Source of the DNA: an uncultured Desulfobacteraceae bacterium
Lineage (GTDB): Bacteria > Desulfobacterota > Desulfobacteria > Desulfobacterales > Desulfatirhabdiaceae
Reading direction: 5' to 3'
Length of the DNA stretch: 42,196 bases
NCBI GenBank assembly: GCA_903953895.1
Contig: CAJBLH010000248.1
Location: 1-42,196 of the forward strand
This document shows, piece after piece, positions 1-42,196 of the stretch. The notes beneath the pieces are model-generated. The model was not told where the DNA came from and ran no database searches. It saw only the letters and a list, made by a program, of their open reading frames with translations. The position numbers were made by a program, and so were the translations under genes. Every line of letters starts with the position of its first letter. Position 1 is the first letter of the stretch.

Positions 1-21
1 CAATTAAAATGAAAATAGCAC

Positions 22-78
22 CGATTGTTCAAGATAATCAGAAATTGGAAGTCAGATTAATCTGAGATTCAACAATCG
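22..78. repeat. Imperfect inverted repeat at the window edge
   Basis: Outer arms CGATTGTT (22-29) and AACAATCG (71-78) are perfect complements. Inside the right arm lies the perfect 12-base palindrome CAGATTAATCTG (53-64). The repeat covers the point where the truncated GDPD gene stops, so it may be the end of a small mobile element, a deletion scar or a terminator-like hairpin. It has no T-tract on either side, which argues against a plain intrinsic terminator. Confidence 0.35.
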
Positions 79-548
79 TTACCCCAAGCTTTGACAAGCA
101 GAAAAACTTCTTCGAGTGTACAAATGTTTGTGCCAGGTGCCTTTTTCTGCGTCCTTCCATGGCTATCCCAATAACCATAGGGAGCGTCATGGCTCATATC
201 ACCGATATCAAACTTTCTTAGGTCATCTAATTTCCAGAATCGGATATCGGGTTGTTCATCAACGGTCAAAAAGCGTCCCCAGGCATTCTTTGCCATATAC
301 CAGGGGATATCTTTGTTGTGACGAATAACGATCACTCCATCAGCCGTGATCTGCATATCCATTTCCAATGTTGTTACGCCAATTGCCAAAGCATATGCAA
401 AGGCTGGCAGTGTATTTTCTGGCCTTGCATCCCGGCCACCACGATGAGCCTGTAAATCAAAATCTCCGGGTAATCCAGCAAAAGATGCTCCTTTGACTGC
501 CAGGAAGACGACTGCACACAGAACTAACGAAAAAGGCTTGTCTTTCAT
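69..548 (-). pseudogene. Truncated glycerophosphodiester phosphodiesterase (GDPD family), N-terminal half
   Basis: The 159-residue product starts with a signal peptide (hydrophobic run at about residues 7-24), so the protein was probably periplasmic. The GDPD family signature follows: HRGG with the catalytic His near residue 35, RPENT, the metal-binding EMDMQ and the second catalytic His in IRHN. These enzymes hydrolyse glycerophosphodiesters to glycerol-3-phosphate and an alcohol. Family members usually have about 300 residues in a TIM barrel. This one stops after the TLEEVF segment, so the second half of the barrel is missing. No convincing continuation is visible in the other frames of the 68 bases left in the window. 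The start at 548 has GGAG nine bases upstream. The gene is probably inactive, unless the remainder lies beyond a frameshift outside the window. Confidence 0.72.
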
Positions 549-576
549 TATTTATGACTCCAAATCGTACCAATAA

Positions 577-1107
577 TCAATGTCTGAGATATACGGGATC
601 ATCTTCTTCTTTTAAGTTTGGCAGCTTCGCTCGGAGCGGTTCATAGTAAAAGGCGCTTTTGCCCGCTTTTGTTTTATCATTAATTTTTACCTTGAACCTC
701 AGATTGTCTTTTTCGTTGAACCATTGATATACCCACCAGTCGCCATCCAGCTTGATTTCAAAGGGAGCAGTTCCGATCTGTTTGAAGACAGATTTTTCCA
801 TCTTATTTTTGATATCTTCAATACTATTATTCCTCTCAGGTATGTTTACAATCCGTGCATAAAGTTGTCCGTCGATAAATGCATACGAAATAGCTGGATT
901 ATAATTACTGTGTACATCCATGCGACACGGACCGGTATAATTGCAATACGATATTCCCCCTTTCTCCATGTACTTCACGAAATACCCGTCTTTATTGATG
1001 TCCTCCAGTTTTGCACCAAAATCGGGTTTGTTGCAGTCAAAACCATATGAAAGCAGAGGAAACGCCAGAATGTAACAGACAATAAACATAGAGATTTTTT
1101 TCAGCAT
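577..1107 (-). CDS. Exported protein of unknown function
   Basis: I do not recognise this 176-residue protein. I chose the ATG at 1107 because AAAGGAAAAT lies just upstream and because it places a signal peptide (MLKKISMFIV followed by a hydrophobic run) at the N-terminus. A longer in-frame reading from 1176 only adds an unlikely leader. The mature part begins near FDCNKPDFG and holds a few Cys residues (FDCN, ISYCNY, GPCRMD) that could form disulfides in the periplasm. The rest is charged and soluble, with a DGDWWVYQWF stretch. It lies between two truncated genes on the same strand, so it is probably accessory. Its coding status is fairly secure from the ribosome binding site and signal peptide; its function is not known. 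Confidence 0.6.
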   Translation of the reverse strand: MLKKISMFIVCYILAFPLLSYGFDCNKPDFGAKLEDINKDGYFVKYMEKGGISYCNYTGPCRMDVHSNYNPAISYAFIDGQLYARIVNIPERNNSIEDIKNKMEKSVFKQIGTAPFEIKLDGDWWVYQWFNEKDNLRFKVKINDKTKAGKSAFYYEPLRAKLPNLKEEDDPVYLRH

Positions 1108-1162
1108 AATTATTTTCCTTTCTAATTGTGAGAATTGAATTGTTGGATAATTGTATAAGTAA

Positions 1163-1480
1163 TCAGCGGCTGTCAATAGTTATTTGACCATTTTGATATC
1201 GCTGCGGAGTATCCGGGGTGGAGTCCGCCAGGGTCTCCAGTTCATCCAATGTGGGCAACCGCCGGTCAGTATAGCCGGCCAGAGACAGGTCACTGCAGTA
1301 TGGCATTGCCGCATCCCATGTCATTGGACCGGCTGTTTTCTTCTGCCACATCAGTTTGGTTTCTATATCTGTGACCGTACCATTGCCGTTGTCCACAGAA
1401 GCGGAACCCGGTTTGGCCCACACAACTGTTGTAACCATTAGAAAAATAAAATAAAAGACACTTACCCATGTTTTGATCAT
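1163..1480 (-). pseudogene. Truncated DUF1566 (Lcl C-terminal domain) exported protein
   Basis: The ATG at 1480 follows AAAAAAGGAG and starts a signal peptide that ends near VVWAKPG. Then comes the family hallmark: DNGNGTVTD, a KLMWQK tryptophan segment, a TWDAA..YC segment and GYTDRRLPTLDEL. DUF1566 domains normally read YTDWRLPT and run another 60-100 residues with further Trp-rich blocks (YWSS, AW..DF). Here the frame ends after 105 residues with an unrelated tail, RYQNGQITIDSR. The C-terminal half has therefore been lost, and the W-to-R change is consistent with relaxed constraint. DUF1566 proteins are surface or secreted proteins of unclear role, often multicopy in deltaproteobacteria. 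Confidence 0.65.
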
Positions 1481-1610
1481 GCCATTTCTCCTTTTTTGAT
1501 GTCTATAATGGGGTTTGGTCCACTTGCACAAGCATCATAATATCATCAGCACATTTTTAGCATAGAACTCTGGAACGACGAGTTTGACCACACAACTTAC
1601 GGAGAACGAA

Positions 1611-2294
1611 ATGAACGAATACCACAAGATTCAAACACTGTTCAAGCGAGACATGGAACGCAACGGGAAGCCTCTGATAGAAGGGCAATGGACGCTGCCG
1701 GAATTTGAGTACCTGGCCGGGAACGTATGGGTGTTTACCGAGAAAGTGGACGGCACAAACATTCGCGTGATGTTCGAGGAAGGCGGTGTGACCTTCGGCG
1801 GAAAGACCGACGCTGCGCAGATTCAGGCGCAGCTGTTGACACGGCTGAATGAGCGGTTCTTGCCGATAGTCGCACAGTTGCAAGAAGTTTTTAGCTGCGA
1901 CGCCTGCCTGTACGGCGAAGGATATGGCGCGAAGATTCAGAAGGGCGGTGGGAAATACCGGCCCGACCAGGATTTTGTTTTGTTCGATGTGAAGGTGGGT
2001 AACTGGTGGCTGCAACGTGCCGACGTTGAGGACGTGGCCGAAAAGCTTGGGCTTGATGTTGTTCCGATCATTGGCGAAGGCACACTGCACGACGCAATCG
2101 CAGCGGCAAAGACGGGAATTGTTTCGACGTGGGGAAACTTCCAGGCAGAAGGTATTGTGGCCAGACCGAAAATCGAGCTGAGAGCGCGGAATGGCCACCG
2201 GATCATCACCAAGATCAAATGCAGCGACTTTGTGATGTCGAATGAAAACGGCCTACCGCCCATTGAAAGAAAAAGGAGACCTGATAGATTTTAG
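1611..2294 (+). CDS. RNA ligase, Rnl2-like nucleotidyltransferase family, phage type
   Basis: This 227-residue protein carries the ordered motifs of ATP-dependent RNA ligases (RNA_ligase family): motif I EKVDGTN with the AMP-accepting Lys at residue 45, motif III LYGEGYG near 111, motif IIIa FVLFDVKV near 132, motif IV EGIVARP near 192 and motif V ITKIK near 210. The enzyme would adenylate itself and then seal nicks in RNA or RNA-DNA hybrids. All catalytic motifs look intact and the length fits a single-domain ligase. I chose the ATG at 1611 because GGAGAACGAA precedes it; an in-frame ATG at 1584 lacks a site. Close relatives that I recall are mainly in phages and plasmids. It sits next to a broken cell-wall hydrolase gene and close to tRNA-Val, consistent with prophage cargo. 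No partner kinase, phosphatase or tRNA-cleaving toxin is beside it. Confidence 0.85.
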   Translation: MNEYHKIQTLFKRDMERNGKPLIEGQWTLPEFEYLAGNVWVFTEKVDGTNIRVMFEEGGVTFGGKTDAAQIQAQLLTRLNERFLPIVAQLQEVFSCDACLYGEGYGAKIQKGGGKYRPDQDFVLFDVKVGNWWLQRADVEDVAEKLGLDVVPIIGEGTLHDAIAAAKTGIVSTWGNFQAEGIVARPKIELRARNGHRIITKIKCSDFVMSNENGLPPIERKRRPDRF

Positions 2295-2541
2295 AGAGTT
2301 GTCGCACAAAGCGGCCGAAAAGGTGTGCCTGACCCTGGCCGCCTGGCGAGAGGCCCGCGGGGAAACCACCGAAGGCAAGGCAGTGGTGGCATCGAGCATC
2401 ATCGACCGTGTGAAGAAACTAATTGATCGATACTGGTTCATTCTCATGGGATCGGCTGTGGTAGGGAGATTGAGACCGATTTTTTTTGATAACTTTGTCA
2501 ATTACGTCTGTTTGGTTCTGATTTTGGCACATGAAATATGA
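2242..2541 (+). pseudogene. Remnant of a SleB-like cell wall hydrolase
   Basis: The segment LTLAAWREARGETTEGK followed by AVVASSIIDRV matches the beginning of the hydrolase_2 (SleB) fold, where the Glu of EARGE is the presumed catalytic residue. Family domains run about 100-120 residues further, with a conserved C-terminal half. Here the similarity stops after IIDRV, near base 2413, and the rest is unrelated and hydrophobic, so the gene is truncated. It overlaps the 3' end of the RNA ligase gene by 53 bases. A good ribosome binding site, AAAAAGGAGA, lies at about 2270-2279, but no standard start codon follows it at proper spacing, so the original start is uncertain. Such lysins are common in phages, and the arrangement suggests a decayed prophage module. 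Confidence 0.5.
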
Positions 2542-2551
2542 GTCAAGGAAA

Positions 2552-2596
2552 AATCAAAATGGGTTATGACTTTCATCATAACCCCTTGATTTTTTT
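2552..2596. terminator. Bidirectional intrinsic terminator
   Basis: The hairpin has arms GGGTTATGA (2561-2569) and TCATAACCC (2576-2584), extended by AATCAA and TTGATT at the base. It is followed by seven T on the plus strand and has a T-rich flank on the minus strand. It would end transcription leaving tRNA-Val leftward and any transcript coming from the ligase/hydrolase remnant rightward. Confidence 0.75.
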
Positions 2597-2670
2597 GGTA
2601 GGCACGATTGGGTTTGAACCAACGACCCCTACCGTGTCAGGGTAGTGCTCTCCCGCTGAGCTACGTGCCT
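2596..2670 (-). tRNA. tRNA-Val (anticodon GAC), CCA encoded
   Basis: Read on the minus strand, the gene has a 7-bp acceptor stem AGGCACG/CGTGCCT, D arm, anticodon loop CTGACAC with anticodon GAC, a T arm with GGTTCAAACC, discriminator A and a genome-encoded CCA at 2598-2596. The 3' end faces the accessory genes at 1-2541, the geometry expected where integrases use a tRNA 3' end as attachment site. Confidence 0.95.
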
Positions 2671-2774
2671 GTATATTGGTTTGTTGATACCATCTGGCAC
2701 GTTCGATGTCAACAAAAACCGTGATAAAAATACAGACAAGATTTATTGCCGGCAGCCGACCGGTGCATTATCGG

Positions 2775-3344
2775 CTATCGAATCTGTTTGTCCTGGCCGT
2801 TTTGAAACGTGTTGAGGCCAAGCATCATGTAATGAAGACCAGAAACCGTGGTCAAAACGGCCGTGATCCAGAACATCACGTACTTGGCCATGGGCTCTGA
2901 TGGAATTTGCGGATAAAGAAGCGTCAAAAACACCGTTGTCAACTGAGCGAAGGTGGTCACCTTGCTGACCGGGCTGGGATGAATCCGTACCTTGATGTCC
3001 ATGATGGACAGAACAGCAATGCCCATCACGATAACGATATCACGACTGATGACAATCACCGCCAGCCAGCCTGGAATATGCTGCTGAACACCCAGTGTGA
3101 TAAAAGAGGCCACCAGCAGGAATTTGTCGGCAATCGGGTCGAGGTAGGCCCCGAGTTCCGTCCGCTGATTGAAACACCTGGCGATAAAGCCGTCAAGTCC
3201 GTCACTGATGCCGGCAATCGTAAAAATCAGAATGGCTATCGGAAACATTTCTCTTATCATAAAAATGACAAAGAGCGGCGTCAGCAGAATTCGGATAACC
3301 GTAATGAAATTGGGAATATTGACTGTCAGTCTGGGGTATTTCAA
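2775..3344 (-). CDS. pgsA: CDP-diacylglycerol-glycerol-3-phosphate 3-phosphatidyltransferase
   Basis: PgsA makes phosphatidylglycerol phosphate from CDP-diacylglycerol and glycerol-3-phosphate at the inner membrane, the committed step to phosphatidylglycerol and cardiolipin. The 189-residue protein has several membrane segments and the CDP-alcohol phosphatidyltransferase signature DG..AR followed by G...D...D at about residues 48-72 (SDGLDGFIAR, then GAYLDPIADK), which holds the Mg-binding aspartates. The N-terminal VNIPNFITVIRIL is typical of PgsA. The first usable start is a TTG at 3344 with only weak ribosome-binding sequence, so the exact start is uncertain. It lies 164 bases downstream of ispB on the same strand, with a GC-rich palindrome between them, and may be transcribed partly with it. 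Confidence 0.93.
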   Translation of the reverse strand: MKYPRLTVNIPNFITVIRILLTPLFVIFMIREMFPIAILIFTIAGISDGLDGFIARCFNQRTELGAYLDPIADKFLLVASFITLGVQQHIPGWLAVIVISRDIVIVMGIAVLSIMDIKVRIHPSPVSKVTTFAQLTTVFLTLLYPQIPSEPMAKYVMFWITAVLTTVSGLHYMMLGLNTFQNGQDKQIR

Positions 3345-3405
3345 TTTCGAATCTCGATGTGGACAGCAAAAAAATCTTGCAGAATTTTAGGCAAGCGACA
3401 GATAA

Positions 3406-3438
3406 GCCCCCCTGAAGCCCCGCTTTTCAAATGGGGGC
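3406..3438. repeat. GC-rich palindromic element between ispB and pgsA
   Basis: Arms GCCCCC (from 3406) and GGGGGC (3433-3438) enclose the inner complementary bases TGAA and TTCA. The text resembles a G/C-run palindrome of the type CCCCC..TTTTCAAA..GGGGG that I recall as a common intergenic repeat in deltaproteobacterial genomes. It could act as a terminator or attenuator between ispB and pgsA, but it lacks a T-tract. Confidence 0.45.
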
Positions 3439-3508
3439 ATTTACAAACAATTCGTTAACATCATTCCCAACGACAGGCCTTGCATTGTCATTCGCCTTGA
3501 CGTCACCT

Positions 3509-4489
3509 TCAGTTTTTTCTGACCAAAGCATAATCGGCGACATCCATCAGGATTTCCCGCGACGGAGACGGCTCGAATCGCGCAATGGCGGTTTTGGCCG
3601 ATGCAATGTGGGCATTGGCCTTCTGCCAGGTGTAATTGATCCCGCCATGGGCATGCAGATACGCGACCAGTTCCTGAAAGTCCTGAACCGAGAACTCCGT
3701 ATTGGTGATAATGGCTTCCATGCGCCCTCGGTCTTCAGCACCTGCCGCATTCAAGGCATAAATCACCGGAAGGGTCATCTTGCCTTCCTTGAGATCGGCG
3801 CCGACAATCTTTCCCAGAGCCAGACTGTCTTCAGTATAGTCCAGCAGATCGTCCACCATCTGAAACGCCATACCCAAATGAAATCCATAATCGGCCAGCG
3901 CCGTTTCCCAACCCTGCGGAGCATCGGCTATCAGGGCGCTGACCCTGCAGGCGCCCTGAAACAGCACGGCCGTTTTCCGGCGGATCACCTCCAGATACTC
4001 CTCTTCGGAAAGATGGATATCCCCTTTTCGCATGAGCTGATGGATTTCTCCTTGAGCCATGTTGTCGGTAATTTCGGAAATGGTGCGGATAATCCGGATA
4101 TTGCCGGTTTCAGCAGCAATGGCAAGCGATCTGGCCAGTAGAAAATCCCCGGCCAGCACTGCGGCAGCGCCTCCCCACAGGCTGTGGGCCGCCGGCTTTC
4201 CCCGTCGCATCATGGCCCCGTCCACCACATCATCATGCAGGAGGGTGGCGGCATGAAGATATTCGAAAATGATGGAAAACGTCTTGTCGTATCCGCCCTG
4301 ATAGTGACAGATCTTGGCGCAAAGCACCATCAACAGCGGACGAAGCCGTTTTCCGCCACTGAAGAGAATGTGGCCGGCAATGGTTGAAACGAGTTCGACA
4401 TTGGGTTTGAGATTTTCAACCAGTGCAGTTTCAATCTCGGCCAGATCGTTTTGGACCATATCCAGGATACGGTTTTTCAATTCAGTCAT
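3509..4489 (-). CDS. ispB: Polyprenyl diphosphate synthase (octaprenyl/heptaprenyl type)
   Basis: This trans-isoprenyl diphosphate synthase extends farnesyl diphosphate with isopentenyl diphosphate to make the side chain of respiratory quinones, presumably menaquinone here. The 326-residue protein has the first Asp-rich motif DDVVD at 86-90, followed by RRGKPAAH, and the second motif MVDDLLDY near 212, followed by G..VGADLKEGKMTLP. Both Mg-diphosphate sites are intact. The ATG at 4489 is preferred because GGGGT lies upstream; a TTG at 4501 would add four residues. The start overlaps the last 8 bases of rimO, so the two are translationally coupled. The chain length of the product cannot be read reliably from the sequence, so octaprenyl versus heptaprenyl is open. 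Confidence 0.9.
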   Translation of the reverse strand: MTELKNRILDMVQNDLAEIETALVENLKPNVELVSTIAGHILFSGGKRLRPLLMVLCAKICHYQGGYDKTFSIIFEYLHAATLLHDDVVDGAMMRRGKPAAHSLWGGAAAVLAGDFLLARSLAIAAETGNIRIIRTISEITDNMAQGEIHQLMRKGDIHLSEEEYLEVIRRKTAVLFQGACRVSALIADAPQGWETALADYGFHLGMAFQMVDDLLDYTEDSLALGKIVGADLKEGKMTLPVIYALNAAGAEDRGRMEAIITNTEFSVQDFQELVAYLHAHGGINYTWQKANAHIASAKTAIARFEPSPSREILMDVADYALVRKN

Positions 4490-5801
4490 GTGGAACCCCA
4501 ATCAAATCATATTCAAGCGTGTCGGTAATGCGAACCCGAACGATATCGCCAATATTCAGTCGATCCGCATGGATGATGGTAACGCCATCAACCTCAGGCG
4601 CCTGAAAACGGGTTCGGCCCATATATACCCCTTTTTCCGGGGCGGATTCAACAAGAACCGGGAATATTTTTTCCAGTCGGCAGCGGTTAATCTCGGCGGA
4701 AATCTTTTTCTGGGCTGCCATCAACCGGTTGTGGCGGCGCCTGGCCACTGCGGCCGGAACCGGGTTCTTCAGCAAATGAGACGGCAGATCATCTGCATCC
4801 GAATAGACAAAAACCCCGAGATGATCGAAGCGGACTTCCTTGATAAAGGAGAGCAGAATTTCAAAGTCCGCATCCGTTTCACCGGGAAAACCCACGATCA
4901 CCGTGGTACGAAGAGATGCTTCCGGCACTGCGGCCCGAATGCTCTCGAACAGCCGCAGCAGATCATTTCTTTTGTAATGCCGCCCCATACGTTTCAATAC
5001 GCTGTCGCCGGCATGCTGAATCGGTATATCGAAATACGGGCAGATCCGGGGGTGATCCGCGACGGTTTGAATGACGGCATCCGTGATGCTTTCCGGATGT
5101 CCGTAGAGAAAACGGATCCAGCTATCACCCGCGATCCGGGACAGGTGATTCAGAAGCTGCGACAGATCCACGGGAACATCCAGGTCCTGTCCGTATGCCG
5201 TGGTATCCTGAGATACCAGGGTCAGTTCCTTGACCCCGCAATCGGTAAGCTTTACAGCTTCTATAACGATATCCTCCAGGGTTCTGCTTTTCTGCCGGCC
5301 CCGCAACTTGGGGATGATGCAATAGGTACACCTGCGGTTGCATCCCTCGGCGATTTTCAGGTAGGCCGCCGGCCCCGTTGACAGTTCTCTGGCGACATCC
5401 GCGCTATCCACCGTGATCTTGTCGGGGTCCGGAAGCAGACAGACCGAATGCAGCGCATTGTCCTGAACCGCTTCGATGATCCGGTCGTACGCGCCGGTAC
5501 CCAGAAAGACATCCACCTCCGGAAGAGCTGAAACAATATCTTCGCGATAACGCTCCGGCAGGCATCCGGTCACGATCAGCCGGCTGCAGGCGCCGTCTTT
5601 TTTATAGGCGGCCAACGCCAGGATGGTATCGATGGATTCATTGGCCGCGGCCTCGATAAAGCTGCATGTGTTGACGATAATGATATCGGCATCTTCGGGA
5701 TCCGGCACCGGAACACAGCCGGCTTCCCGCAGTTTTCCCGTCATGACTTCGCTGTCCACAAGATTCCGGGCGCATCCCAGACTGACCAGATGAATATTCA
5801 T
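4482..5801 (-). CDS. rimO: Ribosomal protein S12 methylthiotransferase RimO
   Basis: RimO is a radical-SAM enzyme with two [4Fe-4S] clusters that methylthiolates a conserved Asp of ribosomal protein S12. The 439-residue protein has the UPF0004 domain with cluster cysteines C10, C46 and C80, the radical-SAM CxxxCxxC motif C154/C158/C161 (EGCNRRCTYC), and a C-terminal TRAM domain. The first line, VSLGCARNLVDSE, is characteristic of RimO rather than MiaB. It lies 34 bases downstream of hypE and overlaps ispB, so it probably belongs to the long minus-strand transcript that starts with the hydrogenase maturation genes. Confidence 0.95.
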   Translation of the reverse strand: MNIHLVSLGCARNLVDSEVMTGKLREAGCVPVPDPEDADIIIVNTCSFIEAAANESIDTILALAAYKKDGACSRLIVTGCLPERYREDIVSALPEVDVFLGTGAYDRIIEAVQDNALHSVCLLPDPDKITVDSADVARELSTGPAAYLKIAEGCNRRCTYCIIPKLRGRQKSRTLEDIVIEAVKLTDCGVKELTLVSQDTTAYGQDLDVPVDLSQLLNHLSRIAGDSWIRFLYGHPESITDAVIQTVADHPRICPYFDIPIQHAGDSVLKRMGRHYKRNDLLRLFESIRAAVPEASLRTTVIVGFPGETDADFEILLSFIKEVRFDHLGVFVYSDADDLPSHLLKNPVPAAVARRRHNRLMAAQKKISAEINRCRLEKIFPVLVESAPEKGVYMGRTRFQAPEVDGVTIIHADRLNIGDIVRVRITDTLEYDLIGVPHD

Positions 5802-5835
5802 GGCAATGTCTTATATCCTTTGTTTGGATAACTGA

Positions 5836-6864
5836 TCAGCATATCCGGGGAAGCTGCTCTCCGGTCAACATATCCACGATACGGGTTCCACCAATACGCG
5901 TTTGCAGGATCACCCTGCCGGCCGGCGCTTCCACCACCTCGCCGATGATACAGGCATCCTTTCCCAAAGGATCATTGCAAAGCTCTGCCAACACAGCTTC
6001 AGCATGATCCGGACACACAAAGGCAACCAGCTTTCCCTCGTTGGCGATATACAGCGGATCAAATCCCAGCAGCTCGCAGAGTGCTGCCACCTCGGGCTTT
6101 ATGGGGATACTATCTTCGATGATATGGATTCCCACCCGGGATTGACCGGCAATTTCATTCAAAGTCGTTCCCAGCCCCCCCCGTGTCGGATCACGCAGCA
6201 CATGGATATCCCGGTCAACCCGGAGCATTTTTTGGACAATGTCATTCAGTGCAGCCGTATCGCTGAGTACCGGAGAATCGAAGCGCATGCCCTCACGACT
6301 TGTCAGAATGGCGATTCCGTGGTCTGCAAGCGTTCCGCTCAGGATAATTTTATCCCCCGGCCTGGCCCGGTAGCCGGATATCTCGACACCTTCCGGAATC
6401 CGGCCAATGCCGGAGGTGTTGATAAAAATCTTGTCCGCAGCCCCTCTGGGAACCACCTTGGTATCTCCGGCAACCACCTGCACCCCGGCTTTTTGGGCGC
6501 TAAGCCCCATCCGGCGAAGAATCTTATTCAGATCCGCGACCGGAAACCCCTCTTCGATAATCATCCCGACGCTTAGAAACAAAGGGATGGCCCCGCTCAT
6601 GGCCAGATCGTTCACAGTTCCATTGATTGCCAGTTCGCCGATATCGCCGCCAGGAAAAAAAATGGGGTCCACCACATAACTGTCGGTTGAAAACGCCAGC
6701 CGCTCGCAACCGATCGTGATCTGCGCACTGTCATCCATCCTGGCCAGAATCGGATTGTCAAATGCCGGCAGCATCATTTCCGCAATCATCGTATGGGAAA
6801 TTTTCCCGCCGCTGCCATGGTCCAGAAGAATCTTATCGTTTTGTTTCATACCTGTTTCTTTCAT
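5836..6864 (-). CDS. hypE: Hydrogenase maturation protein HypE (carbamoyl dehydratase)
   Basis: HypE accepts a carbamoyl group from HypF on its C-terminal Cys and dehydrates it with ATP to a thiocyanate, the source of the cyanide ligands of the [NiFe] active site. The 342-residue PurM-like protein has the glycine-rich LLDHGSGGK start, the ATP-site MDDSAQI segment and GDTKVV. It ends exactly in PRIC, so the essential terminal Cys is present. The start at 6864 overlaps the hypD stop as ATGA; an internal ATG at 6849 is the alternative. It acts with the HypC-HypD scaffold encoded upstream. Confidence 0.96.
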   Translation of the reverse strand: MKETGMKQNDKILLDHGSGGKISHTMIAEMMLPAFDNPILARMDDSAQITIGCERLAFSTDSYVVDPIFFPGGDIGELAINGTVNDLAMSGAIPLFLSVGMIIEEGFPVADLNKILRRMGLSAQKAGVQVVAGDTKVVPRGAADKIFINTSGIGRIPEGVEISGYRARPGDKIILSGTLADHGIAILTSREGMRFDSPVLSDTAALNDIVQKMLRVDRDIHVLRDPTRGGLGTTLNEIAGQSRVGIHIIEDSIPIKPEVAALCELLGFDPLYIANEGKLVAFVCPDHAEAVLAELCNDPLGKDACIIGEVVEAPAGRVILQTRIGGTRIVDMLTGEQLPRIC

Positions 6865-7946
6865 TGATACCGATAATAAGCCGCGCAGGTGCCCTCGCTG
6901 GAGACCATGCAGGGGCCAACCGGATTGACCGGGGTGCAGCGTTTTTTATACAGCGCACATTCCGGAGGGGTTTTTATGCCCTTCAAGATATCGCCGCAGG
7001 CGCACCCCGTGACAATGACGGGTTCGGGAACCCGGATATCCAGTTGACGGGCGGCATCCATAACGGCATATTCTTCCCGAATTTTCAGTCCACTGCGGGG
7101 GATGGTTCCAATACCCCGCCAGGCGGCATCCACAGGCTCAAAAACAGCGTTCATGATAGAAATTGCCTTGGGATTTCCTGTCGAAGTGACAGCCCGGGGA
7201 TAGGCATTATCCAGTTCCGGCATCCCGGCGTGAATCTGTGATACCAGCAGATAAACCGCCTGAAGGATATCGGCCGGCTCGAATCCGGCAATCACGGAGG
7301 GCATGTGGTGAACGGTTTTCAGAAACAGGTAGGCATCGGAACCGATCATGACCGATACATGGCCGGGAAGAATGAATCCGTCAATCTGAACATCCGGTGC
7401 ATTCACCAGGGCATCGAGCGCTGGCGGAACGGTTTTATGCGCCGAATAGACCAGATAATTGGACAGTTGCGACGCCATTGCAGTCATCATGGTCGCTGCA
7501 ATGGTCGGGGCCGTTGTTTCAAACCCCACACCCAGAAAAACCACGCGCTTGTCCGGATGCGCTCTGGCGATATCCAGGGCGTCCATAGGCGAGTAAACCA
7601 TGCGGATATCCCGGCCACCGGCGCGTTCGGCCTCAAGCGAAGATTCGGTACCCGGAACCCGGATCAAATCCCCGAAAGTGGCCACGATCACCCCATTCAT
7701 CCGGGAAATGGCGATAAAAGCGTCGATATCACTCTGATCGGTGACACAGACCGGACATCCCGGACCAGACACCAGCGAAATATCAACTGGCAGAACCGAA
7801 CGCACGCCGCTTCGGAAAATGGATACCGTATGGGTGCCGCAAACCTCCATCAGACGAACGGGTTTTGAACGAATGTGACAAATGCGATCGATCAGCCGCC
7901 GGGCCAGTTCCGGATCCCGGTATTCTTCCAGATGTTTGATACTCAT
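6861..7946 (-). CDS. hypD: Hydrogenase maturation protein HypD
   Basis: HypD is the [4Fe-4S] scaffold on which, together with HypC, the Fe(CN)2CO unit is assembled. The 361-residue protein shows the family blocks MEVCGTHT, SGPGCPVCVT, FETTAP, the HVSVMIG region, GCACGDIL and a C-terminal Cys cluster (C-x8-NPVGPC-x6-C). These include the active-site Cys pair and the iron-sulfur ligands. The ATG at 7946 sits behind a strong GGGGAGGGG site; an upstream GTG at 7961 would read through the Shine-Dalgarno region and is less likely. Spacing to hypF is 15 bases, and the end overlaps hypE, so hypF-hypD-hypE form one transcription unit. Confidence 0.96.
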   Translation of the reverse strand: MSIKHLEEYRDPELARRLIDRICHIRSKPVRLMEVCGTHTVSIFRSGVRSVLPVDISLVSGPGCPVCVTDQSDIDAFIAISRMNGVIVATFGDLIRVPGTESSLEAERAGGRDIRMVYSPMDALDIARAHPDKRVVFLGVGFETTAPTIAATMMTAMASQLSNYLVYSAHKTVPPALDALVNAPDVQIDGFILPGHVSVMIGSDAYLFLKTVHHMPSVIAGFEPADILQAVYLLVSQIHAGMPELDNAYPRAVTSTGNPKAISIMNAVFEPVDAAWRGIGTIPRSGLKIREEYAVMDAARQLDIRVPEPVIVTGCACGDILKGIKTPPECALYKKRCTPVNPVGPCMVSSEGTCAAYYRYQ

Positions 7947-7961
7947 GAACCCCTCCCCCAC

Positions 7962-10256
7962 TCAATCGCTCTTATCCCGATTTCCCGCAGCACAGACCGC
8001 CTGACCCAGGGAAATGCCGCCATCATTGGTCGGAACAACCGACTGGGAAAAGACCGTGAAGCCTTCTGTAGAAAGCTCCCGAATCAGACCGTTCAGCAAC
8101 AGGGCATTCTGAAAGACACCGCCGCTCAATGCCACGCGGTTCAGGTCGCTGTTCCGCCGTATCTCCCGGCAGAGCGCAGCCGTCATGCAGATGAGGGTTC
8201 GGTGAAACCGGGCGCTGACGACAGCCGGTAACACACCGTTTTCAGTATCCCGCACCACGCCTTGAATGATCGGATGGGGAAGGATTTGGTAGCCGTCTTC
8301 AGACAGCCATTCAAAAGGATAACTCCCCGATTCTCCGTCATCCGCCAGCATTTCAAGCTCCAGAGCGGCCTGCCCTTCATAGGCAACCGTATAACGTATT
8401 CCGATGATCGCTGCAACCGCATCGAACAGCCTTCCCATGCTGGACGTGCGAGGGCAGTTGATGTCCTTGGCCACCATATCCTGCAGAAAAGTCAGTTTTT
8501 TGGGATCGATTTCCCGAAACAGGGGAATATCCAGATTCTGCATGTTTTCGCCAAAAACCGAATACAGACAGCTTACAGCCATCCGCCAGGGTTCTCGAAT
8601 GGTCGCAGCCCCACCGGGCATGGAAACATAGGCCAGGTGACCGACCCTGTCAAAGCCGGTTTCATCGGCAATCAGGAACTCGCCGCCCCATATCGCTCCG
8701 TCTGCGCCGTAGCCGGTTCCGTCAAACGCCAGACCGATCACCTTTCCATGAATCCGGTTTTCGGCCATGCAACTGACGATATGGGCGTGGTGATGCTGAA
8801 CCCGAACCAGCTCCATGCCGGCCTGCTGTTGTTCCAGGGCATATCGGGTGCTAAGATAATCGGGATGCAGATCGCAGGCCAGAAAATGCGGGGTGATATC
8901 GAGAATCCGCTGCATATGCGCAATGGTCATGCAGAAAAAATCGTAACCAGCCGAATTTTCAAGATTCCCGATGTGCTGACTCAGAAATGCCCGACTCCCG
9001 GAGATCAGGCAGACCGTGTTTTTCAGTTCAGCCCCGCAGGCCAGCACCGACGGCAGCGGACGGCGAAGAAAAACAGGCATCGGAACAATTCCCCTGGACC
9101 GGCGGATGACCCGGTCTGCGCCGGCAACATGCCTGACCAGAGAATCGTCGCTGCGCAGATATATCTGCCGGTCATGCATCAAAAAATAATCAGCCAGCCC
9201 GGACAGTCGGTTCAAAGCATCGGCATTATCGATGGCGATGGGCTCTTCACTCAGGTTGCCGCTGGTCATCACCAGGGCTGTAAATTCTTGATCCATCAAC
9301 AGATAATGCAGCGGCGTATAGGCAAGCATGACACCGATGGTGAGGTTCCGGGGAGACACGGCATCGGAGAGCAGGCAGGGCTTTTTTTTACTCAGCAGCA
9401 CGATCGGGCGTCGGAATGAAGTCAGAAGGGCTTTTTCTTCGGATGTCATCGATGCATACCGACAAATTGCTTCCAGATTCGGCGACATGACAGCAAGCGG
9501 TTTTTCCTTGCGCCGCTTGCGCCGCCGAAGCCGCTCAACCGCAGCGGTATGGCAGGCATCCACCGACAGATGAAAGCCGCCCAGTCCCTTGATGGCCAGA
9601 ATTTTTCCTTCTTTCAGAAAACGAGCGGCCCGTTCAATCGGATTTTCACAGGATATCAGACCGCCATCCGAGCCATGAAGGGTTACCTGTGGGCCGCAGA
9701 CCGCACAGGCATTGGGTTGGGCATGGAAACGGCGGTTTTGCGGATCATCATATTCAGACTGGCATGGATCGCACATCACAAAATGTTTCATCGATGTGTT
9801 GCACCGGTCGTAGGGAATGTCTGAAATGATCGTATAGCGGGGACCGCAGTTGGTGCAATTGATGAACGGATAAGCAAACCTTCGGTCTGTCGGATCGAAC
9901 AGCTCTTTCAGGCAATCGTCGCAAACCGACACATCCGGAGAGATCAGGGTGGAGCGTTTGAGATCGGGCGTGCTGGGAAGAATCGAAAAAGCATTGAGTT
10001 CCCGAACGATATCCGGGGCTTCGTCAATACCCGTAATATAGGCCAGCGGCGGAAGATTGGTTGTGAGACATTTACAGAACAGGTCGATGTTTTCTCGGCT
10101 GCCTTCTACGTGAATGGCGACTCCAGAGGAAGTATTCGCGATTTCTCCCGTTAGTTGATGCATGCAAGCCAGTTGATAGATATAGGGCCTGAAACCGACC
10201 CCCTGAACGATTCCATTAACGTTCAGTTTGCGTGCAATGATTTCATCCGGCGCCAT
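7962..10256 (-). CDS. hypF: Carbamoyltransferase HypF
   Basis: HypF uses carbamoyl phosphate and ATP to carbamoylate the C-terminal Cys of HypE. The 764-residue protein has four recognisable parts in order: an acylphosphatase domain (NGIVQGVGFRPY, about residues 10-95), two Cys4 zinc fingers (about 105-185; CDDCLKE, CTNCGP, CDPCQS and CAVCGP), a YrdC-like adenylate-forming domain (KGLGGFHL, KEKPLAVM, TSGNLSEEP), and a Kae1-like carbamoyltransferase domain (HHHAHIVS metal site, FDGTGYG, LSGGVFQN). All are complete. The ATG at 10256 is chosen over an in-frame TTG at 10268; neither has a clear ribosome site. It lies 70 bases downstream of hypC. Confidence 0.95.
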   Translation of the reverse strand: MAPDEIIARKLNVNGIVQGVGFRPYIYQLACMHQLTGEIANTSSGVAIHVEGSRENIDLFCKCLTTNLPPLAYITGIDEAPDIVRELNAFSILPSTPDLKRSTLISPDVSVCDDCLKELFDPTDRRFAYPFINCTNCGPRYTIISDIPYDRCNTSMKHFVMCDPCQSEYDDPQNRRFHAQPNACAVCGPQVTLHGSDGGLISCENPIERAARFLKEGKILAIKGLGGFHLSVDACHTAAVERLRRRKRRKEKPLAVMSPNLEAICRYASMTSEEKALLTSFRRPIVLLSKKKPCLLSDAVSPRNLTIGVMLAYTPLHYLLMDQEFTALVMTSGNLSEEPIAIDNADALNRLSGLADYFLMHDRQIYLRSDDSLVRHVAGADRVIRRSRGIVPMPVFLRRPLPSVLACGAELKNTVCLISGSRAFLSQHIGNLENSAGYDFFCMTIAHMQRILDITPHFLACDLHPDYLSTRYALEQQQAGMELVRVQHHHAHIVSCMAENRIHGKVIGLAFDGTGYGADGAIWGGEFLIADETGFDRVGHLAYVSMPGGAATIREPWRMAVSCLYSVFGENMQNLDIPLFREIDPKKLTFLQDMVAKDINCPRTSSMGRLFDAVAAIIGIRYTVAYEGQAALELEMLADDGESGSYPFEWLSEDGYQILPHPIIQGVVRDTENGVLPAVVSARFHRTLICMTAALCREIRRNSDLNRVALSGGVFQNALLLNGLIRELSTEGFTVFSQSVVPTNDGGISLGQAVCAAGNRDKSD

Positions 10257-10327
10257 ATTAATGCTCAAGGGTTAGGATCAAGAAATTAAAAAGTCGTAAA
10301 CCTCTCGGCACCGGACTTCCCGTACGG

Positions 10328-10567
10328 CTAAAGCCGATCCGTCTGCATGGAGAGCGCCAGAGACTCTCTTAACACGGCAAGGGATTCAAGAGCGAACTTT
10401 TCATCGATTTTGTGAATGGCGAAACCGGCATGAACGATGACGTAATCACCGACCTGGGGATCTTCGATCAGCAGCAGGCTGGTCTGTCGCTGAACACCAT
10501 CCACATCGATTGCGGCCATTCCGTTTTCATCAATGTGGGTAATCTTCGAGGGGATTGCAAGACACAC
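10328..10567 (-). CDS. hypC: Hydrogenase assembly chaperone HypC (HypC/HybG/HupF family)
   Basis: HypC binds HypD during assembly of the iron centre and then the hydrogenase large-subunit precursor. The family begins M-C-L-A-I-P, with Cys2 essential. Here the matching residues are V-C-L-A-I-P, and the Val codon is a GTG at 10567 with AAAAAGGAG eight bases upstream. I therefore place the start there, giving 79 residues with Cys2 in its proper position; longer readings from 10600 would bury the Cys. DPQVGDYVIVHAGFA is the second family block. The gene overlaps the 3' end of the upstream protease gene by 38 bases, an unusually long overlap. Confidence 0.94.
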   Translation of the reverse strand: MCLAIPSKITHIDENGMAAIDVDGVQRQTSLLLIEDPQVGDYVIVHAGFAIHKIDEKFALESLAVLRESLALSMQTDRL

Positions 10568-11060
10568 GGGCTTGACTCCTTTTTTGACAGCAAACGCCAA
10601 GGTGTTCGAGTTCGGAGAGAACCATCGCCGTCACGGGCTCCACGCGACAAAGGACAGCCGGTGACAATTCGATGCAGAGGGTGTCGATATCTTCCGGTTC
10701 AACACCGATAATTACCGTTTCCGGCACCTTGTCCAATGCTTGACACAGGGTCAGGGCTTCAAGAAAATCGATCTGGTGAAGGGAATTCTTGGCACGGATG
10801 CGATCGGGTATCTGGCTTTTTTCCAGGCGGTAAACATCCCCCGGCGCCCCCTGATGCCGAATGGCGTCCACCACGATCAGGTAGTCGGCCTCGGACATCA
10901 CCCCCAGCAGGTTGACCCCCAATACCCCGCCGTCTATCAGGGACACGTGATCGGGAAAATCATACTCGGCCTGGAGTTTTTGAACCACCCGGACACCGAA
11001 ACCCTCATCTCGGAACAACAGGCATCCGATTCCCAGAACCATGATATGCGGAGGATGCAT
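10530..11060 (-). CDS. Hydrogenase maturation endopeptidase (HyaD/HybD/HupD type)
   Basis: Proteases of this family cut the C-terminal tail from the large subunit of a [NiFe] hydrogenase after nickel insertion. With the ATG at 11060, the three Ni-sensing residues fall at E19 (FRDEGFG), D65 (VVDAIR) and H95 (SLHQIDF), very close to positions 16, 62 and 93 known for E. coli HybD. The start LGIGCLLFRDEG is typical, although the family more often has GN at the GIG site. The 176-residue protein carries an extra tail of about 25 residues that overlaps hypC. An ATG at 11066 is also possible. It leads the maturation operon. HyaD, HybD and HupD cannot be separated from sequence alone, so I give no symbol. 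Confidence 0.9.
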   Translation of the reverse strand: MHPPHIMVLGIGCLLFRDEGFGVRVVQKLQAEYDFPDHVSLIDGGVLGVNLLGVMSEADYLIVVDAIRHQGAPGDVYRLEKSQIPDRIRAKNSLHQIDFLEALTLCQALDKVPETVIIGVEPEDIDTLCIELSPAVLCRVEPVTAMVLSELEHLGVCCQKRSQARVSCNPLEDYPH

Positions 11061-11073
11061 TGACATCTCTTAT

Positions 11074-11100
11074 AAAAAAACCCGATCGAAAGATCGGGTT
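11074..11100 (-). terminator. Intrinsic terminator after the tRNA-Ser genes
   Basis: Arms AACCCGATC (11079-11087) and GATCGGGTT (11092-11100) enclose a GAAA loop. Seven T follow on the minus strand (the A-run at 11074-11080). It should stop transcription from the tRNA-Ser genes 8 bases before the protease start codon, so the maturation operon needs its own promoter in a very short space or relies on read-through. Confidence 0.85.
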
Positions 11101-11119
11101 CTTAGTGGAAGAAAAATAA

Positions 11120-11212
11120 TGGCGGAGAGAGAGGGATTCGAACCCTCGGTAGAGGTTTCCCCCTACACACGCTTAGCAGGCGCGCGCCTTCAGCCGACTC
11201 GGCCATCTCTCC
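11120..11212 (-). tRNA. tRNA-Ser (anticodon GCU), CCA encoded
   Basis: The acceptor stem is GGAGAGA/TCTCTCC with discriminator G and encoded CCA. The anticodon loop reads CTGCTAA with anticodon GCT. A long variable arm (about GTGTGTAGGGGGAAACCTCT) marks a class II serine tRNA, and the T arm holds GGTTCGAATCC. It lies 65 bases downstream of a second tRNA-Ser gene on the same strand. Confidence 0.95.
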
Positions 11213-11277
11213 GTTGGGTTGTATGCAGAAAAACCACTTCAGTTTATCAAAAGAATACACCTTCGGCCGGTTTTTTC

Positions 11278-11365
11278 TGGCGGAGGGAGTAGGATTCGAA
11301 CCCACGGAGCTGTTACACTCTACGGTTTTCAAGACCGCCGCTTTAAACCACTCAGCCATCCCTCC
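11278..11365 (-). tRNA. tRNA-Ser (anticodon UGA), CCA encoded
   Basis: The acceptor stem is GGAGGGA/TCCCTCC with discriminator G and encoded CCA. The anticodon loop reads CTTGAAA with anticodon TGA, followed by a long class II variable arm and a T arm with GGTTCGAATCC. The two serine tRNAs share similar acceptor stems and probably one transcript ended by the terminator at 11074-11100. Confidence 0.95.
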
Positions 11366-11438
11366 ATTTTCGAATCGATGTTGTTTACCATTTCACCGCT
11401 TCAGGGTCAATGATTTTATTGTCTTGTTTTTCAAATTG

Positions 11439-14039
11439 TCAGACTGATGAACCGGGCGGAAGTTTATCAAAGACCAGACGATCGTTTTCGACCCTTGCCT
11501 CCACCCGGCTGCCGTCCGGAATTTCTCCCTTCAGAATTTCCATGGACAGCGGATTTTCAAGGTATTTCTGAATCGCCCGTTTCAGGGGTCTGGCGCCGTA
11601 TATCGGATCATATCCCTTGTCCACGATCAGGTTCCGGGCATTTTCTGAAACATTCAGAATAATACGACGTTCCGCCAGCCGCTGTTCCAACTGCTGCGTC
11701 TGAAGCATCACGATGCTTCGAATCTGATCCAGGGTCAGGTTTCTGAAAATAATGGTTTCATCGATCCGGTTTAAAAATTCTGGCTTGAAACTGGCCCGCA
11801 GAGCCTCGGTGATCCGGCGTTCCATTTCATCCCGCCGGGATTCGTCCAGCTCGAGAATCCATTGACTGCCGACATTGGACGTCATGATGATCAGGGTGTT
11901 TTTAAAATCTACGGTTCGGCCATGCCCGTCCGTCATTCTGCCGTCATCCAGAATCTGCAGCAGGACATTGAACACTTCGGGATGCGCTTTTTCGATTTCA
12001 TCAAATAGCACCACCGAATAGGGTCGCCTGCGCACCGCCTCGGTCAGATATCCCCCCTCGTCATATCCCACATATCCCGGAGGCGCGCCGATCAGCCGGG
12101 AAACCGCATGTTTTTCCATGTACTCCGACATATCGATCCGCACCATGGCCTGGTCGCTGTCGAAGATGAATTCGGCCAGAGCTTTGGCCAGCTCTGTTTT
12201 TCCGACACCGGTCGGCCCCATGAAAATGAAAGAGCCGATCGGCCGATTGGGGTCCTGAAGTCCGGACCTGGCCCGACGAACAGCGTTGGATACGGCTTCG
12301 ATGGCTTCTTCCTGGCCGATCACCCTTCGGCGGAGCCGATCTTCCATATGCACCAGCTTTTCGCGCTCGCCTTCCAGCATTCTGCTGACCGGAATACCGG
12401 TCCAGCGGGAAACCACCTCGGCAATATCTTCTTCATCGACCTCCTCCTTCAGCATCTTGCTGTGCTCCTGAAGCCGTGTCAGGTTTTCGTTGGCGGCAAC
12501 CAGCCGCCGTGAAAGCTCGATGGCTTTTCCGTACCTGATTTCCGCCACCCTGGCCAGATTGCCTTCCCGTTGGGCCTGTTGTTCTTCGGTGCCAAGAATA
12601 TCCTGTTCTTCCTTGATTTTACGGATGATCTGGATAAGATCCTTTTCATTCTGCCAATGGGCCTTCATGGTCAGTATCTCTTCCTTCATCTGGCCCAGAT
12701 CCGCTTCCAGCTTTGCCAGCCGCCCGCGAGAAACAACATCCGTTTCTTTTTTCAGGGCTTCCCGCTCGATTTCCAACTGGGTGATCTTGCGCTGAATTTC
12801 ATCGATTTCCGTCGGCATGCTGTCAATTTCAATGCGCAGCTTGGATGCACATTCATCCATCAGGTCGATGGCCTTATCCGGCAAAAACCGGTCGGATATG
12901 TACCGGTGAGACAGCGTTACCGCGGAAACAATGGCTGAATCCTTGATGCGGACACCATGGTGAACCTCATATTTTTCCTTAAGACCCCGGAGAATGGCGA
13001 TACTGTCTTCAACCGAAGGCTCTTTGACCAAGACGGGCTGAAACCGTCTTTCCAGCGCCGCATCCTTTTCAATATACTTGCGATATTCATTCAGGGTGGT
13101 AGCACCCACACACCGCAGGGTTCCCCGGGCAAGTGCGGGTTTAAGCATATTGGACGCATCCATGGCGCCCTCCGCTGCCCCTGCCCCGACCAACGTGTGC
13201 AGCTCATCGATAAAGAGAATAACCTCGCCTTCAGCAGCTTCAACCTCTTTTAACACGGCCTTCAACCGGTCTTCGAATTCCCCGCGGTACTTGGCGCCGG
13301 CGATCAAGGCCCCCATGTCCAGTGATACGAGCCTGCGGTTTTTAAGGGTTTCAGACACATCCCCGGCCACGATTCGCTGCGCCAGGCCCTCGATGATGGC
13401 GGTTTTGCCCACACCCGGCTCACCGATCAGGACCGGGTTGTTTTTCGTGCGACGGGACAGAACCTGGACGACGCGTCGAATTTCGTCATCCCGGCCGATG
13501 ACCGGATCGAGCTTTCCCAGACTCGCCAGATCCGTTAAATTGCGGCTGAATTTTTCAAGAGCCTGGTATTTTTCCTCAGGGTTGGGATCGGTAATTCTCT
13601 GACATCCCCGAATATCCATCAGCACCTTGAGAATTGCTTCGCGGGTAACACCGTTGCGGCCCAGAATCCTGGCTGCCTCCCCGGTCTTTTCATCGGCGGT
13701 GGCCAAGAGAATATGTTCGATGCTGACATACTGATCCTTCATCTTGTCGGATTCGGCAAAGGCGGCGTCCAGAACCGCTTTGGTCCGCTGAGAAATATAC
13801 ACATCTGCTACCCCGGTGATTTTGGGGAACCGGTTCATAGCCAGCGTCAGCTCCTGGCCGACCCCGGCAGGGGATACCCCCAATTTGCGCAATATGGATG
13901 ACGTGATTCCCTCGGATTCCCCCAGCATGGCGCTTAGCAGGTGTTCCGGCTCGATCTGCTGATTGTTCTGTCGGGACGCCAGGGACTGGGCGTTTTGTAT
14001 GAGTTCCTGAGATTTCACCGTAAATTTGTCAAATCGCAT
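11439..14039 (-). CDS. clpB: ATP-dependent disaggregase ClpB
   Basis: ClpB is the cytoplasmic hexameric AAA+ disaggregase that works with DnaK to rescue aggregated proteins. The 866-residue protein has the usual full length: two N-terminal Clp repeats (about 1-145), nucleotide-binding domain 1 with Walker [10 protein letters not shown] and Walker [11 protein letters not shown], the coiled-coil middle domain (about 400-525) that separates ClpB from ClpA and ClpC, and domain 2 with Walker [12 protein letters not shown] and [14 protein letters not shown]. The ATG has AAGGAGGAAAC upstream. A sigma70-like promoter is visible; I see no CIRCE element and no clear sigma32 promoter. Two tRNA-Ser genes lie downstream. 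Confidence 0.97.
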
Positions 14040-14086
14040 GTTTCCTCCTTATTGTACAGTCAACACAACAAAATTTTATCGTTTTA

Positions 14087-14114
14087 ATAATAAGCACTTG
14101 CGATTTTATGTCAA
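14087..14114 (-). promoter_or_regulatory. Sigma70-like promoter of clpB
   Basis: On the minus strand TTGACA (14114-14109) is followed after 16 bases by TATTAT (14092-14087), one mismatch from the consensus -10. The -10 lies about 48 bases upstream of the clpB start, leaving a short A/T-rich leader. A heat-shock-specific element is not evident. Confidence 0.6.
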
Positions 14115-14230
14115 TTTTCATGAAGGAATGGCAGCCATCAAAAGCCTGCAGTGGAATCTTTCGATTTTTCGGCATTGATCATCAATTCGCCCAAAACCGG
14201 TAATTCATGGTAATTCATAAAATTGATATC

Positions 14231-14308
14231 ACCGCAAAGACGCAAAGATCGCAAAGGAAACCGATAGAAAAACAGGCTGTTGCTTTGTGTCCTTTGCGTC
14301 TTTGCGGT
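14231..14308. repeat. Inverted-repeat element with TTTGCG/CGCAAA arms
   Basis: Left arm ACCGCAAAGACGCAAAG (14231-14247) and right arm CTTTGCGTCTTTGCGGT (14292-14308) are perfect 17-base complements, and the pairing continues imperfectly inward around CAAAG (14252-14256) and CTTTG (14283-14287). This text belongs to a widespread miniature intergenic repeat in deltaproteobacteria and others that produces spurious short peptides in automatic annotation. It is most of the recognisable content of the 420-base gap between clpB and murJ; apart from it and the clpB promoter I see only a weak TACAAT box at about 14441 upstream of murJ. Confidence 0.85.
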
Positions 14309-14459
14309 AAATTCAGTGCTGATCATCTGGCCGAAAGGATGATCCAGACCGATTTTTCTTTGAGTTATCGATGGGTCTTTGATAGCATGAGCCATTCGGT
14401 GAAAGACTACCCGTTTTAGATCGATCGTTTTTTACATTTTTCCATACAATCGGCACGCT

Positions 14460-16022
14460 ATGACAAAATCACTTTATCAAAAAGTCGGCATCGCCTCGCT
14501 GATACTGATGGCTTCGGTGTTTTTAAGCCGTGTCATCGGCCTATTCCGGGAAATGGCTATTGCATATGCCGGCGGCGCCAGAGGGGATGTCGATGCGTAT
14601 CAGATCGCATTCGTGATTCCGGAAATACTCAACCATATCGTTGCCAGCGGCTTTTTATCGGTCACCTTTATCCCGATTTTCTCCGGATATCTGACAACAG
14701 ATCGCGAAGCAGAAGGCTGGAAAGTGTTTTCCGTCATTATGAACAGTTTTGGTCTGATGCTGATTCTTTTTATCGGAATTTCCATGTTGTTTGCTCCGGA
14801 GCTGATATCCTTGACTGCACCGGGAATTCAGGACCCGATCCTGCTGAACAAGGCGGTTCGCATGACCCGCATCATCCTGCCGGCGCAGTTTTTCTTTTTT
14901 ACCGGCGGCATGTTCACGGCCGCCCAGTTTGCCAAGGAATCTTTCAGCCTGCCGGCCCTGGCGCCGCTGGTCTATAATATCTGCATTATCGCCGGCGGCA
15001 TGGCGCTTGGCCCAATTCTGAAAATGGAAGGCTTTTCCTGGGGGGTTCTGGCCGGTTCGTTTCTCGGTAATTTCGCCATCCAGTATCGGGGTGCACGGAA
15101 AGTCGGCATGCAGTATTGGCCGGTCGTCAACTTCACCCATCCGGACTTTCTTGCCTATGTGCGCCTGACCCTTCCCCTGATGGTGGGCCTGACCATGTCG
15201 TTTTCAACGGAATTTTTTCTGAAGTTTTTCGGCTCTTACCTGCCCGAAGGCAGCATTGCCTGCCTGAACTACGGACTTCGCATCATGTTCATTCTGGTCG
15301 GGCTTCTGGGGCAAGCCATCGGCACGGCATCCTTTCCGTTTATGGCCAGACTGGCTGCCGAAAACCGGATTCCGGAGATGAATCAGCTCCTGGACAGCAC
15401 CCTGAAATACCTGTCGTTGATCATCCCCTTTTCGATATGGCTGATCATCCTTCGGCATGAAGTGGTGGCGGTTTTGTTTGAAAGGGGGCGATTCGATGCA
15501 GCCGCCACGAACCAGACCGCAGGGGTTCTGTTGTATCTGATGATCGGCGCCTTTGCCTTTGCCGCACAGACCGTTGTGGTCAGAGGATATTACGCGGTTC
15601 AGAATACGTTGTTTCCGGCCATTTACAGCACCATCGGTGTTCTGATAAGCATTCCGTTCTACGTCCTGGGTATGAAGTTCATGGGTGCTGCCGGCGTGGC
15701 CCTGGCCATATCCGTCTCGGCCGTGTTGCAAGTCGTGCTGCTCTATGCGCTGTGGAATCGCAGAAGCCACAACACCGACTGCCGGGATGTCTTCCGGGGA
15801 TATGCGAAAATGATTCTGCTGAGTATTCCCATCGGCCTTGCCTTGGAAGCACTTCGAAGGGGACTGCTGCAATGGATGCCCGAAAAGGGGTTGAGCGCAA
15901 ACCTTCTGATCTGCTGCATCACCGGCCTGTTTTTTCTGGTGCTGCTTGGCTTTTCTGGATTTCTTTTCAACATCCGGGAAATAACCGGCACATACAGGCG
16001 TCTGACTCAAAAAGCAATTTGA
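14460..16022 (+). CDS. murJ: MurJ/MviN-family lipid-linked oligosaccharide flippase
   Basis: MurJ flips lipid II across the inner membrane for peptidoglycan synthesis and belongs to the MOP exporter superfamily. The 520-residue protein is hydrophobic throughout, with about 14 predicted helices. It has the family N-terminus SVFLSRVIGLFREMAIAYAGG, which includes the central-cavity Arg residues (SRVIGLFRE), then DAYQIAFVIPEIL and the FERGRFDA segment in the second half. It has no clear Shine-Dalgarno sequence. Two membrane-glycan genes follow directly, only 33 bases away. This raises the possibility that it is a paralogue serving another lipid-linked glycan and not the main peptidoglycan flippase; sequence alone does not decide. 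Confidence 0.88.
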   Translation: MTKSLYQKVGIASLILMASVFLSRVIGLFREMAIAYAGGARGDVDAYQIAFVIPEILNHIVASGFLSVTFIPIFSGYLTTDREAEGWKVFSVIMNSFGLMLILFIGISMLFAPELISLTAPGIQDPILLNKAVRMTRIILPAQFFFFTGGMFTAAQFAKESFSLPALAPLVYNICIIAGGMALGPILKMEGFSWGVLAGSFLGNFAIQYRGARKVGMQYWPVVNFTHPDFLAYVRLTLPLMVGLTMSFSTEFFLKFFGSYLPEGSIACLNYGLRIMFILVGLLGQAIGTASFPFMARLAAENRIPEMNQLLDSTLKYLSLIIPFSIWLIILRHEVVAVLFERGRFDAAATNQTAGVLLYLMIGAFAFAAQTVVVRGYYAVQNTLFPAIYSTIGVLISIPFYVLGMKFMGAAGVALAISVSAVLQVVLLYALWNRRSHNTDCRDVFRGYAKMILLSIPIGLALEALRRGLLQWMPEKGLSANLLICCITGLFFLVLLGFSGFLFNIREITGTYRRLTQKAI

Positions 16023-16055
16023 CAGAATCAATCTTTTTCCTTATACACCCCAATT

Positions 16056-17702
16056 ATGCGCAATAAAACTGAAAAATGGCTGACACTGGCAGCATGGGTG
16101 ATTGTTCCTCCCCTGTTCGGCCTGCTTTCCATCATGCTGGGCCAGGATGCCAACTGGGATCTTCGGAATTATCACTACTACAACCCCTATTCGTTTATCA
16201 ACGACAGGATGGATTTTGATATCCTGCCCAGCCAGGTAGCCAATTTCTACAATCCGCTTTTTTACGTGCCGTTTTACTACGCCGTCAACCTGTTTTCTCC
16301 CAAGGGGGTGGGGTTCCTGCTGGGATGGATTCAGGGTTTCAATTTTCCGCTGCTGCTGGCGATCGTCCGGCAGATGATTCCTGCAACAAATGCAGGGGAA
16401 AGTTCCGTGTGGAAGCACGGCGTTTTTTGTTTCTGCATTTCTTTGATCGGCATGCTGGGCGCCGCCAATGTTTCTGAACTGGGAACCATGTTCAGCGACA
16501 ATCTGCTCAGCATCCTGATTCTGGCTTCTCTTTGGATTATTTTATTTTCAATGCGGCTTTTGCTGGTATCCGGCTGGAAGATCAGACTCGGCATCGTAAT
16601 CGGGGCAGGTTTTCTGGCAGGTGCGGCCATCGGGTTCAAACAGCCGACCGCAATTTATGCCATCGGACTCTGTGCGGCTTTCTTCGTGCTGAAATCGCCT
16701 TTCATTCACCGGTTTTTTCTGTCTTTTTTTTACGGCATCGGCGTTTTGTTCGGAATCGCTGCCAGCGGCGGATACTGGCTGCACGAAATGTGGGTCCGGT
16801 TCAAGAACCCGCTTTTCCCCTATTTCAACCTGCTGTTTCAGTCTCCCATGGCGACAATCGGAGACTATCGGGATACATCGTATCTTCCCGACACTCTTGG
16901 TGGAGCTCTGATATCCCCCTTCTTTTTCTGGTTTGCACCCTATGAATTTGCCGAAGTGGCATACCGGGACCTGCGCCTCCCCATTCTTTATGTTCTACTG
17001 CTGGCGCTGCTGGTAATCAAAATCGTCGATAGCGTATCCCCCCGGATAGAACAGACATCCACCCCAAAAGAGCCGGTTTACACCTCCGCAACCTACTTTC
17101 TAATGGCATTCGGAGTCCTTTCCTATCTGACCTGGTTGAAAATGTTCGCCATTTTCCGCTATGCCCTGGTTATTGAAATGCTGGCGCCCTTGGCAATCTG
17201 GCTGATTCTGGATCGGATATTCCGAATCCGGATTGTAAAACAGGCGGCGGCAGGGGCGGCTCTGTTGATCATTCTGATCACCCTGAGACCCGCCGACTGG
17301 GGAAGGGTGTCCTGGGGACAGGATTATTTCGGCGCAACGCTTCCCGTCATTGAAAAGCCTGAAAACACCCTTGTCATCATGACCGGCGCCGCCCCCTTGT
17401 CCTACCTGATCCCTCTGTTTCCGAAAGAAATTCGATTTGTTCGCATTCAAAGTTATTTCACCGGGCCATCCAGTCATCCCAACGGATACGACCGCCTGAT
17501 GGCCGATATCATTTCCAGACACACCGGCCCCCTGTACATACTTTTTCGTTCTTATGAAAAACCCGGCGCGATCTTGGCGCTCGACGCATATGGCATAGAT
17601 ATGGAAGACAATTCCTGCCGAAGTTTCAAACCGCATATCGAATCCAATGAGCAATATCCGCTTACTTTCTGTACAGAATCCAAAAAGGGCGATCATGAAT
17701 GA
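16056..17702 (+). CDS. Polytopic membrane protein, putative GT-C-type glycosyltransferase
   Basis: The 548-residue protein has about ten to twelve membrane segments. After the first one comes a loop, GQDANWDLRNYHYYNPYSF (from about residue 29), with acidic residues like those of GT-C glycosyltransferases, which take sugars from polyprenyl-phosphate donors on the outer face of the membrane. A soluble C-terminal part of about 100 residues follows the last helix. I cannot assign it to a named family with certainty; a DUF2029/GT87-like or PMT-like enzyme is the best guess. Its last 8 bases overlap the next gene, a polyprenyl-phosphate sugar synthase-like GT2, which would supply just such a donor. 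That context is the main support for the assignment. Confidence 0.6.
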   Translation: MRNKTEKWLTLAAWVIVPPLFGLLSIMLGQDANWDLRNYHYYNPYSFINDRMDFDILPSQVANFYNPLFYVPFYYAVNLFSPKGVGFLLGWIQGFNFPLLLAIVRQMIPATNAGESSVWKHGVFCFCISLIGMLGAANVSELGTMFSDNLLSILILASLWIILFSMRLLLVSGWKIRLGIVIGAGFLAGAAIGFKQPTAIYAIGLCAAFFVLKSPFIHRFFLSFFYGIGVLFGIAASGGYWLHEMWVRFKNPLFPYFNLLFQSPMATIGDYRDTSYLPDTLGGALISPFFFWFAPYEFAEVAYRDLRLPILYVLLLALLVIKIVDSVSPRIEQTSTPKEPVYTSATYFLMAFGVLSYLTWLKMFAIFRYALVIEMLAPLAIWLILDRIFRIRIVKQAAAGAALLIILITLRPADWGRVSWGQDYFGATLPVIEKPENTLVIMTGAAPLSYLIPLFPKEIRFVRIQSYFTGPSSHPNGYDRLMADIISRHTGPLYILFRSYEKPGAILALDAYGIDMEDNSCRSFKPHIESNEQYPLTFCTESKKGDHE

Positions 17703-18642
17703 AACCCACATAGTGTCCGGTTATCGGACGGCGGTTCTGATTCCCTGTTTCAATGAAGAAAAGACCATTGGAAAAGTCGTAGGAGATTTCAAAAAGGCCA
17801 TTCCCAGTGCTGAAATCTATGTCTATAACAACCGCTCCACCGACCGGACTGCAGACATCGCAGCAGAAGCCGGCGCCATGGTCCGGGATGAAACCCATGC
17901 CGGCAAAGGAAATGTCGTCCGGCGCATGTTTGCAGACATCGATGCAGATATTTATGTTCTGGTGGACGGTGATGACACCTATCACGCCCCCAGCGCCGCC
18001 GCCATGATCCAAAAGCTCATTGACGAACGTCTGGACATGGTGGTCGGCACCCGGCTGAGTGAATATTCGGAGGATGCATTTCGTCTGGGGCACCGGTTCG
18101 GCAATGACCTGCTGACCGGGTTTCTCGGGCTGCTGTTCGGCAGCACCTTTACTGACATTCTTTCCGGCTATCGGGTATTTTCCAGAAGATTTGTCAAATC
18201 TTTTCCGGCAGTTTCGAAAGGTTTTGAAATCGAGTCAGAGCTGACGGTCCATGCTCTCGAACTGCGAATGCCCATCGGAGAGATGACCACCCCGTACCAA
18301 ACCCGACCGGAGAACTCGGTCAGCAAACTCAGGACTTATCGGGACGGCACGCGCATCCTGCTGATGATCCTCATCATGTTCAAGGAAGAGCGGCCCCTGA
18401 CATTTTTTTCGCTTGTTTTCGGATCTCTATCTCTGATATCGCTGCTGCTGGCATATCCGATCGTGATAACTTATTTGGAAACTGGCCTGGTGCCCCGTTT
18501 TCCAACTGCCATTCTGTCTACCGGAATCATGATTCTGGCCTTTCTCAGTCTGACCTGCGGATTCATCCTGGACACGGTCACACGCGGCAGGCGGGAACTG
18601 AAACGACTGATTTATCTGTCTATTCCCGGTGCTGGAAGATAG
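17695..18642 (+). CDS. Family 2 glycosyltransferase, polyprenyl-phosphate hexose synthase-like
   Basis: The 315-residue protein begins with a GT2 GT-A fold: LIPCFNEEKTIGKVV (15-29), NNRSTDRT (45-52), AGKGNVVRR and the metal-binding DGDD at 91-94. Later come the GTRL and DILSGYRVF segments typical of dolichol- or undecaprenyl-phosphate hexose synthases, and two C-terminal membrane helices. It would move a hexose from a nucleotide sugar to undecaprenyl phosphate at the inner face of the membrane. The ATG at 17695 is preferred because AAAAAGGGCG precedes it. It overlaps the GT-C-like gene upstream by 8 bases, so the two are translationally coupled. Which sugar is used is unknown. Confidence 0.85.
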   Translation: MNETHIVSGYRTAVLIPCFNEEKTIGKVVGDFKKAIPSAEIYVYNNRSTDRTADIAAEAGAMVRDETHAGKGNVVRRMFADIDADIYVLVDGDDTYHAPSAAAMIQKLIDERLDMVVGTRLSEYSEDAFRLGHRFGNDLLTGFLGLLFGSTFTDILSGYRVFSRRFVKSFPAVSKGFEIESELTVHALELRMPIGEMTTPYQTRPENSVSKLRTYRDGTRILLMILIMFKEERPLTFFSLVFGSLSLISLLLAYPIVITYLETGLVPRFPTAILSTGIMILAFLSLTCGFILDTVTRGRRELKRLIYLSIPGAGR

Positions 18643-18670
18643 GTGCTGCAGCAGATAAGCCATTGATCGC

Positions 18671-19408
18671 CTAAAACGCTTTTTCCGAGGCTTTTTTGAC
18701 GCTGTCTTGTCGTTGACGGGCTTCTTCTTTTTCGATATTCAGAAGCTCTTCGAGACTGTTTACATAATAGATCATGATGTGATATTCAGGGTTTCCATAT
18801 CGGTCATTTTTCATGGAAGCCAGCAACAAATCCCTGTTTTTTTTCCAGAAACCGACTTTAATGAACGAGTTCAACCCTTGAATATCTTCCGGACGGCCGT
18901 ATTTTTGATCCAGCGCATCGATGATGTCATTGCCCTCATACGATATGTTCATGCTGAAGTACATGGGCCTGTGGGAGTAGCCTGAAAAAACCATTTCAAC
19001 ATAGGTGAAAGGAACCCCCGATTTTCGAGCATACCGATACATCAGCTTGATGGTATTGTGTTCGACACGTTCCCGGGGAGGATAATTCAACTGAAGATTC
19101 AGTGTGTCGAGTTCCGGGAAAAATGTCTTTAAAAAGTCCGGATCATTGACGGATAGATCGATCTGGCTGCGATAGGCTATGGCATCGGAACCCAGATGGT
19201 CACTCAGGGCGCTTCGGACATCGCTGCTGAACCGAGTGTTGGCGCCCAGATCAAAAAAAGTGAAACTTTCCGGTAGTTCTTTGACAATCTGACTGTTTAT
19301 CGAAGATGGTGGACGGAATTTTTTTTCTATAATCACCCCGGCCACTCCTGTCAAAAGAAGGACAACTGAAATTCCCACAATCCATTTATTGCGTTTCGGT
19401 ATCGACAT
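18671..19408 (-). CDS. Membrane-anchored protein of unknown function
   Basis: I do not recognise this 245-residue protein. With the ATG at 19408 it has a short basic N-terminus (MSIPKRNKW), one hydrophobic helix (about residues 10-28) and a soluble, presumably periplasmic part. That part ends in a charged, helical tail (about residues 215-245) that could form a coiled coil. The first half of the soluble part has repeated acidic and aromatic residues but no catalytic signature I can name. A GGAG lies 11 bases upstream, longer than ideal; a longer frame reaches 19501. It converges with the GT2 gene and diverges from hup, so it stands alone as a transcription unit. Confidence 0.6.
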   Translation of the reverse strand: MSIPKRNKWIVGISVVLLLTGVAGVIIEKKFRPPSSINSQIVKELPESFTFFDLGANTRFSSDVRSALSDHLGSDAIAYRSQIDLSVNDPDFLKTFFPELDTLNLQLNYPPRERVEHNTIKLMYRYARKSGVPFTYVEMVFSGYSHRPMYFSMNISYEGNDIIDALDQKYGRPEDIQGLNSFIKVGFWKKNRDLLLASMKNDRYGNPEYHIMIYYVNSLEELLNIEKEEARQRQDSVKKASEKAF

Positions 19409-19538
19409 GGCATTCAAAACTCCTATAAACTCCTGATTTCCAGATACCCATTCCCGGTACCTCTTGATAATTCTCATACAATAAATTGAGGTGAAAATCA
19501 AAAAAGATAAATTGATTTCATTATCCCATTGATATATG

Positions 19539-19554
19539 AACCTGTAACCAGGTT
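19539..19554. promoter_or_regulatory. Short palindrome upstream of hup
   Basis: AACCTG (19539-19544) and CAGGTT (19549-19554) pair around TAAC, 43 bases before the hup start and 131 bases upstream of the divergent gene. It could be an operator or a small hairpin. No partner regulator is nearby, and six-base arms can arise by chance. Confidence 0.25.
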
Positions 19555-19596
19555 AATCGCTTGATGGAAAAACTTTTAAAAATAAAGGAAAAAAAG

Positions 19597-19872
19597 ATGA
19601 AAAAAGATGATTTGATTCAGCAGATGGCAGAAGGGGCCGGCATTACCAAAGTCCAGGCGACAAAAGCATTGAATTCGGTTGTAGAGGGTATTTCCGAGGC
19701 TCTCAAGGAGCAGGACGGTAAAATCACGCTGATAGGCTTCGGCACATTTTTAAAAGTTCACCGAAAGGCCCGTCAGGGCGTCAATCCGGCAACCGGCGCC
19801 AAAATCCAGATCAAGGCCACCGATGTAATCCGGTTCAAGGTAGGAAAAAAACTGAAAGATGCCGTAGCATAA
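19597..19872 (+). CDS. hup: HU-family DNA-binding protein
   Basis: This 91-residue protein has the full HU fold: helices MKKDDLIQQMAE and TKVQATKALNSVVEGI, GFGTF at the start of the beta sheet, and the flexible DNA-binding arm RQGVNPATGAKIQIKA. It would be a dimeric nucleoid protein that bends DNA. The ATG at 19597 is chosen because AAAGGA lies eight bases upstream; a TTG at 19561 would add a non-homologous leader. HU and IHF subunits are hard to separate, but the NPATG arm and length favour HU. An apparent hairpin follows the gene. Confidence 0.95.
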   Translation: MKKDDLIQQMAEGAGITKVQATKALNSVVEGISEALKEQDGKITLIGFGTFLKVHRKARQGVNPATGAKIQIKATDVIRFKVGKKLKDAVA

Positions 19873-19902
19873 GCAAATCGCCGTGTTGTCGTCGCTGGAA
19901 GG

Positions 19903-19924
19903 CAGACAGTCGACTCTCTGTCTG
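19903..19924 (+). terminator. Possible weak terminator after hup
   Basis: CAGACAG (19903-19909) and CTGTCTG (19918-19924) can pair across an eight-base loop, followed by the pyrimidine-rich TCTTCTGTC with no true T-run. It would separate hup from the following gene. The CTGTC/TTCTG text also resembles the short repeats seen at 23570-23590. Confidence 0.35.
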
Positions 19925-19966
19925 TCTTCTGTCTGAAACATGACATCTTCGCCAGGAGGTCTTTAT

Positions 19967-20521
19967 ATGATTTTTGAAAAACCCGGCCCTGCCAATACGG
20001 ATCAAACCCTGGCAGCAGCCTTCGATAGAGGAATACAATTGGGTCTTGATGAAGTGGTTGTCAGTTCTTCCTCTGGAAAAACTGCTTACAAGGCGCTTGA
20101 TGTTTTTCATGGTTTTCGCCTGACCGTTGTCACCTATCACTGCGGATTCCGGGAACCATTTCAACCCGTCATGCCGAACGACGTCAAACGCGATCTGGAA
20201 AATAAAGGCGCTACAGTGGTTTCCGCCACCCATGCCCTCTCCGGCGTGGAGCGTTCCATCGCAAAAAAATATCAAGGACTGTATCCCGTCCTGCTGATTG
20301 CCGACACCCTGAGATTATTCGGCCAGGGAACAAAAGTGGCTGTGGAGATATCCATCATGGCAGCCGATGCCGGTGCGCTTTCCGGAAACGACATTGTGGC
20401 CATCGGCGGCACCGCCAAAGGGGTCGATACAGCCCTGATCCTGCGGCCGTCCAACCAATCGAATATTTTTACCGATTTATGTATTCGTGAGATTATCTGT
20501 AAACCCCGGACCGGGAAATGA
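19967..20521 (+). CDS. Free-standing pyruvate kinase C-terminal (alpha/beta) domain protein
   Basis: The 184-residue protein matches the C-terminal alpha/beta domain of pyruvate kinase (PK_C), here without the catalytic barrel. Visible blocks are [35 protein letters not shown] (the position where pyruvate kinases bind effectors), a ...[18 protein letters not shown] stretch and an [13 protein letters not shown] glycine-rich block. It therefore cannot have pyruvate kinase activity. The family occurs as single-domain proteins in archaea and deltaproteobacteria with no proven role, perhaps phosphometabolite binding. The ATG at 19967 has AGGAGGT seven bases upstream. The next gene, ltaE, starts 10 bases after its stop, so the two are likely co-transcribed. 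Confidence 0.8.
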
Positions 20522-20531
20522 AAGGTGATTC

Positions 20532-21557
20532 TTGAAGATTATCGATTTGCGCAGCGACACGGTTACTCGGCCCACCCCCGCCATGCGTGCGGCAATGGCC
20601 TCAGCGGAAGTCGGCGATGATGTATATGGCGAAGATCCTACGGTCAACCGCCTTCAGGCCATGGCTGCCGAAATGCTCCACAAAGAGGAGGCGTTGTTTG
20701 TCGCCAGCGGCACGCAGAGTAACCTTCTGGGATTGATGAGCCACTGCGAGCGGGGCGATGAATATATTGTAGGACAGCAGGCTCATACTTACCGCTATGA
20801 AGCCGGAGGGGCAGCCGTTCTGGGCAGCATTCAGCCTCAGCCGCTTGATTTTTTACCCGATGGCACCTTGGATCTGGACCGGGTTCAATCGCTGATCAAA
20901 CCCGATGATTTTCATTTTGCAAAAACGCGGCTTCTCTGTCTGGAAAATACCCAGGCCGGAAAGGCGCTCCCGATGGACTACTTGGCACAGGCATCCGCTC
21001 TTGCCGCTGCCAATCGGTTGGGACTTCATCTGGATGGCGCCAGGATTTTTAATGCCGCCGTCAAGCTCAACGTTCCGGTGCATGAGATCGCCCGTTATGC
21101 CGATACGGTTTCAGTTTGCCTGTCCAAGGGACTGGGAGCGCCGGTCGGATCACTCCTCTGCGGCCCGACCCACCTGCTTCAAAAGGCGCTTCGCTGGCGA
21201 AAAATGCTGGGAGGCGGCATGCGGCAGGCCGGCATTCTGGCTGCAGCGGGAATGGTTGCGCTTACATCTCATATCGATCGCCTTGCAAAAGACCACGACC
21301 ATGCCCAACTGCTGGCGCGCAAACTCTCCGAGATTACCGAAATCCATATCGATCTCGATGCGGTACAAACCAATATGGTGTTTATGGAGGCACCGGCATC
21401 TTCAAGCGCCCGGCTCACTTCTTTTTTGAAAGATCGCGGTATTCTGGTCAGCGGACGCGGAAACTTTCGACTCGTCACCCACTTGGATATTACGGCATCC
21501 GATATTCAAATCGTCATCGATGCCGTCAAAGCGTTTTTTATGCGTAATCCGTCATAG
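20532..21557 (+). CDS. ltaE: Low-specificity L-threonine aldolase
   Basis: This PLP enzyme cleaves L-threonine or L-allo-threonine to glycine and acetaldehyde. The 341-residue protein has the family start [19 protein letters not shown], then [15 protein letters not shown], the ENTQAG block, [12 protein letters not shown] with the PLP-binding Asp and Arg, and the Schiff-base Lys in [14 protein letters not shown]. The start is a TTG at 20532 with AAAGGTG upstream; the sequence begins directly with the conserved KIIDLRSDT, so no residues seem to be missing. It sits between the PK_C-like gene and radA with tiny gaps, which suggests one transcript. Confidence 0.94.
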
Positions 21558-21564
21558 TGCTGCT

Positions 21565-22923
21565 GTGAAAAAAAATCAAAAAACCATTTTCGCCTGCCAG
21601 TCCTGCGGATATCAGACACCGAAATGGATGGGAAAATGCCCGGAATGCGGCGCTTGGGAAAGCCTTGTCGAGGAAGGAGAGCCATCTTCACAGCCCGAAT
21701 CCCGTTTTTCATCATCCAGATCCAAGCCCATTCCCATCGATCAGGTCATCTGCGACACTGAAGAGAGAATTGCCAGCGGCATCGGGGAATTTGATCGGGT
21801 ACTGGGAGGCGGCCTGGTAAAAGGATCGATGGTGCTGATCGGCGGAGATCCGGGCATCGGCAAATCGACACTGATGCTTCAGGCTCTTCATTGCTTTGCG
21901 GTTCAGGGACACCGCGTACTTTATGTATCCGGTGAAGAATCGGTTCGACAGCTCAGCATGCGCAGCAGAAGACTTTCTACGCTGTCACCCCATTTTTTTG
22001 TCGTCTCCGAGATCGACATCGACATCATTCTCTCCATGCTGGAATCCGTCAAGCCCGATGTTCTGGTCATCGATTCCATACAGACCATGTACAACAGCGA
22101 CTTATCCGCAGCACCCGGAAGTGTGGGTCAGGTTCGCGAAGCCACCCTTCGCCTGATGCTGGCAGCCAAGAAAACCGGCATTCCCATGTTCCTCGTAGGG
22201 CACGTCACCAAAGAAGGGGCCATAGCCGGCCCCAGACTTCTGGAACACATGGTGGATACCGTGCTGTATTTCGAGGGAGACAGAAACCACCTGTTCCGGA
22301 TTCTGAGGGCGGTCAAAAACCGATTCGGCTCGACCAATGAAATCGGTGTGTTTGAGATGCGGGACAAAGGATTAGAAGAAGTGACGAATCCTTCTGCCAT
22401 TTTTCTAGCCGAACGGCCAGAAAATGCTCCGGGATCCGTGGTTACCGCCAGCATGGAAGGCACCCGACCGATCTTGGTTGAAATTCAGGCGCTTGCCAGC
22501 AGCACCAACTGGGGAAATCCCCGCAGAACCATCCTTGGCCTGGATTCCAATCGCGTGGCGCTGCTGATGGCTGTTATCGAAAGAAAGCTGGGGATTCATC
22601 TGATGGGACACGACTTGTTCATGAACGTTGCCGGCGGCGTTCGGACCGATGAACCGGCCGTGGATCTGGGGATTGTCTGTGCCGTGGCGTCGAGTTTTCT
22701 CGACAAACCTATTCACGACAGCACGGTTGTTGTGGGAGAAGTCGGCCTGACCAGCGAGGTTCGGGCCGTTGGCCAGGTTGATGCGCGGATATCGGAATCC
22801 AGCAAATTAGGATTTACCCGGTGCCTGATTCCTTCCAGCAACCTCAAACGGTCATCCGCAATTCCGGGAATCGAACTCATCGGCATTCAGTCATTGAAGG
22901 AAGCCATGGAGATTCTTTTTTAA
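21565..22923 (+). CDS. radA: DNA repair protein RadA (Sms)
   Basis: RadA is a RecA-like ATPase/helicase that drives branch migration of recombination intermediates. The 452-residue protein has the N-terminal zinc finger CxxC...CxxC (ACQSCGYQTPKWMGKCPECG), Walker A GGDPGIGKSTL, the RadA-specific KNRFGSTNEIGVFEM block near the middle, and a C-terminal Lon-protease-like domain (about 270-452, GGVRTDEPAVDLG). I place the start at the GTG at 21565, 7 bases after the ltaE stop; an in-frame ATG at 21520 would overlap ltaE by 38 bases and add non-homologous residues. There is no clear ribosome site, so translational coupling is likely. Confidence 0.95.
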   Translation: MKKNQKTIFACQSCGYQTPKWMGKCPECGAWESLVEEGEPSSQPESRFSSSRSKPIPIDQVICDTEERIASGIGEFDRVLGGGLVKGSMVLIGGDPGIGKSTLMLQALHCFAVQGHRVLYVSGEESVRQLSMRSRRLSTLSPHFFVVSEIDIDIILSMLESVKPDVLVIDSIQTMYNSDLSAAPGSVGQVREATLRLMLAAKKTGIPMFLVGHVTKEGAIAGPRLLEHMVDTVLYFEGDRNHLFRILRAVKNRFGSTNEIGVFEMRDKGLEEVTNPSAIFLAERPENAPGSVVTASMEGTRPILVEIQALASSTNWGNPRRTILGLDSNRVALLMAVIERKLGIHLMGHDLFMNVAGGVRTDEPAVDLGIVCAVASSFLDKPIHDSTVVVGEVGLTSEVRAVGQVDARISESSKLGFTRCLIPSSNLKRSSAIPGIELIGIQSLKEAMEILF

Positions 22924-23525
22924 TGCCAAGCCCCCGGTCCAAGCAAAATCCAAGGGATGATCATTATGCTCAGAAAGCCAGAAAAGATCATTTCCCGGCC
23001 AGGTCCGTTTTCAAACTTCAGGAAATTCAGCAAAAAGTCAATCTGATTCAACGAGGAAACCGTATTCTCGACCTAGGCTGCTCACCTGGCTCATGGCTGA
23101 TGCTGGCAGCAGAGCTTACCGGCCCGACCGGAAGCATTGTCGGTATCGATATCCAACCCATCACCGTCAGTTTGCCTTCCCATGTCCAGATGTTCATCGC
23201 TGATATGCTGGCGCTGCCCGATGACATTTCCGAAGTCGTCGGACGGGATTTCGATATCGTTCTCAGCGACATGGCTCCGTCAACAACCGGCAGCAAATCC
23301 GTAAATGCGGCCAGATCCATGGAGCTTTGCCATGCAGCGCTCTCCACCGCTCAAAACAGACTCTTGCCGGGAGGCCATTTTGTCTGTAAAATATTTCAAG
23401 GTGAGGATTCTGACGCCTTCATCCATCAGATCAAATCCTTGTTTAACCGGTATCGGATTTTCAAACCCCAGAGCTGCCGCAAGGCAAGCCGGGAAATTTA
23501 TATCATCGGACTCAATAAACGATAA
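22923..23525 (+). CDS. rlmE: 23S rRNA 2'-O-ribose methyltransferase RlmE (FtsJ/RrmJ)
   Basis: RlmE methylates the 2'-hydroxyl of U2552 in the A-loop of 23S rRNA with SAM. The 200-residue protein has the family pattern: HYAQKARKDHFPARSVFKL with the first catalytic Lys in the RSVFKL segment, the SAM site RILDLGCSPGSWL, IVGIDIQP, SDMAPSTTG with the catalytic Asp, and FVCKIFQGED with another catalytic Lys. The ATG shares its A with the radA TAA stop (TAATG), a one-base overlap that points to coupled translation. Confidence 0.94.
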   Translation: MPSPRSKQNPRDDHYAQKARKDHFPARSVFKLQEIQQKVNLIQRGNRILDLGCSPGSWLMLAAELTGPTGSIVGIDIQPITVSLPSHVQMFIADMLALPDDISEVVGRDFDIVLSDMAPSTTGSKSVNAARSMELCHAALSTAQNRLLPGGHFVCKIFQGEDSDAFIHQIKSLFNRYRIFKPQSCRKASREIYIIGLNKR

Positions 23526-23529
23526 AAAC

Positions 23530-23569
23530 GGATGACGGATAACAGACGATGGATGACGGATGACGGATT
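23530..23569. repeat. Degenerate short direct repeats (GGATGACGGAT)
   Basis: GGATGACGGAT occurs at 23530-23540 and 23551-23561, with a further TGACGGAT unit overlapping the second copy. A T-run and the CTGTCCTCTG text follow. Such short repeats between genes give spurious peptides on the reverse strand ([11 protein letters not shown] pattern) and recur in several deltaproteobacterial genomes from my memory. The T-run may help end the rlmE transcript, but there is no hairpin. Confidence 0.6.
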
Positions 23570-23623
23570 TTTTTCTGTCCTCTGCCTGCTGTCCTCCGAT
23601 ATCTGGCATTAAGGAGGCTTTTC

Positions 23624-24367
23624 ATGTCTGGTCACAATAAATGGTCAACCATTAAACACAAAAAAGGCGCTGCCGACGCCAAACGGGGTAAAATATTTAC
23701 CAAGCTTATCAAGGAAATCACCATTGCCGCCCGGATGGGCGGAGGAGACATCGCATCGAATCCGAGGCTGAGAACGGCTGTTCTGGAAGCTAAAAGCGAA
23801 AACATGCCCAAAGAAAATATTGAACGGGCCATTAAAAAAGGCACCGGAGAGTTGGAAGGCGTCAGTTATGAAGAAAGCACGTATGAAGGCTATGGTCCCG
23901 GTGGCGCAGCCGTTATCGTGGAATCGTTGACAGACAATAAAAATCGAGCGGTTGCAGAGATTCGTCATATCTTCAACAAATGCGGCGGGAATCTGGGCGA
24001 AAACGGGTGTGTGGCCTGGATGTTCTCGAAAAAAGGCTATATGAGTGTTGATCTTAAGGCCGCCACCGAAGACCGGTTGATGGAAATTGCTCTGGAAGCC
24101 GGCGCGGATGATGTTCGGGAGGATAAGGACGTATTCGAGGTCATCACCGCACCTGCAGATTTTGAATCGGTCCGCCAGGCTCTGGAAAAAGCGGCGATTC
24201 CGTTCAGCAATGCGGAAATCACGATGCTTCCGCAGAATACCGTGAATCTGGAAGGCAAAGAGGCCGAACAGATGATCCGCTTGGTGGATACCCTCGAGGA
24301 CTGTGACGATGTTCAAAAGGTTCACACCAATGCAGATATTTCAGATGAGGTCATGAACCGACTGTAA
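23624..24367 (+). CDS. yebC: YebC/PmpR/TACO1-family regulatory protein
   Basis: The 247-residue protein has the invariant start [20 protein letters not shown], then the [10 protein letters not shown] and [17 protein letters not shown] blocks and a C-terminal domain ending in THTNADIS-like text (VHTNADIS). The family acts as transcription regulators in some bacteria; recent work on bacterial and mitochondrial members points to a translation role at polyproline stretches. A clear AAGGAGG lies upstream. In many genomes yebC precedes ruvC-ruvA-ruvB; here it is followed by a convergent nadA, so that linkage is broken. Confidence 0.95.
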
Positions 24368-24379
24368 AAACAGACAATA

Positions 24380-24404
24380 ACGCCCTCCCCCAGCGGGGGG
24401 GCGT
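24380..24404. repeat. GC-rich palindrome between yebC and nadA, likely terminator
   Basis: ACGCCC..CCCCC pairs with GGGGGGGCGT around an AGC loop with a small bulge. Read on the minus strand it contains CGCTGGGGGAGGG, the same 13 bases found at 26932-26944. It lies between two convergent genes, so it may serve both as terminator; downstream of nadA a T-rich stretch (GTCTGTTTTTAC) follows the hairpin. Confidence 0.65.
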
Positions 24405-24405
24405 A

Positions 24406-25302
24406 TCACCCCGCAATTCCGATCATCCGCCGCACCGATTCAAGGGCCGAAACGCGAACCGATTCCGGAACCTTGACCTGTCCTTCAAGTGTTTCCAGGC
24501 TTCTGATCACATCTTTTAGACAAATTTTCTTCATGTCCGAACAGACCATGGCCGCCGATACTGGATAAAAGGCTTTATCCGGACAGGCTTTTTGCAGAGC
24601 ATGCATCAGCCCCGCTTCAGTTCCCACAATAAATGAACGATGCAGAGACGTTAATGCATACCGGATCATGCCGGAAGTGCTGAGTACGGCATCGGCCATA
24701 TCCAGAATGTTTTTTCGACATTCCGGATGGGCCATGAACACCGCATCCGGATGGGACTTTCTGGCCGCAGTCACCGCTTCCGGCGTCAAGCGGTCGTGAA
24801 TCGGACAATATCCTTCCCATGCATGAATGGTCTTAGATGTTTGTGAAGCCGCATAACGGGCCAGGTTTCGGTCCGGCGTCATCAGTATCTCCGGCGCATC
24901 CAGACTCTCGACCACGGCCAGCACATTGGCGGAAGTACAGCAGACGGTAGAGATGGCCTTCACCGATGCCGGTGAATTCACATAGGTGACAACCGGCATG
25001 GGCCCCAGCACTTTCAGTTTTGCTGAAAGCGCTTCAGGCGTGATCATATCCGCCATGGGGCAACCGGCATCCAGTCGGGGGAGCAGAACGGTTTTTTCAG
25101 GGGATAGAATGGATGCCGTCTCCGCCATAAAATGAACACCGCAGAACACAATGAGTTCTGCATCAGTTTCAGATGCTTTGATGCTCAGCTCCAGGGAATC
25201 CCCGCAAAGATCGGCCACGTCCTGAATCTCCGAAGGCTGGTAATTGTGAGCCAACAGAATGGCCCGTCTTTCTTTGAGCAGTCTTCGAATCGTTTCCTTC
25301 AC
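24406..25302 (-). CDS. nadA: Quinolinate synthase NadA
   Basis: NadA condenses iminoaspartate with dihydroxyacetone phosphate to quinolinate in de novo NAD synthesis, using an oxygen-sensitive [4Fe-4S] cluster. The 298-residue protein has the expected repeats: LLAHNYQPSEIQDVAD, GVHFMAETA, GCPMAD, YVNSPASVKA, GYCPIHDR, AHPECRKN and GTEAGL. Cysteines 81, 166 and 254 match the spacing of the three cluster ligands (81/168/254-type) of short thermophile NadA. This is the compact, roughly 300-residue type. nadB and nadC are not in the window, so the pathway is dispersed. It is monocistronic, with lolA 65 bases upstream on the same strand. Confidence 0.95.
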   Translation of the reverse strand: MKETIRRLLKERRAILLAHNYQPSEIQDVADLCGDSLELSIKASETDAELIVFCGVHFMAETASILSPEKTVLLPRLDAGCPMADMITPEALSAKLKVLGPMPVVTYVNSPASVKAISTVCCTSANVLAVVESLDAPEILMTPDRNLARYAASQTSKTIHAWEGYCPIHDRLTPEAVTAARKSHPDAVFMAHPECRKNILDMADAVLSTSGMIRYALTSLHRSFIVGTEAGLMHALQKACPDKAFYPVSAAMVCSDMKKICLKDVIRSLETLEGQVKVPESVRVSALESVRRMIGIAG

Positions 25303-25367
25303 AATTTTCCCTTCAAGCTTTTACTGAGATCGGCCACAAACTGCGTTTTTTAACTCCCTCTGCCTGC

Positions 25368-26066
25368 CTATTTATCCATTTTAACGACTTCAACACCCTG
25401 AGGAATCGTGAACTTGAACTGAGCGTCATCCAGATTCTGTTCCATTTGAATATTACTCAGCTCAATGCGGGTTTCATCGTCATATGAATTATAGGTAACC
25501 ACCTCGACGATATCAAACATATCGCTCGACACGACCAGCAGCACCGAAGACAGATCATAGGTTTTATCGACAGGCACCATTTTTAGGACATATTCCTGGC
25601 TGGCATTCATCTTTTCCAGTGTTACATGAAATGATTTGCGTACCGACTGGATATTGGAAAGAAAGCTGGCGCCCTTACCGTCTCCAAAAAAAGTAGGCGC
25701 ACTGCCGACAGTCACCTGATTATCGGCAGGCCGATAAATCCAGAGCTGCTTGCCGTCCGTGACAATCACCTGTTTATCGGGTTTTTCATAGACCCAGCGC
25801 ATCATGCCCGGCCGTTTGACCGTCATCGATCCGGAAGCGGTTTCCGTGATGTCCAGGGCCTTCAACGTAGATGTCTGAAAAAAACGGGCCGTAAACCCAG
25901 GTGCCGCATACCGGCTTTCGAGACGCTTTAAAATATCATCGATGGACAGGGCCGCCGGCTTTCCTGCAGGCGGTGGAGACTGCGCCCCGACATCCTTAAA
26001 AAAAACAGGCTGGCTGAAAACCAGAATACTCAGCACTGCCAGAGAAAACATCCCTTTAAATTTCAT
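25368..26066 (-). CDS. lolA: Outer-membrane lipoprotein carrier protein LolA
   Basis: LolA is the periplasmic chaperone that takes mature lipoproteins from the LolCDE transporter to the outer membrane. The 232-residue protein has a signal peptide (cleavage near VGAQS), then FTARFFQTSTLKALD, GSMTVKRPGMMRWVYEKPDKQVIVTDG and the WIYRPADNQVTV strand, the core LolA blocks. The mature protein is about 200 residues, as usual. It implies an outer membrane, in keeping with the two lipobox proteins in the window. Start alternatives are ATG 26066 and ATG 26051. The 269 bases upstream hold no gene I can support. Confidence 0.92.
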   Translation of the reverse strand: MKFKGMFSLAVLSILVFSQPVFFKDVGAQSPPPAGKPAALSIDDILKRLESRYAAPGFTARFFQTSTLKALDITETASGSMTVKRPGMMRWVYEKPDKQVIVTDGKQLWIYRPADNQVTVGSAPTFFGDGKGASFLSNIQSVRKSFHVTLEKMNASQEYVLKMVPVDKTYDLSSVLLVVSSDMFDIVEVVTYNSYDDETRIELSNIQMEQNLDDAQFKFTIPQGVEVVKMDK

Positions 26067-26335
26067 ACGAACTCATTCCTGTTGAAGTAAAAGCAAATGG
26101 CATTATAGGCCGCCATTGATCCATGTTACGCAATTTCCAGCAGACTTCCTGCAAGGATATATCCGTTGTCAGCTTGTTATTTTATATAGAGCAAGCAGAG
26201 AACACAAGGAATTATTGAATCTCTTTTTCAGTCCGGCAATCAAGCATACGGAAAAACAATGTTACAGGCGTTCGTGAGAAATGGGTACTGGCGCCGGCAA
26301 TTGACAGGGAAACCGCCTGAAGCTGCATCATGATT

Positions 26336-26860
26336 TCAATACGGCGGGTAATGCCTGTAGTAATACGGTGGGCCATAGATGGGGGGCGGGGGCGGATAAT
26401 AGACCCTTCGGACTTCACGGATCACCGTTCCTGATATGTGGTTTCCTTTTGAAATCATACACTGCTGATACGCAATATCATAACGTCGCTGAACTTCATA
26501 TCCGGCCGCATGAGCCGGTCCGGTTGCCCCGGCCGCACCGAGGGCCATTCCACCGGCAGCCCCGATAGCAGCACCGGCGCCGACATTTCCGGAAGCCGAT
26601 CCGATCACCGCGCCGAGCCCTGCGCCCAGCACGGTTCCGATGGCTGCACCGCTGGCAATGTTCTGATTCACCGTATCATTGGCGCCCCACCCGACCTGAC
26701 TCTCGGCCCACTGTCTGCACTCGGAATCCTCCAAACGGAATTCATCAAAGGACTTCCCTGAAGGCGGAATCGCCATGACACTCGGGCCGGGGGGGATCGT
26801 GGCGCACCCGCTGGCCGCAATCACTGCCAGAATCAAAAATATCCGTCGTATCCGATTCAT
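26336..26860 (-). CDS. Glycine-zipper lipoprotein
   Basis: The 174-residue protein has a lipoprotein signal peptide with lipobox AASGC (Cys 19). A central glycine-zipper segment follows, with repeated GAxxGxxxGA spacing (GAAIGTVLGAGLGAVIGSAS and a second run after it, about residues 70-110), which usually forms membrane-inserting helices. The C-terminus is rich in Pro and Tyr (YYPPPPPIYGPPYYY). Such proteins are anchored to the outer membrane and some relate to membrane integrity or stress; no precise function is known. A second Pro/Tyr-rich exported protein is encoded next to it, 131 bases upstream on the same strand. Confidence 0.85.
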   Translation of the reverse strand: MNRIRRIFLILAVIAASGCATIPPGPSVMAIPPSGKSFDEFRLEDSECRQWAESQVGWGANDTVNQNIASGAAIGTVLGAGLGAVIGSASGNVGAGAAIGAAGGMALGAAGATGPAHAAGYEVQRRYDIAYQQCMISKGNHISGTVIREVRRVYYPPPPPIYGPPYYYRHYPPY

Positions 26861-26910
26861 TGCAATTTTCCTTCACTATACTTTCAATTGTCATAATCTT
26901 AACTTTTGAA

Positions 26911-26946
26911 CCCCCACCCCAACCCTCCCTCGCTGGGGGAGGGGTA
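26911..26946. repeat. GC-rich palindromic repeat, copy A
   Basis: CCCTCCC (26923-26929) pairs with GGGAGGG around TCGCTGG. The core CCCCAACCCTCCC recurs at 33614-33625 (copy B), and CGCTGGGGGAGGG recurs inverted at 24380-24404 (copy C). It is intergenic, between two small envelope-protein genes, and may also serve as an RNA hairpin. Confidence 0.7.
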
Positions 26947-26991
26947 GTGGTTGAAAAACATTTTGATGCTAACAGATATCTATGGCGATAT

Positions 26992-27276
26992 TCAAGGCAC
27001 GGATATCACCCATCCGGTTCTGACATAGGGGCTGTAGTAAACGGGCGCTGGATAATAAACCGGAGGCGGTGGGGCATATACCACAGGCGGTGGTATGACC
27101 ACTGGTCTGGGGGCATACCAGCCATACGAGCAAACCGGGGGCGCCACCACAACCGGAGCGCCGCGATATATTCTACCCCGGTACGGGGGATATCCGTATC
27201 TATGGGCCAGTGCAGTATCGGCCATCCAGCCGATAGTCATCAAAACAGTCAGAAAAACCAATCCGATTTTTTTCAT
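26992..27276 (-). CDS. Small exported Pro/Tyr-rich protein
   Basis: I do not recognise a family. Starting at the ATG at 27276, with AGAGGTG five bases upstream, the 94-residue product begins MKKIGLVFLTVL, a signal peptide that ends near TALA. The mature part is dominated by Tyr, Pro, Val and Arg (YGYPPYRGRIYRG, VVIPPPVVYAPPPPVYYPAP) with a single Cys in PPVCSYGW. The composition suggests an extended surface or periplasmic protein. The neighbouring lipoprotein has a similar YPPPPP tail, so the two may act together at the cell envelope. A longer frame upstream (to 27354) has no ribosome site. Confidence 0.6.
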   Translation of the reverse strand: MKKIGLVFLTVLMTIGWMADTALAHRYGYPPYRGRIYRGAPVVVAPPVCSYGWYAPRPVVIPPPVVYAPPPPVYYPAPVYYSPYVRTGWVISVP

Positions 27277-27421
27277 CATTGCACCTCTTGATCCTTCATG
27301 GGTGATAGTCACATCGGAAACAACACGACATCGAGTTAAAAGCAAAAAATACACCAGGCGATATTTATCAGCACCGGATGCAGATTTGCGTCAGAATATT
27401 GCCGGATCTCGGACGGCAGAA

Positions 27422-27461
27422 TGGATATCAAATATCCGGAAAATCGGGTATTAGATATCCA
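27422..27461. repeat. 17-bp imperfect hairpin downstream of etfA
   Basis: The left arm TGGATATCAAATATCCG (27422-27438) and the right arm CGGGTATTAGATATCCA (27445-27461) pair over 17 positions with one mismatch and one G-T pair around GAAAAT. It begins 68 bases past the etfA stop. No T-run follows on either strand, so it is either a weak terminator, an RNA-stabilising 3' hairpin or a small repeat element. Confidence 0.6.
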
Positions 27462-27529
27462 GATATACATGAAATATGCGGAATACAGGTGGCTTTAACT
27501 TCAAAAAAACGTGTCGATTCAATTCCGGT

Positions 27530-28543
27530 TCATTCACGGATGCGATTTTTCAATTCTCGAATCATAGCGGAACAGAATTGGCCGGCATCCGCTACGATGG
27601 CGACATCCGCCATTTTCATCATGGCGGCGTTTGGGTTTTTGTTGATGGCGATGATCAGATCGGCATCATGAATGGCGGCGGTATGCTGGATGGCCCCACT
27701 GACACCCAAAGAAAAGAGTATCCGGGGATGGATGTTTTTTCCTGCCTGGCCAACCAGACAATCATGATCCGCCCAGTGTGAATGAACCACCGGACGCGTA
27801 GCGCCCACTTCCGCACCCATTAGACGGGCCATTTCAAACAGTTTTTTGAATTTGGTCCGACTGCCCATACCCCGACCGCCACAGATCACGATTCCGGCAT
27901 CTTCAATCCGCTGTTCCCGAGGAGGCTTTCGTTCGGAGTGGACGAGCCGTACCCTGGGTATTGGAAGATCGCTTGGAACGGGTATAGATACAATACGTCC
28001 GGCTGCCGCATCGTTATGTGGTAATTCCTTGAAAGTTCCCGGTCTGACAGTAGCCATCTGGGGGCGTTTTTCAGGGGTGATGATCGTTGCAATAAGATTG
28101 CCGCCAAATGAAGGAGCGGTTTGGACCAAAAGCCCGTCCGCATTGATTTCCAGCCCGATGCAGTCGGCAGTCAATCCGGTTTTCAACCTTTTTGCGACCC
28201 GCGGCGCAAATTCACGACCAAAATCCGTAGCCCCGATCAGAAAAATATCCGGCCGGTATTGACGGATCAGGTGTTCCGCCAGAAACAAATATGTTTCCAC
28301 GCAATAATCTTTCAGCACCGGATCATCGGCGACATACACGGTCTGGGCGCCGTGGGCGATGTATTCACAGACATATTCGCTTACCTGACTGCCGAATACG
28401 ACGGCGCAGACTTCGGCTCCGATTGCCGGAGCCAGTTCTCTGGCACGAGCCAGAAGCTGCAGCGTCACCCGGTTCTGAAAATAATTTCGGTAATCGCCGA
28501 AAACGCAAATGCGTTGACCCGGTTTATTCATCTTCTCTGTCAT
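27530..28543 (-). CDS. etfA: Electron transfer flavoprotein subunit alpha
   Basis: EtfA binds FAD and, with EtfB, carries electrons from acyl-CoA dehydrogenase. The 337-residue protein has an N-terminal alpha/beta domain and the C-terminal FAD domain with ICGGRGMGSRTKF, GAEVGATRPVVHSHWADHD, VGQAGKNIHP, GVSGAIQHTA and INKNPNA, all standard FAD contacts. There is no ferredoxin-like extension. The start is ambiguous: ATG 28543 has GGAA upstream, while ATG 28531 also fits; both overlap the end of etfB. It is last in the dehydrogenase-etfB-etfA operon. Confidence 0.95.
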   Translation of the reverse strand: MTEKMNKPGQRICVFGDYRNYFQNRVTLQLLARARELAPAIGAEVCAVVFGSQVSEYVCEYIAHGAQTVYVADDPVLKDYCVETYLFLAEHLIRQYRPDIFLIGATDFGREFAPRVAKRLKTGLTADCIGLEINADGLLVQTAPSFGGNLIATIITPEKRPQMATVRPGTFKELPHNDAAAGRIVSIPVPSDLPIPRVRLVHSERKPPREQRIEDAGIVICGGRGMGSRTKFKKLFEMARLMGAEVGATRPVVHSHWADHDCLVGQAGKNIHPRILFSLGVSGAIQHTAAIHDADLIIAINKNPNAAMMKMADVAIVADAGQFCSAMIRELKNRIRE

Positions 28544-29393
28544 CATCGTTCCGGTCGTGATCGTGAGTTTTGAGGTCTTTTGCCATAACACCGCTCAATT
28601 TATCGCCGAACTGGTCGAACAACGTTTCCACACTTTTTTTCGGAGTTCCTTTCAAAACGATATTTTTTTTCCTGGCTATTGAAGAGTAGACATCCAGGAT
28701 TCGGGTAGGAGAGGCCTGCATCCCAACATCAGCGGATTCCAGACCGATGTCATCCATACTCCGCCGGACGATATCCCCGGCTTCAAAGGCGAGCTGAAGT
28801 CCGCACAGGGAGACATAACGGGGAGGATAGCCAGCAGTGCTGACCGTAATCAGTCCAGGCATATCCATTTCCAATGTTTCAAGAAAATCGTCAGATTCGC
28901 GTTGCATGCGAACCCTGCGCCCGGCGATCTCAACCTGTTTCACATAAGCGACTGCGGGGATATCGAGTTCTTCAGCCAGTTGCGGGCCAACCTGGGCGGT
29001 TTCGCTGTCGCTGGTCTGACATCCGCAAAGAATCAGGTCAAAATCCGGGCATTCCTTTGCAATGGCGTGGGCCAGGGTATATGAGGTGATGAGGGTATCT
29101 GCTCCGGCCATCCGTGGATCGGTCAGCAATATGCTCCGGTCTGCACCCATTGCCAGCGATTCGCGAAGGATTTCCTCTGCCATGGGCGGCCCCATGGAAA
29201 GCGTCGTGATGTGGGCGCCGTGACTGTTCTTTATCTCCAGAGCCGCTTCAAGCGCATGCTTGCAGGCGGGATTCATCATGCCTTCAGCCATGTTGCGTTT
29301 CAAGGTTCCTGTTTTGGAATCCCAGGGAAGCTCCGATACCATGGGAACTTGTTTGACACATACAACCAGTTTGAGCATGGGGCTATCCATCAT
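28524..29393 (-). CDS. etfB: Electron transfer flavoprotein subunit beta
   Basis: The 289-residue protein begins with LKLVVCVKQVP, holds the NPACKHALEAALEIK segment and GCQTSDSETAQVGP. The TAQVGP form occurs in FixA-type and electron-bifurcating EtfB proteins; aerobic, mitochondrial-type EtfB has an NQTGQ-like motif instead. A charged His/Asp-rich tail (KTHDHDRNDDDRED) is unusual. The start at 29393 overlaps the stop of the dehydrogenase gene (ATGA), and an ATG at 29378 would start directly at the conserved region. The partner etfA overlaps its 3' end. Confidence 0.94.
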   Translation of the reverse strand: MMDSPMLKLVVCVKQVPMVSELPWDSKTGTLKRNMAEGMMNPACKHALEAALEIKNSHGAHITTLSMGPPMAEEILRESLAMGADRSILLTDPRMAGADTLITSYTLAHAIAKECPDFDLILCGCQTSDSETAQVGPQLAEELDIPAVAYVKQVEIAGRRVRMQRESDDFLETLEMDMPGLITVSTAGYPPRYVSLCGLQLAFEAGDIVRRSMDDIGLESADVGMQASPTRILDVYSSIARKKNIVLKGTPKKSVETLFDQFGDKLSGVMAKDLKTHDHDRNDDDREDE

Positions 29394-30538
29394 GTGGGCC
29401 GGGAAAGAAGAGCGCGGGCAATGACCATTCGCTGAACCTCGCTGGTTCCCTCATAGATTTCCGTGACCTTGGCATCCCGAAAATACCGCTCCACATCATA
29501 TTCTTTACTGTAGCCGTATCCGCCGTGAATCTGAACGGCCAAATTGGTGACCCGCGTAGCCAAGGTGCTGCAATACAGTTTTGCCTTGGCCGCCTCGGGC
29601 CCGAAAGGACCGCCGGAATCCTTGAAGGCGCAGGCGCGATAAAGAAGCAATCTGCCGGCATCGATTTCCGTGGACATATCTGCCAGATAATTCTGGATGG
29701 TCTGAAAGGTCGAGATGGGCCGGCCGAATTGCTGGCGCTCTCTGGAGTATTTCAGCGCAGCATCGAATGCAGCCTGGGCGATCCCCAGCGCCTGGGCGGC
29801 GATGCCGATTCTGCCGGTATCCAGAGCAGCAAGACCAATTCTCAGGCCTTCTCCCGGACGGCCCAGAAGATGGGTTTCCGGCACCCGGCAGTCTTCAAAA
29901 AAGAGTGAAGATACCGGATTGGCCCGCATGCCGCACAGATCTTCGATTTCTCCCACGGAAAAACCAGGCGTCTCTTTTTCGACCATGAACACACTGGCGC
30001 CGGACTTTGCGTTATCCGGATCAGTTACCGCAAAAATAAGCGCCAAGCCGCACACCCCGCCATTGGTGACAAAAATTTTTGTGCCATTGATCACATAAGC
30101 ATCCCCGTCTTTGACCCCATGCGTCTCGACACCACCCGCATCGGAGCCTGCGTTCGCCTCAGACAGACAGAAGGCGCCGATGCGTTCACCCCCGGCAAGG
30201 GACGGCAGAAACCGCTTTTTTTGTTCGGCTGTTCCAAACAAAACAATGGGATATGCCCCGACACTGTTATGCACGGTAACACACAGTCCGATGGCTGCAC
30301 TCACTCGGGAAATTTCTTCGATCGTGATCGCATAGCTGATGCTGTCGATATCCGCACCGCCGTAATCTCTGGGGATCTGAAGGCCGAAGAAATTGAGCGG
30401 ACGCATCTTGGCGATCACTTCCCAAGGAAAGCGGCTTTCGCGATCGAGATCACTGACAATGGGCCCCAGCTCGGTTTCGGCAAACTCCCGGACCGCCTTG
30501 CGCACCGCCTTATGTTTCATGCATGGGTTAAAATCCAT
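29390..30538 (-). CDS. Acyl-CoA dehydrogenase (short-chain/butyryl-CoA type)
   Basis: This FAD enzyme oxidises acyl-CoA to trans-2-enoyl-CoA, or runs in reverse with a suitable Etf. The 382-residue protein has the usual three-domain layout: AFCLSEANAGSDAGG and FVTNGG in the FAD/substrate region, CGMRANPVSSL, the family signature QFGRPISTFQTIQNYLADM, QIHGGYGYSKEYDVERYFRDAK, and the catalytic base Glu in IYEGTSEVQR. That Glu position is typical of short- and medium-chain enzymes. Two genes for its electron acceptor EtfBA follow with overlaps, forming an operon. Chain-length preference cannot be read directly; butyryl-CoA is a reasonable guess from the genomic style. Confidence 0.92.
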   Translation of the reverse strand: MDFNPCMKHKAVRKAVREFAETELGPIVSDLDRESRFPWEVIAKMRPLNFFGLQIPRDYGGADIDSISYAITIEEISRVSAAIGLCVTVHNSVGAYPIVLFGTAEQKKRFLPSLAGGERIGAFCLSEANAGSDAGGVETHGVKDGDAYVINGTKIFVTNGGVCGLALIFAVTDPDNAKSGASVFMVEKETPGFSVGEIEDLCGMRANPVSSLFFEDCRVPETHLLGRPGEGLRIGLAALDTGRIGIAAQALGIAQAAFDAALKYSRERQQFGRPISTFQTIQNYLADMSTEIDAGRLLLYRACAFKDSGGPFGPEAAKAKLYCSTLATRVTNLAVQIHGGYGYSKEYDVERYFRDAKVTEIYEGTSEVQRMVIARALLSRPT

Positions 30539-30808
30539 AATTTGTCGAAAACTGGAGTTTATCTGCCTGCAAGATCGGCATATTCATTCAAAACTTCTTT
30601 AACGGAACAATTTTTCGGTATGATTACCCTGTGAAACATTAAAAATCAAGAACAACCTTACCGGTTCAAAGGCGTCACGGGGATATGGGATATCCGCATT
30701 CAAAACATCTTGATTGGAATGAACAATTCAGATAAATTGACACCGGTTTCCGTATTTGCTCAGAACTTCAATAAATTGATTCTCCAAACCTACTGAAAAA
30801 GGACTTCC

Positions 30809-31018
30809 ATGACTCGTTCCGGTAACGCCGCAGTGCTGAGCCTCTTGATTCCCGGTTTAGGGCAGTTCTACAATGGCCATTTCTGGAGGGGAATCTTCTG
30901 GTTGATCATTACTCCTGGTCTGTGGATCGGTTCGGGAGGTTTTCTGGGATGGATCTGCCATGTCATCGCCGCTATCACAGCCTATCAGAAAGCAACGCAA
31001 TTGCGTATACCTTCATGA
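30809..31018 (+). CDS. Small membrane protein, TM2-like
   Basis: The 69-residue protein has two hydrophobic segments joined by a short turn. Its N-terminal half, AAVLSLLIPGLGQFYNGHFW, matches the start of TM2-like and related small-membrane-protein families (LIPGLGQFYNG). The ATG has AAAGGA with good spacing, which supports expression. Function is unknown; such proteins often sit in the inner membrane. The 270 bases upstream hold no gene I can support, and a divergent dehydrogenase operon lies beyond it. Confidence 0.7.
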   Translation: MTRSGNAAVLSLLIPGLGQFYNGHFWRGIFWLIITPGLWIGSGGFLGWICHVIAAITAYQKATQLRIPS

Positions 31019-31183
31019 TCCTGTTACACTTTGGGCGGTCAGTATCTGAGAGTTTAGAACCGAATCGCCATTCGCGCTTTCAATCTGCTGAAGAATCATT
31101 TATAGTCACGATACCATATGCATCAGAACTATTAGATTTTTAATATAACCACTTGATATATTATTAGAAATAAGGATAACTTT

Positions 31184-31756
31184 ATGAAAAGATTGATTGC
31201 CTGCGCTATTGGCGTCTTGGTTTTGATTACCGTTGGATGTTCCACCACCCAAACAGTTCCGGTCACGCAGCCGGTAGAACGATCCACAAACGAAACGGCT
31301 TTGGCATGGTTTGAGCGTGGAAGTGCTTATTTACAAGCCGGGGATTACGAAGATGCCGTCAAGGATTTTACGAATGCCATCGACAATGATCCCAATTTTG
31401 CCGACGCCTACTACAGCCGCGGACGTGCTTTGGGACGAATCGGAAAGCATGAACAAGCCATCGCCGATTTTACCAAGACCATCGCGCTCAATCCTGGAAA
31501 TGCAAATGTTTTTGCCGATCGCGGGGTTGCATACGGCTCTTTGGGTCAGCACGAATCGGCCATCAAGGACTTTACCCAGGCGATCACCCTGAATCCGAAT
31601 TTTGCGGGAGCATATTACAACCGCGCCATTGGATATTTTATTGAAAAAAAATGTGCTGAAGCCCGAAAAGATTTGCGTCAGGCTCAGGCGCTGGGGCATC
31701 CGAAAATCCAGCAGAAATTTCTCGATGATCTGAACAAGGACTGTCCTGAAAACTGA
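31184..31756 (+). CDS. TPR-repeat lipoprotein
   Basis: The 190-residue protein has a signal peptide with lipobox TVGCS (Cys 19), then at least three tetratricopeptide repeats from about residue 44. They are spaced 34 residues apart, with the pattern AWFERGSAYLQAGDYEDAVKD, AYYSRGRALGRIGKHEQAI and VFADRGVAYGSLGQHESAI, and a fourth degenerate unit ends near KKCAEARKDL. Each repeat ends in the F..AI.L(D/N)P type. It is probably an outer-membrane- or periplasm-anchored protein-interaction scaffold. AAGGATAAC precedes the ATG. No partner is visible; TPR lipoproteins of this kind are involved in assembly of outer-membrane or pilus proteins in some bacteria, but that cannot be claimed here. Confidence 0.85.
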   Translation: MKRLIACAIGVLVLITVGCSTTQTVPVTQPVERSTNETALAWFERGSAYLQAGDYEDAVKDFTNAIDNDPNFADAYYSRGRALGRIGKHEQAIADFTKTIALNPGNANVFADRGVAYGSLGQHESAIKDFTQAITLNPNFAGAYYNRAIGYFIEKKCAEARKDLRQAQALGHPKIQQKFLDDLNKDCPEN

Positions 31757-31781
31757 AATACCCGGCAGCCATAAATCTCTA

Positions 31782-32654
31782 TCAGGCTTTACACATATCC
31801 TGAAAGATTTTCATCAGATCCGGCGAAATCCGGTTTCCTTCTGTCGCCTGCATTGCCGTGTAGTGAACCAGACAGCGGTAGAATGGAAGAAGTTCCGGCG
31901 TGGTTTCACCAATGGCCCGGAAATGCGTTTCAACCGTTTGCACATCACCGCGCACCACGGGCCCTGTCAGGGCCTGAGCAACGCCCACCCGGTCGATATT
32001 GGCGAGCGTTCCCTCAACGAGGGGTTTCAGGACGGAAAATGCCTCTTCCGGGGAAACGCCGGCCTGTTGAATGAGCCGAAACGCTGCCCCCATAAGTGTG
32101 ACCAGAAAATTTGAGGCCACAACAGCGGCTGCGTGATACAGTGGTTTGCAGGCCGTGATGATCTGCAGCGGATGCGATTCCATATCCCGTGCCATCTGAT
32201 TGGCTGCCGATACCGCGTTGAAATCGCCCTCGATGGCAATCCGGATTCCTTTAAACGGGTTTTGAGAAATGTCAACAGAGGCAAAGCTCTGGAGGGGGTG
32301 CATGGAACCGATCGAGGCTCCGGACTTGCGTGCCGAAGCGAGGATGGTCGAAGCATGGGCGCCGGAGCAGTGAAGCACGACCGCATCCGGGGAAAAGCCA
32401 TTTTGCTGCGCTATCGACTCGCATACAGATTCAATGACCCCATCCGGTGTGGAAAGAAACACCACATCGGCTTTTCGCGTAATTTTCCACGGACGATCGG
32501 TTGCATTCGAAATACCGCAAAGCCCGGCCAGTCTGTGAGCGGATGTGATGTGAAGGCTTGAAACACCTGCAATGGGATAGCCCTTGCCGATAAGTGTCGT
32601 TGCCAGGGCCGTACCCACTCGGCCGCAGCCGACAATACCGATCGAAGGCTTCAT
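31782..32654 (-). CDS. Rossmann-like/DUF2520 protein, candidate ketopantoate reductase
   Basis: The 290-residue protein starts with a dinucleotide-binding GIVGCGRVGTALA and continues with VVFLSTPDGVI, HCSGAHAS, GSMHPLQSF and a helical C-terminal domain (YHAAAVVASNFLVTLM), the standard DUF2520 arrangement (COG5495). The fold resembles ketopantoate and 6-phosphogluconate dehydrogenases. It lies just downstream of panB on the same strand with no other gene between, so a role as the NAD(P)H-dependent ketopantoate reductase is plausible but unproven. ATG 32654 has AAGGAGGTAAA upstream, which settles the start. The alternative is a general oxidoreductase of unknown substrate. Confidence 0.85.
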   Translation of the reverse strand: MKPSIGIVGCGRVGTALATTLIGKGYPIAGVSSLHITSAHRLAGLCGISNATDRPWKITRKADVVFLSTPDGVIESVCESIAQQNGFSPDAVVLHCSGAHASTILASARKSGASIGSMHPLQSFASVDISQNPFKGIRIAIEGDFNAVSAANQMARDMESHPLQIITACKPLYHAAAVVASNFLVTLMGAAFRLIQQAGVSPEEAFSVLKPLVEGTLANIDRVGVAQALTGPVVRGDVQTVETHFRAIGETTPELLPFYRCLVHYTAMQATEGNRISPDLMKIFQDMCKA

Positions 32655-32765
32655 TTTACCTCCTTGTTCCAATTTTCATTCAAAACGACATGACTGAGCA
32701 TGAACATCCATAAGGGCGGGTTTGAAACCGCCCCTATCAAGATGTTTTTTGAACGCAACTTGGAA

Positions 32766-33554
32766 TTAATAGCAATGATCCTTGTCGGGAAAACAGCCGG
32801 CCTGCACCTCTTTGACATAATCCTCGACCCCGACCCTGGCCAGATCCAGGAGTCTGGCGTATTGTTTAACAAATTTGGGGATATGTCGGTCGGTAAGCCC
32901 GAGCAGATCATGAATCACCAGAATCTGGCCGTCGCAGGACGGCCCGGCCCCGATACCGATCGTGGGAATCTTGAGCTTCTGGGTAATGGTTTCCGCAATA
33001 GAGGCGGGAATACCTTCCAATACCACGGAAAACGCACCGGCTGCCTCGACCTCAATCGCATCGGCCAGAAGCCGGTCTTCATCCCGCTGCACCCGGTAAC
33101 CCCCCATCTGATGAACCGACTGTGGCGTCAGGCCGATATGGGCCTGAACGGAAATACCTGCCAGGGAGATGGCTTTGATTACGCCGCTGACCGAAGCCCC
33201 GCCTTCGAGCTTGACGGCCGAGGCGCCGCCTTCTTTGATAAACCGCCCGGCATTGGCCACAGCGGTCTCGATACCGGTCTGATATGACATGAACGGCATA
33301 TCGCCCACCACCAGCGCATGCGCCGCAGCACGGGCAACGATTTTTGTGTGATAAATCATTTCATCCATGGTTACCGGCAGGGTGCTGGCGTGGCCTTGAA
33401 CCACCATGCCAAGGGAGTCTCCCACCAGAATCATATGCACTCCCGATGCATCCACCAGTCTTGCCATGGGATAATCATAAGCGGTCAGGGCGACAATCTT
33501 CTCGCCTTTTTCCTTCATTTTATAAAGTGCCGGGATGGTAACCGGGGAAGCCAT
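32766..33554 (-). CDS. panB: 3-methyl-2-oxobutanoate hydroxymethyltransferase PanB
   Basis: PanB transfers a hydroxymethyl group from methylene-tetrahydrofolate to alpha-ketoisovalerate, giving ketopantoate, the first committed step of pantothenate and CoA synthesis. The 262-residue protein has the TIM-barrel signature AYDYPMARL, the metal-binding [24 protein letters not shown] and HIGLTPQS, and the [10 protein letters not shown] and [14 protein letters not shown] segments. All metal- and substrate-binding blocks are intact. It lies between pyrG and the DUF2520 gene on the minus strand; panC and panD are not in the window. Confidence 0.96.
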
Positions 33555-33610
33555 TTTTGGGTTTCTCCTTTAAATGTATCCTGTCATCTACCACAAAACT
33601 ACACATAAAG

Positions 33611-33638
33611 CCCCCCAACCCTCCCCTGCTGGGGGAAG
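33611..33638. repeat. GC-rich palindromic repeat, copy B
   Basis: CCCCAACCCTCCC, then GCTGGGGGA, nearly repeats copy A at 26911-26946. It occupies most of the recognisable text in the 146-base gap between pyrG and panB, and its hairpin could act in the mRNA between the two genes. Confidence 0.7.
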
Positions 33639-33700
33639 AGAAAAGGCAAAGAACAGTGTTTCATGTATTTTGTGGCTCAATTATTTTTACGGTAAAAAAT

Positions 33701-36655
<2,955 letters not shown>

Positions 36656-36801
36656 TTAATGGATAGCGATATGATATGATGAATTCAAAAATGTGATCGC
36701 TTTTGTTACTCTTGTTCCGGATGGATGTCAAGAAGCCGTGGCGGAACACGACCGGCTAATTTCGAACAATAAGACGTGATTTCAAATAATTGGGAACTTC
36801 T

Positions 36802-37209
36802 ATGAAAGACTTGGATCTTTATCGAAAAGCGCATTTGCTGGTTGCGGCGATTCGCATTCTGGAATACCGGCACCACAGCCCACCCGCCCTGGAAGCTGTC
36901 TGCCGTTTTTTGGAGATTTCCACCGAAGAAGGCGGATTCTTTTCCCGAAAATTTGAAGAGGCCGGCATCCTCGAAGCTGTCGAAAGCCCCCAGGGAATTC
37001 GATTGGCCATACGCGATCATACAAAAATCGAAGAAATCCCCAGAGGCGTGTCAGAGACTCTTCTAGATAAAGAGCTGAAGAATTTTCAGATCGCCCGGAA
37101 AGGATTGACCCAAAAAATCGAAAGTTTTCAGGCGTCTCAGGCTGAGAAGAAAAAACAGATGTTTGCGGAACTGGAAAAAAAGCTTAAAACCGGCATGGAA
37201 AAAAAATAG
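36802..37209 (+). CDS. Small protein with winged-helix-like N-terminus and coiled-coil tail
   Basis: I do not recognise a named family. The 135-residue product has an N-terminal half (about 1-75) of helix-helix-turn pattern with a hydrophobic ALEAVCRFLEI helix and KFEEAGILEAV, like a winged-helix DNA-binding domain. A charged, heptad-rich C-terminal half (about 85-135; KELKNFQIARKGLTQ and QAEKKKQMFAELEKKL) probably forms a coiled coil. The ATG at 36802 has GGGAAC upstream; a TTG at 36790 could add four residues. The next gene, a methyltransferase, begins 76 bases further on the same strand, and the two may be co-transcribed. The function cannot be stated; a transcription factor or ribosome-associated protein is possible. 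Confidence 0.6.
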   Translation: MKDLDLYRKAHLLVAAIRILEYRHHSPPALEAVCRFLEISTEEGGFFSRKFEEAGILEAVESPQGIRLAIRDHTKIEEIPRGVSETLLDKELKNFQIARKGLTQKIESFQASQAEKKKQMFAELEKKLKTGMEKK

Positions 37210-37285
37210 GCGACCAGAACATTATATAATCAGTTTTTACCCCAAGGCTGAAAATGATCACTCAGAACCATACGGCTGCAATTAC

Positions 37286-38119
37286 ATGATGTTATCTCAA
37301 AAAATCATTCGTCGTCAAATCCTTCAGATAATTTCGGACCATGAAACCAAAATCACTTCCCGAGACCTTGAAACAGAAATTGTTCAGGAGATGGCCGTCG
37401 GGAGACGGGATTTTCAATCTGCACTGAAGGCGTTGATTGCAGAAGGGGAACTGGCCTATACCTATATTTACGGGTGTACATTTGTCGAAAAATCATTCAA
37501 CAGACCCGTCCGGGTCGGTTCCCGGGTGATCCTGACGCCGCCGGAACACCATCCGGTGCTGAACGGGTCCGACATTGCCGTGATGCTGCGGCCCGGAGCA
37601 TCGTTTGGCTGCGGCCAGCATCCCACCACCCGACTGGCCATTCAGGGAATTGAATTTGCGATGGAAATGCTTCATATCGACGATAGCAAGCTGTCAACGG
37701 TCCTGGATATCGGCACAGGCTCCGGCGTTTTGGCCATCAGCGCTTTAAAGCTGGGAATACATCAGGCAGTGGGAACGGACACAGACCCATGCGCCATTGC
37801 CGAAGCCGGGGAAAATGCGCGAATCAACGGCTTTTTGGATCGGTTTACAATCCTGGATACACCTGCCGAGGAAATCAGCGGACAATTTGATCTGATCGCC
37901 GCCAATCTTCGGTATCCGACACTGGTAAAGCTGTGTTCATATATTGCATCGCATCTTCCTGAAAATGGCGCGGCCATACTATCCGGCATCCGGGAAGATG
38001 AGGCTGAAAAGCTTAAAAACCGCTATGCCGAGCGGAATCTGGTGTGCCGATGGGAAAGAAGTGAAAACAGGTGGACAGGACTTGTTCTGATCAAACAGGC
38101 ATCTGCCCAGAATCCGTAA
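37286..38119 (+). CDS. PrmA-like SAM-dependent methyltransferase
   Basis: The 277-residue protein has the PrmA pattern around FGCGQHPTTRLAIQGIE (107-123) and the SAM-binding VLDIGTGSGVLAISALKLG (139-157), followed by GTDTDPCAI and a DLIAANLRYPTLVKL motif at the catalytic position. PrmA trimethylates ribosomal protein L11. Here the N-terminal L11-recognition domain is missing and a helical, winged-helix-like segment (about 1-70) takes its place, so the target may be another protein. A methionine pair at 37286/37289 marks the start, without a good ribosome site. I do not give a gene symbol because the true substrate is open. Confidence 0.75.
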   Translation: MMLSQKIIRRQILQIISDHETKITSRDLETEIVQEMAVGRRDFQSALKALIAEGELAYTYIYGCTFVEKSFNRPVRVGSRVILTPPEHHPVLNGSDIAVMLRPGASFGCGQHPTTRLAIQGIEFAMEMLHIDDSKLSTVLDIGTGSGVLAISALKLGIHQAVGTDTDPCAIAEAGENARINGFLDRFTILDTPAEEISGQFDLIAANLRYPTLVKLCSYIASHLPENGAAILSGIREDEAEKLKNRYAERNLVCRWERSENRWTGLVLIKQASAQNP

Positions 38120-38125
38120 AGCACC

Positions 38126-38323
38126 TTATTTACCGTCTTCGATTTTTTTCGTCTCTTTTTCGGCTTCCAGCTTCTCATCCGGTTCTTCCATAGATTTTTT
38201 GAAATTCTTTATGGATTTTCCGAGTGAATTCCCAAGCTCTGGAAGCTTTCCCGGCCCAAAAATTATCAGAACGATTACCAGAATAACGATAAGATGCATC
38301 GGAGAAAAAAGGCCTGAAAACAT
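38126..38323 (-). CDS. tatA: Twin-arginine translocase subunit TatA/TatE
   Basis: TatA forms the pore-like ring of the Tat system that exports folded proteins, such as hydrogenase small subunits, across the inner membrane. The 65-residue protein has one N-terminal membrane helix ([20 protein letters not shown]), the hinge [17 protein letters not shown] and an amphipathic then acidic tail, exactly the TatA layout. GGGGATTAATC precedes the ATG. No tatB or tatC is here. The gene converges on the PrmA-like gene, with 6 bases between the two stops. Confidence 0.95.
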
Positions 38324-38409
38324 GATTAATCCCCTCTCTTTTCAAACAGATGAGTTCAGCCGGAACTTTTCTTGCTTCACTGCAGAACGGCCTCGTTCAA
38401 GTAAAGGTA

Positions 38410-38736
38410 TTATGCAGTTTTTGGCAGCCGGACCCCCATGACCGGCACATGGCTTCTGCGGACCACCCGCATGGCTGTGCTGCCCATCATGGCGCCGGCC
38501 ACTATACCATGACCATGCGTACCCATGATGTTGACATCATAATCTGATGCAATGGATTCCGCAATAATTTCTTCCACGGGGTGGCCGTTTCTAACTTTGA
38601 GCGCATCGCAAAGCGATATCGTTGTACTCCCCTTACGATAATCGCTGCTCTGTTTAAAATTATTTCTGACCATATTAATGAGCGGATCAGCGCTCAAGTC
38701 TTTACGAAGTTTTGCTGGCGAAGACCGAATATTCAC
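38410..38736 (-). pseudogene. Universal stress protein, N-terminally truncated
   Basis: The last 60 residues match the C-terminal half of a UspA domain: GHPVEEIIAESIASDYDVN, IMGTHGHG and the phosphate-binding G-x2-G-x9-G(S/T)-like GHGIVAGAMMGSTAM, then SHVPVM. A UspA domain normally has 140-150 residues and starts with a beta strand of the ILVPVD type. Here only 108 residues are open, with an unrelated N-terminus and no good start. The 194 bases upstream to 38930 hold no recognisable missing part. It looks like a decaying gene, unless a frameshift hides the N-terminus. Confidence 0.55.
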
Positions 38737-38930
38737 AATTTTTATATCTTTTTCAAGAATTTATCACATCTGGAAAGACATTGACATTCCTATGGAAAGG
38801 GAACAGGCTTTTTGTGTATTTTTTTCAATAAAGTTGATTAGAAGAAGCCTTTCCGGGAACAGGACCATGGCCAACAAGAATAAGTGACAAAAACCCTCAG
38901 TTTGTTTTTACACTGGCAGGAGTCACCGAG

Positions 38931-41900
38931 ATGATAGAGCCGTCCAAATGCAGGGCCGAAAATGAAAATCCATCTCAGGAGAACAATTCCCTGTTTTCTC
39001 GCCAGAGTCGGCACGCTGCATGGATCATGCTGGTGGTCTGCCTGGTTATTGTCGCGACTGCGACCCTGTACATGAAATCAAGCGTGGAAAGGACTGCGGA
39101 ATCGGAATTCATCTTCCGCAGTGACGAAACTCGCGATGCGATAGCAAAACGGATCGATGACCATGCTCGCATCCTGCTGAGCGGTGCAGCTTTATTCAAT
39201 GCATCCGATATGGTTACGCGCGAAGAATGGCGTATTTTTACCCAAACCCTGAAGGTCGAAAAACAATTACCCGGCATTCAGTGCTTTGGTTTTTCGCTTC
39301 TGATCCCGCGTGCGGAACTGACCCGGCATATTCAGAAAATCCGCAGTGAAGGATTCCCTGAGTACAACATCAGGCCGCCTGATGACAGGGAAATATACTC
39401 ATCCATCATCTATCTGGAACCATTTTCCAATCGTAACCTGCGGGCCTTCGGCTATGACATGTTCTCGGAACCTGTGCGACGGGAAGCCATGGAGCGCGCG
39501 CGAGATACGAATTCCGTCGCGATTTCCGGCAAAGTTGTTCTGGTTCAGGAAACCAACGATGAAATTCAGGCCGGCACCGTGATATTTGTTCCGGTTTACC
39601 GCAAAGGGATGCCTACAGATTCAGTCGAACAACGTCGTGCCGCAATCTATGGCTGGGTTGGCAGTCCCTACCGCATGAACGACCTGATTCAGGGAATTCT
39701 TGGCGGCCGCAATCTGGAGCAGGAACATCAACTTCACCTTCAGGTCTTTGATGGCGTGCAATGTGCTTCCCAAAGCCTGCTCTACGAAAGTCTTCCTGTG
39801 AGAGATAAAAAACTTCGGCATGAAGAACGTTTCATCAGGGAGATTCCGGTTGATTTCAACGGTCATCGCTGGACCCTGCGCTTTACACAGAGCTATGGGG
39901 GATTTTTTACGGCGGAATTCACCAAGGCATGGCTTGTCATGGTCACCGGCACGCTCATTGCGTTACTGCTATCCACCTTGATACGAGTTATGCTGAACAC
40001 CGGTGTCGAAGCTCGGAAGTTGGCGGAAACGCTGACCGTTGACCTGCGGGAGAGCGAGGAAAAATTCAGAGTTCATGTCGAAAACTCATTTGATGTCATT
40101 TTCACGATTAATAGCGAGGGAATATTCATTTTCGTATCCCCCGCTTTCGAAAGGCAATTTGGCTATCCTGTCAGCGATGTAACCGGGAGATCTTTTTCCC
40201 AAGTTGTCCATCCGGATGACATCGCGCCCTGCGCCGAACATCTTAAACGGGTCCTGAGTACCGGCAAGAGCGAAACGAGCCCTGCCTTTCGCGTCAAACA
40301 TGCCAACGGCGAATGGTACTGGTTTCTTGCCAATGGCGCTATTTATGTTGGTGCGAAAGGCGAACCCCTGTATATTGGTGTCGGCCGCGATATCACCATG
40401 CGTAAGCTGGATGAATCATATAGAGAACTGACCCGGAATGCGCTCCAGATACTCAATGAACCGGGAGATATGGGAAATTCAATTCAGCGTATCCTTGCTG
40501 AAATTAAGACACAGACCGGTTTTGACGCTGTGGGCATTCGCCTGCAGGATGGGGATGACTTCCCGTATTTTTTCCAGAATGGTTTTTCCAAAGATTTTCT
40601 GCTGAAGGAAAACACATTGATCGAGCGTAAGACGGATGGCGGGGTATGCCGGGACAAAGACGGCAATGTCTGCCTGGAGTGTACCTGCGGGCTGGTAATT
40701 TCCGGCAAAACCGACCCGGCCAATTCGCTTTTTACACAGGGAGGAAGTTGCTGGACAAATGATTCGTTCCCGATTCTTTCCATCCTGCCGGGCGAAGACC
40801 CCCGACATAATCCACGCAATCGATGTATCCATGAGGGCTATGCATCCATAGCTCTGGTGCCTGTTCGAAGCAAAGATAAGATTGTCGGCTTGATTCAGCT
40901 TAACAATCGGGTCAAAGGACGTTTCACTCTCGAAATAGTTGAGCAGGTGGAAGGAATCGCTTCGCATATCGGGTCGGCATTGATGCGCAAGAAGGCCGAG
41001 GAGGCGGTAATAGCCAGCGAAGCCAGATTCCGCACTATCATTGACGTTTCTCCGGTTTCGATGGCGTTAAATGATGATGAGCAGCGCATTACATTCTTAA
41101 ATCAAACGTTTATTAAAACGTTTGGCTATACCCTGGAGGATATCCCCACTCTCGCGCACTGGTGGCCTAAAGCTTATCCCGACCCTGAATATCGACAACG
41201 GGTTGCTGATGATTGGCAAGCCGTACTCTATCAAGCAAAACTCACCGGGGAAGCATTCTCGTCAATGGATATATCCGTGAGATGCAAAAACGGAACGACC
41301 AAAACCATTATTGTCAGTACCGCTTCGTTTTCCAACTCCCTTGGGGGGACTCACCTGGTGATGTTGTATGACATCACCGCCCGCAAACAAGCGGAAGAAA
41401 CACTGCGGGACAGTGAGGATCGCTACCGGACACTGTTTGCCATGGCTGGTGACGGGATATTGCTTCTATCCGGCAATGGCGCGTTGATTGATGTGAATGA
41501 ATCTTTTGCCCGGATGCACGGTTACAGCACACAGGAAATGCGAAACATGAACCTGAAAGATTTGGTGCCCCCTGAAACCTCTCACCTGATATCCCCAAGA
41601 ATGCACCGCCTCCTTGCCGGAGAGGCAATGACCCTTGAAGTGATGCACTATCACAAGGACGGTCACGTTTTCCCGCTGGAAGTGTCGGCCGCTCTGGTAA
41701 CTTATGGCAATGAATCCTACATTCAATGCTTTCATCGTGACATCACCGAACGTAAGCGGACCGAGACGGTTCTGCAGAATCATCAGGTCAAGCTCGAGAT
41801 GCAGAACGAGGAGTTGCGCCGGGTCCAGGCAGAACGGGACGCTGCGGGAGCGCGCTATTTTGACTTTTACGATCAGGCGCCTGCGGGCTATCTTACCCTA

Positions 41901-42196
41901 AGCCAAGAGGGGCTGATCCTGACGGCCAATCTCACCATGGCAACCTTCCTGGACATAGCGCGAAGCGATCTGGTCAATCAGCCTTTGGGACAGTACATAT
42001 TCAGGGAGGACCAGGACATCTACTATCTGCAATGCAAACAGCTCTTTGAAAAAGCCGCGCCGCAGAGGTGGGAGATGAGAATGTTGGGAAAAAACGGAAC
42101 GACATTCTGGGTGCAGATAGATGCAATCGCTGCGCGGAACGCCGATGGCGTGCCCTCATGCCGTATGGTGATCAGCGACATCACCGTTCGCAGGGA
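38931..42196 (+). CDS. CHASE-PAS-GAF-PAS sensor protein (partial, runs off the window)
   Basis: The frame is open from ATG 38931 (AGGAG eight bases upstream) to the window end, 1088 codons, with no stop. There are two membrane helices, about residues 27-48 and 330-353. Between them lies a periplasmic CHASE domain (about 80-300) with FSLLIPRAEL, EGFPEYNIRPP, YLEPFSNRNLRAFGYDM and SEPVRREAMERARDTN. Then come a PAS/PAC domain (about 372-490), a GAF domain (about 500-683) with the Cys-rich insertion C573-x7-C581-x2-C584-x-C586, and three more PAS domains (about 693-822, 823-945 and from 970). CHASE domains bind extracellular small ligands. The output part lies outside the window; histidine kinase, GGDEF or a response regulator fusion are all possible, so it cannot be named further. 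Confidence 0.9.
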   Translation, partial: MIEPSKCRAENENPSQENNSLFSRQSRHAAWIMLVVCLVIVATATLYMKSSVERTAESEFIFRSDETRDAIAKRIDDHARILLSGAALFNASDMVTREEWRIFTQTLKVEKQLPGIQCFGFSLLIPRAELTRHIQKIRSEGFPEYNIRPPDDREIYSSIIYLEPFSNRNLRAFGYDMFSEPVRREAMERARDTNSVAISGKVVLVQETNDEIQAGTVIFVPVYRKGMPTDSVEQRRAAIYGWVGSPYRMNDLIQGILGGRNLEQEHQLHLQVFDGVQCASQSLLYESLPVRDKKLRHEERFIREIPVDFNGHRWTLRFTQSYGGFFTAEFTKAWLVMVTGTLIALLLSTLIRVMLNTGVEARKLAETLTVDLRESEEKFRVHVENSFDVIFTINSEGIFIFVSPAFERQFGYPVSDVTGRSFSQVVHPDDIAPCAEHLKRVLSTGKSETSPAFRVKHANGEWYWFLANGAIYVGAKGEPLYIGVGRDITMRKLDESYRELTRNALQILNEPGDMGNSIQRILAEIKTQTGFDAVGIRLQDGDDFPYFFQNGFSKDFLLKENTLIERKTDGGVCRDKDGNVCLECTCGLVISGKTDPANSLFTQGGSCWTNDSFPILSILPGEDPRHNPRNRCIHEGYASIALVPVRSKDKIVGLIQLNNRVKGRFTLEIVEQVEGIASHIGSALMRKKAEEAVIASEARFRTIIDVSPVSMALNDDEQRITFLNQTFIKTFGYTLEDIPTLAHWWPKAYPDPEYRQRVADDWQAVLYQAKLTGEAFSSMDISVRCKNGTTKTIIVSTASFSNSLGGTHLVMLYDITARKQAEETLRDSEDRYRTLFAMAGDGILLLSGNGALIDVNESFARMHGYSTQEMRNMNLKDLVPPETSHLISPRMHRLLAGEAMTLEVMHYHKDGHVFPLEVSAALVTYGNESYIQCFHRDITERKRTETVLQNHQVKLEMQNEELRRVQAERDAAGARYFDFYDQAPAGYLTLSQEGLILTANLTMATFLDIARSDLVNQPLGQYIFREDQDIYYLQCKQLFEKAAPQRWEMRMLGKNGTTFWVQIDAIAARNADGVPSCRMVISDITVRR

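Follow-up and report, generated by a model that had tools for sequence, protein, structure and literature searches.

The gene at the end of the window (the whole stretch of DNA that was analysed, a contig of 42196 nt) is predicted to encode a hybrid histidine kinase of CHASE/PAS/GAF type. Its GAF domain would form a thiolate site from C573, C584, C586 and C632, most likely binding an iron–sulfur cluster that would signal redox state, O2 or NO (probability about 0.4). This reading is built on the domain architecture, on the conservation of four cysteines among close relatives, three of which also hold in distant members, on a confident GAF fold and on a kinase output located through a contig overlap. 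In the proposed mechanism, C573, C584, C586 and C632 of the cytoplasmic GAF domain would serve as thiolate ligands of the cluster, which oxidation, O2 or NO would alter or destroy; the change in the cluster would shift the GAF/PAS stack, and this shift would in turn affect both the autophosphorylation of HisKA and phosphotransfer to the receiver fused to it. We infer that the four sulfurs meet in space and bind iron, and also which signal is sensed and which way the response runs.

The open reading frame of the sensor kinase (38931-42194, + strand) encodes 1088 amino acids, with no stop before the contig end, and is organised as follows.

38931..42196, + strand: sensor kinase gene, first 1088 aa, continuing past the contig end
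39012..39080, + strand: hydrophobic stretch, aa 28-50, probable transmembrane helix 1 (Kyte-Doolittle scan)
39210..39785, + strand: CHASE domain, aa 94-285 (PF03924, 213.5 bits)
39927..39995, + strand: hydrophobic stretch, aa 333-355, probable transmembrane helix 2 (Kyte-Doolittle scan)
40062..40406, + strand: PAS domain 1, about aa 378-492 (PF00989 378-488, PF08448 384-492)
40410..41000, + strand: four-cysteine GAF domain, aa 494-690 (PF01590 518-684, 31.2 bits against a cut-off of 22.4; AlphaFold2 GAF fold)
41022..42194, + strand: three further PAS domains, aa 698 to the contig end (PF13188 698-750, PF13426 841-940; TIGR00229)
42097..42196, + strand: 99 of 100 bases shared with one end of contig C246, the frame running on into HisKA, HATPase_c and REC

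The domain order is thus a hydrophobic stretch, CHASE, a second hydrophobic stretch, PAS, GAF and three more PAS domains, and the hydropathy peaks on both sides of the CHASE domain fit a CHASE receptor. The combination of CHASE, four PAS domains and GAF, as read in the initial annotation, is borne out, since both CHASE (94-285) and GAF (518-684) exceed their Pfam cut-offs and since PAS_3 and TIGR00229 give four PAS stretches, the best delimited of which is TIGR00229 826-946. That annotation had the output domain out of view; it was located through the contig overlap as HisKA-HATPase-REC. Over its final 100 bases the window is identical to the end of C246 except for a single mismatch at 42156, and the C246 frame carries the last PAS domain on into HisKA, HATPase_c and Response_reg (Pfam). 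Because the C246 end overlaps the gene by 100 bases and continues its frame, the complete protein is predicted to be a hybrid histidine kinase of 1580 aa, counted from the overlap. Through this putative join, whose two halves never lie within one contig, HisKA, HATPase_c and a receiver follow the sensor in one chain, as in hybrid histidine kinases.

A whole-gene search of the genome returned 13 places, i.e., the window itself, the C246 end (99%), a tandem paralogue inside C246 (93%) and ten others (66-71%). Past the join lies a second hybrid kinase with PAS domains and a similar C-terminal half, in which dCache matches only weakly (41.8 bits, under the cut-off of 45); a REC-HisKA-HATPase protein follows it. 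The C-terminal halves of the two tandem kinases (window 41370-42196 and L009:10579-14754, minus strand) are near-identical, with 93% DNA identity over 827 bases, while their N-terminal sensors differ; the pair exemplifies the exchange of sensors through duplication, and the repeat probably explains the assembly break. Past the receiver domain, about 90 aa (L009:14814-15090, minus strand) gave no Pfam match at E ≤ 0.001, and kinase ends at locus L013 look similar to this tail by eye. Elsewhere in the window, a universal stress protein remnant (38410-38736, minus strand) matches just positions 84-141 of Pfam Usp, has stops in its upstream frames and appears decayed.

The initial annotation had also suggested that an external CHASE signal is integrated with the internal redox state. 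As a conserved design this did not hold, as CHASE, looked for with Pfam at E ≤ 1e-5, was listed in none of eight relatives; all eight are rich in PAS domains and have a kinase ATPase domain, and their front parts vary between dCache, HAMP, REC and PAS. Two GAF paralogues in the same genome likewise lie within PAS-rich kinases. In everything but its cysteine-bearing GAF domain, the protein is a hybrid histidine kinase of the ordinary sort.

The GAF region contains six cysteines (573, 581, 584, 586, 607 and 632). The spacing C573-x7-C581-x2-C584-x-C586 given previously is exact in the translated sequence; of the two further cysteines placed near 607 and 637, the first is there and the second is at 632. 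Their conservation was first counted in a combined alignment of 121 GAF domains including the query (122 hits, with one short row dropped).

40647..40649, + strand: C573, in 83/84 close relatives and 0/26 distant ones
40671..40673, + strand: C581, variable, 25/121
40680..40682, + strand: C584, first cysteine of CxC, 119/121
40686..40688, + strand: C586, second cysteine of CxC, 121/121
40749..40751, + strand: C607, variable, 27/121
40824..40826, + strand: C632, third invariant-class cysteine, 118/121

The relatives were drawn from 297- and 395-genome samples of the window's phylum and from 80 named loci, the latter being the best 80 of 462 encoded relatives that one peptide pattern (GY[EA]S...) found in 84,980 species genomes, a choice that favours close relatives and the pattern itself. 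C573 is kept in 87/121 domains overall, and by identity to the query in 83/84 at 55% or more, in 4/11 at 40-55% and in 0/26 below. The proposed conservation of the cysteine set thus holds for C573, C584, C586 and C632 in close homologues and for the last three in distant ones, and fails for C581 and C607 throughout and for C573 at a distance. The variability of C581 and C607 ruled out a single site made of all six cysteines. Four of the six form the conserved set of a widespread GAF subfamily, and because they are conserved in close homologues, and C584, C586 and C632 in distant ones as well, a metal, iron–sulfur or thiol site is a credible candidate.

Of the 163 distinct domains in a larger set, 73 came from the phylum samples and the remaining 90 from named loci, where the 395-genome sample leaves out partial matches and most matches below 50 bits and, for most of its genomes, scores at most eight candidates per genome. 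Counts were made on the rows of near-full coverage (52, 14 and 88), with the other nine left aside. Among the 52 phylum rows that score at least 150 bits, C584 occurs in 51, C586 in 51, C632 in 50, C564 in 31 and C573 in 6; the 88 named rows have C584 in 86, C586 in 88, C632 in 87, C564 in 5 and C573 in 82. The 14 remote phylum rows (60-150 bits) have C584 in 9, C586 in 13, C632 in 9, and neither C564 nor C573 in any. The triad C584/C586/C632 thus persists past the close family and decays in remote paralogues, with only 7 of these 14 rows keeping it in full. The near-invariance of the triad in the 121-row alignment and in the phylum rows of at least 150 bits favours the iron–sulfur reading; its presence in only half of the remote rows counts against it, as does the loss of C584 from 2/121 domains. 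A remote GAF group, with frames of about 580-600 aa (L186-L194), retains GSxW-like parts of the family and has partly or wholly lost the triad. At L070:3542-4110, an adjoining copy of the four-cysteine GAF domain is split across two frames, a possible frameshift.

Within the genome, the pattern is more than chance, because 27 of the 30 GAF matches examined (from 37 places matched by Pfam GAF) lack CxC...C. CxC followed by a cysteine 35-60 residues on was found in 2 of the 30; a third match, L226, is truncated and belongs to a paralogue (L016) that does have CxC...C.

In distant members, a cysteine at 564 takes the place of C573. Across the 121 rows, C564 occurs in 24 and C573 in 87, both together in none and neither in 10, so that exactly one fourth cysteine is present in 111/121, which supports the iron–sulfur reading. 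The same holds in 12 of 13 Methanosarcinaceae domains, from 10 of 80 sampled genomes, which have the triad plus exactly one fourth cysteine (seven at 564, five at 573), the thirteenth being degenerate; both forms thus occur within this family. However, on a FastTree tree of 147 of the 163 rows, with columns 560-583 excluded, the 564/573 labels need a single change (six if 'neither' is a third label). Because the tree needs only one change, the exclusivity is a single historical swap; repeated co-evolution was rejected, which counts against the iron–sulfur reading, as do the 10 rows with neither fourth cysteine. Among these rows is a short-loop subtype that carries Ser at 564 and has three cysteines in all, the main result against a strict four-cysteine site.

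The same conservation bears on zinc, i.e., on a structural or regulatory Zn(II) that the cysteines would hold to brace the GAF loop, with sensing by another part of the pocket. The four cysteines of the close relatives would suit Zn(Cys)4, and R537 (121/121) and R629 (120/121) suggest a separate polar pocket in addition to the cysteines. However, the short-loop members with three cysteines do not fit such a site, and zinc is considered unlikely.

The fold itself was predicted with confidence. AlphaFold2 (89-row alignment) gave a GAF fold with pLDDT 91.7 and pTM 0.89, and structure matches reach Z 18.1 (3trc, rmsd 2.9, 159 aligned), placing the domain in the GAF superfamily together with the above-cut-off PF01590 match and favouring the iron–sulfur reading. 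The model is numbered by fragment, as protein position minus 493. Its helix 91-97 begins with a turn that holds C584 and C586, and helix 138-141 contains C632; positions 564 and 573 fall at or next to two single-residue bridges (71/73 and 79/81), which might face one another. The fRMsr structure 3mmh ties with 3trc (Z 17.9, rmsd 2.1, 153 aligned), and C586 and C632, placed by secondary structure, seem by eye to resemble the placement of two cysteines of E. coli MsrC. These likenesses speak for a metal-free thiol switch, in which the conserved cysteines would pass reversibly through disulfide or sulfenate states as in fRMsr catalysis.

However, generic GAF entries match the model as well as fRMsr does, and profile alignments to MsrC covered 43-44 columns, all after the cysteines; E. 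coli MsrC relatives (E ≤ 1e-15) were found in 1/198 phylum genomes, too few for a profile. The acidic pair of the fRMsr motif GVLDID has a role in substrate binding, and the Asp pair of MsrC aligns with Q656 and N658 here. Although fRMsr/MsrC, as far as its published descriptions go, is also a GAF fold with functional cysteines, it is a stand-alone enzyme, unlike the kinase here. Moreover, the claim of redox-dependent autokinase activity for the thiol sensor RdmS is reported to have been revised by its own authors. The fRMsr idea is retained only as a rival, and an improbable one.

The preferred iron–sulfur reading, i.e., a redox sensor most likely working like AirS, draws on precedents. The AirS sensor region is a GAF domain. 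According to a review, the histidine kinase AirS of Staphylococcus aureus carries in its sensor region a cysteine cluster of the form C...C-x-C...C, spaced C-x7-C-x-C-x17-C, and has a [2Fe-2S] cluster; compared by motif, the spacing in the present protein is C573-x10-C584-x-C586-x45-C632. Because the AirS spacing is unmatched, which also counts against the reading, the protein was not filed as a member of the AirS-type [2Fe-2S] kinases. SoxR holds its [2Fe-2S] cluster by C-x2-C-x-C-x5-C in the reviewed account. In the CSK/Hik2 redox kinases, the published text gives a [3Fe-4S] cluster with a conserved GAF cysteine as ligand in a sensor kinase, as proposed here, but it describes just two conserved cysteines, one of them shown as a ligand, and no CxC. 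NorR, in the relevant review passage, also has a GAF domain holding non-heme iron with one cysteine ligand; unlike the site here, its iron is mononuclear, its ligands are mainly Asp/Arg, and the review's ligand list has no CxC.

The Methanosarcina acetivorans kinases MsmS and RdmS were compared by description only. Heme is attached to MsmS at Cys656. A corresponding possibility here is covalent heme or another tetrapyrrole bound via one conserved cysteine, and the presence of the subfamily in Methanosarcinaceae is in its favour. Reviews describe MsmS, which has several PAS and GAF domains, as a sensor kinase that is heme-based or carries c-type heme. Both proteins are described as PAS/GAF kinases tied to redox sensing that lack an H-box, whereas the present protein has HisKA and REC. 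However, the match rate in Methanosarcinaceae is low, and a single attachment cysteine leaves three or four conserved cysteines unexplained, making heme very unlikely.

Searches for relatives of characterised chemistry returned little. PDB phmmer and profile searches gave weak-scoring GAF or GAF-like entries and lactoferrin by chance, i.e., no sequence relative with known chemistry; the GAF fragment matched no NCBIfam model at E ≤ 0.01, viral contigs and plasmids gave no relatives at the settings used, and the portions of open-licence literature searched contained no description of a four-cysteine GAF subfamily. By their record titles, the best 80 of the 462 relatives span many phyla, and two come from methanogens. 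A tentative possibility is that this distinct, unnamed Cys4 GAF subfamily, spread over methanogens and many bacterial phyla, serves PAS-rich kinases as a portable iron–sulfur input module for redox state, O2 or NO, and that its fourth ligand shifted a single time between 564 and 573. Taken as a single gene, the protein is one more hybrid kinase of a common kind; if the site binds an iron–sulfur cluster, a large set of uncharacterised kinases would gain a predicted input, and with the residues for mutation already identified, the question lends itself to a direct test.
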